NCBI GenBank assembly: GCA_025963775.1
Contig: JAOQAD010000037.1
Location: 127,638-191,637, forward strand
DNA: 64,000 bases
From: Bacteroidota bacterium
Lineage (GTDB): Bacteria; Bacteroidota; Bacteroidia; 2-12-FULL-35-15
Direction: 5' to 3'
Part shown: positions 1 through 64,000 of the stretch, one piece after another
How the letters are laid out: the number at the start of each line of letters is the position of its first letter
Numbering within the stretch: the stretch's first letter is position 1
Notes under the pieces: generated by a model
Told to the model about the DNA's origin: nothing
Databases searched by the model: none
What the model saw: only the letters and a program-made list of their open reading frames with translations
Program-made: the position numbers and the translations under genes

Positions 1-1224
1 CCCGTTCGAGCTCACAATGGAATCAACAGAAGCGGGCGAACACAGTTGTTTGTTCTGGCTCACAATGCTGGCGGCAGTATATTGCGGGATCATAAACCCG
101 GAGTTCAATCCCGGCTCTGCGACCAGGAATGGCGGTAATCCCCGCAAACCGGAGATCAGCTGGTAGGTCCTTCTTTCGGAGATATTTCCTAATTCGGCCA
201 ATGCAATTGCTAAAAAATCAAGTGCAAGCGCGAGTGGCTGCCCGTGAAAATTTCCGCCGGAGATGATCTCATCTTCTTCAGGGAACACGGTCGGGTTATC
301 GGTAACGGAATTGATCTCCGTAAGGAAAACATGCTCCACGTACTGGAAAGTATCTTTCGAAGCGCCGTGTACCTGCGGGATACAGCGGAATGAATACGGA
401 TCCTGCACATGTTCTTTTTTACGCTGAATCAGTTCGCTTCCCAACAGAATTTTGCGCATGTTGTTCGCCGTGTCTATCTGTCCCTTGTGCGGGCGGATGC
501 TGTGAATATGCGGCTTAAAAGGATCGATGCGGCCATCGAAGGCTTCGAGTGAAATAGCGCCGGTAATATCGGCAAGGGCGCTGAGATTCCGGATCTGCAG
601 CAAACACCATACGCCATAAGCGCTCATGAACTGTGTGCCGTTCAGCAATGCCAGCCCTTCTTTTGATTTCAGCTGCACAGGCTCTAATTCCAGCTCTTTC
701 AGCACATCCGAGGCAGACTGTTTTACACCTTCGTAATACACTTCGCCCATTCCGAGCAAAGGCAGGCTCATGTGCGCCAGCGGTGCAAGGTCGCCGGAAG
801 CGCCAAGCGATCCCTGCTGGTAAATAACAGGCAATACATCGTGATTGAAAAAATCGATAAGGCGCTCAACAGTTTGCAGCTGCACAGCAGACTTCCCATA
901 CGCTACTGCCTGGATCTTCAGCAGCAGCATCAGCTTCACCACATCCTGCGGCACTTCATCGCCTGTTCCGCAGGCATGCGACATCACTAAATTTGTTTGC
1001 AGCTGCTCCAGCTCATTATCCGGGATCACCACATTGCACAAAGAGCCGAAACCTGTATTGATGCCATAAATAGGCTCTTCCTGCGATGCCATTTTGCGGT
1101 CGAGATACTCGCGGCAACGTGTAATGTTATTTTTCGCTTCTTCCGAAAGGACAAGCGTTTTGTTATTTTTGATGATCTCAGAGATGGTATCGAGATCGAG
1201 AAGGTCGGTTGTTATCTGGTGCAT
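1..1224 (-). CDS. hutH: Histidine/aromatic amino acid ammonia-lyase (HutH-like), 3' end truncated by window edge
   Basis: Reverse-strand translation from ATG at 1224 is open to the edge: MHQITTDLLDLDTISEIIKNNK...EEPIYGINTGFGSLCN...SHACGTGDEVPQ...GSLGASGDLAPLAHM (MIO-forming Ala-Ser-Gly)...SVTDNPTVF...HGQPLALALDFLAIALAELGNISERR. Not in the supplied ORF track because it has no stop in the window. Confidence 0.9.
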   Translation of the reverse strand, partial: MHQITTDLLDLDTISEIIKNNKTLVLSEEAKNNITRCREYLDRKMASQEEPIYGINTGFGSLCNVVIPDNELEQLQTNLVMSHACGTGDEVPQDVVKLMLLLKIQAVAYGKSAVQLQTVERLIDFFNHDVLPVIYQQGSLGASGDLAPLAHMSLPLLGMGEVYYEGVKQSASDVLKELELEPVQLKSKEGLALLNGTQFMSAYGVWCLLQIRNLSALADITGAISLEAFDGRIDPFKPHIHSIRPHKGQIDTANNMRKILLGSELIQRKKEHVQDPYSFRCIPQVHGASKDTFQYVEHVFLTEINSVTDNPTVFPEEDEIISGGNFHGQPLALALDFLAIALAELGNISERRTYQLISGLRGLPPFLVAEPGLNSGFMIPQYTAASIVSQNKQLCSPASVDSIVSSNG

Positions 1225-1261
1225 GTTTTTCTCACCGCAGAGACGCGGAGGCGCAAAGTTT

Positions 1262-1639
1262 TTAGTAATTATTTACATATCGTTTTATTCCGCTTTTAAC
1301 AAGCGGAACGTTAATATTTATTAAGAAGCCAAGTTTTTTACGCAGATAAGAAATTAATTGCGCCTCAAAAACCGGCAACATTGACTCAACCGATTTTAGC
1401 TCCAATATAATCTCATCTTCTACCAGGATGTCGATTTTAAATTCCTTTGACAGTTCAAAGCCTTTATATATTAACGGTACTGTTGCCTGGCTTACAGCCT
1501 TGATTCCTCTCAATTCAAATTCCTTCATTAAACATTTTTCATATACCGATTCAAGCAAGCCCGGACCCATTATTCGGTGAACAGCTATGCAAGCATCAAC
1601 AATTTCTCCTGATATTCGGTCATAATCCTTTTTCTCCAT
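1262..1639 (-). CDS. GxxExxY family protein (PD-(D/E)XK-like)
   Basis: 125 aa with GPGLLESVYEKCL and DEIILELKS motifs typical of the GxxExxY family. Confidence 0.9.
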   Translation of the reverse strand: MEKKDYDRISGEIVDACIAVHRIMGPGLLESVYEKCLMKEFELRGIKAVSQATVPLIYKGFELSKEFKIDILVEDEIILELKSVESMLPVFEAQLISYLRKKLGFLININVPLVKSGIKRYVNNY

Positions 1640-1682
1640 CGGTCAAGCAATTTTCTCTGCGCCTTAGCGCCTTTGCGGTAAA

Positions 1683-3059
1683 TTATTTTAGTTTTTCAAT
1701 TATACTTTCAATACTCATTTTCTCCTGCTCTCCCGAAGCCATATTTTTAAGGCTCAGCAGGCCGCTCTGCATTTCATCTCCGCCAATGATTACCACAAAA
1801 GGGACTTTTTTATCATCTGCATAGCTCATCTGCTTTTTCATTTTTGCTTTGGCATCCGGGTAAATTTCCGAATTGATACCGGCCTTGCGAACCTGCGCCA
1901 ACAATGGAAGACAGTAATTCTGCTCCGCTTCACCGAAGGTCACAAACAGCAATTTAGTGCTTGCAGCAACGGATTCAGGGTATAAATTTAATTCGTTCAG
2001 CACATCATAAATGCGGTCGGCACCGAAGGAAATCCCGACACCGCTCATGTTTGGCAAACCGAAAATGCCGGTAAGGTCGTCATAGCGCCCGCCGCCGCAG
2101 ATGCTGCTTGTGAGCGTTCCTGCATTTGCTTTTACTTCGAAGATGGCACCCGTGTAATAATTGAGTCCACGGGCAAGTGTGATGTCCAGCTCAACCTCCG
2201 CAGTAGTTAATGATAAGCTGGCTACTGTTTTAAAAATATATTCAACCTCTTCAATTCCTTTTAATCCTGTTTCAGAAGAAGCTAAAAGTGTTTTTAAAAA
2301 ATTGACTTTTTCAAGTGTTGTTCCCTTGAATTCGATCAATGGCTGCAGCTTTGCGATCGCTTCATCATTGAGGCCATTCTCCTTCAACTCTTTGTTCACG
2401 CCATCCACACCGATCTTATCAAGCTTATCGATAGCTACAGTAATTTCAATGATCCTTTCCTTTTCGCCGATCACTTCTGCAATACCGCTTAATATTTTTC
2501 TGTTGTTGATCTTGATGACAACCGGCATTTTCAGTTTTGTAAAAACATCATCGATCATCTGTACCAATTCCACTTCATTGATCAGCGAATTGCTCCCGAT
2601 CACATCTGCATCGCACTGGTAAAACTCACGGTAACGGCCTTTTGCAGGACGATCACCTCGCCAAACAGGCTGGATCTGGTAACGCTTGAAGGGAAATGTG
2701 ATCTCATGCTGGTGCTGCACCACGTAACGCGCAAATGGAACTGTAAGGTCATATCGCAACGCCTTTTCCGTAAGGTATTGTGAATTCACACTCTGGTTAA
2801 GCATGCGGTCAAAATCCTCCTTCGATTTGTCCTTTGTTTTCGATTCATGGATGCGTGAATTCAGAATTTTGAACAACAGCTGATCGCCTTCCTCACCGTA
2901 TTTTCCTGTCAACGTTTCAATGTTCTCCATCGCCGGCGTTTCGATCGGCAGATAGCCATAGCGCTGGAACACCTGTTTAATGGTATCAAAAATATAATTC
3001 CTTCTCACCATTTCCTGCGGTGAAAAATCGCGTGTGCCTTTTGGGATGCCTGGTTTCAT
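1683..3059 (-). CDS. hisS: Histidyl-tRNA synthetase
   Basis: 458 aa; [52 protein letters not shown] motifs of class II HisRS. Confidence 0.97.
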
Positions 3060-3300
3060 ACTGATTATTTAATGTTTTCGCAAAGACAAAGTTTGAAGGA
3101 TTAACCTCTTCGCGTGCTTTGCGTCTTTGCGAGACATAACTTCCGGACACGAATATCGTGATTTTTTGCTTTCTCCGCCCAGCTGTTTGTCACCAAATAT
3201 CCCCCACTCGTCCCTGCTAATAACGCATTCCTATAAAAGCCAGCCGGAGATCGGCAAAGAATGCTATTTTTGTACCTCTTAAAACTGAAACAATCTTATT

Positions 3301-5448
3301 ATGAAGAAGATATACACCCTGATCGCTGCCCTTTTTATTGCCGGGGCCGGAATTGCAGATGAAGGCATGTGGCTTCCTGCGCTTTTAAAGAACAACTATG
3401 AGCAGATGCAGAAGCTCGGCTTAAAGCTTACTGCCGAGCAATTGTATGATGTGAACCACAGCAGCCTCAAGGATGCGGTAGTATGGTTCAACGGCGGATG
3501 CACCTCGGAGATCATTTCCGACCAGGGATTGCTGCTTACCAACCACCACTGCGGCTATGAGGCCATTGCCAATCACAGCACCACTGCCAACAACATCCTC
3601 GACAATGGATTCTGGGCAAAATCATACGCAGAGGAAATGCCGAATGAAGGCATGTGGATCTCGATCCTTGTTCGCATGGAAGATGTGAGTGACCGCGTGA
3701 ACAAAGCGCTTGCAGGCCTTGATGCAAAAACAGCCGATGCAAAAAGGGCAGAGATCTTTAAAGCGATCGAACAGGAAGTGAAGAAAGAAGGCTACGATGC
3801 ACAGGTGAAATCCATGTTCAAAGACAACGCTTTTTACCTGTTTGTATTTGAAAAATTCACCGACATCCGCCTTGTTGCAGCACCGCCACAATCCATCGGG
3901 AAATTCGGTGGCGACACCGACAACTGGATGTGGCCGCGCCATACAGCAGATTTTTCCATGTTCCGCATCTATGCGAACAAAGATAACAAGCCTGCTCCGT
4001 ACTCAAGAGATAATGTGCCTTACAAGCCGAAAAAGTCGCTGCCGGTTTCCATCAAAGGATTGAATGAAGGCGATTATACAATGATCTACGGTTTCCCGGG
4101 AAGGACCAACCGCTATGAAACATCATACGGCATCCAGCTGGCGATCGACAAGATCAATCCTGCCATTGTTGCTTTGCGCGATGTGCGCTTAAATGCATGG
4201 AAAGAGGAAATGGACAAGAGTGACAGTGTACGTTTGCTGATGTCGTCACAGTTTGCAAAGATCTCCAACTACTGGAAATATTATATCGGCCAGACCGAAC
4301 AGCTGAAGCATTTAAAAGTACTGCAGGAAAAACAGGAAACTGAAAAGCAGTTTGCCGACTGGAGCAAAAACAATGCTGAGTACGCTTCCATTCTTACAAA
4401 CTTTGAGAATGCCTACAAGGATTATAACAACTATGCGCTGCACGCAACCTATTTCAGGGAAGGCGTTACAGGCTCCTCCATCATTGCCTTTGCGGCGAAT
4501 TATACCGCACTGGAAAAAGCACTGAAAGCCGATAAGCAGGATGCTGCCGAGATCAAAAAAACGGTGGATGCGATCAAAGCTGCGGAAGAGAATTTTTACA
4601 AATCATTCAATGCAAAATCGGAAGAGAAGATCCTTGCACGCTTAACACAATTATTTTACGAGAACATTCCTGCAAGCCAGCATCCGCAATACTTAACGAA
4701 CCTTGTGAAGAAAAGTAAAGGAAACAGCACAAGCGAAAAGATGGATGCCTTTGCGAAAAAAGTCTTTGAAAAAAGCTTCATGTCCTCAAAGGAAAAAACA
4801 GACAAGTTCCTTGAAAAGCCGGAGTTGAAAAAACTGGAAGCAGACCCTGCTTATGCTTATTTCAAAGCGTTCCTGGAAAACTACCTCACGAACATCAAGC
4901 CGCACATTGATGCGTTCAACGCAGTGAATGCAGCGGAAGGAAAAAAATATGTGAAGGCACTGATGGAAATGACCGGCGGAAAAAATTTCTACCCCGATGC
5001 CAACAGCACCCTGCGCCTTACTTACGGAAGCGTTAAAGCTTACCAGCCGAAAGACGGCGTGGAATACAGTTATTACACTACTTTAAGCGGTGTGATGGAA
5101 AAAGAAAATCCGGCGCAGTTTGAATTCCAGGTGCCTGCTAAATTAAAAGAGCTTTACAAAACGAAAAATTACGGGCAGTATGCAAATGCCAACGGCGACA
5201 TCAATGTGGCATTTATCAGTAACAACGACATTACCGGCGGGAACTCAGGAAGCCCTGTGATCAACGGAAACGGCGAGCTGGTTGGACTTGCATTCGACGG
5301 CAACTGGGAAGCGATGAGCGGCGATATCTATTTCGACCAGAAATACAAACGCACCATCAGCGTCGACATCCGTTACGTACTGTTCCTGATCGACAAGTTC
5401 GGCGGGGCACAAAACTTAATTGATGAGATGAAGATCGTGAAGAATTAG
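3301..5448 (+). CDS. S46 family peptidase (DPP7/DPP11 type, probably DPP7-like)
   Basis: 715 aa with signal peptide; LLTNHHCGYEAI and GGNSGSPVINGNGELVGLAFDGNWEAMSGDI; Gly in FDGNWE is the position I recall as Arg in DPP11. Confidence 0.93.
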   Translation: MKKIYTLIAALFIAGAGIADEGMWLPALLKNNYEQMQKLGLKLTAEQLYDVNHSSLKDAVVWFNGGCTSEIISDQGLLLTNHHCGYEAIANHSTTANNILDNGFWAKSYAEEMPNEGMWISILVRMEDVSDRVNKALAGLDAKTADAKRAEIFKAIEQEVKKEGYDAQVKSMFKDNAFYLFVFEKFTDIRLVAAPPQSIGKFGGDTDNWMWPRHTADFSMFRIYANKDNKPAPYSRDNVPYKPKKSLPVSIKGLNEGDYTMIYGFPGRTNRYETSYGIQLAIDKINPAIVALRDVRLNAWKEEMDKSDSVRLLMSSQFAKISNYWKYYIGQTEQLKHLKVLQEKQETEKQFADWSKNNAEYASILTNFENAYKDYNNYALHATYFREGVTGSSIIAFAANYTALEKALKADKQDAAEIKKTVDAIKAAEENFYKSFNAKSEEKILARLTQLFYENIPASQHPQYLTNLVKKSKGNSTSEKMDAFAKKVFEKSFMSSKEKTDKFLEKPELKKLEADPAYAYFKAFLENYLTNIKPHIDAFNAVNAAEGKKYVKALMEMTGGKNFYPDANSTLRLTYGSVKAYQPKDGVEYSYYTTLSGVMEKENPAQFEFQVPAKLKELYKTKNYGQYANANGDINVAFISNNDITGGNSGSPVINGNGELVGLAFDGNWEAMSGDIYFDQKYKRTISVDIRYVLFLIDKFGGAQNLIDEMKIVKN

Positions 5449-5487
5449 TTACTCAGGCATAAAGAAGACTTAGTATCATTAAGAATA

Positions 5488-5523
5488 TTTAAAGCCTTGT
5501 TCAAAAATGAACAGGGCTTTAAA
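5488..5523. terminator. Hairpin terminator (bidirectional)
   Basis: TTTAAAGCCTTGTTC-AAAAAT-GAACAGGGCTTTAAA, between the S46 peptidase end and the convergent cassette end. Confidence 0.75.
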
Positions 5524-5531
5524 TTTAATAA

Positions 5532-6122
5532 CTAATTTAAATGCGTTTCAAGAAATTTTCTTAACGGTTCCAATGCAGGTGATGTCAGATCCCAATGGTC
5601 TTTTCTTAAATAATTTCTATATTTTTCATCTGCATGTTTTTCTCTTTCCTTCCTTTCCTTTTTTGAAAGTAACGAATCAACGTATGCATACACTCTGGTC
5701 TTTAAAATTGGTGGATTGAACCGATCATCTGCTTTTAAACATTCTTCAAAACTATCAAAACAATCAAAGATTACCTTATTAGATTTAGGTACCACACTTA
5801 TTAATAAGTGCTCTAAAGTTCCTGAATCTTTATTATTAGGAAAAAGGAACTGAACAAAACTAATCTTTAAGTTCCTCTTAACACTTTCTAATCTATCTAA
5901 AGTACTTTTGTGACCTTCATCTGCGTCAAAAATCAATAGATTTATACCATCATTATCTGTATTTCGCTGAAAGTCTATAATACTGTTATTAAGTGCAGCC
6001 TCATCATTACCACTCAATATTATAAAATTAGATTCATCAACACTCAAATCTAAACTTTTCAAGAAATCAATTAAAAAACGTCTATCGGCTTCGCCTTCAA
6101 CAAAGAACTTGATCTTCTTCAT
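5532..6122 (-). CDS. DUF3226 / TOPRIM-like protein, second gene of an ATPase + TOPRIM pair
   Basis: 196 aa; KFFVEGEADRRFL (Glu motif) and NLLIFDADEG (DxD motif) typical of TOPRIM-like folds; 1 nt after the stop of the upstream AAA gene. Confidence 0.8.
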   Translation of the reverse strand: MKKIKFFVEGEADRRFLIDFLKSLDLSVDESNFIILSGNDEAALNNSIIDFQRNTDNDGINLLIFDADEGHKSTLDRLESVKRNLKISFVQFLFPNNKDSGTLEHLLISVVPKSNKVIFDCFDSFEECLKADDRFNPPILKTRVYAYVDSLLSKKERKEREKHADEKYRNYLRKDHWDLTSPALEPLRKFLETHLN

Positions 6123-6123
6123 A

Positions 6124-7197
6124 TTACTTGCCTCCTCTTACCTCATTTCCCATGTTTAAAGCAGTCTCAAACTGTTCAAAATTATAGGTATATGCCTTTG
6201 TTTCTCCATTCTTAATTTTTTCAACTAAAAAATGTCTAGCATTATCTTGATTTAAAATCATGTCCTCATCTTCCAAGGCCTCTTTAAAATATTTGAGACA
6301 CTCCAAATTATGAGTTGAGGCAAATATTTGAACATCATTGTTTATAGCAGATTTTATTATCGTTTTCCAAAAACCTTTAAACCTACTATAATGAATTCCT
6401 GTATCTATTTCATCTATCATTAGTCGCTGTCCCCTCACCATTTCAATTTCAAGCAGAATTCGAAACAATTTATTAGCTCCTTCTCCAAACATGGACAATG
6501 GAATTAGTTCGTCAATATTCTTTATTCTAATATAAATTAGTGAAACGTTATTCATTTCACTTGGCACTATTTCAATGTCTTCAATTTCATTAATAAAGAA
6601 GTTTAATGAATTTAAAAACATTGATTTTGATTTTTGGCTTTTTTGTATGTTTTCAGAATAAAATCCTATTAAGTCATTCCGATAACCTGTGGTGTAAAAT
6701 ATCATAGGAGAATACGGATATTTCCCTAAACCATTAAACATCAAATCAATAGCAAAATCTTGATTATTTCTCTCTAAAATAGAAACATACCTAAGTTTGG
6801 GACTTATCAAAAGTTTATTTTTCAGCTTTTCCAATTGAGATTGTTCTAATTTATCAATTGAAGATGTTCTTAAAATAAAGCTATTCTTTTCCGCATTAAT
6901 ATATTGGGTAACATATTGTATTAAACTTGATTTTGTTTGTTTGTTAAAATAATAAGAAAGAAAATCAAATTCCTCTTTTACTGAAGTCAGGTTATTCCTT
7001 TCTGTAAATGCGTGAAAGTAATAACTATTTAGCTTTTCTAACTCTTCTGAAAACAAAAGCGCTTCTAAGATAGACGTCTTTCCAACATTATTATCTCCAG
7101 CAATCAAGTTAAATTGGCCAATATTGTTCATCTCAAAGGACTGTAAGCCCTTGAAATTCTCAATCTTAAAATACTTTAGATGTTTATTGTTATCCAT
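6124..7197 (-). CDS. AAA family ATPase (OLD/AAA_15/AAA_21-like)
   Basis: 357 aa; Walker A NLIAGDNNVGKTSILEALL; signature-like MFGEGANKLFRILLEIE; Walker B RLMIDEIDTGIHYS; H-loop IFASTHNLECL. Confidence 0.88.
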   Translation of the reverse strand: MDNNKHLKYFKIENFKGLQSFEMNNIGQFNLIAGDNNVGKTSILEALLFSEELEKLNSYYFHAFTERNNLTSVKEEFDFLSYYFNKQTKSSLIQYVTQYINAEKNSFILRTSSIDKLEQSQLEKLKNKLLISPKLRYVSILERNNQDFAIDLMFNGLGKYPYSPMIFYTTGYRNDLIGFYSENIQKSQKSKSMFLNSLNFFINEIEDIEIVPSEMNNVSLIYIRIKNIDELIPLSMFGEGANKLFRILLEIEMVRGQRLMIDEIDTGIHYSRFKGFWKTIIKSAINNDVQIFASTHNLECLKYFKEALEDEDMILNQDNARHFLVEKIKNGETKAYTYNFEQFETALNMGNEVRGGK

Positions 7198-7235
7198 ATG
7201 GATTTTTATAATTTCATATAAAGGTATAAAATTAA

Positions 7236-8921
7236 CTAAACTGTCAATTTCTTATACCTCACCCTTTTCGGCTCCACATTACCTAGTCGTTTCTTCCTGT
7301 TCTCTTCGTATTCGGAGTAACCTCCTTCAAAGTAGTACACGCTCGAATCACCTTCAAATGCAAGGATATGCGTACACACGCGATCCAGGAACCACCTGTC
7401 GTGGCTGATGATCACAGCGCAGCCTGCAAAATTTTCCAAGCCTTCCTCGAGTGCACGGAGTGTGTTTACATCCAGGTCATTGGTAGGCTCATCCAGCAGC
7501 AATACGTTGCCTTCTTCCTTCAATGCCATCGCGAGGTGCAAACGGTTGCGCTCTCCACCGGAAAGAATACCGCATTTTTTTCCCTGGTCGGATCCGGCAA
7601 AATTAAAGCGTGAAATATACGCCCTCGCATTCATTGTTTTTCCGCCAAGCATAATGTTTTCAGCTCCTCCGCTCAATACATCGTAAATTGATTTCTCAGG
7701 ATCGATGCCGGAGTGCGACTGGTCCACATACGCGATCTTCACAGTAGGCCCAACCTTGAACTCGCCTGCAGTCGGCTTTTCCTGTCCCATGATCATACGG
7801 AACAAGGTGGTTTTACCGGCACCGTTCGGCCCGATGATCCCCACAATTCCTGCAGGAGGCAATTTGAAATTCAGGTTTTCATATAATAAGCGGTCGCCAT
7901 ACGCCTTGGAAACACCCTGTGCTTCGATCACTTCATTACCCAAACGTGGCCCGTTCGGAATGTAGAGCTCCAGCTTATCTTCCATCGCCCTTGCATCTTC
8001 GCCGAGCAATTTCTCATAGTTCTGTAAACGCGCTTTTGATTTTGCCTGGCGGCCTTTTGCACCCTGGCGAACCCAATCCAGCTCGCGCATCAGCGTTTTC
8101 TGGCGCTTGCTTTCTGTCTTCTCTTCCTGTGCCAAACGCTTTTGTTTCTGGTCCAGCCATTCGGAATAATTTCCTTTCCATGGAATGCCTTCTCCCCTGT
8201 CGAGCTCAAGAATCCAGCCGGCAACGTTATCAAGGAAATAACGATCGTGGGTTACCGCGATCACTGTTCCTTTGTAATGCTGCAAATGCTGCTCCAGCCA
8301 GTCTACCGATTCCGCATCAAGGTGATTGGTCGGCTCATCCAGCAAGAGGATCTCCGGCTCCTGGATCAGCAGGCGGCACAATGCAACGCGCCTGCGCTCG
8401 CCACCGGAAAGATTTTTGATCGGGGTATCGCTTTCAGGGCAGCGCAATGCTTCCATTGCCTGCTCCAGCCGGTTATCAAGGTTCCAGAGGTCGAGCTGGT
8501 CGATCTGCTCCTGCAGGTATGCCTGGCGGTTGATCAGCTTTTCCATTTTATCCGGGTCATCGAGGTATTCCGGCTCTGCGAATTTATTGTTCACATCATC
8601 GTATTCTTTGAGGATGTTCACATGCTCCATAGCGCCTTCACGCACCACTTCCAGCACGGTTTTAGTATCATCGAGGATTGGCTCCTGCTCGAGGTAGCCC
8701 ACACGGTAGCCCGGTGAAAAATGGATCTCTCCCTGGTAATTCTTCTCGAGCCCCGCAATGATCTTCATCAGCGTGGATTTACCCGAGCCGTTCAAACCGA
8801 GGATCCCGATCTTCGCACCGTAGTAGAACGATAAATAAATATCCTTTAAAATTGTTTTGCCTGTAGGTAACGTACGACTTACGTTCACCATCGAAAAAAT
8901 TATTTGTCTGCCTTCTGACAT
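7236..8921 (-). CDS. ettA: Energy-dependent translational throttle protein EttA (ABC-F)
   Basis: 561 aa, two ABC cassettes (LGLNGSGKST, IGPNGAGKTT; LSGGERRRVALCRLL, LSGGERNRLHLAMAL), C-terminus RKKRLGNVEPKRVRYKKL. Confidence 0.95.
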   Translation of the reverse strand: MSEGRQIIFSMVNVSRTLPTGKTILKDIYLSFYYGAKIGILGLNGSGKSTLMKIIAGLEKNYQGEIHFSPGYRVGYLEQEPILDDTKTVLEVVREGAMEHVNILKEYDDVNNKFAEPEYLDDPDKMEKLINRQAYLQEQIDQLDLWNLDNRLEQAMEALRCPESDTPIKNLSGGERRRVALCRLLIQEPEILLLDEPTNHLDAESVDWLEQHLQHYKGTVIAVTHDRYFLDNVAGWILELDRGEGIPWKGNYSEWLDQKQKRLAQEEKTESKRQKTLMRELDWVRQGAKGRQAKSKARLQNYEKLLGEDARAMEDKLELYIPNGPRLGNEVIEAQGVSKAYGDRLLYENLNFKLPPAGIVGIIGPNGAGKTTLFRMIMGQEKPTAGEFKVGPTVKIAYVDQSHSGIDPEKSIYDVLSGGAENIMLGGKTMNARAYISRFNFAGSDQGKKCGILSGGERNRLHLAMALKEEGNVLLLDEPTNDLDVNTLRALEEGLENFAGCAVIISHDRWFLDRVCTHILAFEGDSSVYYFEGGYSEYEENRKKRLGNVEPKRVRYKKLTV

Positions 8922-9066
8922 GTTTTAATATATGATTTGTTGAATTTTAGATTTACTGGATTAAATATAAACAGGGCCTGCCGTTTAAAATTTGACAGGC
9001 TGCAAATATCGTAAATTCCGGGGAGAAAATCAGCTTATGACATGGGAAAGTCTTACATAAAATCAG

Positions 9067-9087
9067 AGGTACCAATTTGGCACCTCC
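9067..9087. promoter_or_regulatory. Candidate operator: 21-bp near-palindrome upstream of the ORF6N gene
   Basis: GAGGTACCAATTTGGCACCTC; 9 of 10 arm positions complementary; repeated at 9337-9357. Confidence 0.6.
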
Positions 9088-9124
9088 AAATAATGGTTTA
9101 GATTTGCGAACCTAAAAAATTTAT

Positions 9125-9703
9125 ATGGCCAAAACCAACACTGCACTCAGTCTCCGCGATGAAACTGCAATAAACCAGATCTACTTTATCAGGGGACACA
9201 AAGTTATGCTGGACCGCGATCTTGCGAAGCTTTATGGAGTAGAAACAAAGCATCTGAAACGGCAGGTAAAGAGGAACCCGGACCGCTTTCCAGAAGACTT
9301 TATGTTTGAGCTCACAACAGAAGAATTTAAAAATTGGAGGTACCAAATTGGCACCTCTAATATTTCGGATGTAAAAGGGCTTCGTTATGCGCCCTATGCC
9401 TTTACTGAACAGGGTGTAGCGATACTATCCAGCGTTTTAAACAGCAAAAAAGCCATTTCCGTAAATATCCAGGTGATTCGTGTTTTTACCCGGATCCGCC
9501 AAATACTCCTCGATAATAGTCAACTACGCTTTACAATAGAAGAGATCAGGAAAAGCACCGAAAACAACTCTAAAAACATAAAAATTATTTTCCAGCACCT
9601 TGATGAATTGGTTGAAAAGCAGAAAATTCAAAAGGCAAGGAAACCCATCGGTTACAAGATCCCAAAGAAGAGAAAAAATAATTTTTATTTCACGGGCAGA
9701 TAA
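9125..9703 (+). CDS. ORF6N domain-containing DNA-binding protein
   Basis: 192 aa; IYFIRGHKVMLDRDLAKLYGVETKHLKRQVKRNPDRFPEDFMFELT...YAPYAFTEQGVAILSSVLNSKKAISVNIQVIRVF. Confidence 0.92.
   Translation: MAKTNTALSLRDETAINQIYFIRGHKVMLDRDLAKLYGVETKHLKRQVKRNPDRFPEDFMFELTTEEFKNWRYQIGTSNISDVKGLRYAPYAFTEQGVAILSSVLNSKKAISVNIQVIRVFTRIRQILLDNSQLRFTIEEIRKSTENNSKNIKIIFQHLDELVEKQKIQKARKPIGYKIPKKRKNNFYFTGR
9337..9357. promoter_or_regulatory. Intragenic copy of the ORF6N near-palindrome
   Basis: GAGGTACCAAATTGGCACCTC inside codons WRYQIGTS; differs from the upstream copy only at the central base. Confidence 0.55.
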
Positions 9704-10314
9704 AGCGGATGATTTTCATTGTACCTGCGCAGGAAAATAAAGATCGCATCGGCCTTCTTACGCTTTTTGAGCTTCATAAATTCGGTATACAGCCCGGGAT
9801 CATTCTGCAGCAGCAGTTCCATGTTCTTCACATTAAAATCAAGAACTTTGTTGCTTTGCGTATCAAAAACGAACTGCCGCATTTCATCGGTTGTATTGAT
9901 CCCATACGTATTCATCGGGTCCTGGTAGGAAATAGGCGTGTTCACGATCGAAGTAAAATGGCAGAGCGTACCGATTTGATTCACCCTGTTCAGCTCATTG
10001 TTGAAATTAATAAAGAGGGAGCGGTTCTGGCAATAGCCCCAAAGGCTGAGCGTTTCCACCTTTTGCTCCGAGCCATCTGCAGCTTTGTAGCTGATGTAAC
10101 GCTGGTCGGTGACCTGCTTCATAAAATCCACCTGCGTTTTCGGGTAGCTGGAAATGATCGCGGATTTAGGCACAGGCTCATTTTTCCTGAATTGTTCTAC
10201 GTTCAGGAAAATGCCTTCCCTGAACTCATATTCACGCGAATAAGCAATTGAATCGGCCTGTGAGAAGCCGGTAAGCTGAATAAAAAACAAAAAGATAAAA
10301 ACAAGCTTCCTCAT
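9685..10314 (-). CDS. Hypothetical secreted protein, last gene of dlt-like operon
   Basis: 209 aa with signal peptide MRKLVFIFLFFIQLTGFSQ; start overlaps the end of the upstream gene. Confidence 0.75.
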   Translation of the reverse strand: MRKLVFIFLFFIQLTGFSQADSIAYSREYEFREGIFLNVEQFRKNEPVPKSAIISSYPKTQVDFMKQVTDQRYISYKAADGSEQKVETLSLWGYCQNRSLFINFNNELNRVNQIGTLCHFTSIVNTPISYQDPMNTYGINTTDEMRQFVFDTQSNKVLDFNVKNMELLLQNDPGLYTEFMKLKKRKKADAIFIFLRRYNENHPLYLPVK

Positions 10315-11282
10315 AAATGGGGGCGTATAAATTCATTGTAATGCAGGCGGCCGGAAATGTATTTCCCCAGCGTATCGGTGAAGATCCGGGAACCTTCCAT
10401 ATTCAGGTTCAGCGTTGACATAAAGTACTTTCTTGATGCTGCAATTTTCATTTTATCGAACTGAACATACAGGATGTTGTATTTATCTGCGATACCTTTT
10501 ATTTTCTTTACGATCTCCTCCCGGTTAGGCTGGTAGTGCAGCGCTTCCTCCAGCACCGGCGATTCATACAGGTAAACTTCGATGCCATGCTGCTGAGCCA
10601 GTTCAATCGTTTTGCAAAGATACTTTTCCCGCAGCTTATTCCACTCAAAATTGTAGCCATCGGGGTATAGCTGAATGAATTTTTCAAGGTGATTGTCCCA
10701 TACAACCTGAACAGGCGGCTCATAGCCATCGGGATAATAAGGAATTGTACGGTGCTGTACGTAATGCTTCAAACCCTGCAGCGCATCAAAATTTACTTTG
10801 CTGCTGTACCATGCATATTTCATAAAGGGGAATGATGACCACTTTGCATAATCCGGATCGCATTCCTTTAAAACAGAATCAACCACGGGATCACCCACAA
10901 AAGCTGCAAAACGGTAGGTATTGAAGGTATTGTAATTTGCGTCCATCGATTCCGGGGTAACGTACAGGAACATCATTTCCGGCGCTTTGTTGTGCTTTAA
11001 ATAAAAGTACAAATGCAGGTAATTATCGGCAAAATCGGAATGGCTCAGTGCAAGGTTGTAGGACTTTACATGCGTTTGTGAATCCAGTATTGCCGGCGAG
11101 ATCATCCACAAGGGCTCACAGGGCCCATGAAAAATAATATTGGCATCGATCTTCGCCGACTGCACGTAAGCCGCTTTAATATTGGCATTGTGACGCAGCG
11201 CGAAATCGTACATCCTGCTGAGCCCGGCAAGGACAAGCAGGATGATGGCAACCGAGATCGTTATTTTTTTTACCGTATTCAA
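10311..11282 (-). CDS. DltD/SGNH-hydrolase-like protein associated with MBOAT
   Basis: 323 aa, single N-terminal TM; IIFHGPCEPLWMISPAILD...YNLALSHSDFADNYLHLYFYL...LYVTPES; position directly after MBOAT gene. Confidence 0.7.
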   Translation of the reverse strand: MNTVKKITISVAIILLVLAGLSRMYDFALRHNANIKAAYVQSAKIDANIIFHGPCEPLWMISPAILDSQTHVKSYNLALSHSDFADNYLHLYFYLKHNKAPEMMFLYVTPESMDANYNTFNTYRFAAFVGDPVVDSVLKECDPDYAKWSSFPFMKYAWYSSKVNFDALQGLKHYVQHRTIPYYPDGYEPPVQVVWDNHLEKFIQLYPDGYNFEWNKLREKYLCKTIELAQQHGIEVYLYESPVLEEALHYQPNREEIVKKIKGIADKYNILYVQFDKMKIAASRKYFMSTLNLNMEGSRIFTDTLGKYISGRLHYNEFIRPHL

Positions 11283-11318
11283 TTTCTAATTTTTCAATCT
11301 TTCAATTTTTCCCAATTC

Positions 11319-12725
11319 CTAAAATTGCATATAAATAAACCGCTCTCCGTTGCTGAAGATCCCGAACAGGAAGATCAGCAGCACACAGGCAGTAGTATAA
11401 TAAAAACTGAACCGTTCGCTTTCTGCAATGCGGTTGATCTTTCTTTCAAACAGCAGGAAAGCGCCTGCAAGAAACATACTGATATAAAAATTGAATTCGT
11501 CTATTTGGTGGCCGCCTACAGCCAGCGGCGCAATAAAATCACGCAGCCAGTCGGAAGGAAAAAAATCAGAGAACAGGTTTTTAACCATCTGCAGCGCGGA
11601 AGAGAGCGAACCAGATCGAAAGAAAATATTGCTGAAGCTCACTGCGTTGAACACAATGAAGATCCCCGCGAGCTTATAAATAAACTTTTCGGGCAAGCCG
11701 GAACGCATGCGTTTTGTAAGCAATTCAAAGCTGAGATAAACAATATGGCAACAGGCCCATAAAAAGAAAGTGATGCCGATGCCATGCCAGGCGCCCGAGA
11801 TGAGGAATGTAGCAAGAATTCCCGCCAGTGCAGCCGCTTTTTTGTAGCTGCGAAGCCGGTACACCAGCGGATAATAAATATAAGCTGTGAACCAGCTGAT
11901 CAGTGAAATATGCCATCTTCTCCAGAATTCGGAAATGGAAGAGGAACGCAGCGGAAGATTAAAATTTTCCTTCAGGTCGTAGCCCAGCATTTTTGCAATG
12001 CCGATGGCCATGTCGGTGTATCCCGAGAAATCAAAATAAAGCTGTATGGTAAAGAGATAAGCTCCTGCGAGTGTTGTTAAGCCATGGTTGGTATCGCCGA
12101 AATCAAAAATGGAATGCACGGCAGGCGCGAGCCGGTCCGCGATCACCATCTTTTTAAAAAGTCCGAGCAGCAAACGGTTAAAGCCCGCAGCCAGCTTTTC
12201 ATGCGTGATCACGTTCCGGTCGATCTGCGGCATGAACTCCCGCGGCATCATCACCGGGCCGCTTGCAACTTTCGGAAAGAACGAATTGTAAAACAAAAAG
12301 TTTTTGACGGAGATCTCCGGCTGCCAGCGGTTGAAATACACTTCCGTGAGATAAGCAATGTTCTGCAGCGCGTAAAACGACAAGCCCAAGGCGATGATAA
12401 AGCTGTTGATGTTAAAGCTGATGGCTGAATACGAAAAATCAAATCCCTGCCGCGTTGCAAAAAAATAATTGAACATGATGATCGCATAGGCATTCAGCAG
12501 GATCCCGGCAATGTATAGAAACCTGTTTCCCCGGATGTTCCTCGAAATGTAAAAATTAAAAAAGGAAAAAACGATCACCGCGATGAGCGATTCGATGTTA
12601 TAATATCCAATAAAGGCAAGGCTGCAGAACAGAAGAAAAAAAGACCGGAAGCGCTGCGGCAACAGGTAATTGGTGATGACCGTCACAATCACAAAACAAA
12701 GAAATATGAGAGAATGGAAGATCAA
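11319..12725 (-). CDS. MBOAT family O-acyltransferase (DltB/AlgI-like)
   Basis: 468 aa multi-TM; YYNIESLIAVIVFSFFNFYIS, FPKVASGPVMMPREFMPQ, YLFTIQLYFDFSGYTDMAIGIAKMLGY, EFWRRWHISLISWFTAYIYYPL, SGAWHGIGITFFLWA. Confidence 0.95.
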   Translation of the reverse strand: MIFHSLIFLCFVIVTVITNYLLPQRFRSFFLLFCSLAFIGYYNIESLIAVIVFSFFNFYISRNIRGNRFLYIAGILLNAYAIIMFNYFFATRQGFDFSYSAISFNINSFIIALGLSFYALQNIAYLTEVYFNRWQPEISVKNFLFYNSFFPKVASGPVMMPREFMPQIDRNVITHEKLAAGFNRLLLGLFKKMVIADRLAPAVHSIFDFGDTNHGLTTLAGAYLFTIQLYFDFSGYTDMAIGIAKMLGYDLKENFNLPLRSSSISEFWRRWHISLISWFTAYIYYPLVYRLRSYKKAAALAGILATFLISGAWHGIGITFFLWACCHIVYLSFELLTKRMRSGLPEKFIYKLAGIFIVFNAVSFSNIFFRSGSLSSALQMVKNLFSDFFPSDWLRDFIAPLAVGGHQIDEFNFYISMFLAGAFLLFERKINRIAESERFSFYYTTACVLLIFLFGIFSNGERFIYMQF

Positions 12726-12831
12726 GGTTACAGATTGTTATATTGCTGTATTGTTATCGTATTGACATCATGATGAGATTCTTCACTACATTTCATTTCG
12801 TTCAGAATGACAGTCCTTAAAAGCATCCCGG

Positions 12832-13071
12832 TTATTTTTTTCCGATAGCAACGATCATATCGCCAACCGTATTGAACTGCATCACTTCGTTGAAAGAAAA
12901 TTTTATGCGGAACTCCTCTTCCACTGCCGCGATCAACTCCAGGTGCGTGAGTGAATCCCACATCCGGATGTCCTTTGCGGATGTTGCCGGAGTGATCAAA
13001 AGATCGTCCTTCTGAAATACATTCCTGAATACCTGTTGTAAGCGTTCTGCCTTGTCCATGTGCTCCTTCAA
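12832..13071 (-). CDS. Acyl carrier protein (DltC-like)
   Basis: 79 aa; phosphopantetheine site DIRMWDSLTHLELIAAVEEEF; overlaps the stop of the adenylation gene by 4 nt. Confidence 0.88.
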   Translation of the reverse strand: MKEHMDKAERLQQVFRNVFQKDDLLITPATSAKDIRMWDSLTHLELIAAVEEEFRIKFSFNEVMQFNTVGDMIVAIGKK

Positions 13072-14540
13072 ATATACGCATTTATCAGCGCTTTCCGATC
13101 GATTTTACCATTGGTGTTAAGTGGAAATGCAGCAACTGAAATAATTTTTTGCGGGATCATGTAACCCGGAAGAAGCTCTGCCAGCTTATTGCGTAAAGCC
13201 TGTACATCGGCCTCCTTCTCAACATAAGCGATAAGCCTGCTGAGTTTATCCTCCTCCACACACAGCACAATGCATTCCCTGCCGCAAACGTTCCTAAGCG
13301 CATTCTCCACTTCCGCCAGCTCTACCCTGTAGCCATTTACCTTCACCTGGCTGTCGGACCTGCCATGAAAAACAAGATCCCATTCTCCGTTCAAAGAAAC
13401 AATGTCGCCCGTTTTGTAATACCGTTTTCCATCCTTCACAAAGAACTTCTCTTCATTTGCATCATTAAGGTATGACGGGATCACCTGTGTGCCGGAAAAA
13501 CAGAGCTCGCCCTTTTCTGTCAACGTGTGACCTTCATTCACAATGATAAATTCCATTCCTTCAAATGCCTTTCCCAGCGGGACGATCCCGTCCTGAGCCG
13601 GAATTTTTTTTGAATCAAAAACATGCCTTGTACAAACGATCGTTGTTTCGGTAGGGCCATAAAAGTTATGGATCGCGGCATTGGGAATACATGCGCTCCA
13701 CTTCAGGGCAAGCCCGTGATACAAGGCATCGCCGGAGAAAAAACTATAACGGAGAGCCGGAAGGCTGATCTCCTTTAAATACTTGTCGAGGTACCTTAAC
13801 ACGCCCGGCACCATGCTCACAACGGTTATATTATGCTTCAGCAGGCATTCCGCGATCTTCAGCGGTTTCACTCCTTCATCCGGCAACACGTAACAGCAGG
13901 CGCCAACCAGCAAAGGCATAAAAAAAGAAAATACCGAAACATCAAATGTGAGCTCGTAAGTTTGCAGAAAGCGGTCCTTTTCATTAAAATCATAACCCGA
14001 CAGGAAGTAATTGAAAAAGCTGCGCAAATTGCTGTTGGAAACAGGAACGCCTTTCGGATCGCCCGTGGAGCCGGAAGTAAAGAGGATATAGCTTGTTTCC
14101 TGTCCCGTTTTTTTTACAATACCGGTACTTGCAGTATTTTGTGCGGAACCTGTCAGCACATACTGAACGCCGGCTGTAACCTCTTTAAAATTGGTGTTTT
14201 CAAGGCTGCTTAAGATCAGTTCCAGTCCGCAATCTTCTACTGTTTTCCTGTTTCTCAACACCGGAAAATTCGCATTCAATGGTACGTATGCCGCTCCGTA
14301 AAGGCCAACAGCAAGTATGGATGCGTACGTATAAATATCATTGTTGCAATAGATCCCGATCCGGTTATAAAGCTTGTTTTGCGGGATCTGTGAATAGACT
14401 GCTTTTGTCAGCTCATACAGCTCAGCATAGGTATAATATCGCTGCCCGATGTACATGGCATTGTTATCAGCAAACTTCTGCATAGTGCCTGCAACCCTTT
14501 GAGCCGGGGATTCATCTGTATGTAAAAGGCCTTCAGCCAT
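13068..14540 (-). CDS. AMP-binding adenylation enzyme (DltA-like)
   Basis: 490 aa; YILFTSGSTGDPKGVPVSN, NFYGPTETTIVCT, YYKTGDIVSLNGEWDLVFHGRSDSQVKVNGYRVELAEVE, LNTNGKIDRKAL. Confidence 0.92.
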   Translation of the reverse strand: MAEGLLHTDESPAQRVAGTMQKFADNNAMYIGQRYYTYAELYELTKAVYSQIPQNKLYNRIGIYCNNDIYTYASILAVGLYGAAYVPLNANFPVLRNRKTVEDCGLELILSSLENTNFKEVTAGVQYVLTGSAQNTASTGIVKKTGQETSYILFTSGSTGDPKGVPVSNSNLRSFFNYFLSGYDFNEKDRFLQTYELTFDVSVFSFFMPLLVGACCYVLPDEGVKPLKIAECLLKHNITVVSMVPGVLRYLDKYLKEISLPALRYSFFSGDALYHGLALKWSACIPNAAIHNFYGPTETTIVCTRHVFDSKKIPAQDGIVPLGKAFEGMEFIIVNEGHTLTEKGELCFSGTQVIPSYLNDANEEKFFVKDGKRYYKTGDIVSLNGEWDLVFHGRSDSQVKVNGYRVELAEVENALRNVCGRECIVLCVEEDKLSRLIAYVEKEADVQALRNKLAELLPGYMIPQKIISVAAFPLNTNGKIDRKALINAYI

Positions 14541-14591
14541 TATTTCCGCATCTGCTTTATAATTCGTAAATTTCGTAAATATATCTTACAC

Positions 14592-16721
14592 ATGAAGAAA
14601 ATACTACTCCCGGCATTCCTGCTTTTCTCTGCTATGCTTTCTGCGCAAAGCAAAATGAACTTTGACCTTGCAAGAAAAGTGAAAGAGCAGCCAGCTTCCT
14701 CCCAGCAGATCGATGTATTTGTAAAAGGAAATGTGGAGACCGTAAAGCAGCTGTGTGCTGCTAACGGAGGCACCTTCCATTATGCTGCCGGGACTGTTTC
14801 AACTGTCCGCATTCCTGTTTCTGCAGTAAAGATCTTTGAAAGCAATGCCGCTATCCAGCGGATAGAAGCCTACACGCCGCATACAAAGCCACTGAACGAT
14901 ACCATGCTGATCCAGACAAATACCGTACAGGTGCATAACGGCCAGGCTCCGTTGCCGCAGGGATACGACGGAAGCGGAATTGTAGTCGGCATTATTGATA
15001 CAGGCATCGATTTCACACATCCCGATTTCCAGGACAGTACCGGAAAAAGCAGGATCAACTTTTTATGGGACCAATCACAGCCTTCTGCAGCAAACACGCC
15101 AATGCCCTATAATTACGGGCAGGAGTGGACCAGCCTGCAGATCGACAGTGGCCTTGCTGCGGCACATACCGATGTGCCTTTCTCAGGACACGGAACACAT
15201 GTTGCCGGCATCGCGGTAGGCAACGGGCTTGCAACGGGCACTTACATGGGCGTTGCGCCAAAAGCAGATATTGTAGTTGTAGCAATTGATTTCAGCAGTA
15301 ATTCTTCCACACTTATCAGCGATGCAGTGAATTATATTTATGCAAAAGCGCAGGCCATGGGAAAACCTTGCGTGATCAACGCAAGCCTCGGCGATTATTA
15401 TGGTTCGCACGACGGGCAGGACCTCCAGGCGCAGATGATCAACAACATGATAAATGCGCAGAACGGGCAGGCTTTTGTGGCTGCTGCCGGAAATGCAGGT
15501 AATGTTCCGTATCACCTTGGATACACTGTTACGAATGACACCAACCTTACCTATTTAGCTTATTCAGGACAAGCACCTTATATACAGATCTGGGCCGACA
15601 CAGCGGATTTCAACAACGTGCAGTTTTCGATCGGTGCAGACCAGATGAGCCCTTATTCCTATCGCGGCAACATTCCATTTTCAAACATTGCGGCGCATGT
15701 AGGCGTATTGCAGTATGACACGCTTTATAACAACGGCAACCGGATCGGCAGGGTGCTCAGCTATGGCGACATCATCAACGGAACATATTCTATGGAATTT
15801 GTGATCTACCCGGATTCAACCAGCTACAACTGGCGATTGATGACTACCGGCAGCGGCAAGTTCGATGCATGGAGCTTTGACCTTTACGGCGGCCCGCTTC
15901 CCTCATCTGCAGTGATGCCCGACAGCATGTATTACAAGGTGCAGGACAATAACAAAACAACAGTGAGCAGCTTCCTTTGTCTTGATAACGTAATAGCAGT
16001 AGCCAATTACACCAACCGCCACAGCTACATCGATTACAACGGGAACATCTGTCTCAATACTTCCACTATTGCAGGCGCACGCCATATCACATCAAGCGTC
16101 GGCCCAACCCGCGATGGCAGGATCAAGCCCGACATTGCCGCTCCCGGCGATAACACGTTGGCTGCCGTGGTACTTTCCCTCGCTCCGGGGATCATTGCCA
16201 GTTACCCGGATGCGCTTGCACTGGGCGGCTATCATGTCCGCGACGGGGGAACTTCCCATTCAAGCCCTTGCGTAGCAGGTATTGCAGCATTGTTCCTGCA
16301 GAAGAACCCTACTGCTACCGCAATGCAGGTAAAGAACGCGATCATCGAATGCCCCAAGACCGATTCATTCACAGGGACTGCACTGCCTGATAATTACTGG
16401 GGCTACGGAAAAGTGGATGCCTTCGCAGCGCTCACCTGCTCACTGACCGGAATAACGGAAAGCCCGGTGAAACCAGCAATGTTCAGCGTTTACCCGAATC
16501 CTTCAGGGACAGGTACGCTGCTGAATGTGAAGTTTACGGATCTGAACCTAAAAGCAAAGAACGAGATCCGTATTTATAATTCCATCGGCAAACTGGTGAA
16601 AATCATTGTTGTAAACAGCAGCTCAACCAGCTTCCCAGCAGACCTGGACTCCGGCCTTTATTTCTGCAGCCTTGTTGTAAGCGGAAATACCGTTGCTTCG
16701 GAAAAATTGGTAATTTTGTAG
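14592..16721 (+). CDS. S8 family serine peptidase with T9SS type A sorting domain
   Basis: 709 aa; VVGIIDTGIDFTHPDF, SGHGTHVAGIAVG, RDGGTSHSSPCVAGIAALF; C-terminal FSVYPNPSGTGTLLNVKF...LDSGLYFCSLV. Confidence 0.93.
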   Translation: MKKILLPAFLLFSAMLSAQSKMNFDLARKVKEQPASSQQIDVFVKGNVETVKQLCAANGGTFHYAAGTVSTVRIPVSAVKIFESNAAIQRIEAYTPHTKPLNDTMLIQTNTVQVHNGQAPLPQGYDGSGIVVGIIDTGIDFTHPDFQDSTGKSRINFLWDQSQPSAANTPMPYNYGQEWTSLQIDSGLAAAHTDVPFSGHGTHVAGIAVGNGLATGTYMGVAPKADIVVVAIDFSSNSSTLISDAVNYIYAKAQAMGKPCVINASLGDYYGSHDGQDLQAQMINNMINAQNGQAFVAAAGNAGNVPYHLGYTVTNDTNLTYLAYSGQAPYIQIWADTADFNNVQFSIGADQMSPYSYRGNIPFSNIAAHVGVLQYDTLYNNGNRIGRVLSYGDIINGTYSMEFVIYPDSTSYNWRLMTTGSGKFDAWSFDLYGGPLPSSAVMPDSMYYKVQDNNKTTVSSFLCLDNVIAVANYTNRHSYIDYNGNICLNTSTIAGARHITSSVGPTRDGRIKPDIAAPGDNTLAAVVLSLAPGIIASYPDALALGGYHVRDGGTSHSSPCVAGIAALFLQKNPTATAMQVKNAIIECPKTDSFTGTALPDNYWGYGKVDAFAALTCSLTGITESPVKPAMFSVYPNPSGTGTLLNVKFTDLNLKAKNEIRIYNSIGKLVKIIVVNSSSTSFPADLDSGLYFCSLVVSGNTVASEKLVIL

Positions 16722-16841
16722 AATAATTGTCCGTTCGTTCCCGATACGGTACCTCGCACCCGAACTGAGGCTATTAACATTAGCGGAACCTGTAACTGGC
16801 AAATAAAGTACTTCAACCTGGAACAAAATAACTAATTAAAG

Positions 16842-17129
16842 TTGGAAAAGAGATTAAAGATCCTTGGATACATCAGCATTGGCTTCGGAGCGCTTGCAGC
16901 TTTTTTATGCGTTGCGCCGGTATTGGGAATTGGATTCACCTTCGCGGTTTTCTTTGCAATACTTGCCGGATTTGTGGGAATGGTGACTTCCGCCATTTAC
17001 GTTTTTATTGATACAAAGAACGAGATCAATAAGCACAAATTCACTGCCGGTGTGCTGGGTATGCTCCTCAGCTCTGTTCCGATCGTATTTATGCTCGCGG
17101 TGATCATCATGAGCAAAATGAACCATTAA
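16842..17129 (+). CDS. Small integral membrane protein, hypothetical
   Basis: 95 aa, TTG start, about three TM segments, immediately upstream of the UbiA-family gene. Confidence 0.55.
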   Translation: MEKRLKILGYISIGFGALAAFLCVAPVLGIGFTFAVFFAILAGFVGMVTSAIYVFIDTKNEINKHKFTAGVLGMLLSSVPIVFMLAVIIMSKMNH

Positions 17130-17139
17130 ATTTCCTGAC

Positions 17140-18003
17140 GTGCCTGCCAAGACCATCAACAACTATCTTTCCCTCGTTAAGTTCAGCCATACTATTTTTG
17201 CATTGCCTTTCGCAATCATCGGCTATTTCCTTGCCGTTACAACCACCGATGCATCTTTTGATCCGAAATTATTCGGACTCGTGATCCTCTGTATGGTGTT
17301 CGCAAGAAGCGCAGCCATGGCCTTTAACCGCTACATCGACCGCTACATTGATGTACAGAATGCACGCACTGCTGTCCGCGAAATTCCCGCAGGAATTGTA
17401 AAGCCAACATCCGCACTCGTGTTCGTGATCATCAACTGCATCTTATTTGCAGGCACTACCTATTTCATCAACACGCTTTGTTTTTATTTATCGCCCGTAG
17501 CATTACTGGTTGTGCTTGGATACAGCCTCACCAAGCGCTTTACTGCTTTGTGCCACCTCATACTGGGAGTCGGGTTATCACTCGCCCCGATCGGCGCATA
17601 CCTTGCCGTTACAGGACAATTCGCATGGCTGCCTTTATTTTTTTCCTTTGCAGTTCTTTTTTGGGTCAGCGGTTTCGATATCATCTATGCGTTGCAGGAT
17701 GAGGAATTCGACCGCTCAAAGAACCTCCGTTCCATCCCCGTTTGGCTGGGAAGAAAAGGCGCGCTGATGCTGTCGACCGTGCTGCACGTGTTCAGTGCAT
17801 TGTTTGTGATCTACGCCGGATTTTATGCGCATTTCAATGTATGGTACTGGATCGGGGCCTTGTTTTTTTGCGGACTGCTGACTTACCAGCACCTTCTCGT
17901 GAAGCCAAATGACCTCAGCAAAGTTAACCTTGCATTTTTCACTACAAATGGCATTGCCAGCGTGATCTTTGCCGTGTTCGTGCTCTTAGACCTGTACTTC
18001 TAA
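17140..18003 (+). CDS. UbiA-family prenyltransferase (MqnP/UbiA-like)
   Basis: 287 aa, GTG start; AFNRYIDRYIDVQNARTAVREIPAG and SGFDIIYALQDEEFDRSKNLRSIP, the two Asp-rich motifs. Confidence 0.92.
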   Translation: MPAKTINNYLSLVKFSHTIFALPFAIIGYFLAVTTTDASFDPKLFGLVILCMVFARSAAMAFNRYIDRYIDVQNARTAVREIPAGIVKPTSALVFVIINCILFAGTTYFINTLCFYLSPVALLVVLGYSLTKRFTALCHLILGVGLSLAPIGAYLAVTGQFAWLPLFFSFAVLFWVSGFDIIYALQDEEFDRSKNLRSIPVWLGRKGALMLSTVLHVFSALFVIYAGFYAHFNVWYWIGALFFCGLLTYQHLLVKPNDLSKVNLAFFTTNGIASVIFAVFVLLDLYF

Positions 18004-18111
18004 ATTTCGGCCACAGATTCAGAGATTGTTAGTTGAAAAAATAATTAAGCAGATTTTCAAACCTTGAATTAGTGGAAGCTATTCGTATAATTTTAAAAAC
18101 ATCCTAAATCT

Positions 18112-18780
18112 GTGGCCCTTCTAAAAAAAATAAAATCGCTTCCTTTCAAAAGAATTTTCAAATGGGCCGGCTACCTGGTTCTGTTTACCGGGATCATCAT
18201 TCTTTTCTGCAATGCATGGATCATCAAAAGCACAAAGTCGCAGATCTACAATGATGTTTCAAAGATCGGTGCGCGTACTGTGGGACTTGTGCTGGGCACC
18301 AATAAATTCAGCCGCGGTAAACCCAACCTGTTTTTTAATTACCGCATAGAAGCGGCAGTTCAGCTTTTTAAAGCAGGGAAGATCAAACACATTATTGTAA
18401 GCGGTGATAATTCCAAAGAAGAATACGATGAGAGCACCGACATGCACGATGCATTAGTGGAAGCCGGCATTCCCGATACCTGCATCACAATGGACTTTGC
18501 GGGCTTCAGGACGCTCGATTCGGTGGTCCGCTGCCTGAAGGTCTTCGGGCAAACCGATGTGATCATCATCTCCCAGGAATTTCACAATGAGCGCGCCTTA
18601 TTCATTGCCAATTATTACAAGATGAACGCGCTCGCATTCTCAACAAAAGAAGTTCCAATGAGGTATAGCATCAAAACAAGCGTTCGTGAATATTTTGCGA
18701 AATGCAAAGCAGTGCTGGATCTGTATGTGCTGCACAAACAGCCGCATTTTTTAGGGGAAGAAGTGAAGATCAGGATTTAG
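18112..18780 (+). CDS. SanA/YdcF-like (DUF218/ElyC) membrane protein
   Basis: 222 aa; VGLVLGTNKF, YRIEAAVQLFKAGKIKHIIVSGDN, IIISQEFHNERALFIA. Confidence 0.85.
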   Translation: MALLKKIKSLPFKRIFKWAGYLVLFTGIIILFCNAWIIKSTKSQIYNDVSKIGARTVGLVLGTNKFSRGKPNLFFNYRIEAAVQLFKAGKIKHIIVSGDNSKEEYDESTDMHDALVEAGIPDTCITMDFAGFRTLDSVVRCLKVFGQTDVIIISQEFHNERALFIANYYKMNALAFSTKEVPMRYSIKTSVREYFAKCKAVLDLYVLHKQPHFLGEEVKIRI

Positions 18781-18923
18781 TTTTTAACGGGTGTCACTTC
18801 GAGTTCGACCAAAGGGAGAGTATCGAGAAGTGTTAGAGGCAGGGTTTATAGAATGCGCTCGTTCTCGATACGCTCGTCCCTCGCACTCGAACTGACGCTA
18901 CTATCATTTACGCTTCGAAATAA

Positions 18924-19700
18924 CTACACGATCCTTTTCAGCAACCGTAACCGGTGGGAATAATCCTTTTTATCATTATTAAAAATGCCGTGATGGTCAA
19001 AGCCGTCGATCCGCACTTTTCCTGAAGCATGAATGATCTTGTTATTGTCCAGCACAATTCCAACATGCACGATCCGTCCTTCATCATTATCAAAGAATGC
19101 AAGGTCGCCGGCCTCTGCTTCCTCCACGAAGCTTAAGGTTTCTCCCTGCTCTGCCTGCTGGTATGCATCGCGCTTCAGCCTCACGCCGTTAAGCTTGTAT
19201 ACCATCTGTGTAAAGCCGCTGCAATCGATCCCGAATGGTGTTTTGCCGCCCCAGAGATAAGGCGCATTCAGGTACATCATCGAGATCTCGATGAGGCCTG
19301 CTTTTGTAAAAGGTAATACGCCGCTGATAAAAGCGCCGTCGTATAAGTAGCTCTGATTTTCAATGGCGCATTCCCCGTTATCGAAATTCGGTAAGGAACT
19401 GGCAATTGTGATTGGAAATAATTGTTTGGTATTGTTGTGCGTCATCACCTGCACGAGCTCATTCGCTGAGAAGATCCCGGTGGTGTTCAGTATATCAAAC
19501 GTATGCTGTTGTATCGGCTGGAACTGCTTTTTATCGATCCAGCATTCGTAATCATCATAAGCAATTTTTATGCGGCACCAGCTGCCCTGCACTTCCAGCA
19601 CCTCAAAGTGATCGCCGAATAAAAGCTGTGTCACCATCTCACTTTTGTCAGAGGGCTCCTTACGGCAAGGCACAATGCTTAAATTACAAATTCCGTACAT
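18924..19700 (-). CDS. C40 family peptidase (NlpC/P60) with SH3-like N-terminus
   Basis: 258 aa; YLWGGKTPFGIDCSGFTQMVYKLNGV, GDLAFFDNDEGRIVHVGIVLDNNKIIHASG. Confidence 0.93.
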   Translation of the reverse strand: MYGICNLSIVPCRKEPSDKSEMVTQLLFGDHFEVLEVQGSWCRIKIAYDDYECWIDKKQFQPIQQHTFDILNTTGIFSANELVQVMTHNNTKQLFPITIASSLPNFDNGECAIENQSYLYDGAFISGVLPFTKAGLIEISMMYLNAPYLWGGKTPFGIDCSGFTQMVYKLNGVRLKRDAYQQAEQGETLSFVEEAEAGDLAFFDNDEGRIVHVGIVLDNNKIIHASGKVRIDGFDHHGIFNNDKKDYSHRLRLLKRIV

Positions 19701-19779
19701 TATCGATGTGAGATATGAGAATTGAGATGTGAGATACGAGAGCTACTCTCAATACTCACATCTCAAATCTCTTGTCTGT

Positions 19780-20958
19780 TTATACCAACTCAACAACCAT
19801 CGCGCTTGCGCCGCCGCCGCCATTACAAATTCCTGCAGCACCCAGCTTCGCGTTATTCTGTTTCAATACGCTCAGCAATGTCACCACGATCCTTGCACCG
19901 GAACAGCCTAATGGATGCCCTAAAGAAACCGCACCACCGTTCACATTCACCTTTGCTGCATCTAATTTCATCTTCTGCGTGTTCACGATCCCAACTGTTG
20001 AGAAAGCTTCATTCAGCTCAAAATACTGGATGTCTTCCATTTTCAAACCGGCCTTTGCAACAGCTTTCGGCACTGCAATGGAAGGAGTAGTTGTAAACCA
20101 TTCAGGCGCCTGCTCTGCATCGGCATATCCGCGGATCACAGCGATCGGCTTTACGCCTAATTTTTCAGCTTTCTCTTTGCTCATCAGCACAACTGCTGCT
20201 GCACCGTCGTTCATTGTTGAGGAATTTGCAGCTGTAGCTGTTCCTTCTTTCGAAAATGCACCTTTCAGTTCAGGGATCTTTTCAAAGCGTACATTCTTGT
20301 ATTCTTCATCTTCCTTCATCAGGATCGGATCGCCTTTGCGCTGTGGGATCTCCACCGGCACGATCTCATCGTTGAATTTGCCGGCAGCCCATGCAGCCTG
20401 TGAGCGTTTGTATGATTCAATGGCAAATGCATCCTGGTCTTCGCGGGAAATATTGCATTCCTTCGCGCACATATCAGCAGCATTACCCATTGCGTAATTG
20501 TTGTACACATCGGTTAATCCATCTTTTGCAAGGCCGTCGATCAATGTAACATTACCATATTTGCTTCCCCAGCGGAGATTCTCATTGTAAAAAGGCACAG
20601 CGCTCATGTTCTCCATGCCGCCTGCTACCACAACATCTGCATCGCCGCACATGATGCTTTGTGCACCGATCATGATCGCTTTCATTCCTGAAGCACATAC
20701 TTTATTTACAGTAGTACACTGAACAGTGTTTGGTAAGCCTGCAAAAATAGCCGCCTGCCGCGCAGGAGCCTGTCCGAGGTTCGCCTGCAATACGCTTCCC
20801 ATATAAACTTCCTGCACTTCTTTTCCGTCAACACCGGCTTTTGCCAGTGCACCTTTGATAGCTGCAGCACCTAATTTTGTAGCAGAAACGCCTGCTAATG
20901 CACCGCCAAAACTTCCCATTGGTGTACGAACTGCCGAAATGATATAAACTTCTTTCAT
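19780..20958 (-). CDS. Acetyl-CoA C-acyltransferase (thiolase)
   Basis: 392 aa; VNKVCASGMKAIMIGAQSI, NVNGGAVSLGHPLGCSGARIVVTLL, GICNGGGGASAMVVE. Confidence 0.96.
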   Translation of the reverse strand: MKEVYIISAVRTPMGSFGGALAGVSATKLGAAAIKGALAKAGVDGKEVQEVYMGSVLQANLGQAPARQAAIFAGLPNTVQCTTVNKVCASGMKAIMIGAQSIMCGDADVVVAGGMENMSAVPFYNENLRWGSKYGNVTLIDGLAKDGLTDVYNNYAMGNAADMCAKECNISREDQDAFAIESYKRSQAAWAAGKFNDEIVPVEIPQRKGDPILMKEDEEYKNVRFEKIPELKGAFSKEGTATAANSSTMNDGAAAVVLMSKEKAEKLGVKPIAVIRGYADAEQAPEWFTTTPSIAVPKAVAKAGLKMEDIQYFELNEAFSTVGIVNTQKMKLDAAKVNVNGGAVSLGHPLGCSGARIVVTLLSVLKQNNAKLGAAGICNGGGGASAMVVELV

Positions 20959-21098
20959 AATTTTTTTAATGTTGATTTGTTGAGATAGAGATTGATTAGA
21001 GAATTAAACCGGGTACAAATTTACGCATAATTCGGATGTTTAACAAGAGGACTGAAAACTGCGGACAGATAGAAGCCGGTTAATTGCATTGTTTACAA

Positions 21099-21236
21099 AC
21101 ACACCCCTAAGCCCTCTCAAGAGGGGAATTGATCCGGCTAAACTTAACATTATTGTTGTGATAATACATCCCGGTAATACTTTAATTTCTATATGAGCAG
21201 CGCCAGTTCCCCTCTTGAGAGGGCTTAGGGGTGTGT
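21099..21236. repeat. 30-bp perfect inverted repeat with 78-bp spacer (MITE/REP-like)
   Basis: ACACACCCCTAAGCCCTCTCAAGAGGGGAA (21099-21128) and its exact reverse complement (21207-21236). Confidence 0.85.
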
Positions 21237-21337
21237 AAATAAAAACCATACTGTTACCTGTGAATAACCCTGTGGCAATCAGATTTCACATAGAACTGGC
21301 TTAATCCTTAATAAATGATTATTTTCGCATAGCAAAA

Positions 21338-23410
21338 TTGCAGACCTTGAAAAAAATCATCTCATTCATCCGGCACAGCCATCCCGAAATATACAAGGGC
21401 ATTTTATTCTGCATCGCCCTTTCTGTGATCGTTTATGTGTTTCCGAAACAGGGTAAGTTCAAATACGAGTTCCAGAATCTCAAAGGCAAGCCTTGGTATC
21501 ACGAAGACCTGATCGCTCCTTTTGATTTTGCCATCAAGAAAACACAGGAAGAGCTGGCGAAGGAAAAATCGGAGGTGCTCAAAAATGCAAAGCCTTACCT
21601 GCGCTACGATGCGAATGTACCCAAAGCAAAAAAAGCTGCATTTGAAGCAGCTCTGAACGCAAGCTGGAATAAAAAAAGCTCCGATTACCTGAAACAGCGG
21701 ACCCTTGAATTCGGAAAAGCGCTGATCGACAGCATTTATGCAAAAGGAATTATCCAGCCGGCAGATGCCCTTGAGAACAAGCCCATGGATTATTCGGTGT
21801 TTTTACTGAACAATAACATTGCCGAGGAGCACGATCTGAATGATTTTTACACCGCAAAAACTGCCTACGAATACATCGAAGACCAGCTGTATGCTTCAAA
21901 GATCACGGATGTGGACCGCATTCTTCCCCTGCTTGAAAATTCCATCGCCCACAACATTTTTTATGACAAGGAAACCACCGAAAAGGTGCTGAAGCAATCC
22001 ATCAGTGATATCGCGCCTTCCCGCGACATTATCCTCAAGGACCAGAGCATTGTTTCCAAAGGAGAGATCATTGATGCTGAAAAATTCCAGGTGCTGGAAT
22101 CCCTGAAGATCGAATACGAAGAGCAATCCAATGGTACGGGAAGCTATCTTTTCATTGTGCTCGGACAGCTCATCATCATTGCCATCTGCCTGAGCGTGCT
22201 CGCGGCTTTTCTTAAGTTTTTCCGCAAGGATATTTATTCCGATAACGGAAAAGTCACTTTCATTTTAATGCTGGTGGTGCTGCAGGTGGTGATGGCGCAT
22301 TTCTCCATTAACTCCCAATCCTTCAGCATTTACATCCTTCCTTTCTGCATTCTCCCGATCATCATCCGCGCCTTTTACGATACGCGTGTGGCCTTGTTCG
22401 TGCACATTGTTACGGTGCTCATCATTTCCTTCATGGCGCCCAACCGCTTCGAATTTGCCTTTATCCAGCTGCTCGGCGGAATGGTTGCTATCTTCAGCAT
22501 TGTGAACATGCGTAACCGCTCGCAGATCTTTATTTCAGCGGTACTCATCTTTTTAACATACAGCATTTCGTATATCGGCATCACCATTATCCAGGAAGGC
22601 AACAACGATGTGATCACCTGGTTCGACTTTGCATGGTTCGGTGTCAGCGCGCTGCTTACGCTCTTCTCCTACCCGCTTATCTTTATCTTTGAAAAGCTGT
22701 TCGGATTTACTTCCGATGTTTCCCTGCTCGAATTATCCGACACCAACGGAAAGCTGCTGCGCGAGCTGGCATCCCGCGCTCCCGGCACTTTTCAGCATTC
22801 GCTGCAGGTGGCAAACCTTGCTGAGGAAGCGATCTATACCATTGGCGGAAATTCACTGCTTGTTCGTACCGGCGCTTTATACCATGATATTGGCAAAATG
22901 GAAATGCCGATGTATTTCATAGAGAACCAGGCCAGCGGCATCAATCCGCATGAAGACCTTAGCTATGATGAAAGCGCAGGCATCATTATCTCACATGTGA
23001 TCAAAGGCATCGAGATCGCGAAAAAGAACAACCTGCCTGAGCAGATCATTGATTTTATCCGCACACACCACGGAACTACCATGACGGCCTACTTCTACCG
23101 TTCCTTCAAAAAGGCCTTCCCGGAAGAACAGATCGATGAGAATAAATTCCATTATCCCGGCCCGATCCCTTTCTCAAAAGAAACGGCAGTGCTGATGATG
23201 GCCGACTCCGTGGAAGCGGCTTCGAGAAGCTTAAAGAAATACGATGCGGAAACGATCGATGCACTGGTGGAGAAGATCATCGATTCACAGATCGAACAGA
23301 ACCAGTTTGCAAATGCTGATATCACCTTCAGGGACATCAACACATTAAAGAAGATCTTTAAAAAGAAGCTGATGAACATGTACCATGTCCGTGTGGAGTA
23401 TCCGAGATAA
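21338..23410 (+). CDS. 7TM-HD family phosphohydrolase (PgpH-like, putative c-di-AMP phosphodiesterase)
   Basis: 690 aa, TTG start; multi-TM region then LLRELASRAPGTFQHSLQVANLAEEA, TGALYHDIGKMEMPMYFIENQ, IRTHHGTTMTAYFYR. Confidence 0.93.
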   Translation: MQTLKKIISFIRHSHPEIYKGILFCIALSVIVYVFPKQGKFKYEFQNLKGKPWYHEDLIAPFDFAIKKTQEELAKEKSEVLKNAKPYLRYDANVPKAKKAAFEAALNASWNKKSSDYLKQRTLEFGKALIDSIYAKGIIQPADALENKPMDYSVFLLNNNIAEEHDLNDFYTAKTAYEYIEDQLYASKITDVDRILPLLENSIAHNIFYDKETTEKVLKQSISDIAPSRDIILKDQSIVSKGEIIDAEKFQVLESLKIEYEEQSNGTGSYLFIVLGQLIIIAICLSVLAAFLKFFRKDIYSDNGKVTFILMLVVLQVVMAHFSINSQSFSIYILPFCILPIIIRAFYDTRVALFVHIVTVLIISFMAPNRFEFAFIQLLGGMVAIFSIVNMRNRSQIFISAVLIFLTYSISYIGITIIQEGNNDVITWFDFAWFGVSALLTLFSYPLIFIFEKLFGFTSDVSLLELSDTNGKLLRELASRAPGTFQHSLQVANLAEEAIYTIGGNSLLVRTGALYHDIGKMEMPMYFIENQASGINPHEDLSYDESAGIIISHVIKGIEIAKKNNLPEQIIDFIRTHHGTTMTAYFYRSFKKAFPEEQIDENKFHYPGPIPFSKETAVLMMADSVEAASRSLKKYDAETIDALVEKIIDSQIEQNQFANADITFRDINTLKKIFKKKLMNMYHVRVEYPR

Positions 23411-23438
23411 ATTTTTACCATGGATTCTTAATGGTACC

Positions 23439-23471
23439 GTCATCCCGTGCCCCGACACGGGATCTCATGAC
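23439..23471. repeat. Intergenic GTCATCCCGTG...CACGGG hairpin repeat
   Basis: GTCATCCCGTGCCCCGACACGGGATCTCATGAC; related copy at 33027. Confidence 0.6.
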
Positions 23472-23486
23472 TACTTGCAGAATCAT

Positions 23487-25067
23487 CTACCGCTCCACTT
23501 TCAGCAAGGTCGTGGCGATCACATTCCCGCCATCTGATTGAACCCTTACAAGATAAGAGCCCGCTGCCAGTCCGTTTGTATCAATGTAAATGGAAGGATC
23601 CTGTCCGTTGAACAACTGGGACGCTATTACTTTCATCACATTCCCGCTCATGTCCGCAAGGTCGACCGTCAGAAATTGCGGCGCCCTCAGATGCAATTGC
23701 AGCGTGGCATTGGCAGAGGTCGGGTTCGGGAACACCTTCATGCCCACATCTGCATTCTGTAAATTGCTGATGCCGGTAAACACCGACATTGGCGTCCTGT
23801 TCACGAAGATCTCGGTATTGCCGCTTCTGAGGTCGCACCAGTCGCTGAACACATAATTATCATCGAGGCAAAGGCCGATAAAATCATTTCCTTTCTGGAT
23901 GTTGATGAATGGCGAAGCTGCCGAGCTTAAATTCTGATCGGGCTTGAAGGTGCTGCCACCATCGGTGGAAACACCGGCATAAATTTCAAAAGGAGAAGAA
24001 GAAGTTCCGCCGGTGTTACGCCTGTCGCGCCATGCCACTGCATATTTTCCTGTTGTTGAAAACCCCGCCCAGCACATATCCTGTCCCACCCCGTTTCCTG
24101 TCGCATCCTTGTTCACCCTTACAGGCGTTGTGTTCCAGGTGTTGCCTGCATTGTTCGAATGCACGCTGAGAATATCCGGATCGCCATTCCTTTGGTCGGT
24201 GAATGTATAAATAAGGTTGTTTGCATTCGTTGGATTCGCGCTCAGCACATAGCTTCCCTGGTAAAGCGTATCGCTGATGGCGGAACCGGAGGCAGGAAAG
24301 CCGATGATCTTCGGGATGAAGCTGGCCCCGCCGTTGGCCGACTTCAGGCAGATCATCCTTGGAAAAGGGCTTTGAGAAGGATTGTAAGAAATGTAAGCGA
24401 CGTATAGATTTCCATCGGCGCCGACCGCAGGCACTCCCATCGCGTTTGTAATTAAGTTGCTCGGGATGCTGTCGTCCAGCATCGTGAGCGTTCCCCAGGT
24501 AGCTCCGTCATCCGTGGAGGATTTCATCCAGATGTGGTGCGGCAATGTGCCATCCTCTGCGCTTTTGCTTACAATGTACAGCTTACCGTCGTAAGCGCCT
24601 CCGCTGTTATCGACTGCGATCCATGGGCGGTCCACCGGGATGTCCGTTGTTTCAAGCGCGCTGGTCACCTTCACAGGTGCAGTCCAGCTCATACCGCCAT
24701 CAAACGATTTGGTGATCATTACGTAACCCGAATCATGCGAAGGATGCAGATCGATATAGCTCATGTAAGCCGTTCCGCCGCTGCCGAAAACAAGGGAGAC
24801 ATCTGCCATGGTAAAGCCGGGATGCAAATGAGGAATTACAGTTGGCGTGCTCCAGGTGGCACCGGCATCGGTGGAATAGCTGGTGCCGATCGCCAGCGTA
24901 AAGCCAGAAACCCTCATCCAGGCAGCGACAAGGTTATTTGAATTGGCAGGATTGATTGCAAGGCTTGGCTCTGTGTCCCATCCCGTTGTGGAGGAAACAT
25001 TAATGTTGCTTTGCGCAAAACTTGCAGTTGCGAACAGGAGCAGGAAAGCGGCAAGTAGTTTTTTCAT
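23487..25067 (-). CDS. Sialidase/BNR-repeat-like secreted protein with T9SS type A sorting domain
   Basis: Start set to MKKLLAAFLLLFATASFAQ (25067); repeated SxDxGxxW Asp-boxes (STDAGATWS, SFDGGMSWTA, STDDGATWGT); C-terminal MKVFPNPTSANATLQLHL...LAAGSYLVRV. Confidence 0.88.
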   Translation of the reverse strand: MKKLLAAFLLLFATASFAQSNINVSSTTGWDTEPSLAINPANSNNLVAAWMRVSGFTLAIGTSYSTDAGATWSTPTVIPHLHPGFTMADVSLVFGSGGTAYMSYIDLHPSHDSGYVMITKSFDGGMSWTAPVKVTSALETTDIPVDRPWIAVDNSGGAYDGKLYIVSKSAEDGTLPHHIWMKSSTDDGATWGTLTMLDDSIPSNLITNAMGVPAVGADGNLYVAYISYNPSQSPFPRMICLKSANGGASFIPKIIGFPASGSAISDTLYQGSYVLSANPTNANNLIYTFTDQRNGDPDILSVHSNNAGNTWNTTPVRVNKDATGNGVGQDMCWAGFSTTGKYAVAWRDRRNTGGTSSSPFEIYAGVSTDGGSTFKPDQNLSSAASPFINIQKGNDFIGLCLDDNYVFSDWCDLRSGNTEIFVNRTPMSVFTGISNLQNADVGMKVFPNPTSANATLQLHLRAPQFLTVDLADMSGNVMKVIASQLFNGQDPSIYIDTNGLAAGSYLVRVQSDGGNVIATTLLKVER

Positions 25068-25080
25068 TTGTATAAAAGCT

Positions 25081-25114
25081 GAACGCCCTTTATACAAAGA
25101 TACAAAGGGCGTTC
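25081..25114 (-). promoter_or_regulatory. Promoter with the -7 box inside an inverted repeat
   Basis: Minus strand GAACGCCCTT-TGTATCTTTGTATA-AAGGGCGTTC; loop contains TATCTTTG (TAnnTTTG consensus), with a TTG about 20 nt upstream. Confidence 0.55.
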
Positions 25115-25228
25115 AGGATTTGCAATTAAAATTCCAGTAGTCATTGCGAGCGATAGCGATTCTTTTGGCAGATTGCTTCTCCGCCGGGGCGGATCGCAAT
25201 GACGTTACCAAAAACTCAGTTATATCCG

Positions 25229-26650
25229 TTATTCGAGCTTCTGCAGCCATACATCGGGGTATTCATTCTTGTATTTCGCCTGTTCTGCTTCTCCGTCTTT
25301 CTGACTTTCTGATTTCATCACATACACGTAATACACTTTTGTTTTGTGGTTCTGGATCACATTGGTTTGCGAGTATCCTTTGATCACATTCGCTTCCTTG
25401 AACTTGTTTGCGTTGTCCTTGCTGCTGAATGAGCCGATCACTACATAAAAGCCGGTTCCCATGCTCATTCCGTTCTCATCCACGAAATCGTTGCTGGGAG
25501 CAGTGCGCATCAGGTTCTCTGTAAGGCTTTCCGAATTGGAGGAAGATACGCCTCCGCCATTTTTCAGCTTCTGCAGCTCTGCTTTCAAACGTTCTGTCTG
25601 CGCCTGGTTGGAATCAGCCTGCGCTTTTAATTTCGCAAGCATCATCTCGGTCAGCGTATCTTTTGTTTCTGTCTTGGTAACCACGGCAGGCTCTTCAGCT
25701 CTGTGGTTATTTCCGCCGAATGTATAACTCAGCAGGAATTCAGAAGAGGAGCCTGTGTATTTTTTCACTTTGCCGATGCCGAAATCATAGGCATAACCAA
25801 CGGCAAGATTTTTATACCGCACGCCAATGCTGGCGGCAACAGCGTAATTGCTGTGATACGTAACGCCTACCCAGCCCATTTTTTTCCAGTCGAGCACTGC
25901 ATTTACATCATACTGGATGGGAGCGCCTTTTGCAGCGCTGACAAAGATCAGCGGGTATGCCGTGATCTCTTTTTCCTTTACAACATCAAACACATACTTG
26001 ATGGATCCCTGGTAGTGGCGTGCCAAATTGTAATAGCTGTTCTCACCGAGATTGTTCTTGTACTTGATCTTATTCCCTAACAATTGCGGAACTGCGAATC
26101 CAACCTGTAATCTTTTCCAGGTATATCCCAATCCGAAATCTGCGCTGAACACCGTTTTACTTTGCGATTCGGTGAACAGGAAGGGATCATTCGCATCGCG
26201 CACCACAGCTTTTGAAAAATCGATGCGGTTGTTCAGGATGCCGGCTGCAAGGCCGATGAACAGATTATTGTCATCGTTGATCTTCAGCTTGTAGGAGTAG
26301 TTCGCGAAAGCGCCCATTCTTGAAGTGATATCCGTTACATCGGAATAAAGCTTTAAGCCCAGGCCGATGTTCTTTGCTTCGATCGGGCCATCGAGCGTGA
26401 GGTAGCTTGTTTGAGGGCCGCCTGCAACACCGATCCACTGCGAGCGGTGCGTGATGAATGCACGGGTATGCTCATCGGTGGTTCCTGTGAATGCAGGATT
26501 TGTAACAAACATGTTCGTATAATACTGGCTGCTGAATGGCAGCTGCTGCGCGAAAGCGGAAGCGGCCATTAAAACTACTGCGGCTGTTATATTAAGTTTC
26601 CTCATAGGATCTTGTTTTTCAGATTTGTTTTTTAAATGGATCGCTTTCAT
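25229..26650 (-). CDS. PorP/SprF family T9SS membrane protein with C-terminal SPOR-like domain
   Basis: 473 aa; QLPFSSQYYTNMFVTNPAFTGT...FITHRSQWIGVAGGPQTSYLTLDGP; C-terminal GTGFYVVIGSFSSKDNANKFKEANVIKGYSQTNVIQNHKTKVYYVYV. An alternative start at 26605 (MRKLNITAAVV) is likely if the signal peptide is to be N-terminal. Confidence 0.9.
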   Translation of the reverse strand: MKAIHLKNKSEKQDPMRKLNITAAVVLMAASAFAQQLPFSSQYYTNMFVTNPAFTGTTDEHTRAFITHRSQWIGVAGGPQTSYLTLDGPIEAKNIGLGLKLYSDVTDITSRMGAFANYSYKLKINDDNNLFIGLAAGILNNRIDFSKAVVRDANDPFLFTESQSKTVFSADFGLGYTWKRLQVGFAVPQLLGNKIKYKNNLGENSYYNLARHYQGSIKYVFDVVKEKEITAYPLIFVSAAKGAPIQYDVNAVLDWKKMGWVGVTYHSNYAVAASIGVRYKNLAVGYAYDFGIGKVKKYTGSSSEFLLSYTFGGNNHRAEEPAVVTKTETKDTLTEMMLAKLKAQADSNQAQTERLKAELQKLKNGGGVSSSNSESLTENLMRTAPSNDFVDENGMSMGTGFYVVIGSFSSKDNANKFKEANVIKGYSQTNVIQNHKTKVYYVYVMKSESQKDGEAEQAKYKNEYPDVWLQKLE

Positions 26651-29600
26651 TATTTATCTCCCTCCCTGATCACGGTGATAGCACCTTTGTAGATCTTATC
26701 GCTTCCTTCCATCTGGATAAAATAATAGTACGTTCCGTCTGTCACTGCTTTGCCATAGCTATCTTTTCCAGACTGTAATCTTCCATCCCAGTTGTTGTCA
26801 TACGCATCGGATTTGTAAACAACCTGCCCTTCCCTGTTCACGATCGTCAGCTTAGTGTTCGGATAATTCTCCAGGTTCCGGATGATGAAACGGTCGTTGT
26901 AGCCATCGTCATTCGGCGTCATCAGGTTGGAGATGGTGATGTTGAAATCAACCAGCACGGTGATGGTAACCGAATCTTTATCTGTACAGCCATTGAGGTC
27001 TGTTCCTACCAATTCATACGTAGTGGTTACGAGCGGTGTAGCCGTTGGATTCGGAACAGAAACGCTGTTCAATCCCGTGTTCGGGAACCAGGTCCAGCTT
27101 ACAACGCCTACGCCCATTCCGTTCAGTGTCATGCTGCTTCCGAGGCTGATGGTTGTATCAGCTCCTGCATACACCACCGGTGCAGGCAATACGGTTGTTG
27201 TTTCCATGTTGTTGGAAGAGCATCCGTTCACGGTATCTGTAACGATCACCACAAAAGTTCCTGAAGTTGTTACGGTAATACTTTGTGTTGTATCGCTTGT
27301 GCTCCACATGTAGCTGTATGTACCTGTCACTGCAGAAAGCACAACGCTGTCGCCGGAGCAGAACGTAAGCGGGCCGCTTGCCGTGATCACGTTCGAAGGA
27401 ACTGCATTTACGATCACTGTTACATTCGCTGTATCGAGGCATCCCATGTTGGAAGTGGTGAGCAGGCTTGCATTGAAGGTTCCTGCTGTTGCATAGTTAT
27501 GCGTTGGGCTTACTGACAATGAATTGTTGCCATCGCCGAAATCCCACTGGTTGAACTGGATGAACCCGGAAGTGATGGTCGACGTATTTGTGAACGTGGT
27601 CATACTGCCGAAGCAAACCGTATCTGCTGAAGCCATCGCCATTGGCTTCGGATAAACGAGCACCGTAGCGGTTGAGGAAGTGTCTGCCGAGCAAACGCCA
27701 CTCATTACGATCACGCGGTACCAGGTTGTATCCGTAAGGTTAGAATAGGATTGCGTCGCTGTTGTATTTGCAATGCTGCTCCAGGTAAGGCCTCCGTCGA
27801 TCGAAGATTCCCAGCTCTGAACAGCGCCGGTGTAGCCGGATAAGGCAAGTGTCCCGCCATTAGCGCCTTCACAGCCCGGCATTGCGCCGCTGATCGAACC
27901 ACCGGCTGACATTGGATTGACTGTTATGGTCACTGCATTTGATGTCATCGCATTACAGATACCGCTCTTCACGATCACGTGATACATGGTGATTACCGTG
28001 AGGTTGTTGTAGGTAATGGAATCAGTTGTATTGGAAACCGGCGTCCAGTTGAACCCGCCATCAACAGATAATTCCCAGCCCTGGATCATCCCGGTATAGC
28101 CTGTTAAATGCAGTACGCCATTGTTGGTTCCCGAGCAAACCGTATCATCCATGGCAAGCGTTCCGGCCACTGTAGCAGGATTCACATAGATCACCGCGGT
28201 TGAGGAAGTATCGCTTCCGCATACACCGCTCATTACAATGACGCGGTACCATGTTGTATCCGGTAAATTGGTATAGGTCAATGAAGTTGTTGTATTTGCG
28301 ATCATGCTCCATGTTGCGCCGCCGTCTGTGGATGATTCCCAGTTCTGGATCGCGCCGACAGAGCCGCTAAGCGTTAATGTTCCCGTATTAATTGTATCAC
28401 AAACGGTTGTTGTTCCATTCAGCGTTCCTCCCACGGCGATCGGGTTTACCGTAATGGTTGCCCTCATGGAAGTGTCCGCATTACAGATCCCGCTTTTTAC
28501 AATTGCATGGTAAATGGTGGTGATGCCGAGATTATTGTACGTTAATGAATCGGTGGTGTTGGAAACAGGTGTCCAGTTGAAACCTCCGTCTGTTGACGCT
28601 TCCCAGCCTGTTATCATCCCGGTATATCCTGTTAAGTGAAGTACGCCGTTGTTGCCGCTGATACAAACCGTATCGCTGCTTGCTACCATGCCTCCTACTG
28701 TTGCAGGATTGATATAGATCGTTGCTACCGAAGAGGTATCATTTCCGCACAACCCGCTGGAAACGATCACTCGGTACCAGGTTGTATCGGTAAGATTGGT
28801 ATACGATTGTGATGTGGTTGTATTCGCGATCATGCTCCAGGTCAATCCGCCATCCGTGGAAGATTCCCAGTTCTGGATCGTTCCCACAGAGCCTGTCAGT
28901 GTTAATGTTCCGCTGTTGATGGTATCGCAAACGGTTGTTGTTCCGTTCAGCATCCCGCCATCTGCAACCGGGTCAACCGTAATGGTCACAATGTTGGATG
29001 TGCTCGGATTACAAACGCCGCTTTTCACCAACACCCTGTAGGAAGTGGTCATTGCAAGGTTGGTGTACACCTGCGAAGCTGTTGTATTTGCAAGCGTGAT
29101 CCAGGTAATGCCGCCATCGGTGGAGGATTCCCAATGCTGGATCGTTCCCGTCTGCCCGCTCAGTGTAAGTGTTCCAAGGTTCGAGCTGGCACAAACGGTG
29201 TCATCCATTGTGAGCGTTCCGCCGACAGTCGGCGGATCAACACTAATGGTTGCCGTAGCAGAAGTATCCTGCGAGCAAACGCCGCTTTGTACGATCACAC
29301 GGTAAATGGTGGTGGTAACAATGTTGAGGTAATTCTCTGTTGCGGTTGTATTGGCAATGCTGGTCCAGGTTGCTCCGCCATCGGTGGAGGACTCCCAGTT
29401 CTGGATCGTTCCCACATAACCGATCAGGTCAAGTGTTCCGCTGTTCGAGCCGCCGCAGGCAGTTGTGCTGCCGTTGATCGTTCCACCTACGGATACCGGA
29501 TCAACTGTTAAAATAGCAGCTGATGAGTTCACAGAAGGACAGGCGCCATTCTGAACCACAGCCCTGAATTGCGTGGTTAAAGTAACGTTTGTATAGATAT

Positions 29601-31467
29601 ACGAAGTGGTTGTATTTGCAATTGCCACCCAGTTGATCCCGCCATCGATGGAATATTCCCAGCGAATGATGTTCCCGGTATGCCCGGCAAGGTTCAGTGT
29701 ACCGGTATTATTCCCATAGCATACATTGGTGCTGGCCGTAACCGAACCGCCTACAGTAGGCGATGTAACGGTGATGGTATCGATGGAAGAAGGTGCAGAA
29801 GGACAAACCCCGCTTGCTACATTGGCCCTGTAATAGGTTGTTGCTGCAAGATTCAGGTAATTCTGTGTGGTGGTCGTATTTGCAATGCTTGTCCAGGTGA
29901 TCCCGTCAGGAGATGATTCCCAGTTCACTACCGAGCCGGTGTGCCCGCCCAGGGTAATGGTCCCGCCATTTGCACCGCTGCAGACCGTATCATTCATCGC
30001 GGTGGTACCGCCAACAGAAACAGGATTCACAGTGATGGTTGCGATTGCTGAATTAGCGGAAGCACAGGTTCCGTTCTGAACATTCACGCGGTATTTGGTG
30101 GTGGTGGTTAAGTTGAAATAGCTTAATGTATCGGCAGGATTCGGAATGTTGGTCCAGGTGATCCCGCCATCTGTTGACGATTCCCAGTACTGAACAGTTC
30201 CGGTATACCCGGTGAGGGTCATTAAAGAGGTATTGCTTCCGCTGCAGACCGTTGCGCTGGAAGAGATCGTTCCGCCGACTGACAATGGCCTTACAACAAT
30301 TGAATCGATTGTTGAATAAAGTGCTCCACAGCTTCCGCTTTTTACCAATGCCCTGTAATAGCGGGTAGCTGCTAAATTGGTGTATGTCTGTGAAGTGGTG
30401 GTGTTGACAATGTTGCTCCAGGTTACGCCGCCATCGGTGGAGAATTCCCAGCGTGTAATGGCACCTGTCTGTCCTCCCAACGTAAGAGAACCGCTATTAA
30501 CGCCGCTGCACACTGTTGTTCCACCGCTCACTGTTCCGCCCACTGTTGGAGGGCTTACGGTGATGATGGCTGCCGATGAGAACACCGCAGCACAGGAACC
30601 GCTTTGAACCTGCACCCTGTAGCGGGTGGTGGTCACTAAGTTCAGATAAGCTTGAGAAGCTGTTGTATTTACAATGTCTGTCCAGGTTACGCCACCATCG
30701 GTGGAGAACTGCCATTTAAGAATGTTACCGGTACGTCCTGCAGAGGTCATTGTTGCGCCGTTGGAACCGCTGCAGACAGTTGCTGTACCTGAAACCGTAC
30801 CTCCCACGGAAACCGGGTCGATCGTCATGGTAGCAATGGTGGATGTTGCAGAGGCGCATGTTCCGTTCTGAACCTGTGCCCTGTATTTGGTCTGTACCGT
30901 TAAATTGCTGTAGCTCTGGCTGGTGGTGGTGTTCGAGATGCTGATCCATGTGGTACCGCCATCCACTGAGTATTCCCAGTTTTGGACAGAGCCGGTATGC
31001 CCGCTTAATGTTAATGTGCCCGCATTGGCCCCGTTACATACATTGGTACCTCCGCTTACTGTTCCGCCAACGGAAGGGGCTGTGGAAGTAACCGTATAGC
31101 CCGTTACGGCATTGTTGGTATTATTAATGTCTCCGGCAAGCGTGGAATAAGCCGTAAACGTATAGGTTCCTGCAAGAGAAAGATTTGCAGGGCTTACAAA
31201 CGTATACGATACGGTTGTATTCGGAGCGAAGGAAACAAAGCTTACCGCATCCGTCACCGGCGCTCCTGCATTCACCGTGTAGGAAAGATTGAAGGGAGTC
31301 CCGCTGAGATCGGTAAGCCCGACGTTCTTAACTGAAATGGTAACGCTCGAAGTTGCGCTTAGCGAACAACCTGAAACGGGGGCCGTAATAGCGATAACGC
31401 TAACGTCCTGGGCCAGTGCAATTTTACCAATAAGAAGAAGGGAAAAAAGCGTAAGAATTTTTCTCAT
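26650..31467 (-). CDS. Giant repeat surface protein with gliding-motility-associated (type B) C-terminal domain
   Basis: Start set to MRKILTLFSLLLIGKIALAQ (31467); 13 repeats of about 85-90 aa (xVGGT...TVC.G...G.TG.I..WE.STDGG..W..I.NTT...Y.NL...T.YR..V.SG.C); PKD-like WDFGDGNNSLSVSPTHNY; C-terminal NLMTPNDDGYNDRFIIRNLENYPNTKLTIVNREGQVVYKSDAYDNNWDG. Confidence 0.92.
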   Translation of the reverse strand: MRKILTLFSLLLIGKIALAQDVSVIAITAPVSGCSLSATSSVTISVKNVGLTDLSGTPFNLSYTVNAGAPVTDAVSFVSFAPNTTVSYTFVSPANLSLAGTYTFTAYSTLAGDINNTNNAVTGYTVTSTAPSVGGTVSGGTNVCNGANAGTLTLSGHTGSVQNWEYSVDGGTTWISISNTTTSQSYSNLTVQTKYRAQVQNGTCASATSTIATMTIDPVSVGGTVSGTATVCSGSNGATMTSAGRTGNILKWQFSTDGGVTWTDIVNTTASQAYLNLVTTTRYRVQVQSGSCAAVFSSAAIITVSPPTVGGTVSGGTTVCSGVNSGSLTLGGQTGAITRWEFSTDGGVTWSNIVNTTTSQTYTNLAATRYYRALVKSGSCGALYSTIDSIVVRPLSVGGTISSSATVCSGSNTSLMTLTGYTGTVQYWESSTDGGITWTNIPNPADTLSYFNLTTTTKYRVNVQNGTCASANSAIATITVNPVSVGGTTAMNDTVCSGANGGTITLGGHTGSVVNWESSPDGITWTSIANTTTTQNYLNLAATTYYRANVASGVCPSAPSSIDTITVTSPTVGGSVTASTNVCYGNNTGTLNLAGHTGNIIRWEYSIDGGINWVAIANTTTSYIYTNVTLTTQFRAVVQNGACPSVNSSAAILTVDPVSVGGTINGSTTACGGSNSGTLDLIGYVGTIQNWESSTDGGATWTSIANTTATENYLNIVTTTIYRVIVQSGVCSQDTSATATISVDPPTVGGTLTMDDTVCASSNLGTLTLSGQTGTIQHWESSTDGGITWITLANTTASQVYTNLAMTTSYRVLVKSGVCNPSTSNIVTITVDPVADGGMLNGTTTVCDTINSGTLTLTGSVGTIQNWESSTDGGLTWSMIANTTTSQSYTNLTDTTWYRVIVSSGLCGNDTSSVATIYINPATVGGMVASSDTVCISGNNGVLHLTGYTGMITGWEASTDGGFNWTPVSNTTDSLTYNNLGITTIYHAIVKSGICNADTSMRATITVNPIAVGGTLNGTTTVCDTINTGTLTLSGSVGAIQNWESSTDGGATWSMIANTTTSLTYTNLPDTTWYRVIVMSGVCGSDTSSTAVIYVNPATVAGTLAMDDTVCSGTNNGVLHLTGYTGMIQGWELSVDGGFNWTPVSNTTDSITYNNLTVITMYHVIVKSGICNAMTSNAVTITVNPMSAGGSISGAMPGCEGANGGTLALSGYTGAVQSWESSIDGGLTWSSIANTTATQSYSNLTDTTWYRVIVMSGVCSADTSSTATVLVYPKPMAMASADTVCFGSMTTFTNTSTITSGFIQFNQWDFGDGNNSLSVSPTHNYATAGTFNASLLTTSNMGCLDTANVTVIVNAVPSNVITASGPLTFCSGDSVVLSAVTGTYSYMWSTSDTTQSITVTTSGTFVVIVTDTVNGCSSNNMETTTVLPAPVVYAGADTTISLGSSMTLNGMGVGVVSWTWFPNTGLNSVSVPNPTATPLVTTTYELVGTDLNGCTDKDSVTITVLVDFNITISNLMTPNDDGYNDRFIIRNLENYPNTKLTIVNREGQVVYKSDAYDNNWDGRLQSGKDSYGKAVTDGTYYYFIQMEGSDKIYKGAITVIREGDK

Positions 31468-31577
31468 AAAATAGAATTTAGTTTGAGTACCGTGGTTCTG
31501 TGAAAACACACGGCACGTTCTACGAATAATTATAAAATAGGTTACGAATATATAAATTTAACTGTCAAATCGATTTT

Positions 31578-32288
31578 TTAAGGAGTGCTCATGGACAGCG
31601 GAATGATCTTCCCATTCATGAACTGATGCGCCTTTAAAGCAAAATCGGCAATGAACTGTGCCATCTGCACCGCTGATACCGGCGCTTTGTAGCCCGGAAA
31701 GGCTTCACTGAGCATTTCGGTCTGCGCCGCACCCAGCGCGAGGCAGTTAAAGGCAATATTGCTTTCCCTGAACTCTTCCGCAAGGCATTCGGTAAGGCAT
31801 GCAAGCGCTGCTTTGGACGAGCTGTAAGCTGAAAGGCCAGCAAATTTCGCACTGCCCTGGAATCCGCCCATGCTGCTGATGTTAACGATGTGGGAACGCT
31901 GCTCCGGGTTCATTACCGGCAACACTTTCTGAATAAGGGCCGCCACGGCAAACACATTGACATTGTACACGTATTCAAAATCGGCAGCAGTAAGCTCCGT
32001 AAACGGCTTGTTGACAATGGCACCGGCATTGTTGATGAGTACATCCACGAAAGGAACATGAGAGCGGACCTGGCCCGACAGCTTATCCATTTCCTGCACA
32101 TTGCTAAGATCACAAGGCAGCGCGATCACTTTTGAAAGCGGGTTGGCAGCTTCGCATTCCTTCTGCAGCCGCTCCAGCTTTTCTGCATTCCGGGCAATGG
32201 CAATGACCTTGTTTTCGCCGGAAGCCGCAAACAGCTTCACCAGCTCATACCCGATGCCCCTGCTTGCCCCTGTTACAATAATATTCAT
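31578..32288 (-). CDS. SDR family NAD(P)-dependent oxidoreductase
   Basis: 236 aa; VTGASRGIGYELVKLF, VLINNAGAIVNKPF, YSSSKAALACLTECLAEE. Confidence 0.93.
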   Translation of the reverse strand: MNIIVTGASRGIGYELVKLFAASGENKVIAIARNAEKLERLQKECEAANPLSKVIALPCDLSNVQEMDKLSGQVRSHVPFVDVLINNAGAIVNKPFTELTAADFEYVYNVNVFAVAALIQKVLPVMNPEQRSHIVNISSMGGFQGSAKFAGLSAYSSSKAALACLTECLAEEFRESNIAFNCLALGAAQTEMLSEAFPGYKAPVSAVQMAQFIADFALKAHQFMNGKIIPLSMSTP

Positions 32289-32348
32289 CTTTCATTATTC
32301 GTTTAGTCTGACCAAAGAAAGGGAATTTTTTGTTAATTTTACAAAGCA

Positions 32349-32900
32349 ATGCGCGCAAAATCGTTTCCAATAGCAATACTGGCTGTTATTCTCAGCTGCA
32401 CAACCTTCGCCGGAAAGGCACAGGACAGCACCATGCTGCGGAAACACCCGCCTAAAGAACGGATCATCGACAAGCTTTTCACAGGCGGGAACCTGGGTGC
32501 GCAATTCGGGACAGTGACCTTCATTGATGTTTCGCCACTGCTTGGCTATAAAGTCACTGATAAGATCGGGGTAGGCATTGGCGCCACTTACCAGTATTAT
32601 CATTACCACGATAAGTTTTACGATTTTGAAACGAATGTATACGGCGGCCGTGTATTCGGAAGGTATCTTTTTACGGATTATCTTTTCGGGCATGTGGAAT
32701 ATGAATACCTGAACCTGGAGACTTTTGATTTCAAAAGGAGAAGAGTGGATGTGGAAAGCCTGCTGGCCGGTGGCGGGTACATACAGAGAGTAAGTGATAA
32801 TGTCTCTATTGTTGCGATGCTGCTGTACAATTTCACCGAATCGGTGTATACGCCTTATTCTAACCCGATCATTCGTGTGGGTGTGAATGTTGGGTTTTAG
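32349..32900 (+). CDS. Hypothetical outer-membrane beta-barrel protein
   Basis: 183 aa with signal peptide; alternating aromatic/Tyr beta strands (YGGRVFGRYLFTDYLFGHVEYEYL), terminal RVGVNVGF. Confidence 0.6.
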   Translation: MRAKSFPIAILAVILSCTTFAGKAQDSTMLRKHPPKERIIDKLFTGGNLGAQFGTVTFIDVSPLLGYKVTDKIGVGIGATYQYYHYHDKFYDFETNVYGGRVFGRYLFTDYLFGHVEYEYLNLETFDFKRRRVDVESLLAGGGYIQRVSDNVSIVAMLLYNFTESVYTPYSNPIIRVGVNVGF

Positions 32901-32923
32901 GATTCCTTACATTTCAAGTTACA

Positions 32924-33005
32924 AATGGTACGCGGATTTCCACGGATTATTATGCTTAAAAATTATGATCGTCTTCGACGGTTATGATTTAGTATGATTG
33001 ACGTA
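32924..33005. repeat. Dispersed ~82-bp repeat, copy A
   Basis: AATGGTACGCGGATTTCCACGG...AATTATGATCGTCTTCGACGGTTATGATTTAGTATGATTGACGTA; copy B at 38412-38492. Confidence 0.7.
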
Positions 33006-33026
33006 CAAACATACCTGTAATGTTCA

Positions 33027-33130
33027 GTCATCCCGTGCTCCGACACGGGCTCTCTCTATAATTATAAAGGGAAGGGAATTCTGCCAGCATTAACATTGCG
33101 TAGAGATGCCGTGTCGCGGCACGGCATGAC
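33027..33130. repeat. Imperfect 29-bp inverted repeat pair (GTCATcCCGTGc..CACGG family)
   Basis: GTCATCCCGTGCTCCGACACGGGCTCTCT (33027-33055) vs AGAGATGCCGTGTCGCGGCACGGCATGAC (33102-33130). Confidence 0.75.
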
Positions 33131-33153
33131 AATATTATACGTTAGCATTTAAT

Positions 33154-34689
33154 TTATCTAAACAAAGGCAGCGCCTGCTGCTGCATATCGGAGTTAAAGC
33201 TGCCGATGGCAAGCATTCTCCAGCGTTTGGCGGCTTCTGCATTCAGCAGGTCGAGGACAGGATACTCATCTTTTAATACAACAGCATCGTCAAGGTCGAT
33301 CTTATTTTCAGGAATAAAACCGGCATTGGGCTTCACTTTTTCAAGAGAAGCATAAAAGAGCAGGTTACGCTGGTTGGGGTCGGGATCGGTTGGCAACACT
33401 TCCACCTTAAAGCCGGAAGCTTTGAAGGTCTTATAAATGGAGCGCATTGACTTCCCCATTGTTCCTTCGATGTAGCCAAGGCTGTTCACGAAAACAGTGC
33501 CGCCGGGATTTAACAGCTTTTTTGTTTCCTCCAATGATTCCGTAGTGAACACATGGTTAGGAACATCCTCTCCCCTGAACATATCAAAGATGATGAGGTC
33601 GTATTTTTTATCGCAGGTTTTGATGTAATGCCTTGCGTCATCCACCGACACCTGCACATGCTCATCGAGGTAAAAATATTTTTTCGCCACTTGCGCGATC
33701 CGCCTGTCGAGCTCGCATACATCCACCGAAAAGCCTTTCTCCGTAAGGCGCTTGGCAATGCTGCCCCCACCTAATCCAAGCAGCAATATCTTCGAGTCTT
33801 TGGGAAGTGAATCGCTGAAATCGGAAATGCGGTACACGTAGGTGAAGTATTTTTCTTCCTTCCTGTTCTCATCGGCAAGCGAATCATACATGGTTTGCGA
33901 AATGCGGTTCACAAAAAGCCAGCGGCTGTGCCCGTCCACTTTTTTCTGCCGGTCGTAATGCGGGTAATCCAGCACCATGAGCTGCCCGAGCAGCCCTTCT
34001 GCGCTGTACACCACTTTGATATTGGAAGGTGTGGAATTAAAAGATGCCGCCGAAAAAGCCCATGCACAGAGCAAAAAAAAACCAAGCGCCTTGCCGATCT
34101 GCTTTTGCCGGAAGAGCACAACCAGCGGGATCAGGCCGAGGATAATCCCGGTATAAATGGAAGGCATGGTCAGGCCGAATTCGGGGATCACATAAAAGCC
34201 GAAGCTGAAGGTGGCAATGATGCCGCCTACCGTGGAGATCGCGTAAATGGCACCCGCCGCCCTGCCCGACTGCTCAATATCGGTTGTGATGGCGCGGATG
34301 ATCAAAGGAGAAACCATGCCCATCATGAACACAGGTGGAAATAAAATAAAGCTGGCGGAGATGATCACAGAAGGAATAAGGCTGTGCATCCCGACCATCC
34401 ATAAAATGAATTTGGAAGAGAAAGGCATCAGCATGGTAAATACTGCCGCAGCCAGTAATACGTAGAATAATGTGAAGGGATTTTTACTCCTGTAGGAAAG
34501 AATGCCTCCTGCAAAGTAGCCGACAGCAAGCCCACCGAGCGTGATCGCGAGCACGCTTGCCCATACATACAGCGAGGATCCGAAATAAGGCGCAAGCATT
34601 TTTGCGCCCATCAGCTCGGCTGCCATTACGGAGCCGCCTTCGATAAAGGAAAGTAGAAAATAGATCTTTTTGTTGCTGAAGAATTGCAT
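33154..34689 (-). CDS. Fused multi-TM (MFS-like) / spermidine synthase-like (PABS) protein
   Basis: 511 aa; N-terminal TMs; KILLLGLGGGSIAKRLTEKGFSVDVCELDRRIAQVAKKYF, VSVDDARHYIKTCDKKYDLIIFDMF. Confidence 0.88.
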   Translation of the reverse strand: MQFFSNKKIYFLLSFIEGGSVMAAELMGAKMLAPYFGSSLYVWASVLAITLGGLAVGYFAGGILSYRSKNPFTLFYVLLAAAVFTMLMPFSSKFILWMVGMHSLIPSVIISASFILFPPVFMMGMVSPLIIRAITTDIEQSGRAAGAIYAISTVGGIIATFSFGFYVIPEFGLTMPSIYTGIILGLIPLVVLFRQKQIGKALGFFLLCAWAFSAASFNSTPSNIKVVYSAEGLLGQLMVLDYPHYDRQKKVDGHSRWLFVNRISQTMYDSLADENRKEEKYFTYVYRISDFSDSLPKDSKILLLGLGGGSIAKRLTEKGFSVDVCELDRRIAQVAKKYFYLDEHVQVSVDDARHYIKTCDKKYDLIIFDMFRGEDVPNHVFTTESLEETKKLLNPGGTVFVNSLGYIEGTMGKSMRSIYKTFKASGFKVEVLPTDPDPNQRNLLFYASLEKVKPNAGFIPENKIDLDDAVVLKDEYPVLDLLNAEAAKRWRMLAIGSFNSDMQQQALPLFR

Positions 34690-34734
34690 CGCTTGCCTTG
34701 AGCGGATAAAGATAGAAAAAAATTGATGCCCGCT

Positions 34735-35313
34735 TTATTCGTCGAAAGGCTCCGTTGAAAAAATGATGGTGATGATGCCGGTTGCATCGCGCTTTGTACG
34801 TACAGGACGGATCACGGTCTGTCCCTTGTACCTGTCGACTTTGGTATCCACATCGTAGGCCGGGTACCATTCTTTTACCTGGTTCAGTGCATTGAAGCAG
34901 TTCAGGTGCAGTCCGCTCATTTCCTTTACCTGCACAGCATCGTAGAGCATCCGCTTCCCGTTGGACATGGAATAGGTGACGTCCTGGATGCGCACTTTTC
35001 CCTTTTTCGAAATGCTCACTTCCATGTACACCGTATCCGAATTTTTTCCCCGCAGGTCGATCTTTGTATTCTTAAAATAATCCCAGAAAAACCTGGTGTA
35101 GTTGAAAGGGAAAGCATGTCCCGGCACTACGGGATAAGGCTGAAAACGGTTAGGCCCGCTGATGCTGTAATCAGCTTTTGCCTTGATGTACACAGGGCCA
35201 TCCTTGTGCTTCACGATCTTAATCGTTCCCTGCCGCGGAACGGTATCCGACTGTGCAAAAGCAAGTGCGGAGAACAGGAAAAGAAGAAAACTATAAAAAT
35301 ATTTCACACTCAT
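34735..35313 (-). CDS. Hypothetical secreted protein, weakly TonB-C-like
   Basis: 192 aa with signal peptide; DTVYMEVSISKKGKVRIQDVTYS...MSGLHLNCFNALNQVKEWYPAYDVD resembles energy-transducer TonB C-domains. Confidence 0.55.
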   Translation of the reverse strand: MSVKYFYSFLLFLFSALAFAQSDTVPRQGTIKIVKHKDGPVYIKAKADYSISGPNRFQPYPVVPGHAFPFNYTRFFWDYFKNTKIDLRGKNSDTVYMEVSISKKGKVRIQDVTYSMSNGKRMLYDAVQVKEMSGLHLNCFNALNQVKEWYPAYDVDTKVDRYKGQTVIRPVRTKRDATGIITIIFSTEPFDE

Positions 35314-35389
35314 AATCGCTGATTAAGAAAACAAAAGAACGCATCGGGGGTGGTCCCTCTGCGTTCTCTGCGGTTCTGCGTAAACCCCA

Positions 35390-37132
35390 TCACAAATTAA
35401 AAAAAGCTTTCATTTCATCTACGGTTTTGAATTGCTGCTCCACCCTGCTCATTGCAACATTCTGTGTGCCGCCTTTAAGCGCATCAAATTGTTCCGGCTT
35501 CAGGTAGTACAGTACGCCATTCTCAACAGTCCAGAGCATGTTGGTGGAATTCGGATCAAAGGAAAATGTGGTCACCGGATTTTTTTCGAATGTGAATAAG
35601 CCATTCTTATGCCTGTCGACAAGATATACTTCATAACACATCAGCTTCGAATTCCTTTCATCGGTAAGCGTTGCATTGCAGGATACACCATGAGGATATG
35701 CAGAAGGATTGTCACAATTATAAACCCCGAAGCTGCTGATGCGGAAGATCCGCATTACCTTGTCCTGCGTTGCCATGCTTGCTACCTGCTGGTCCATTTC
35801 CTTTTTCCATTTTGCTTCCAGCTCTTCCTGCTTCTTTTTCAATGCCGCGATCTTTGCTTCATACTCTTCTTCTATTTTCTTCTCGCTTACTTTCCGCTTA
35901 TCAAGCGCTGCAGTATATTTTTCGAACTTCGCGCTGAAATCCTTCATTGCTGCTTCGTAATTTTTGCCTTCAAAAACAGGATACACCACAAGGTTATTGA
36001 CCTGCTTCGGCCCTTTTTTGAGGCTCAGGAAATAGCTCTCCCCTTTTTTGTTTCCTTCTTTCAGCGTTGCATCTTCCCAAACCATCTTATTCAGCTCCGC
36101 CCACAGGGCATTGCTCATTGCTTCATTCTCAGCACCCAGCTCCCATTGTACATTCTTATAAACGGCAAATTCCGGGAAGTCCGTTAAGTCGAGGTCGAGG
36201 TTGAATGTGTATTTATCCTTGTTCACCCTGTTCGGCTTTTTGGGCTCAGGAGCCGGTTTCGGCAATGCAGCGATCTGTTTGTCCTTTTCAACCTTCACTT
36301 CTTCTTTCTTCAATCCAACCATTTTGTATTCCGGTGTCTGCTCCAGCTTCACGATGTCTTTTTTATCACCGGGATCACTGCCACCATTCCCTTCAATCTC
36401 CTTGTTATACTTACTTTCCACTTTATCTTTTCCTAGACACGACCAATTGTTCTTCAGTGTATCGAGCTTGTAAAGATTGTATTCTGTGCCTTTGTAAGCT
36501 GAGGCCAGCTCTACATTGATCGTTTTCCCGGGAGCCATGTTCACAGGCTTGCCATCCTTATACGCCAGCATTTCCATCATTCCTGCCGATTCGAACTGGT
36601 ATCGCACTCCTGCACTGTCGTAAGTCATCGGGATGCCGCTCACAAAAAAATCGGCTGCATCGTGAAACTCGCGGTAACGCAATTCCACATCGCCTTTTAC
36701 AGGCTTCCCGTTCTCATCCACGAACGCATCTTTCGGAACGTTCAGCTTAGAGCCTGTTTTAAAATCAAGCGCTGCTCCTTTTTCAGCATTTACCTTAAAA
36801 CTTGTGTAAGGAATATCCAGGCCATTGATCGGCGGGGCAATGCAGGGTTTCGCTTCCTCTGCTTTATAGAAAGCGGCGAGGGCAAGGCTGTCGGCATCGC
36901 TTGTTTGCACGCTTTCTGCAACAACCGGCTGCTGCTCTTTTTTATTGAGCACAAGCACGGTGGTAATGATCGCGGCGGTGACAACCACCATGCCGGAAAG
37001 AAACCAGGGCTTCTTCAGCAATGGCCTGGCACCCATACCCGGACTATTTTTCAAAACCGAATCAAAGTTTTTGTGCTGATTGATTTCATCGGCACTGAGC
37101 TTCGGACGGTTAATGTTTACTTTTCGTTTCAT
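35390..37132 (-). CDS. Large single-TM hypothetical protein downstream of a sigma factor
   Basis: 580 aa; cytosolic N-terminus, TM FLSGMVVVTAAIITTVLVL, coiled coil KKIEEEYEAKIAALKKKQEELEAKWKKEMD. Confidence 0.7.
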   Translation of the reverse strand: MKRKVNINRPKLSADEINQHKNFDSVLKNSPGMGARPLLKKPWFLSGMVVVTAAIITTVLVLNKKEQQPVVAESVQTSDADSLALAAFYKAEEAKPCIAPPINGLDIPYTSFKVNAEKGAALDFKTGSKLNVPKDAFVDENGKPVKGDVELRYREFHDAADFFVSGIPMTYDSAGVRYQFESAGMMEMLAYKDGKPVNMAPGKTINVELASAYKGTEYNLYKLDTLKNNWSCLGKDKVESKYNKEIEGNGGSDPGDKKDIVKLEQTPEYKMVGLKKEEVKVEKDKQIAALPKPAPEPKKPNRVNKDKYTFNLDLDLTDFPEFAVYKNVQWELGAENEAMSNALWAELNKMVWEDATLKEGNKKGESYFLSLKKGPKQVNNLVVYPVFEGKNYEAAMKDFSAKFEKYTAALDKRKVSEKKIEEEYEAKIAALKKKQEELEAKWKKEMDQQVASMATQDKVMRIFRISSFGVYNCDNPSAYPHGVSCNATLTDERNSKLMCYEVYLVDRHKNGLFTFEKNPVTTFSFDPNSTNMLWTVENGVLYYLKPEQFDALKGGTQNVAMSRVEQQFKTVDEMKAFFNL

Positions 37133-37292
37133 TTGGTTTATTTCTATTCAATGTTTTTTCTTCTAAATACGAATCTGTACTAATTTACGAATCGGACCGG
37201 CTTCGCGCTTTCTCGACTTCGCTCGAAATGACTACGCACCAGAGCAATCATAAATGGTAACCGTCTACGAACTACAATCTCCCGACTACAAA

Positions 37293-37856
37293 CTATTTGA
37301 TCATCTTTTTCAGCTTATCCAATATCCTGTACGTTTTCACTTTTGCATTGTTTTCAGTAATATCAAGGATCTCTGCTATTTCCTTAAAGGCACGCTTCTC
37401 AAAAAAACGCATCTCGATCAGCTGCAATTCATCTTCAGGAAGCTCTGAAATAATATCCACGATCTTGTCATGATACTCATCGATCTTGCTTTCCTGAATC
37501 TCCTCGATGATGTGGTATACGCTCACCGATTCAATGTTCACGGTCCGCTGCGCCTTTTGTGCCCTGAAGAGGTTATTCACCTCGCTGCTTGCGATCCTGT
37601 AAAGCCATGATGCGAAGGGCACTCCCCTGAACTCGTATTTCGGCAGGTTGCTGATCGCCTTCATAAACGTCTGCTGTGTTGCATCAAATGCCTGCTCCTT
37701 ATCATCCACACGCTGGTATATGAACCTGAAGATCTGCTCATAGTATTTATCATAAAGCGCGGCAAACCTTTCCGGGTTCTTTTTTGCAGCCTCCACCACC
37801 GCCTGTTCGCTGGCGAGATCGGTTTCAGTAGCATGGTATTTTGATGTTTGTAGCAT
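37293..37856 (-). CDS. Sigma-70 family (ECF-type) RNA polymerase sigma factor
   Basis: 187 aa; ERFAALYDKYYEQIFRFIYQRVDDKEQAFDATQQTFMKAI, FASWLYRIASSEVNNLFR, ISELPEDELQLIEMRFFEKRAFKEIAEILDITENNAKVKTYRILDKLKK. Confidence 0.93.
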   Translation of the reverse strand: MLQTSKYHATETDLASEQAVVEAAKKNPERFAALYDKYYEQIFRFIYQRVDDKEQAFDATQQTFMKAISNLPKYEFRGVPFASWLYRIASSEVNNLFRAQKAQRTVNIESVSVYHIIEEIQESKIDEYHDKIVDIISELPEDELQLIEMRFFEKRAFKEIAEILDITENNAKVKTYRILDKLKKMIK

Positions 37857-37911
37857 ATTCTCTTTTACCGTGTTTCGATGATATAACGTAAAGGTCGTAA
37901 AAAGATACAGA

Positions 37912-38334
37912 TTATTTCAGCCGGAATTTTATGGGGATGTTAAATTGTACCCTTACTGTGTTTCCGGACTGCATTCCGGGCTTCCAGCGGGGCATTGTTT
38001 TTACTACCCGGATCGCCTCCTTATCACAGTCAAGGCAGCCGGAAGCCCCACGCAGCAACCTAACATTACTTATACTGCCGTCTGTTTCCACCACAAAAGT
38101 AACAAAAGCCGTTCCCTGCTGCATGGAATCTACAGCCGACTTCGGATACCTTACATTTAACTGTATGAAGGTCATCATTGCCCTTTCTCCGCCCAGAAAT
38201 TCAGGCATTTGCTCAGCAATGGTGTAAATAGGATAGGCTGTAGGCGCTTTTTTAACTCTGATCGTTCCTTTTTTTGTGGTTTGGGCGTAGCTTGTTACTG
38301 ACAGGAGAGCCAGTAAGAGGATCAATGATCTCAT
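37912..38334 (-). CDS. Energy transducer TonB-like protein
   Basis: 140 aa; EQMPEFLGGERAMMTFIQLNVRYPKSAVDSMQQGTAFVTFVVETDGSISNVRLLRGASGCLDCDKEAIRVVKTMPRWKPGMQSGNTVRVQFNIPIKF. Confidence 0.93.
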   Translation of the reverse strand: MRSLILLLALLSVTSYAQTTKKGTIRVKKAPTAYPIYTIAEQMPEFLGGERAMMTFIQLNVRYPKSAVDSMQQGTAFVTFVVETDGSISNVRLLRGASGCLDCDKEAIRVVKTMPRWKPGMQSGNTVRVQFNIPIKFRLK

Positions 38335-38411
38335 TCGGATTGAGTTGTATGATTACGGGGATGATCATTTTACAGTGTTAATGGAAGACTTACGCTTAGC
38401 TATTTGCGTGT

Positions 38412-38492
38412 AATGGTACGCTGATCTTCACAGATTTTTATGATCAAAATTATGATCGCCTGCGACGGTTATGATTACTTATGATTGACGTA
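38412..38492. repeat. Dispersed ~82-bp repeat, copy B
   Basis: AATGGTACGCTGATCTTCACAG...AATTATGATCGCCTGCGACGGTTATGATTACTTATGATTGACGTA; roughly 80-85% identical to copy A by eye. Confidence 0.7.
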
Positions 38493-38579
38493 CTGTATAC
38501 ATTTGATTGTATAACACAAATCCTTTAAAAAGATACAAATGGCAGGGGAATGCATTCCGATAACGATGCAACAGGAGAT

Positions 38580-41500
38580 TTATTTTACAGCCAGCACTTC
38601 GAGGTCTTCGATGTACACCAGCAATTTTTCGGTGACGAGATAACCCATTTGCAGCAGGAGGTCGCTGTACTCAATCACCTGCTTTTGGTGATCGCTTTTT
38701 TTTCCACCTGTTTTATAATCGATGATCACCGCATTTTTCTGATCGATCACTACCCTGTCCATACGGAACATCTTCCCATTCATATCAATCACTTCCGATT
38801 CATTTTTGATGACGAGCCCTCTACGGAAATAATTTTCCAACTGTGGGTGCGCAACAATTTTCATAGTTGTTTCCAGCAGGTGCACCTGCTCTTCGCTATT
38901 GATAAGCCCTTCTGCAAGCATACTGTTTACAGCCGATTCCACTTCATCAGCATATTTTATCCGCGCCAGCGCCGTGTGCACCATCACACCATAATCCTTT
39001 TTGGTCTCCGCCATGTTGGTGTTCCAGATGCTCGGAGCAGCTGTCCGCATCTTAATACTGTCGCGCCACTGGTTGGAATTGAACGTTTCAAGTTTAAAAT
39101 TAAGCACCTGCTGCTGCACTTTGTGAGCTACGTGCTTTTTCTCTTCCCCGAAAGTGTAGATCGTCCTGCCGTCCTGCCACTCGCCTGCCGCCTGGTAATA
39201 ATACGCCAGCATATCGCTCGTTTTACCCATATTGGAAGGATTTTTAGATGGCTTATCGGCAAGGATGTACATACGCTCCTCCGGCCGGGTGAAAGCCACG
39301 TACATCACGTTCAGGCTGTCGAGCAGCGATTTGCTTTTTTCCTCTTCGTACAAATGCCCGTATTCCGTTTCCTCCAGGCTCTCGCTCACAGGCACCAGCG
39401 CGGATGCAAAACCGGGCAGCTTTTCATTTTCAAGGTCGATCCACAAATTGTCTTTCCCGTTCTTCACCTTGCCGCTGGAAAAGGGAAGGATCACCACCGG
39501 GAATTCCAGGCCTTTGGAACGGTGGATCGTCATGATGCTCACAGCATCCATTCCCTGCGGGATCACGAGTGAAGCCTTGCCTTTCTTCTCTTCCCAGTAT
39601 TCAATGAAATCGTTGAGGTTGTTATTTTTTTTAATGCTGTAATTCAGCACTTCATCGAGGTAGAACTGGATGTACGCATTGGGCTGCGCATTCAGGCGGA
39701 ACAGTCCCGTCAATTCTTCCGCCAGCTCGTACAGCGCCATTTTTGACAATGCAGTTACGCTGAAAGCAGGCGCTACCAACCTGATGATTGGCAGCAATCC
39801 GCCTTTGCGCTTTTCAAGGATCAGCTCATCGAGGTTCCTGTCGCTGATAAAACCAGCCACCAGCAGGTATTCGAGGATCTCTGCATGTACAATATCATCG
39901 TTGGTATTCGCAAGAAACTTAAGAATGGAATGTATAAAATTAACCTCCCGCGAATTGCTCAACAGCAGCGAATCGGAAGAGATCACCGGGATGTTCATCT
40001 CTGTGAGGTAATTCGCGATGTCGCTTCCGTCTGTATTTTTCCTGACAAGGATCGCAACATCTTTCAACTGATAATTGTCCTTTAGCAAGCCGGTGATAAT
40101 CTCGTACGTGCGGACAAAATTCTTTTCCCGCCACTCCTCCTGCTGCTCTTCAAGAAATTCCACCTGCACATAGCCGCCCGTATTTTCCGGGTTGAATTCC
40201 TGCTCGAGCTTATCGTAAATGTTCCGGTAGCGCTCATGCAGCTTGCCTGAAAGTGTCCTGAACAGGCTGTTGTTAAATTCGATGATCTCGCGCTTGCTCC
40301 TGAAATTCCGGTTCAGCACCTGCGGATTGTGATTCCGCTTCAATGCTTCCTCACGCTCCAAAACAAGCGGATTATCCTGGTGGGAGAACAATTCGGGCAG
40401 CATGGCGAATTGCTCCACTTCGCCGCCACGCCAGCGGTAGATCGCCTGTTTTCCATCGCCTACAAGCATTGTGAAGAACCCGCCGGCGAGCGAGTTATCG
40501 ATCAGCGGCAATAAATTCTGGAACTGAAGCACGGAGGTATCCTGGAACTCATCGATCAGGTAATTGTTGTAGCGTTCGCCCAAACGCTCATAGATAAAAG
40601 GGATTGGTTCGTTCAGTACGATCTTCGCGATCATCTTATTGAATTCGGAAATGTGCAGGATGTTGTTTTCCGACTTGTACTGGTTCAGCAGCTTTTCTAT
40701 TTCATTGAGCACCGCCAGCGAATAAATATTCCGGTTGATGAGCCCGAACAGGATGTATTCTGAATAGCTCTGATCTTTCAGCACCTGTATGGCATTGAAG
40801 GCATCAAGCAATTGTGATTTTATGCCATCGAGCGCCGACTGCTCATCCCTGCTGATCTTCCCCGCCGCCCACTTATCTTCTCCAACCGTTGCGATCACAT
40901 AATTATTCGGAGCGATGTAATCCATCCTTCCTTTTGCCAGCTTTTCGAAATAGCCCGCAATGCCGCGGTCGCCCTGGAAAAATTGTTTCGCGGTAAGCCC
41001 TGCGCTTTTGATGAGCTGATCTGCTTTTTGCGCTGCAGCTGTCACGCCGCCCTCAAATTTTTTCATCTCGGCAAACAAGGTATCCTTGAAACGAAAAAAA
41101 TCATCAACGCTCAACTCCCTTAATTTCTCTATATACACAGCACCTTCTTCATTCAGCAGGTTCTTCGCGAATTTCACCAGGTCCGTTTCAATGTGCCAGC
41201 TTTTCTCATCATCGGTCTTGCTCTCCGTGAATTCGATCAGCGCTTTTGTCAGCCGCTCATCATTACCGATCTGCGCCACCAGCAGGTCGATGGCTTGTGT
41301 CAGCAATTTTTCATCGTCCATCTCGATGTCGAAGCTCATCGGGATCTTCAGATCGAAAGCGAACGTACGTACCACCTTGTGCACAAAGGCATCGATGGTG
41401 CCGATCGCGAAATCGGAATAATTGTGCAGGATGGCGGTAAGGATATTTTTTGCACGCCTGCGGATCACATCATCGCTGAGTTGCCCTTTGGCATTCAGCT

Positions 41501-41771
41501 TTTCATGCTCCTTTAAAATGCCGAGCAATGTTTTTGATCCGCCCGAAATGTTGCTGTAATCATCTTCTGCGAGCTCTTTCAGCGCTTTCACGATCCGCTC
41601 TTTCATCTCCGCAGCAGCCTTGTTGGTAAAGGTGATCGCGAGAATGTGCTTATAGGCCTGTGGCGGACTGGATGCATCATTCAATGCCAGCGCAAGGTAT
41701 TCTTTCACCAGCGTGAATGTTTTCCCCGAACCCGCGGATGACTTGTAAACCGTAAAATTTTTAGCTGGCAT
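38580..41771 (-). CDS. UvrD/RecB/AddA-like helicase with C-terminal PD-(D/E)XK nuclease
   Basis: 1063 aa; YKSSAGSGKTFTLVKEYLALAL, ITFTNKAAAEMKERI, YLIDEFQDTSVLQFQNLLPLI, VGDGKQAIYRWRGGE, SIMTIHRSKGLEFPVVILPF, DRVVIDQKNAVIIDYKTG. Confidence 0.95.
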   Translation of the reverse strand: MPAKNFTVYKSSAGSGKTFTLVKEYLALALNDASSPPQAYKHILAITFTNKAAAEMKERIVKALKELAEDDYSNISGGSKTLLGILKEHEKLNAKGQLSDDVIRRRAKNILTAILHNYSDFAIGTIDAFVHKVVRTFAFDLKIPMSFDIEMDDEKLLTQAIDLLVAQIGNDERLTKALIEFTESKTDDEKSWHIETDLVKFAKNLLNEEGAVYIEKLRELSVDDFFRFKDTLFAEMKKFEGGVTAAAQKADQLIKSAGLTAKQFFQGDRGIAGYFEKLAKGRMDYIAPNNYVIATVGEDKWAAGKISRDEQSALDGIKSQLLDAFNAIQVLKDQSYSEYILFGLINRNIYSLAVLNEIEKLLNQYKSENNILHISEFNKMIAKIVLNEPIPFIYERLGERYNNYLIDEFQDTSVLQFQNLLPLIDNSLAGGFFTMLVGDGKQAIYRWRGGEVEQFAMLPELFSHQDNPLVLEREEALKRNHNPQVLNRNFRSKREIIEFNNSLFRTLSGKLHERYRNIYDKLEQEFNPENTGGYVQVEFLEEQQEEWREKNFVRTYEIITGLLKDNYQLKDVAILVRKNTDGSDIANYLTEMNIPVISSDSLLLSNSREVNFIHSILKFLANTNDDIVHAEILEYLLVAGFISDRNLDELILEKRKGGLLPIIRLVAPAFSVTALSKMALYELAEELTGLFRLNAQPNAYIQFYLDEVLNYSIKKNNNLNDFIEYWEEKKGKASLVIPQGMDAVSIMTIHRSKGLEFPVVILPFSSGKVKNGKDNLWIDLENEKLPGFASALVPVSESLEETEYGHLYEEEKSKSLLDSLNVMYVAFTRPEERMYILADKPSKNPSNMGKTSDMLAYYYQAAGEWQDGRTIYTFGEEKKHVAHKVQQQVLNFKLETFNSNQWRDSIKMRTAAPSIWNTNMAETKKDYGVMVHTALARIKYADEVESAVNSMLAEGLINSEEQVHLLETTMKIVAHPQLENYFRRGLVIKNESEVIDMNGKMFRMDRVVIDQKNAVIIDYKTGGKKSDHQKQVIEYSDLLLQMGYLVTEKLLVYIEDLEVLAVK

Positions 41772-41883
41772 TTTTGTTTTTGAATGTATTGCAAATTACA
41801 TAATAATTCGCTAATATTGTTAAGCACAAACGCATTAAGTTTTCCCCCGCAGCTTAAGATCCAACAATAAAAAAAGCGAAAGC

Positions 41884-43587
41884 ATGAAAAAAACAATTAC
41901 TTTCTTATCCATTATTTTTGCGGGGATTTTTCAATTCACATTTGCCCAGGACAACAATCACGTTCCGGGAAACCTCCTGGTGATGCTGCAGGCAGGCACT
42001 GATCCGGCTGTGCTGCAATCCGGGCTTTCGAAGCTGAACGGGCAGAATTCCGGGCTGCATGTTGAACGCACGCTTTCCCAAAGCATGCACATCTATCTTT
42101 TCTCTTTCGATAACAGCACTGTAAATGAAGAATCCATGCTGGCAGCGGTGAGGAACCACCCGGATGTGAAGATCGTGCAATACAACCATTACGTGAACGA
42201 GCGCAATACAGTACCCAACGATCCGCAGTTCGGCGTGATGTGGGACATGGACAATACAGGATCGAATGGCGGTGCAGGCGCTGTGGCGGATGCGGATGTT
42301 GATGCGCCTGAGGCCTGGGACATTACCACAGGCGGACTTACCTCGCAGGGTGATACGATCGTTGTGGCAATTGTGGATGGCGGATTTTCACTCACACATC
42401 CCGACCTCATCCCGAACTACTGGAAGAATTATGACGAGATCCCGAACAACAGCATCGATGATGACGGGAACGGCTATATCGACGATTTTGACGGATGGAA
42501 TGCTTCCGCCGGAAATGATAACTGGACCCCGCAAAGCCACGGAACACACGTTGCCGGGACTGTAGGCGCAAGAGGGAATAACGGCGTTGGCGTAACGGGC
42601 GTAAACTGGAATGTGAAGATCATGCCGATCAGCTATGGCAGCGGCGGCTCTTTTGAAGCGAATGTAGTTGCGGCTTATTCCTTTGCCCGCGACCAGCGCA
42701 GGGAATACAACGTGAGCAACGGGGCCAAAGGCGCATTCGTGGTGGCCACCAATTCTTCCTTCGGTGTCGACCTTGCCATGCCATCAGCTTACCCGCTCTG
42801 GTGTGCTATGTACGATTCGCTGGGCGCAGTCGGGATCCTGAGCGCAGGTGCAACGGCCAATGCGAATTACAACGTGGATGTGCAGGGAGATATTCCAACT
42901 GCCTGCCCGAGCAACTGGCTCATCGCAGTGACTAACACAAAAAGCAACGACACAAGAGCCACTGCCGGCTACGGCGCTACAACGATCGACTTAGGCGCAC
43001 CCGGTACCAACATCACTTCCACGTATTATTCTTCAGGAACAAATAACTACAGCTCCATTTCCGGCACATCCATGGCTACGCCACATGTGGCGGGAACGAT
43101 CGGGCTTTTGTATTCAGTGGCATGTCCGCAGTTCATCGCGAACTACAAAGCTGACCCTGCCGGGATCGCACTGATGGTGAAGGATTCCATTTTAGGCGCA
43201 ACCGATCCTGTGGCTGCACTGGCCGGAATGACCGTAACCGGCGGAAGGCTGAACCTTTTCAAAGCGGTTAAATCCATCCAGAATTACTGCATCGCGGCAG
43301 GCATTGGCGAAAACACTGCAAACGCAGAGAATGCATTTGAGATCAGCAATGTTTACCCGAACCCGGCCAAACAAAATTTAACGGTGGTGATCAACACTTC
43401 CGAAAGCGCGGATGTGATCCTCAGCAACGTACTCGGGCAGGAAGTAAAGCGCGTTCACAACGAAAATTCCGTGCATGGAAAACAGCTGGTGAAAATGGAC
43501 ATCAGCACACTCAGCAAAGGCGTTTATTTTGTAAGCCTTGGCAATAAAGCTAAAAGCTCTGCCGTTGTGAAGCTCATCATCTACTAA
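41884..43587 (+). CDS. S8 family serine peptidase with T9SS type A sorting domain
   Basis: 567 aa; VVAIVDGGFSLTHPDL, SHGTHVAGTVGARGNN, ISGTSMATPHVAGTIGLL; C-terminal FEISNVYPNPAKQNLTVVINT...LSKGVYFVSLG. Confidence 0.95.
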   Translation: MKKTITFLSIIFAGIFQFTFAQDNNHVPGNLLVMLQAGTDPAVLQSGLSKLNGQNSGLHVERTLSQSMHIYLFSFDNSTVNEESMLAAVRNHPDVKIVQYNHYVNERNTVPNDPQFGVMWDMDNTGSNGGAGAVADADVDAPEAWDITTGGLTSQGDTIVVAIVDGGFSLTHPDLIPNYWKNYDEIPNNSIDDDGNGYIDDFDGWNASAGNDNWTPQSHGTHVAGTVGARGNNGVGVTGVNWNVKIMPISYGSGGSFEANVVAAYSFARDQRREYNVSNGAKGAFVVATNSSFGVDLAMPSAYPLWCAMYDSLGAVGILSAGATANANYNVDVQGDIPTACPSNWLIAVTNTKSNDTRATAGYGATTIDLGAPGTNITSTYYSSGTNNYSSISGTSMATPHVAGTIGLLYSVACPQFIANYKADPAGIALMVKDSILGATDPVAALAGMTVTGGRLNLFKAVKSIQNYCIAAGIGENTANAENAFEISNVYPNPAKQNLTVVINTSESADVILSNVLGQEVKRVHNENSVHGKQLVKMDISTLSKGVYFVSLGNKAKSSAVVKLIIY

Positions 43588-43616
43588 TGAATTACGTTCT
43601 AAACTAAAAACAACCT

Positions 43617-44006
43617 ATGAAAAAATTAATCTTAGCCGTAGCCCTGTTCGCCGCTGTAAATAGTACAGCAACAGCCCAGGACAAAAAAAGCAGCGCTGTA
43701 TCGATCTGCAAATCTGAAAAGACCTCCTTCAGCATTGAAGAGCTGGAAAAATGCAACATGCTCATCACAAGAGATGAAAAAATAAAAGTCAAATCATTTA
43801 AAGTGAGCATTCTTGTAAAAGGGAACGACGGTAAAGATGTGTTCATTGATTATTCCGTGACAGGAAATGTATTCAGCGGCGAGGTGCTGGAAACGCTGAA
43901 AGCAAAGAAAGGCAAAATATCAAAAGTGATCATTGAAGATGTGATCGCTGTGGATGTAAATAAGAATGAGCAGAAACTTTCCTCACTTGAGCTCAGCATC
44001 AAATAA
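43617..44006 (+). CDS. Hypothetical secreted protein
   Basis: 129 aa, signal peptide MKKLILAVALFAAVNSTATAQ. Confidence 0.7.
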   Translation: MKKLILAVALFAAVNSTATAQDKKSSAVSICKSEKTSFSIEELEKCNMLITRDEKIKVKSFKVSILVKGNDGKDVFIDYSVTGNVFSGEVLETLKAKKGKISKVIIEDVIAVDVNKNEQKLSSLELSIK

Positions 44007-44024
44007 GGCTAATAAATAGCAATA

Positions 44025-44062
44025 AAAAATGCCTGTTCTGCATACGCACAACAGGCATTTTT
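44025..44062. terminator. Bidirectional terminator hairpin
   Basis: AAAAATGCCTGTT-CTGCATACGCAC-AACAGGCATTTTT between convergent genes. Confidence 0.85.
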
Positions 44063-44079
44063 ACGTTAAGCCCTGAAAT

Positions 44080-44586
44080 TTATTTAGCCACATCGGATAC
44101 GGCTGTGAAATCAAGAGCAGCAGTTCCATTCTGAACCTGGTTACGCAGATTAACAGCAGTAGAAGTATAATTTACAAGCATCCACTCCTTGTTCAGAGTG
44201 ATAAATGGATTAAAACCAAAATCAAGGAACAGTTTTTTCTGTCCGTTCACAGTGATCGTATTCCATTTTCCAACCACATTTTTTTCAGCGCCTTTGGCGA
44301 TCACTACGTGGTACTCATTGAATTCAAACACATAATCACGGAACATATCCGTATGGTTTGTACGCATCTGTATCTTTCCGTCATTGTAGTTACCTACCAG
44401 CCAGCGGTGGCTGCATAAAGTCCGTTCGAACATATTCTGATCAGGAACTGCCATTCTTTGTGCCGGCTGCTCCAATTGCGATTTATCCGAAATATTCATC
44501 GGGCGTAAATTATCTTTTTTACATGCAGCAAACAATGATGCCACACTTAATAAAGCTATTGCGAGTTTTTTTGAATTCGTTTTCAT
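44080..44586 (-). CDS. Putative lipoprotein (paralog 1 of 3)
   Basis: MKTNSKKLAIALLSVASLFAACKKDNLRPM (lipobox before C); start placed at 44586 rather than the ORF-track 44625. Confidence 0.8.
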   Translation of the reverse strand: MKTNSKKLAIALLSVASLFAACKKDNLRPMNISDKSQLEQPAQRMAVPDQNMFERTLCSHRWLVGNYNDGKIQMRTNHTDMFRDYVFEFNEYHVVIAKGAEKNVVGKWNTITVNGQKKLFLDFGFNPFITLNKEWMLVNYTSTAVNLRNQVQNGTAALDFTAVSDVAK

Positions 44587-44660
44587 TTGTTTCTCCTTTC
44601 TGATTAAATTAATATCTTGATTCAAAATTACGACACAATAAAGCCATCAGGGCCGGAAAA

Positions 44661-44690
44661 TCGTTGAACAAACATTTCTCATCGCTAATG
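44661..44690. promoter_or_regulatory. Candidate direct-repeat operator upstream of lipoprotein 1
   Basis: ATCGTTGAA-N12-ATCGCTAAT (21-bp period); minus-strand -7-like TAATTTTG at 44623-44630. Confidence 0.45.
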
Positions 44691-44717
44691 TGTTTAACGG
44701 GGATGCCCGCAAATAAA

Positions 44718-44750
44718 AAAACGTCTCCATCCATACAGACGAGACGTTTT
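44718..44750. terminator. Terminator hairpin after lipoprotein 2
   Basis: AAAACGTCTC...GAGACGTTTT downstream of the 44769 stop. Confidence 0.7.
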
Positions 44751-44768
44751 CTTTTAAAACACCCAATA

Positions 44769-45293
44769 CTATTCCATTCTTTTAAAAACAAGGTAGCCCG
44801 AAGTTCCATCAGCGGTATTCTTATCTTCCAGGAATCTCCACATTCTTGACTGGTCCCTGGTTTGCCATGTATTATTTAACATGTTGAAGGGGTATTGTGT
44901 ACCGAAATCAAGAGTGATGTCATCTTTCAGATTCACAGTTCCTCTCGACCATTTCCCGGTTACACGTTCACCATTTTTAAGGGCAAATACCTGTCCGTCG
45001 CGGTTGAACACAAAACGCCAATCGGTAAATCGTTGTGTTTGTCCGCCGCCTTTAGCTTCCATAGTTTGTGGCTGGTGCAGGTAAAATGCGCTCACTACCC
45101 AGAAACCATCGCTAAGGTTTGACATGCCTTTATTTTCATTATGCACTCCCGGTACAGTTACATCTGCTGCCTTTGAGCTGTTGTGTTCCAGTATTGATCC
45201 CGGCAATGGTGATAGATCTTCTTTTTTACAGCCAAAGAAAGCTGTTGCAAGGGTAAATAAAATTATCCCTAAGCTTTTTGCGTTCGTTTTCAT
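44769..45293 (-). CDS. Putative lipoprotein (paralog 2 of 3)
   Basis: 174 aa; MKTNAKSLGIILFTLATAFFGCKKEDLSPL; DGFWVVSAFYLH...FTDWRFVFNRDGQVFALKNGERVTGKWS. Confidence 0.82.
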   Translation of the reverse strand: MKTNAKSLGIILFTLATAFFGCKKEDLSPLPGSILEHNSSKAADVTVPGVHNENKGMSNLSDGFWVVSAFYLHQPQTMEAKGGGQTQRFTDWRFVFNRDGQVFALKNGERVTGKWSRGTVNLKDDITLDFGTQYPFNMLNNTWQTRDQSRMWRFLEDKNTADGTSGYLVFKRME

Positions 45294-45367
45294 TATGGTT
45301 CTCCTTTCTAAATTGGTTAAAATACTTCTTCAAAGTTACTATGCTTATTTTCCTTACCGGCCGGATA

Positions 45368-45397
45368 ATCGTTGACAGATCATTTAATGATGCTGAC
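45368..45397. promoter_or_regulatory. Candidate direct-repeat operator upstream of lipoprotein 2
   Basis: ATCGTTGAC-N12-GATGCTGAC; minus-strand -7 TAACTTTG at 45331-45338. Confidence 0.45.
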
Positions 45398-45445
45398 CAT
45401 CATGCAATGAGGCCCGGAAAGCAAAAGCCTCCTTACACTTCTTCT

Positions 45446-45907
45446 CTACAATTTTCCAAAAAGCAATTCGCCGGTAGTTCCGTCAGAATCATCATTATCC
45501 TGGAGCAGCTTATACTGTGGAGTCTTTTTGGCAACTTCCCAATAATTGTTCAATTCGTAAAATGGCTCCAGCCCTCCGAAATCAAACACCATCATTTCTT
45601 TCCTGTTTTGTATTTTTATTCCCCAGTGCCCCTTCACCTTTTCTTCTTTCCTGCTTGCCAGCACTGTTCCGTCGTCGTTAAACCGGAAAGACCATCCTTC
45701 GAACTTAACTGTTTCATCACTGTTAAATTTCTCTTTGATATGAAATGATGAGATCTTCCAGGAACCGGGATCTTTGTTATCAAGCGTACTGCTTGCTGCT
45801 ACGGGTGTGGGACGTGCCATTGGCCGGAGCTCTTCTTTTCTGCAGCCGAATAACAGCATTACTGATGCAACTAATGCAATTCCTATATTTTTTGAATTCG
45901 TTTTCAT
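45446..45907 (-). CDS. Putative lipoprotein (paralog 3 of 3)
   Basis: 153 aa; MKTNSKNIGIALVASVMLLFGCRKEELRPM; SWKISSFHIKEKFNSDETVKFEGWSFRFNDDGTVLASRKEEKVKGHWG. Confidence 0.82.
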   Translation of the reverse strand: MKTNSKNIGIALVASVMLLFGCRKEELRPMARPTPVAASSTLDNKDPGSWKISSFHIKEKFNSDETVKFEGWSFRFNDDGTVLASRKEEKVKGHWGIKIQNRKEMMVFDFGGLEPFYELNNYWEVAKKTPQYKLLQDNDDSDGTTGELLFGKL

Positions 45908-45975
45908 TTGTTTCTCCTTTCTAAATTAGTATTTGATTTAAAATTAGCATGGCTTATTGCCTTTTACATTGAAAA

Positions 45976-46005
45976 ATCGCTGAGCAGTATCTTTCATTTG
46001 CCCAG
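45976..46005. promoter_or_regulatory. Candidate direct-repeat operator upstream of lipoprotein 3 (degenerate)
   Basis: ATCGCTGAG-N12-TTTGCCCAG; minus-strand -7-like TAATTTTA at 45939-45946. Confidence 0.35.
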
Positions 46006-46027
46006 CGTAAAAAAACCGGGCATAAAA

Positions 46028-46053
46028 AAACCTCTCCGTAAGCGAAGAGGTTT
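46028..46053 (-). terminator. Rho-independent terminator after DUF2167 gene
   Basis: Minus strand AAACCTCTTCGCTTACGGAGAGGTTTTTTT. Confidence 0.85.
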
Positions 46054-46072
46054 CAATATGTTTACAGATATT

Positions 46073-47023
46073 TTAATCTAATTTCGGATGATTGTCATGC
46101 GAATTATCTTTTCGCCCGGCAAACTTTTTCCGGAGGAATGCGATCAGCCCTACAACGCCGATGGCAATGAATTTCCATGCTTTCAGTAAGAAGATCCCAA
46201 GCTTGGCAAGCAGGCCTGTTTTTAATAAAATGCCTCCTGCGATCAATCCGCCGATGCCGTACTCTGCCACCTTATCGACACCGGAATCGAAATCGGCGTA
46301 TGTGTTCCCGCTTGTGAAATCGGTACTGGCGAGGATCTTGTTGATGTTGGCTTCCACCACTTTCATGTTATCCATCCCGGAAACAATATTCATCACAAGC
46401 ACACCTTTTCGCCCGAGCATGCGGATGTTATAATTCAGCGTATTCAGCGAATCGGTGCCGAATTTTATTTCTTTCGCCCAGTGCAGCTTGTGAGATGCCT
46501 TATCGTAGAACGGCGTTTTTGCCCAGCCAATCAGCTCCATAGCCGGATAGCCCGCAGCAACACGGCTTGAGTTGTCTGCAGAGATCTCTTTCTGCATATC
46601 TCCAAGCAATTCGGCGTAGTCGGTATCTTCCGCATCATCGTCATCCACGTGTCCATCTTCCTCGTAGCTGTATATGATCGCCCATGATTCTGACGCAAGC
46701 AGGTCAACGCCCTTCGGCACAAGCATCCCAAGAATATCATGATCTTCCGGGTTGTTCCAGAGGTCGGTGAGCACAAACTGTGCATCCTTGCTGTCGAGGT
46801 ACGCAAAGCCGTCGGGAACCGTGACTGTTGCAAGATCGCCCTGGATCATGATCTTCCCTGTTTTATAATCAAGCGCTTTCATCGCACTGTCGAGCTTTTC
46901 CATTGCAAGGCCGTAGGAGTAGGAAGTGGAATCCATTTCCCCGGCTGAGGTTGTATCCGTTACAGTCGCGGAAGCGCATACTGACATGCACAATGCCAAC
47001 GCGGCAAAAAATAATTTTTTCAT
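46073..47023 (-). CDS. DUF2167 domain-containing membrane protein
   Basis: 316 aa; GDLATVTVPDGFAYLDSKDAQFVLTDLWNNP, DHDILGMLVPKG, YPAMELIGWAKTPFYDKASHKLHWAKEIKFG, C-terminal TMs. Confidence 0.9.
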   Translation of the reverse strand: MKKLFFAALALCMSVCASATVTDTTSAGEMDSTSYSYGLAMEKLDSAMKALDYKTGKIMIQGDLATVTVPDGFAYLDSKDAQFVLTDLWNNPEDHDILGMLVPKGVDLLASESWAIIYSYEEDGHVDDDDAEDTDYAELLGDMQKEISADNSSRVAAGYPAMELIGWAKTPFYDKASHKLHWAKEIKFGTDSLNTLNYNIRMLGRKGVLVMNIVSGMDNMKVVEANINKILASTDFTSGNTYADFDSGVDKVAEYGIGGLIAGGILLKTGLLAKLGIFLLKAWKFIAIGVVGLIAFLRKKFAGRKDNSHDNHPKLD

Positions 47024-47120
47024 GAAGGAGTTTATAATGTTCTGCTGTAAAGATAAGGTTATTTGTGAAAGTGTTGCCTTGCCTTCACACGTTCCCGACT
47101 ACACTCGAACTGACAGAATC

Positions 47121-47260
47121 GAAGTAGGGTTTTGTGCGTTGTCATGCTGAGCCTGTCGAAGCATCTGCGTCGGCCTGCGCACACTCTTCGACAAGCTCAG
47201 AGTGACCACCGCGCTTCGACATTTTAACCCTCCGGCTAACAACGCACAAAACCTTACTTC
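47121..47260. repeat. Nested intergenic inverted-repeat element
   Basis: Outer arms GAAGTAGGGTTTTGTGCGTT (47121-47140) and AACGCACAAAACCTTACTTC (47241-47260), 19/20 complementary; inner arms GTCATGCTGAGCCTGTCGAAG.../...CTTCGACAAGCTCAGAGTGAC. Confidence 0.75.
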
Positions 47261-47293
47261 GCTCGAACTGACAACACACATCAATCGCCGTAA

Positions 47294-48931
47294 TTATTTT
47301 ATGATCCGGAAAACCGCCATTTGCGGAAGCTCCAGCTTCAGCAGATAAATTCCCGGCGCGAGGAAAGATGAATTGATCCGCAGGGAAGAAGAATTAACGA
47401 TACCGTTCATAACTGTTCTTCCCGCAATGTCCGTGATGATGTAGTGTGCAGAAAAAAATTGCCCTGCCCTTATCCCGATAGTGATCTCATCGCTGAAAGG
47501 GTTTGGAAATACAAGCATTTGCGGGCTTTCATTATTTTCAAGGTTCAAAGGAACATCACAGGTGTAAGCAATCGGATCGAGCTCCACAGGTGCGCCGGGA
47601 ATAAGTGCATGCCCCGAAAATCCCACATAGCTTTGCTCGTAGAAGGGCGCGCGAAATACGTTGTTATTATAGATCGTGGAGCCTTGTGTGGCCGGGCCTG
47701 CGAGGTTTACCGGGTTTTTGTACCGCCATACAACTGTTCCTGTTGCATCTGTTTCAAAAAACAAACCACCGTTGCCGTTGCAGATCATTGTATTTCCATT
47801 CGGTAAACGCTGTGCACCGGAAATGTTGTTTGAATAAAACCCGGCTGTCCCGGAATAGCTCCAGTAAGCACTGTCAGGCTGAAAGGGAAGGACAGGATCA
47901 ATGATGTAATTTCCTAATGCATCCATAGGCGGATGAATGATGTCAACAGATGAATAATCAGAAACAGGACGGTCTTTTCCGTTATTAAAGACCATGATAT
48001 CGCCTGCACCGCTTAATCCGGGCTTGATCCATGTGGCATTGTGCTGCCCGAAATATTTCCGCTCAGCCGGTGTTCCCCTGTGACAGGCCTTCGGATTTCC
48101 CCAGCGGTACAGCAGGTCGCCGCCTTTTCCTGAATTACCGCCGGCATGTGAAGCAGCTTGTGCTGTGCTGGTGCTGTGATCGATGATCCAGATCTCGCTG
48201 AAGGAATGTGAGCTGATCAGTACCTGGTCCAGCGCAGGATTGTAATCGATGGAATTCAAATGGATCCAGTCGGCAACGGTTGTCGGATCTTCATTTATGT
48301 TCAAACGCTCCGGGTGCGCGGAAATGATGCCGTAATTGGGCAATGTGCTGTCTGCATCCTGGACAAGATGGTCCCATGCACTCCATTCCCAGACAATGTT
48401 CGCAGAATCGCTTCCCACAGGCTGAAGCTCGATAAGCTTTTCATTCCACATCCCGTCATCGGCTAATCCGCCAGATCGCCCTGCAGCCATTGCTTCTGCA
48501 AGAGTTTTCTTTTCCCATACCAGCGCAAGGATATTTCCGTTTGGCAGCGCATGCAAATCATGATGCAGGCAGCGCATGGAATCAGAAATGAGGTACGACC
48601 ATACCACGATGCCGTTCCAATCGATCTTCTCGATGATACCTCCGCTTCCGCCTCCGCCGCTAAACACAGGATTCAGCGTATAACCGGCACGCAGCAGTAT
48701 TCCGTCTTCCAGCAGGTCGGCCGACATTCCCGGGCGGTAATCGCTCATCCAGGAATGCAGCTCGTAACCGCATTTATCGATGAGATAGGTCTTTTTATTG
48801 GCGATGGGCGCAAACAAAACAGTGCCGGGCTGACTCGCAGGATCCTGCTGCAGCAAGCCGATGGTGGCAGTTTGAGCCGCTGCATGTAATGCAAAGAACA
48901 GTATAAGTAAAAAGAAGAATGCCTTTCTCAT
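47294..48931 (-). CDS. Arylsulfotransferase (ASST)-like secreted protein with T9SS type A sorting domain
   Basis: 545 aa; GIVVWSYLISDSMRCLHHDLHALPNGNILALVWEKK, NGNTMICNGNGGLFFETDATGTVVWRYKNP; C-terminal MLVFPNPFSDEITIGI...LAPGIYLLKLE. Confidence 0.88.
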   Translation of the reverse strand: MRKAFFFLLILFFALHAAAQTATIGLLQQDPASQPGTVLFAPIANKKTYLIDKCGYELHSWMSDYRPGMSADLLEDGILLRAGYTLNPVFSGGGGSGGIIEKIDWNGIVVWSYLISDSMRCLHHDLHALPNGNILALVWEKKTLAEAMAAGRSGGLADDGMWNEKLIELQPVGSDSANIVWEWSAWDHLVQDADSTLPNYGIISAHPERLNINEDPTTVADWIHLNSIDYNPALDQVLISSHSFSEIWIIDHSTSTAQAASHAGGNSGKGGDLLYRWGNPKACHRGTPAERKYFGQHNATWIKPGLSGAGDIMVFNNGKDRPVSDYSSVDIIHPPMDALGNYIIDPVLPFQPDSAYWSYSGTAGFYSNNISGAQRLPNGNTMICNGNGGLFFETDATGTVVWRYKNPVNLAGPATQGSTIYNNNVFRAPFYEQSYVGFSGHALIPGAPVELDPIAYTCDVPLNLENNESPQMLVFPNPFSDEITIGIRAGQFFSAHYIITDIAGRTVMNGIVNSSSLRINSSFLAPGIYLLKLELPQMAVFRIIK

Positions 48932-48967
48932 GGATCTAAATTAAACATTTCGCGCGAGCAAAAACAA

Positions 48968-48995
48968 AAAGAGCCCTCCGTTAAGAGGGCTCTTT
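48968..48995. terminator. Terminator hairpin
   Basis: AAAGAGCCCTC-CGTTAA-GAGGGCTCTTT downstream of the 49015 gene. Confidence 0.85.
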
Positions 48996-49014
48996 GCATT
49001 TAACTATTCAAAAA

Positions 49015-51429
49015 TTATTTGATGATCGTGAAGTTTTTGTTCACTACATAATTCGAATTCGCAAAGCGGATGGTGTATTTTCCTGCTGAAAGCGAAGACA
49101 GGTTCAGCTCTTTGTTTCCGAAGGAGTTGAATGCCTTTGAGTAAACTGTTTCACCAAGGTAGTTGCTTACAGTGATCATGGTCTCATTCCCGAATTGCTC
49201 AGGAATGTGAACGGTGAACACATCAACACCCGGGTTCGGGTAGATCGCAGTGTTTGCAGCAACAGCTTTTGAGTCGATACCTGTAGCGAAATCAACAAGT
49301 ACGGTATCGCTGGTCATACAACCTACAGCATCTGTAACAGTAACAGTGTACGTTCCCGGGGTTAAGCCGGTAGCAGTAGCTGCTGTTCCGCCTGTTGGCG
49401 ACCATGCATAGGTAACGCTTCCCGTTGAACCGGTAACATTCACCATTGCAGATCCATCTGTGCAGGTAGCGCAGCTTGCGTCGGAAGAAGTTGCAGTTGC
49501 AAGCAATGCAGAACAATCAGGAGTTCCGATAGTTGCCGTTGCTGTGCTTGAGCATCCAACTCCGTCAGTGATCGTAACTGTATAAGTTCCCGGTGCAAGG
49601 CCTGTTGCAGTTGCAGCAGTTCCTCCTGTCGGAGCCCATGAATAAGTTGCAGAACCTGTTCCGCCTGTTGCGTTTGCTGTTGCAGTTCCATCGGTGCAGG
49701 TTACACAGGTAGTGTTGGTAGATGTAGCAGATGCCATGAAGCCGGAGCAGTCAGGATTTGCAACTGTTGCCGTTGCGGTGACTGCGCAACCATATGCATC
49801 AGTGATCGTAACTGTATAGGTTCCCGCTGTTAAGCCGCTTGCAGTTGCAGCAGTGCTTCCACCAGGCATCCACAGGTAGGTATAAGAGCCTGTTCCGCCT
49901 GCAGCAGTAACGCTTGCAGTACCATTAGCACATCCTACGCAGGTAGCATTTGTAACGCTTGCTGAAGCTGAAAGCGAAGAACAGTCAGGGTTCAGGTTAA
50001 GGCGCAATACATACGACTTCGCGAAAGAACCACCGAAATCCTCGTTATTTGCCCATCCCGGGATCGGGCTTGTAGGCCAGTCAACCCATGTAGTTCCGGC
50101 TTTAAAGATAGCGCTTGCCTGTCCGAGCGACAATGTACTGTCGAACTCAACCGCAGTAACAGCGTACGTTCCGGGTGCCAGCATGTAATCGCCGCCGTGG
50201 ATCGGAAGTGTGTATACTCTTGCTGAATCGTCAGGATAATTGATGGTATCCGTTGATGCAACGATCACATTCGGAGAACCGGCAGCCATGTTCCAGAGAA
50301 CTGCAGCAGTAGGCCTTCCTGTGTATCCGCGTGTTACATAATAAGTAATGGTAGAAAGGCTTGCCGGTGCATTGATGGTGAACGACTGGCCAAGGAAACC
50401 TCCGTTGCCTGCACCTATTCCAAGTGCGCCAACAACGTTGCCATTGTCGCGTGCGTAAACCGAATCATCAACAATGATGGAATTGTACAATGTATCATCG
50501 GCAGTATAATTATCTGCCGTGCTATGTGTAACAATGAATTCGAAATAATAAGCATCCGGAGTTGCCGGGATCGCATAAGAGCCTGCGCTTACGGAAGCAG
50601 ATGCTCCCGGTGCCAGTGAAGGGATCACAGCTCCCGTGTTTGTGTAGATCTGTGCAAAGGCGCCGTTGTAAACGTTCAGCTTCAATGCCACATTTAACAA
50701 TGGATTGGTACCGTTATTCATCACAGTTGCCGCTGTAGGCATGCTGTACACCTGTGTTTTAGGGATGATGGTGTAATCAGGGACAGTGTCCAGCGACACA
50801 AGCTTTGCATCCTGCGGGCGCAGCACTTCCAGCTTCACGTCATCGATCAGCAAAAGATACTTATCGTTGGAGTTGTTACGGAAAGAAACGTAAACCGTTT
50901 GGCCTGCATAAGCTGCTAAATTGACAGAATGCGCAGTCCATGCACTGTTTTCCGCAGTCGTTGAAAATAAAACGGTGGATGCAGTAATCAGGTTACCGAT
51001 CACACCTGTTCCACCGGTTGGCGCAACGGTCATGATCCTTACTTCGTAACCATCACGGTAAGCAGGATCGTAGGCAATTGCATTCCAGGTCAACACTGTG
51101 TTTGCAGGCAAAGGCCCGATAGCAGGAGTAACCATCCAGTCGTTGGCAGCGCCTGCCGGGGAATACCAGGAAGTGCTGAAAGCTGCAGAATCGGTAACAC
51201 TGCCTGCAAAATCCTCTCTTCTTTCCCATGCGGCGTTCACATAAGAAACGGCAGCAGCCGGTGTCCTGTTATCCACATTGGCAAGGGTCCAGCCTGTAGG
51301 AAAGTTGTACGTTCCGGCTCCGCCTGCCGTAGGGCCGGCAACGCCGTCGAAATCCTCATAGAACACAACCTGGGATTGTGCATTGTACATTGCCGCAAGG
51401 GCAAATACTGATAGTAATAGTTTCTTCAT
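49015..51429 (-). CDS. Choice-of-anchor/cleaved-adhesin domain protein with SprB-like repeats and T9SS sorting domain
   Basis: 804 aa; EDFDG...DWMVTPAIGPLPANTVLTWNAIAYD; three repeats NATCV.C..GTA...A.GGTGS.TY.W.P.G.TAATA.GL..GTYTVTITD..GC; C-terminal NTAIYPNPGVDVFTVHI. Confidence 0.9.
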   Translation of the reverse strand: MKKLLLSVFALAAMYNAQSQVVFYEDFDGVAGPTAGGAGTYNFPTGWTLANVDNRTPAAAVSYVNAAWERREDFAGSVTDSAAFSTSWYSPAGAANDWMVTPAIGPLPANTVLTWNAIAYDPAYRDGYEVRIMTVAPTGGTGVIGNLITASTVLFSTTAENSAWTAHSVNLAAYAGQTVYVSFRNNSNDKYLLLIDDVKLEVLRPQDAKLVSLDTVPDYTIIPKTQVYSMPTAATVMNNGTNPLLNVALKLNVYNGAFAQIYTNTGAVIPSLAPGASASVSAGSYAIPATPDAYYFEFIVTHSTADNYTADDTLYNSIIVDDSVYARDNGNVVGALGIGAGNGGFLGQSFTINAPASLSTITYYVTRGYTGRPTAAVLWNMAAGSPNVIVASTDTINYPDDSARVYTLPIHGGDYMLAPGTYAVTAVEFDSTLSLGQASAIFKAGTTWVDWPTSPIPGWANNEDFGGSFAKSYVLRLNLNPDCSSLSASASVTNATCVGCANGTASVTAAGGTGSYTYLWMPGGSTAATASGLTAGTYTVTITDAYGCAVTATATVANPDCSGFMASATSTNTTCVTCTDGTATANATGGTGSATYSWAPTGGTAATATGLAPGTYTVTITDGVGCSSTATATIGTPDCSALLATATSSDASCATCTDGSAMVNVTGSTGSVTYAWSPTGGTAATATGLTPGTYTVTVTDAVGCMTSDTVLVDFATGIDSKAVAANTAIYPNPGVDVFTVHIPEQFGNETMITVSNYLGETVYSKAFNSFGNKELNLSSLSAGKYTIRFANSNYVVNKNFTIIK

Positions 51430-51493
51430 TTTTTTCGTGTTTGTTGTTTTATTGTATAGTTGTTATTTTTCCGTTTGGAGCAATAAAAATAAG

Positions 51494-52015
51494 CTATTTT
51501 TTCCGGCTAAAAAAAATTTTTGCCTTCTGATATGCCAATTGTGTTACAGGCAGCAGGTACGATTCGTAATCCACTTTAGGAACAGCCAGCTGCGCAGGGT
51601 TCAGCTTCTGGTTATTGATCAGCGTATCCATCTCAAATACATATAATTCCTTTGTTTTTGTGTGCTGCAGTGTGAGCTTTTCGTGCAGGCGGAGCGGCGG
51701 CGGGTTGTTATCCGATTTTCCCTGGCAGGTCTCGTAAAGCACCAGCTCGATCTTCGTAGTGGTAAAGGTGCTCTTTGCTTCTTTTGTGGTGGTCTTCAGC
51801 TTCAGTCGCTTCATAGCTGCGGAAGAATGGCTGCGAAGTGCAGATTTGAGGCCGGCTTCATCCTTCAGGGGCAGAACGGCAGAGTTGCGGCAGGCGGAAT
51901 TGACCGTCACTTCCACTTCGGGACTTGCCTCGAGCATGATCATTTTTGTACCGGCAGCCTTGCAGCCGCTGAGCAGCAGCACCAGCATCATTCCTTTCAG
52001 TAGGTATCCTTTCAT
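51494..52015 (-). CDS. Hypothetical lipoprotein
   Basis: 173 aa; MKGYLLKGMMLVLLLSGCKAAG lipobox. Confidence 0.7.
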   Translation of the reverse strand: MKGYLLKGMMLVLLLSGCKAAGTKMIMLEASPEVEVTVNSACRNSAVLPLKDEAGLKSALRSHSSAAMKRLKLKTTTKEAKSTFTTTKIELVLYETCQGKSDNNPPPLRLHEKLTLQHTKTKELYVFEMDTLINNQKLNPAQLAVPKVDYESYLLPVTQLAYQKAKIFFSRKK

Positions 52016-52036
52016 TTCTTATTCATAGGTAAAAAC

Positions 52037-52068
52037 AGCAACGCCACACGGTATGGTGTGGCGTTGCT
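52037..52068. terminator. Perfect 13-bp stem hairpin terminator
   Basis: AGCAACGCCACAC-GGTATG-GTGTGGCGTTGCT between hppA and the lipoprotein gene. Confidence 0.8.
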
Positions 52069-52085
52069 TTGTATTTCAATGATAT

Positions 52086-54566
52086 TTATTCGTGCTTTTT
52101 TGCACATGCATCACCGCATGCTTTCATGCATTCTTCTTTTGTTTTGCAGCCATGTGTGCAGCCTTCCACGCAGGCTTTATCGCCGTGCATTTCCGCTCCT
52201 TCTTTGCAGCATGATTTTCCTGCAGTGCCTGCGTGCTCAACACACATTGCTTTTTGCTCCGGTGTGCATCCTACCGAATCGCAATACGCAGCGCATGCTT
52301 CTTTGGTCATGTGCATGCATTTCTCCATGTCACATTTCGGGTTCATTTCCATTTTGCAACAGGATTTCATTTCACCTGCGCCCATTTCGCACTCTGTTCC
52401 CATTTTGCATTTGTCCATTCCATCAGCAGAGTTCACTGCAATGTAAGGCGCAATTACCAATGATACGATCGACATCAATTTAATGAGGATGTTCATGGAA
52501 GGCCCGGAAGTATCCTTGAACGGATCTCCAACTGTATCGCCTGTAACGGATGCTTTGTGCGGCTCCGATTTTTTGTAGAACATTTCGCCGTTGATCAGCA
52601 CTCCTTTTTCGAATGATTTTTTAGCATTATCCCATGCACCACCTGCGTTGTTCTGGAAAATTCCCATCAGCACGCCGGATACGGTAACACCTGCAAGCAA
52701 TCCGCCGAGAATCTCAGCAGAGCTCACTTCGTGGAACAGGCCTTTTAAGCCAAAACCAACCAATAATGGAGTGATCAGCGCTATTGCACCCGGAAGGATC
52801 ATTTCGCGGATAGATGCTTTTGTGGAGATCTCCACGCATTTTTCATACTCAGGCTTTGCTTTGTATTCCATGATGCCCGGAATTTCGCGGAACTGGCGTC
52901 TTACTTCCTGCACCATGTCCATTGCAGCTTTACCAACCGCAGCGATACACAATGCGGAGAAAATGAACGGGATCATTGCACCAACGAACAATGCAGCCAG
53001 TACAGGCGCTTTGTATATGTCGATCGCAGAGATACCGGCCACACCAACGAATGCTGCAAATAATGCCAGTGAGGTCAATGCTGCCGAAGCGATCGCAAAT
53101 CCTTTTCCTGTAGCAGCGGTTGTATTTCCAACAGCATCCAGGTTATCGGTACGTTCACGCACTTCAGGAGGAAGCTGGCTCATTTCAGCGATACCGCCTG
53201 CGTTATCTGCGATAGGCCCGAAAGCATCGATCGCTAACTGCATAGCAGTGGTTGCCATCATACCTGCTGCTGCGATAGCAACACCATATAATCCTGCAAA
53301 AGCATAAGAGCAAACAATACCTGCAGCCAGTGTTAAGATCGGCACCACGGTGGATTTCATACCTACGGATAAACCGCCGATGATGTTGGTTGCATGCCCG
53401 GTGGATGATTGCTGGATAATTGAGTTAACAGGGCCTTTGCCCATTGCTGTATAATATTCGGTTACGATGCTCATGATGGCACCTACAACTGTTCCAACGA
53501 TAATAGCAGCAAAAACGCCTGTACGGGTGAATTCGTAGCCACGCAGGCTCAGGTGTTCAGGAAGCATGTAGTTCACTACAAAGTATGCTGCGATCACGGT
53601 AAGGAGCATGGATGACCAGTTACCTAAGTTCAACGCATTCTGAACGCTTGATTTTTCATCTTTAATACGTACGAAGAAAGTTCCGATGATCGAGAAAACG
53701 ATCCCGAGTCCGCAGATCACCATTGGCAATAAGATCGGGGACATTCCCTGGAAATTATCTGCAGAAGCATCGATCTCCTGTCCGAGTACCATTGTAGCAA
53801 GGATGGTAGCAACATACGAACCGAACAGATCGGCACCCATACCAGCCACGTCACCTACGTTATCTCCAACGTTATCGGCAATTGTAGCCGGGTTACGAAC
53901 GTCATCCTCAGGAATTCCTGCTTCCACTTTACCAACTAAATCCGCTCCAACGTCAGCAGCTTTGGTATAGATACCACCGCCAACACGTGCGAACAGCGCG
54001 ATCGACTCAGCACCAAGGGAGAACCCTGTAAGCACTTCGATCGCTGTTTTAACTGTATCAGGGCCCATGCCTGAAAAGATATTAAGGAATACAATGAACA
54101 AACCGCCTAATCCCAACACTGCCAAACCGGCAACACCAAGGCCCATAACGGTTCCGCCTGTGAACGAAACTTTGAGCGCCTGTGCAAGGCTTGTACGTGC
54201 AGCCTGTGTGGTGCGGACGTTTGCTTTGGTAGCAACCTTCATCCCTATGTATCCTGCTGTTGCAGAAAATACGGCACCTATAATAAATGCGATGCAGATG
54301 ATCCAGCTTGAGTGGATCTCTTTACCGTTCACTTCATGGATAGTTCCCGAATACGCTAATAAAACAGAGGCAAACAATACGAAAATGCTGAGCACTTTCC
54401 ATTCTGCCTTTAAAAAAGCCATTGCACCGTCGGCAATATAGCCGGCGAGTTCCTGCATCTTTGCATCACCCGGATCCTGTTTGCTTACCCAGGCACTCTT
54501 GATCGCCATTACCAGCAATCCTAAAACCCCTAATGCGGGTACTAAGTAAATTACGTATTCGTTCAT
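52086..54566 (-). CDS. hppA: Membrane-bound ion-pumping pyrophosphatase with Cys-rich C-terminal extension
   Basis: Start set to [16 protein letters not shown] (54566); [100 protein letters not shown]; then ~110 aa with 18 Cys. Confidence 0.95.
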
Positions 54567-54728
54567 AGTATCAGTTAAATTGTTTGTAGTTTGTTTCCAT
54601 TCCCTTAAACAGGAATTATCCATTTAAAGGGCTGCAAACTTAGGCAATTTTATCCTAAATATCAAAATTTGCCAAATAATTGATCTTCAAAAGAATAGAA
54701 AGAAAATGCAGGGGTGTGGCGCCCTGTT

Positions 54729-57029
54729 TTATTCAAGCGCACGCTTGTTGAACATGATGAAGCCGAAATGGAAAAGGATGGAAAAAGGGTCTTTCACCTG
54801 GTCGTAATAATTCACGCTGAAACACATCGGGCCAACCGGGGTATGCCAAACAATGGCGCCTGTGCCGATGTAATGCTGCAGGGCAAAAGGCTGCCCGTAA
54901 TCCACTTTCAGGTCTTCCCGCTTGATGAGCACCTCGTAAGGCTGGTAAATGTAGCCTTCAACGCGCAATTCAATGTTCTTGCGGATGTTCACCACAAATT
55001 TCAATCCGCCTGCAAGGTATTTATGTGTCCGGTAATTCTCGAGGAACACCGTTTTGCTGTCGGGCGTAGGCTGGAAAGCCGGAGCTGAAAGAATGCTGGA
55101 CGTGTAATTATTGAAGAGCGTTTGCGTGGAATAGGCGGCTTCGCCAAAGATGCCGATCTTGAGCGTTCCGCGCCTGTTGAAATAGCGCTCACCGGTCATT
55201 TTAAAGGTCACCCATTCATGGTAATTCCGGTAGCTGGTGAGCGTATCGATCACGGTGGTGGATCCCGGCTTGTTGGTTTCCAGCCCGTTCACATAGCGCA
55301 CGCGGATGTTCAGGAATTCGCCCTTGTTCGCGTATTGTTTCCGGTTCAGGGAATTGATCTCATAATAGGCCTGTGCGCTCGCCACATCAAAATCGGTGCG
55401 GTCGGCGGTATCCCGCTGTGAGAAACTGCTGGTCTGGTAATAATTATCGGTTATCTCTGCTATCCCCGCCCCTGTTACAATGCGGCCCTTCTTGCCTGTA
55501 GGGAAGCCCACATTCACTTCGCCATAAGTTTCGCGCTGCACAAGGTAAGCAGGCTTAATGTCTTCCCGGAAAGCGCTGCTGCTCTTGTAGTAATCCCATT
55601 TGTTCCAGACGAATACAGGCTCGACATACAGTGGCGTCCTTAAGGGGAAATCGAGACGGGCCTTCACCTGCACGGAGCTGTACAGCTTGCCGAAATAGGC
55701 ATTTGCCATCATGCCTGCGGCAAAGCGCCCGAGGTAATTGTACTGTACGCCGAGGTAGCCTTCGCTGATGGGCTTGTTCGAGAAATCGCCCCCGAAATAG
55801 GTCACAATGTTCCGCTCTTTTTTTATACGGAGATAAAGGTCATAAAAACCTGTCTGCGGATTGAACTTTGCCTTGGGATAAATGCTTTTGATCCTGTTGT
55901 CGGATGCCAGCCTGAAATAGCCTTCCTTGATGTCCTCAAAGCTCACGAGCTTATTCTTGTGGCGCAATACTTTGCGTGCATATTCCGATTGTTTTTTGTT
56001 CAGGCCTTCAATGTAGATCTGGTCGAACATGATCTTTGGCTGCTTCTCCTTGAACTGCTTGCGCTTTGCCGCGATCTCGATCGGCTCCACTCTTCTTTCA
56101 ACATATTGTTTGATGAAATCCATCTTGCGCATGGCTGCTGCATAGCCGCTGTCGATGATGGGCTCCACGTTGTTGAAATTGAACAGGCCCACATCGGTGA
56201 TCGGCTCTATGATCACGCCTGCTTCACACTGGATGGTGTAATCGGACCTGCTCTGGAGCATGCTTTTGATCTGCGAAAAAATATCATCTTCATTCGGGGG
56301 AGGATTGTTCCCCGTCACATTGCTGCCAATGATAAAATCGGGATAGAACTCATCGTACATCACATTCGAAGGGAAGTTGTTGTACAATCCGCCATCGTAC
56401 AATAATTTTCCATCCACCGTGATCGGCTTGATGTAAAAGGGATACGACATGGATGCCCTCACAGCTTCCGCGAGGTCGCCTTTGCCAAAGATGATGGATT
56501 TTTTCAGCTCAATGTCGGAAGCCACGCAACGGAAGGGCACGAAAAGACTGTCGAAATTATATTTTGCCGCAGCCGCTGCACCGCCAGCCAGCTCCATGGT
56601 TCCGAAGTCCATCGCGATCGGCGAAATGAGATTGGTAGGTAAAATGGAAGTGAGGCTTGAATCGGAAAGCTTGAAGGAGATCCAGGAAGCATTGTTATCG
56701 TCGCGCTTGAAATAGTAGGCAAATTTCTGATCGATGATCCCTTCCGACCAGTTCCTGAACTGCTCGCTTTTCACCATCTCCTCGATCTGGTCGGGCGAAT
56801 AGCCCATCGCGTACAGCGCACCGATGAGCGCTCCCATAGAAGTGCCGGTAATGTAATCGACCGGGATGTGATTTTCCTCGAGGGCTTTCAGCACACCGAT
56901 GTGCGCAATGCCGCTGGCTGCGCCGCCACTTAATACCAAGCCTACCTTCTGGGCATTTGCCCGGTGCTGTGAAAAGAGCAGCAAGGCCATTACCGGGAAA
57001 AGAAGCGCTGATCGCTTAAAAAACTTCAT
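54729..57029 (-). CDS. Patatin-like phospholipase with C-terminal BamA-like barrel (PlpD/type Vd-like)
   Basis: Start set to MKFFKRSALLFPVMALLLFSQ (57029); GLVLSGGAASGIAHIGVLKALEE, GTSMGALIGALYAMGYSPDQIE, LLYDGGLYNNFPSNVM; POTRA-like and beta-barrel C-terminal half. Confidence 0.92.
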   Translation of the reverse strand: MKFFKRSALLFPVMALLLFSQHRANAQKVGLVLSGGAASGIAHIGVLKALEENHIPVDYITGTSMGALIGALYAMGYSPDQIEEMVKSEQFRNWSEGIIDQKFAYYFKRDDNNASWISFKLSDSSLTSILPTNLISPIAMDFGTMELAGGAAAAAKYNFDSLFVPFRCVASDIELKKSIIFGKGDLAEAVRASMSYPFYIKPITVDGKLLYDGGLYNNFPSNVMYDEFYPDFIIGSNVTGNNPPPNEDDIFSQIKSMLQSRSDYTIQCEAGVIIEPITDVGLFNFNNVEPIIDSGYAAAMRKMDFIKQYVERRVEPIEIAAKRKQFKEKQPKIMFDQIYIEGLNKKQSEYARKVLRHKNKLVSFEDIKEGYFRLASDNRIKSIYPKAKFNPQTGFYDLYLRIKKERNIVTYFGGDFSNKPISEGYLGVQYNYLGRFAAGMMANAYFGKLYSSVQVKARLDFPLRTPLYVEPVFVWNKWDYYKSSSAFREDIKPAYLVQRETYGEVNVGFPTGKKGRIVTGAGIAEITDNYYQTSSFSQRDTADRTDFDVASAQAYYEINSLNRKQYANKGEFLNIRVRYVNGLETNKPGSTTVIDTLTSYRNYHEWVTFKMTGERYFNRRGTLKIGIFGEAAYSTQTLFNNYTSSILSAPAFQPTPDSKTVFLENYRTHKYLAGGLKFVVNIRKNIELRVEGYIYQPYEVLIKREDLKVDYGQPFALQHYIGTGAIVWHTPVGPMCFSVNYYDQVKDPFSILFHFGFIMFNKRALE

Positions 57030-57102
57030 AGGATGCTGTCTTGCAGCGACAAAGCTAAGAAGAATTAACTCAGAAAAAAACATTTAGTAAGAGTTCGGCC
57101 TT

Positions 57103-57900
57103 TTATTCCGGGGAGCCTGCAGCCGCTGTTAAACCGCTGAAATACGCAGGCGCTTTCAGCAAGCGGGAACCGTACCAGGAAAATAGTTCACCGTCCACAA
57201 CCATGACCTTTGCATCCGGCACTAATTCGCGGAATTCCAGGATGTGCTGCTCTTTGAAAGGATAAGGCTCTGAAGATAAAAGAATGAGCTCCGGCTTTGC
57301 TTCGAGGAGCTCTTCCCTGCTTACTTCCGGGTAACGGGAATCAAGGTTGGCAAATATATTTTCAAAACCGCAGAGCTTCATCATTTCATTGATAAAGGTA
57401 TCGTGGCCGGCAACCATGTAGGGCTTGCGCCAGATGAAATAGGCTGTTCTGAGATCTGAGACCCGCGTATGCTGGAATTGATAAAATTGGGATTCGATCC
57501 CGAGTTTCAGGTTAGTGGCTGCTTCATTTTTTCCAAGCAATGCGCCCATTGCGGCGATCATCTGCAATGCATCTTTCAATGTATAGATATCGCTCATCCA
57601 TACATTGTAATCTTTCATCAGCAATTCGATCTGCTCTTTTTCATTCTCTTCTTTGTTGCCGATAATGAGATCGGGCTGCAATGCTTTTATCTTTTCGAAA
57701 TCATATTTTTTGGTGCCACCCACACGTGTTTTTGTGCGGAACCATTCGTTGGGATGAATGCAGAATTTAGTGATCCCCACTACTTCATCGCGCAGTCCGA
57801 GGTCATACAGCAATTCCGTTTGGGAGGGAACGAGGGAAATGATCCTTTTTGGCGGGGAAGCCAGTTCGATTTTCCGGTTGAGCTGATCGGTGAAGATCAT
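57103..57900 (-). CDS. Helical-backbone metal/cobalamin-type ABC substrate-binding protein (BtuF-like)
   Basis: Start set to MIFTDQLNRKIELASPPKRIISLVPSQTELLYDLGL (57900); LQPDLIIGNKEENEKEQIE, ELLEAKPELILLSSEPYPF. Confidence 0.88.
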   Translation of the reverse strand: MIFTDQLNRKIELASPPKRIISLVPSQTELLYDLGLRDEVVGITKFCIHPNEWFRTKTRVGGTKKYDFEKIKALQPDLIIGNKEENEKEQIELLMKDYNVWMSDIYTLKDALQMIAAMGALLGKNEAATNLKLGIESQFYQFQHTRVSDLRTAYFIWRKPYMVAGHDTFINEMMKLCGFENIFANLDSRYPEVSREELLEAKPELILLSSEPYPFKEQHILEFRELVPDAKVMVVDGELFSWYGSRLLKAPAYFSGLTAAAGSPE

Positions 57901-57978
57901 TTTTGAGTTGTTTAATTTCAGGTTTGAATTAAAAAGATCCTTCGACTCCATTTCATTTCGCTCAGGATGACATTTGTT

Positions 57979-58068
57979 TGTCATTCCGGCCGAAGCGAAG
58001 GAATCTTATTCTGTGCCAAGGCAATGCTATGTTTGGAATAAGATCCCTCGGGCAAGCTCGGGATGACA
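57979..58068. repeat. 33-bp imperfect inverted repeat (GTCATtCCG family)
   Basis: TGTCATTCCGGCCGAAGCGAAGGAATCTTATTC (57979-58011) and GAATAAGATCCCTCGGGCAAGCTCGGGATGACA (58036-58068); a partial related element precedes it at about 57937-57972. Confidence 0.8.
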
Positions 58069-58105
58069 CACTGCTCCGACCCACACCTGGGGAATGACAA
58101 TAAAA

Positions 58106-59482
58106 TTACTTTGTCAGTGCGTTGATCACATCATGCCGTGTGATAATGTATGTTTTGTCGAGCTTAAAGTCTTTTACCAATACTGCCGGATTATTATCGG
58201 TGATCATTGCAGACAATGAATCCACCGGCGCTGAAATATCAACGAACGGGAAAGCAGGCTGCATGATGGATTCCACCATGTGAGTTTTCACATCAGGGTT
58301 GGCGATCACTTTGGCGAACATGAGGCTTTCGTTGAGCGAGCCGATGATCCTTCCGCCATTGGTGACAGGCACCTGCGAAATGTTCATTTTGCTCATCAGC
58401 TTCACGGCATTGCCGATTGTATCGTTGCTTTCTACAGTGATCAGCTTTCCATTGGTATTGTTGTTCACGAGGTCTTTCGCCACCAGTCCCTTTTTATCGA
58501 AGAATCCTTTTTCAAGCATCCATTCGTCGTTGAACATCTTTCCTAAATAACGCGTTCCATGATCGTGAAAGATCACAACAACCACATCACCTTCCTTCAG
58601 CTCATCTTTCAGCTGCATCAGTCCGGCCATTGCCGAACCAGCCGAATTTCCTGCAAAAATGCCTTCCTGCTTGGTGATCTCGCGGGTCATCATCGCCGCA
58701 TCCTTATCGGTCACTTTTTCAAAACGGTCGATCACATTGAAATCGACATTCGCAGGTAAAAAATCCTCCCCGATGCCTTCGGTGATGTACGGATAGATCT
58801 CATTTTTATCGAATACGCCTGTTTCCTTGTATTTCTTGAACACCGAACCGTAAGTATCGATCCCCCAGATCTTCACACCGGGATTTTTTTCCTTCAGATA
58901 TTTTCCGGTTCCGCAGATGGTTCCGCCGGTACCAACGCCCACTACAAGGTGTGTGATCTTTCCTTCTGTCTGTTCCCAGATCTCGGGGCCGGTCTGCTCA
59001 TAATGCGCCTGTGAATTGCTTAGATTATCATACTGGTTGGGCTTCCATGCATTCGGAACTTCCTTCACAAGGCGTGAAGAAACTGAATAATATGAGCGGG
59101 GATCTTCGGGATCAACGTCGGTCGGGCAAACGATCACATCCGCACCGAATGCGCGCAGTGCATCCACTTTTTCCTTCGACTGCTTATCTGTTGTAGTGAA
59201 GATACATTTGTATCCTTTAATGATGGCAGCAATTGCAAGTCCCATCCCGGTATTACCGCTGGTACCTTCAATGATGGTCCCGCCCGGCTTTAAGCGCCCG
59301 TCCTTTTCCGCATCTTCCACCATTTTCAGCGCCATGCGGTCTTTAATGGAGTTGCCGGGATTAAAGGTTTCCACTTTTGCATATACGGTGGCTTTCAGGC
59401 CTTTTGTAAGGTTATTGATGCGGACAAGAGGCGTGTTGCCGATTGTTTCGAGGATGTTGTTGCTTGCTTTTCTGAATGCCAT
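58106..59482 (-). CDS. PLP-dependent cystathionine beta-synthase-like enzyme with CBS domain pair
   Basis: Start set to MAFRKASNNILETIGNTPLVRINNL (59482); IIEGTSGNTGMGLAIAAI, VGVGTGGTICGTGKYLKEKNPGVKIWG; C-terminal CBS motifs. Confidence 0.93.
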   Translation of the reverse strand: MAFRKASNNILETIGNTPLVRINNLTKGLKATVYAKVETFNPGNSIKDRMALKMVEDAEKDGRLKPGGTIIEGTSGNTGMGLAIAAIIKGYKCIFTTTDKQSKEKVDALRAFGADVIVCPTDVDPEDPRSYYSVSSRLVKEVPNAWKPNQYDNLSNSQAHYEQTGPEIWEQTEGKITHLVVGVGTGGTICGTGKYLKEKNPGVKIWGIDTYGSVFKKYKETGVFDKNEIYPYITEGIGEDFLPANVDFNVIDRFEKVTDKDAAMMTREITKQEGIFAGNSAGSAMAGLMQLKDELKEGDVVVVIFHDHGTRYLGKMFNDEWMLEKGFFDKKGLVAKDLVNNNTNGKLITVESNDTIGNAVKLMSKMNISQVPVTNGGRIIGSLNESLMFAKVIANPDVKTHMVESIMQPAFPFVDISAPVDSLSAMITDNNPAVLVKDFKLDKTYIITRHDVINALTK

Positions 59483-59555
59483 GAGTTCTGCTTTTTTTCT
59501 GAGGATGCGAAAGTACGAAAAAAGAGGGATGTGGCAAACGGGAATGCAAGGGTGA

Positions 59556-59858
59556 TTATTTTTTGCGCCTGAATTTTTTCTTTGGATTTTTTCGGGTATC
59601 CCAAAACGCAAGTAATTCAATATGCCTGGGTTTTACCCGGTATAACAGCAAATTGTGTTTTGTGACTACAGCTTCACGGATATTATGTTTCCTGGATTGG
59701 CGAAACATTAGTGAATTTTCAGAGATATAGGAAATTATTTTGCTGCTGGCATTCACAAAGTTGGATACTTCGCGTTCGGTCCACTTATCCTGAAGGTAAA
59801 GTATTATTTTTTCAAAAGTATCCTCAGCTTCCGGAGTCCATTTTACTTCTTTAGCCAT
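59556..59858 (-). CDS. RelE/ParE family toxin
   Basis: 100 aa; VKWTPEAEDTFEKIILYLQDKWTEREVSNF...MFRQSRKHNIREAVVTKHNLLLYRVKPRHIELLAFWDTRKNPKK. Confidence 0.9.
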   Translation of the reverse strand: MAKEVKWTPEAEDTFEKIILYLQDKWTEREVSNFVNASSKIISYISENSLMFRQSRKHNIREAVVTKHNLLLYRVKPRHIELLAFWDTRKNPKKKFRRKK

Positions 59859-60076
59859 TTTTTATACTTTTTCATCACATCGCTATGGTTTTTCAACTCC
59901 CCTTTATCTGCCTGTTTTATTCCACGCTCAACCGATTGTTTTATATCAGCAGGCATCTCATCCCAAAAGTCGGAATCCTCTGTTTCAAAAAGAGCTTTGA
60001 TATGTTTGATCAAGGCTGTATTATTTGAATTTAAAAGTTGCTTTACTAATTCAACTTTAGTGACTGCTACATTCAT
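59843..60076 (-). CDS. Cognate antitoxin
   Basis: 77 aa; MNVAVTKVELVKQLLNSNNTALIKHIKALFETEDSDFWDEMPADIKQSVERGIKQADKGELKNHSDVMKKYKKWLKK; overlaps toxin gene by 16 nt. Confidence 0.87.
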   Translation of the reverse strand: MNVAVTKVELVKQLLNSNNTALIKHIKALFETEDSDFWDEMPADIKQSVERGIKQADKGELKNHSDVMKKYKKWLKK

Positions 60077-60114
60077 TATTCTTAATTTATATATAAAGCA
60101 AATTTACAAATTTT

Positions 60115-61368
60115 TCAGCTAAACCTGATCGATTTCACCGGCGTAATTTTAGCGACGATAAAGCTCGGAACGATGAGCATGAGCAGGCAGCATACGAGTG
60201 TGCCTGCATTGAGCAGAAGAATAGTGGCCACATCAAGGTACACAGGCACAACAGAAATATAATACGTTTTCGGGTCGAGCGTAAAGAGCCCGAACTGCTG
60301 CTGCATGAGCGCAATGCCGATCCCGAGCAGGTTGCCCCAGAACAATCCTTTTCCGATGAGGTACAGGGCATTGTATAAAAACACCTGGCGGATGCTTTTA
60401 TTCTTCGCACCAAGCGCCTTCAGGATGCCGATCATATTGGTGCGTTCAAGGATGAGGATCAGTAGCACGGAGATCATATTGATCCCTGCAACGAGCAGCA
60501 TCAGCGTGATCACGATCACGGCATTCATATCCTGCAGGTCGAGCCAGGAGAACACGGTCGGGTTTGTTTCTTTAATGGTTTGCGCCACAAAGCCCTGCCC
60601 TGCAATAGCGTTCACCTCAGCGCCCAGCTCATCGATCTGTTTGTAATCGTTGATCGCGATCTCGAAGCCTCCCACCTGGTCTTCATTCCAGTAATTTAAT
60701 TTCCTGATCTGGCGGATATCCACCAAAGTGAGTTTTTTATCCACATCCTCATAACCGGTGTTGTAGATCCCGGAAATAAAAAATGTTTTCACACGCTGCT
60801 CGTAGCTTACATTTTCGGCGCTGTCGGTTCTCCGGATCAAAAAGTAGATCACCATTTTATCATCCAGCTTCAGCTCCAGCTTATCGGCAAGCAATTTAGA
60901 GATCACGATGCTGCGTGTTACGCCCGTATCACTCACGGTAAAGGTTTTTCCGGCGACAAGATTCTGTTCTATGAAGCTCCAGTCGTAATCCGCACCAATG
61001 CCTTTCAGCAGTACACCTTCATTATCCGTCTTCGTTTTAATGATCCCGCTTTTTGTGGCGTATGATTGAATGTGCCTGATCTGCGGAAGTTCTTTAAGGT
61101 CATCGAGAAAATCCTGCCGGCTGCTGATTGGCTGCGGCTCGTCGCTTACATTGTTGTCGTAATTGGTGATCTGGATGTGTGCGCCAAAGCCGATGAGCTT
61201 GTTCCGGATCTCTTTCTGGAAACCGCTCACAACCGCCAGCGTAAGGATCATCAGGGCCATGCCCAGCGCAATACTAAGCACCGACACCTTCATAATGGGG
61301 CGCGATAATTGATTACTGCCGGAAGATCCGAAAATGATCCGTTTTGCTATGAAGCGTTCGATGCTCAA
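60115..61368 (-). CDS. FtsX/LolE-type ABC transporter permease
   Basis: 417 aa; IERFIAKRIIFGSSGSNQLSRPIMKVSVLSIALGMALMILTLAVVSGFQKEIRNKLIGFGAHIQI; GILKALGAKNKSIRQVFL. Confidence 0.93.
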   Translation of the reverse strand: MSIERFIAKRIIFGSSGSNQLSRPIMKVSVLSIALGMALMILTLAVVSGFQKEIRNKLIGFGAHIQITNYDNNVSDEPQPISSRQDFLDDLKELPQIRHIQSYATKSGIIKTKTDNEGVLLKGIGADYDWSFIEQNLVAGKTFTVSDTGVTRSIVISKLLADKLELKLDDKMVIYFLIRRTDSAENVSYEQRVKTFFISGIYNTGYEDVDKKLTLVDIRQIRKLNYWNEDQVGGFEIAINDYKQIDELGAEVNAIAGQGFVAQTIKETNPTVFSWLDLQDMNAVIVITLMLLVAGINMISVLLILILERTNMIGILKALGAKNKSIRQVFLYNALYLIGKGLFWGNLLGIGIALMQQQFGLFTLDPKTYYISVVPVYLDVATILLLNAGTLVCCLLMLIVPSFIVAKITPVKSIRFS

Positions 61369-61415
61369 TTTTTATTAGCTTTGGGCTTTATACTACGGCA
61401 AAAGTACTATTTTAA

Positions 61416-62627
61416 ATGAAGATGAATAACGCATATATCCTGTTCATGCTGGTGCTGCTCTGCACAGGTGCAAAAGCGCAGGGAATTGTTGCTGTTGAAA
61501 ATACCGTAAAAGGCCCAAACGATATCAAAATGGGAGCCGACCGCATCTCGGAATATCTTCCGCTGCTGCAGGGTAAAGCGGTGGCCATTGTCGCCAACCA
61601 GTCCTCCAACATTAAAAGCACACACCTTGTCGATTCCCTCCTGAAATTAAAAGTGAACATCCGGAAAGTGTTCTGTCCTGAGCACGGTTTCCGCGGATTG
61701 GTGGATGCCGGAGAAAAAGTAAAATCGGAAAAGGACAGCAAAACAGGACTGCCGATCATTTCGCTTTACGGCAAAAATAAAAAACCTTACCCGGAACAGC
61801 TGAAGGATGTGGATGTGGTGATCTTCGACATACAGGATGTGGGCGTCCGCTTTTACACGTACCTCTCTACACTGCATTATGTGATGGAAGCCTGCGCTGA
61901 AAATAAAAAGCAGCTGATCGTGCTCGACAGGCCCAACCCGAATGGCTACTATATGGATGGCCCGGTGCTGGAAGATGCCTGGAAATCGTTTTTAGGATTG
62001 CACCCGGTTCCGCTTGTGTACGGGATGACGATCGGCGAATATGCGCAGATGATCAATGGAGAAGGCTGGCTGAAAGGCGGAGTAAAATGCAATTTAAAAG
62101 TGATCACGCTGCAGGGATATACACATAACGATTTGTACGAGCTGCCTGTGAAGCCTTCACCGAATTTACCGAACATGGCATCTGTTTATTTATATCCCAG
62201 CCTTGGATTATTTGAAGGCACTGTGGTGGCTGTAGGCCGTGGAACGGAGCTTCCTTTCCAGGTGATCGGGCATCCGGCATTCCTGAAAGGCCAGTACACT
62301 TTTGTCCCGCAGCCCAAACCGGGGGCGATGGAGCCTAAATACAAAGGGCAGGAATGCAAAGGATTCAATCTTGTAGATTTCGGAAATGAGTACATGAAGG
62401 ATTACAAAAAGATCTATTTGTTCTGGCTCACCGGGATGTATGAAGGCACGCCGGACAAGAGCACTTTTTTTGATGAGAATTTTAATTACCATGCCGGCAA
62501 TGCCACATTGCAGCAGCAGATCAAAGACGGCAAAAGCGAAAGCGAGATCCGCGCCAGTTGGGCGGAAGGCCTGAAAAAATTCAAAGTGATCAGGAAAAAG
62601 TATTTGCTGTATCCCGATTTTGAATAA
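61416..62627 (+). CDS. DUF1343 / NamZ-family exo-beta-N-acetylmuramidase-like protein
   Basis: 403 aa; VAIVANQSSNIKSTHLVDSLL, VFCPEHGFRGLVDAGEKV, VDVVIFDIQDVGVRFYTYLSTLHYVMEA, LDRPNPNGYYMDGPVLE. Confidence 0.93.
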   Translation: MKMNNAYILFMLVLLCTGAKAQGIVAVENTVKGPNDIKMGADRISEYLPLLQGKAVAIVANQSSNIKSTHLVDSLLKLKVNIRKVFCPEHGFRGLVDAGEKVKSEKDSKTGLPIISLYGKNKKPYPEQLKDVDVVIFDIQDVGVRFYTYLSTLHYVMEACAENKKQLIVLDRPNPNGYYMDGPVLEDAWKSFLGLHPVPLVYGMTIGEYAQMINGEGWLKGGVKCNLKVITLQGYTHNDLYELPVKPSPNLPNMASVYLYPSLGLFEGTVVAVGRGTELPFQVIGHPAFLKGQYTFVPQPKPGAMEPKYKGQECKGFNLVDFGNEYMKDYKKIYLFWLTGMYEGTPDKSTFFDENFNYHAGNATLQQQIKDGKSESEIRASWAEGLKKFKVIRKKYLLYPDFE

Positions 62628-62642
62628 AGCCACTGATTTCTC

Positions 62643-62978
62643 ATGCTTACGTCCAAACAAAAATTAATGCTCCTTTTTATTGATTCGGGATTTTCCAATA
62701 ATCAATATACACTCATTAAACATTTCGACCGCTTTGATTTTCCTGCAGAGCTTGGTGTAAATCTTCGGATTCTTAAGGAGAATGGGCTTATCTCGGTAAG
62801 CGGGCATCATCCTGCAAACGGAACTGAATTTGAATATGTAACAACGGACAAAGGGAAAAAATTCACGGAAAGTGATGGCTTTTATGATGAGATCATGAAT
62901 TATATAAAAAAGCTGGATCAATCAGGACATTTTTCGCAGATCACAGAAACCCTGATCAGGAAAAGGCTGAAGCAATAA
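62643..62978 (+). CDS. Hypothetical protein, winged-helix-like
   Basis: 111 aa; KLMLLFIDSGFSNNQYTLIKHFDRF...LRILKENGLISVSGHHPANGTEFEYVTTDKGKKFTE. Confidence 0.6.
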   Translation: MLTSKQKLMLLFIDSGFSNNQYTLIKHFDRFDFPAELGVNLRILKENGLISVSGHHPANGTEFEYVTTDKGKKFTESDGFYDEIMNYIKKLDQSGHFSQITETLIRKRLKQ

Positions 62979-62985
62979 AAAAGAA

Positions 62986-63011
62986 AAGGGCTGCAAAAAT
63001 CCGCAGCCCCT
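62986..63011. terminator. Terminator hairpin between convergent genes
   Basis: GGGCTGC...GCAGCCC stem flanked by A-rich tract. Confidence 0.7.
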
Positions 63012-63030
63012 TCCCATCTAACACACATCT

Positions 63031-64000
63031 TTATTCGAGGATTATCTTTTTACTGATGCTCTTATCTTCTGTAATGATCTTCACCATGTAAATGCCTTTG
63101 GGCATTCCGCCCAGATCCATTGAAGATATTGTACCTCTATGTACGAACGATTTTACTTTTTCACCTTTCATATTGTACACATAGATCATCGCCTTTTCAT
63201 CCTCTTCTGTTTCTATTTTAAAAACCCCTGTGCTTGGATTCGGATAAATCGTAACATCCTCCTCTTGCATTTCCTCTTCTTCCTCTTGTGATATTTCTTT
63301 AGGCTGAGGCAGCATTGGATGACTTCGGTACATCCCAGGACTTGTATGCGTACCTCCAACACATCCGTGAATAAAAGCAATGAAATACTGGTTAGGGTTT
63401 ACTGATCCGCTTGCAGAAAAGCCCGGATTCAATGTAACTGAGCTGGTGCCCCTGAATGCAGTGGGTACAACAAGAGCAGATGCCACAGGCCCATTGGCAG
63501 TTATAGTTTCAGCCTCATATATGTCCTGCGGGATGCTGCCTGTAAGAGCCCAATTATTCTGCGCCGGGCATTTTAAGTCCGATTTAAAGATCCCCATTCC
63601 ATAGGTACCTGCCCTTACAGTATTTTCAGCGTAATTAATTTCCATCTGCCTGCTATTGATAATTGGAAAACCTGTGTTATAGAGAATCCAGGTTGGCATG
63701 GAAGGGCGCCTGAAATAAATGGCTTTATCCGTTGACAAATAGATCTCATCGTTGCTGGCATGGTCCATTATCATGGAGCAGGCCACCTCATCCGCCGGGA
63801 TCCCATTACTGTAATCCGCCCAGGTGCTGCCATTGTAAGTGAGTATTTTAAGGCCACGGTTGGTTGCAGAGGTATTGATATTACATGCAACATAGATGAG
63901 ATCCTTATTCCAGGGACTTGTTTCCACTGCTACAAGTGTTGCTTTTCCTAAATCGGCAGTGGCGACATTGTTTGCCCCGGGTATAACGGTTGATAAATTC
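63031..64000 (-). CDS. T9SS type A sorting domain protein, 5' part beyond window
   Basis: Frame remains open from 63927 to 64000 (...NLSTVIPGANNVATADLGKATLVAVETSPWNKDLIYVACN); C-terminal VTIYPNPSTGVFKIET...MPKGIYMVKIITEDKSISKKIILE. Confidence 0.85.
   Translation of the reverse strand, partial: NLSTVIPGANNVATADLGKATLVAVETSPWNKDLIYVACNINTSATNRGLKILTYNGSTWADYSNGIPADEVACSMIMDHASNDEIYLSTDKAIYFRRPSMPTWILYNTGFPIINSRQMEINYAENTVRAGTYGMGIFKSDLKCPAQNNWALTGSIPQDIYEAETITANGPVASALVVPTAFRGTSSVTLNPGFSASGSVNPNQYFIAFIHGCVGGTHTSPGMYRSHPMLPQPKEISQEEEEEMQEEDVTIYPNPSTGVFKIETEEDEKAMIYVYNMKGEKVKSFVHRGTISSMDLGGMPKGIYMVKIITEDKSISKKIILE

What the first reader, a model, noticed from the sequence alone, without database searches (positions are those of the whole stretch)
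5532..7197. AT-rich two-gene AAA ATPase + DUF3226/TOPRIM-like cassette: candidate PARIS/OLD-type anti-phage system
Seen: a 357-aa ABC/OLD-like ATPase (GDNNVGKTS, MIDEIDTG, ASTHNLE) is followed after 1 nt (TAA-T-ATG) by a 196-aa protein with the E and DxD motifs of TOPRIM-like folds. Both genes are visibly much more AT-rich than their neighbours. They lie between a housekeeping peptidase with its terminator and ettA. Known: PARIS pairs an AAA_15 ATPase (AriA) with a separate TOPRIM/DUF4435 effector (AriB), and OLD/Gabija/Ptu ATPases also work with TOPRIM or nuclease partners. Inference: this is a horizontally acquired split OLD/PARIS-like system using DUF3226 instead of DUF4435.
Basis: partly seen in the sequence, partly recalled or inferred. 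Interest (0 to 1): 0.82.

Follow-up and report, generated by a model that had tools for sequence, protein, structure and literature searches.

The report
Two-gene ATPase–TOPRIM nuclease defence-like cassette
This is a small, recently acquired pair of genes that most likely encodes an ATP-driven sensor holding back a DNA- or RNA-cutting enzyme against viruses; it belongs to the broad AbiL/PARIS/OLD kind, and its relatives sit, unusually, inside essential bacterial operons.

Summary
In detail: a 357-aa ABC-type ATPase and a 196-aa DUF3226 protein, 1 nt apart, 29% GC in 45% GC flanks. The second protein is a TOPRIM nuclease by fold (model pLDDT 92; top five PDB matches are OLD TOPRIM domains) and by a complete OLD-type active site conserved in 71 relatives. 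The pair is absent from 35 other species of the genus, and the closest one has an empty ettA–peptidase junction, so it is an insertion. The best family match is AbiL/PDC-M38 (AbiLi E=7e-48), not PARIS (AriA 1e-16; no DUF4435). Relatives almost always keep the pair together. Two things go beyond the finding. First, the two-gene cassettes are mostly not in defence islands but placed without visible scar inside core operons at clade-specific junctions: nuoE|nuoF, nuoB|nuoC, metH, ugd. Second, one clade fuses a UvrD-like helicase to the ATPase, a rearranged Gabija-like set. Most likely mechanism: ATP-gated abortive-infection nuclease (TA-like). Phage defence is inferred, not shown. Verdict: new variant of a known kind, with an interesting genomic lifestyle.

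The parts
6124..7197 (-). AbiLi/PDC-M38A-type ABC ATPase, 357 aa: Walker A GDNNVGKT, signature-like FGEG (G238, G240), Walker B/catalytic MIDEID (E263), H-loop STHN (H296)
   Evidence: Pfam AAA_15/AAA_21; PADLOC AbiLi 7e-48; residues invariant in 71 relatives; AF2 pLDDT 92.8, Foldseek PtuA/retron/OLD/GajA E 1e-11 to 1e-9
5532..6122 (-). DUF3226 TOPRIM nuclease, 196 aa; putative metal site E9, D13, D66, D68, E104 and K141
   Evidence: Pfam PF11536 1.2e-10; AF2 pLDDT 92.3; Foldseek top 5 = OLD TOPRIM domains, prob 0.89-0.98; conservation
5489..5524 (.). hairpin terminator of the peptidase, also a few nt past the DUF3226 stop; an equivalent hairpin is present at the empty site of the nearest relative
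7198..7235 (-). 38-nt gap between ettA stop and ATPase start, co-directional; no convincing own promoter
7236..8921 (-). ettA, upstream co-directional core gene
   Evidence: present in all 36 genus genomes
3301..5448 (+). S46-type peptidase, core neighbour on the other side
   Evidence: 34 of 36 genus genomes

Best explanation
The locus is a horizontally acquired two-gene ATP-gated nuclease module of the AbiL/PARIS/OLD kind. The ABC ATPase most likely forms a multimer that holds the DUF3226 TOPRIM nuclease inactive. On infection it senses a phage product or nucleic-acid state and releases or activates the nuclease. The nuclease then cuts DNA or RNA (tRNA in the case of AriB) by two-metal catalysis and stops the infected cell, i.e. 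abortive infection, which looks like a toxin-antitoxin pair in the absence of phage. Shown here: genes, fold, conserved catalytic residues, near-obligate pairing, acquisition. Inferred: gating, substrate, trigger and phage defence.
For: Pairing: 73 of 75 small proteins in A3 match DUF3226, and intact DUF3226 genes across the phylum have an ATPase upstream. Distances of the two proteins correlate (Mantel r 0.52, 0 of 2000 permutations, n=71). Active site: E9, D66, D68 and E104 in 71/71, D13 66/71, K141 67/71. These line up in order and secondary-structure position with BpOLD E400, D455, D457, E508, E404 and K562, a two-metal nuclease (PMC6755086). Foldseek top 5 are OLD TOPRIM domains, and some relatives match OLD-like_TOPRIM and DUF4435 directly. 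The ATPase keeps all ATPase residues and resembles PtuA/retron/OLD/GajA. Precedents: F. nucleatum AbiLii is toxic alone in E. coli (PMC3985639); AAA+TOPRIM pairs behaved as toxin-antitoxin in NetFlax (PMC10440598); AriB is a TOPRIM tRNase (PMC12409363). Mobility: empty site, 46 of 46 relatives AT-richer than the mean of their flanks, and the pair is the only evident cargo of ~4.2-4.7-kb Klebsiella plasmids.
Against: No phage or toxicity data for any DUF3226 member were found. Neighbours of the two-gene form are core genes rather than defence genes. In PMC3985639 AbiLi did not neutralise AbiLii. Foldseek E-values for the TOPRIM model are modest (6e-3, TM about 0.45). The correspondence of residues to BpOLD was made by motif order, not by a superposition that I could view.
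Confidence: 0.7

Rival explanations
1. A selfish toxin-antitoxin (addiction) module: the ATPase is the antitoxin, the TOPRIM the toxin, kept by post-segregational killing or by embedding in essential operons, with no selected role in phage defence.
For: Sole evident cargo of tiny plasmids; AAA+TOPRIM pairs neutralise as TA in NetFlax (PMC10440598); lodged in core operons.
Against: Rare and patchy (2 of 148 Flavobacterium; 0 of 35 genus mates), hence easily lost; related ATPase/TOPRIM pairs (PARIS, OLD, Gabija, AbiL) are antiphage.
Confidence: 0.2
2. A housekeeping accessory (repair or regulation of the host operon, e.g. complex I) rather than immunity.
For: Clade-specific placement in nuo, metH and ugd operons.
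Against: Unrelated host operons for one family; absent from most relatives; AT-rich everywhere; carried on plasmids.
Confidence: 0.07
3. A true PARIS system (AriA/AriB) with a diverged AriB.
For: Split ATPase+TOPRIM; AriA model matches at 1e-16; 7 of 75 in the family match DUF4435.
Against: AbiLi and PDC-M38A match 24-31 orders of magnitude better; no DUF4435 match in the window protein; PtuA, retron and OLD rather than AriA lead the structure list.
Confidence: 0.03

Closest known systems
AbiL (AbiLi/AbiLii) of Lactococcus, and PADLOC candidate PDC-M38
   Same: Two-gene operon, ATPase first; ATPase matches AbiLi over its full length (7e-48) and PDC-M38A (5.8e-41)
   Different: TOPRIM is DUF3226; AbiLii is described as RloB-like (PMC10440598); AbiLii/PDC-M38B models match only weakly (5e-7, 2e-6)
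PARIS (AriA/AriB)
   Same: Separate ABC ATPase and TOPRIM nuclease; same catalytic logic
   Different: TOPRIM is not DUF4435; weaker AriA match (1e-16)
OLD nucleases, class 1 and class 2 (GajA of Gabija)
   Same: ABC ATPase plus TOPRIM with E, E+4 acid, DxD, helical-domain E and K
   Different: Two chains instead of one; no helicase in the window (a fused UvrD-like helicase occurs in a sister clade)
Septu/retron PtuA ATPases
   Same: Closest solved ATPase folds
   Different: Partner is TOPRIM, not HNH; no reverse transcriptase or ncRNA

Membership tests
DUF3226 (PF11536) | HMM match above curated cut-off | tested here: met
   42 bits against cut-off 27
TOPRIM (OLD-like) nuclease | TOPRIM fold | tested here: met
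   AF2 model, Foldseek top 5 all OLD TOPRIM, though E only 6e-3; 8/75 in the family match PF20469
TOPRIM (OLD-like) nuclease | Two-metal catalytic residues E, E/D+4, DxD, E, K | tested here: met
   E9, D13, D66, D68, E104, K141 (reference residues)
TOPRIM (OLD-like) nuclease | Nuclease activity | not testable with these tools
   needs purified protein
AbiL | AbiLi-type ATPase | tested here: met
   PDLC02336 7e-48, positions 2-340 of 340
AbiL | AbiLii (RloB-like TOPRIM) partner | tested here: inconclusive
   PDLC02338 5e-7, but no RloB Pfam match, only DUF3226
AbiL | Abortive infection phenotype | not testable with these tools
   needs phage challenge
PARIS | AriA ATPase as best match | tested here: not met
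   AriA 1.2e-16 against AbiLi 7e-48
PARIS | AriB/DUF4435 TOPRIM partner | tested here: not met
   no DUF4435 match in the window protein
PARIS | Triggered by phage anti-restriction proteins | not testable with these tools
   experiment needed
OLD class 1/2 | ATPase and TOPRIM in one chain | tested here: not met
   two ORFs
Gabija | adjacent UvrD-like GajB helicase | tested here: not met
   none at the window locus; fused helicase in 16 relatives
Defence-island resident | enrichment of defence genes among neighbours | tested here: not met
   140 neighbours of relatives: complex I families lead; each of the listed PADLOC families is hit by only one protein. No matched control scan was run.

The most novel reading that the evidence does not exclude
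DUF3226 is the nuclease of a widespread class of split OLD systems whose minimal cassettes live scarlessly inside core operons (nuoE|nuoF, nuoB|nuoC, metH, ugd, and here next to ettA), borrowing the host promoter and probably spreading by recombination through the conserved flanks. A sister clade carries a UvrD-like helicase fused to the ATPase, i.e. Gabija's three modules cut at a different place.
Probability: 0.45. Interest if true: 0.7.

Novelty: new variant of a known kind. Interest (0 to 1): 0.5.

Why it matters
It gives a concrete function to an unannotated domain family (no paper in the searched open library names DUF3226) as a TOPRIM effector, and links AbiL, PARIS and Gabija through one set of modules. 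If the operon embedding holds up, defence-like genes can hide outside defence islands, where island-based searches would miss them, and a fixed core-gene junction serves as their landing site.

Tried and rejected
PARIS membership: rejected on HMM ranking and lack of DUF4435. Defence-island residence: not seen for the two-gene form. Direct sequence match to solved structures: none meaningful for the two single window proteins; a profile of 75 DUF3226 proteins finds only PH0156 (2p62, E 0.0018), and the helicase profile finds nothing below 1e-5. Single-protein scan of genome contigs with the DUF3226 protein: no relatives; the ATPase profile worked. No target-site duplication or mobility gene seen at the window junctions by eye. 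Sigma-70 promoter scan no better than shuffles. Literature searches for PDC-M38 and for defence genes in nuo or housekeeping operons found nothing relevant.

Full report
OBSERVATION. The two ORFs, their 1-nt spacing and their motifs are as described. The ATPase is AAA_15/AAA_21; the small protein is DUF3226. Cassette GC is 29.5% against about 45% in the flanks, the lowest 1.67-kb stretch in the window.

ACQUISITION. A protein search of 97 genomes, 35 of them other species of the genus, found no full relative in the genus; the weak genus hits (3e-5 or worse) look like generic ATPases. All 36 genus genomes have ettA and 34 have a peptidase hit. In the nearest relative (G010; ettA 99% and peptidase 96% identical) the genes are about 125 bp apart, with an equivalent hairpin terminator; in several other species the same slot holds unrelated genes. 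The cassette therefore lies between an ancestral terminator and ettA, in ettA's orientation, 38 nt after its stop.

TOPRIM. AlphaFold2 on 22 homologues gives pLDDT 92. The five best PDB matches are the OLD TOPRIM domains 6NK8 and 6NJV/W/X (prob 0.89-0.98, E 6e-3 to 2e-2). Of 75 proteins in alignment A3 (74 relatives and the window protein), 73 match DUF3226, 8 OLD-like_TOPRIM and 7 DUF4435. E9, D66, D68 and E104 are invariant in 71; D13 and K141 nearly so; two cysteines, C121 and C128, are also nearly invariant and unexplained. BpOLD uses E400, E404, D455, D457, T506, E508 (first helix of its helical domain) and K562 (PMC6755086). The order and the positions in secondary structure agree, E104 lying in the helix that starts at residue 103 and K141 in the helix 140-150. 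I did not view a residue-level superposition.

ATPASE. PADLOC ranks AbiLi 7e-48, PDC-M38A 6e-41, AriA 1e-16. The model (pLDDT 93) matches PtuA, retron Eco7/Eco8/Ec78, TsOLD, GajA, SMC and Rad50. Walker A, signature glycines, Walker B/E and H-loop are invariant.

PAIRING. In 396 phylum genomes 16 have DUF3226, and intact copies have an ATPase immediately upstream. Of 80 loci fetched with the ATPase, nearly all with readable downstream sequence have the small gene, usually overlapping by 1-4 nt or a few nt away. Distances correlate (Mantel r 0.52). Klebsiella ColRNAI plasmids of ~4.2-4.7 kb carry the pair beside replication genes; 144 plasmid records match that DUF3226 protein.

OPERON EMBEDDING (beyond the finding). 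The cassettes recur at core-gene junctions: nuoE|nuoF (9 loci), nuoB|nuoC (6), metH|membrane protein (6), ugd|epimerase (3), and beside pccB, an M42 peptidase and gatB. Of 49 two-gene loci, 31 have a co-directional upstream gene within 60 nt and 21 are tightly flanked on both sides; control stretches gave 40/140 and 12/120 (Fisher 3e-5 and 6e-6). Gene calls are longest-ORF heuristics, the control is small, and loci of one clade are not independent, so these p-values are indicative only. In Flavobacterium only 2 of 148 genomes carry a close relative of the nuo-embedded ATPase, and in 26 non-carriers nuoE and nuoF are 1-15 nt apart; in carriers the cassette fills exactly this gap (4 and 8 nt to its neighbours in L181). 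On the ATPase tree the insertion site clusters strongly (17 changes against 45.7 shuffled). A fixed junction with patchy presence suggests exchange through the conserved flanks, or ancestral insertion with many losses; these were not separated. The window locus fits the pattern (downstream of ettA, co-directional), but its own promoter cannot be excluded.

HELICASE FUSION (beyond the finding). Sixteen of the 80 loci have a ~1510-1980-aa ATPase with a ~1200-aa or longer N-terminal part bearing SF1 helicase motifs (GQAGSGKST, DEAQDF, AGDxxQT, NYRS, EAKGAE, VAITRA in the consensus of 15 aligned), with weak UvrD/GajB matches; they form one clade (SH-aLRT 98) and keep the DUF3226 gene. These are Gabija's modules divided differently. 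This clade usually stands apart from its neighbours (1 of 14 with a close co-directional upstream gene).

MECHANISM. See Best explanation. Shown: fold, catalytic residues, pairing, acquisition. Inferred: ATP gating, substrate, trigger, defence. TA-like behaviour is the main rival and overlaps with abortive infection.

VERDICT. Not PARIS; a split OLD system of AbiL/PDC-M38 kind with DUF3226 as the nuclease. New variant of a known kind; interest 0.5, mainly for the operon embedding and the helicase-fused clade.

Noticed in passing
L171, L178, L179, L181, L184, L185, L190, L025 (nuoE|nuoF); L123, L132, L133, L138, L146, L147 (nuoB|nuoC): ATPase+DUF3226 cassettes inserted without visible scar at tight junctions inside complex I operons, clade-specific by site.
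   Followed up: yes
L139, L141, L143, L149, L155, L157, L158, L159, L161, L163, L165, L167, L169, L170, L172, L176: Fusion of a ~1200-aa UvrD-like SF1 helicase to the AbiLi-type ATPase, followed by DUF3226; one clade.
   Followed up: partly
L126, L128, L152, L156, L160, L186: Same cassette family between metH and a conserved membrane-protein gene in Chitinophagaceae-type genomes.
   Followed up: partly
L010 and L018: Cassette next to a sucC-like gene in two different families (co-directional in L018, convergent in L010).
   Followed up: no
L194, L195: Small Klebsiella ColRNAI plasmids carry the pair as the only evident cargo; in L195 such a plasmid is integrated in a large conjugative plasmid beside Tn3/mercury genes.
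   Followed up: partly
window 5532-6122 (protein residues C121, C128): Two cysteines seven residues apart are nearly invariant in DUF3226 relatives; role unknown (metal, disulfide or structural).
   Followed up: no
window 9125-9703 (+): 192-aa protein that by eye resembles ORF6N/KilA-type phage-associated DNA-binding proteins, just beyond ettA.
   Followed up: no
L098-L112: The ettA/S46-peptidase junction holds different genes in different species of the genus: a variable slot.
   Followed up: partly
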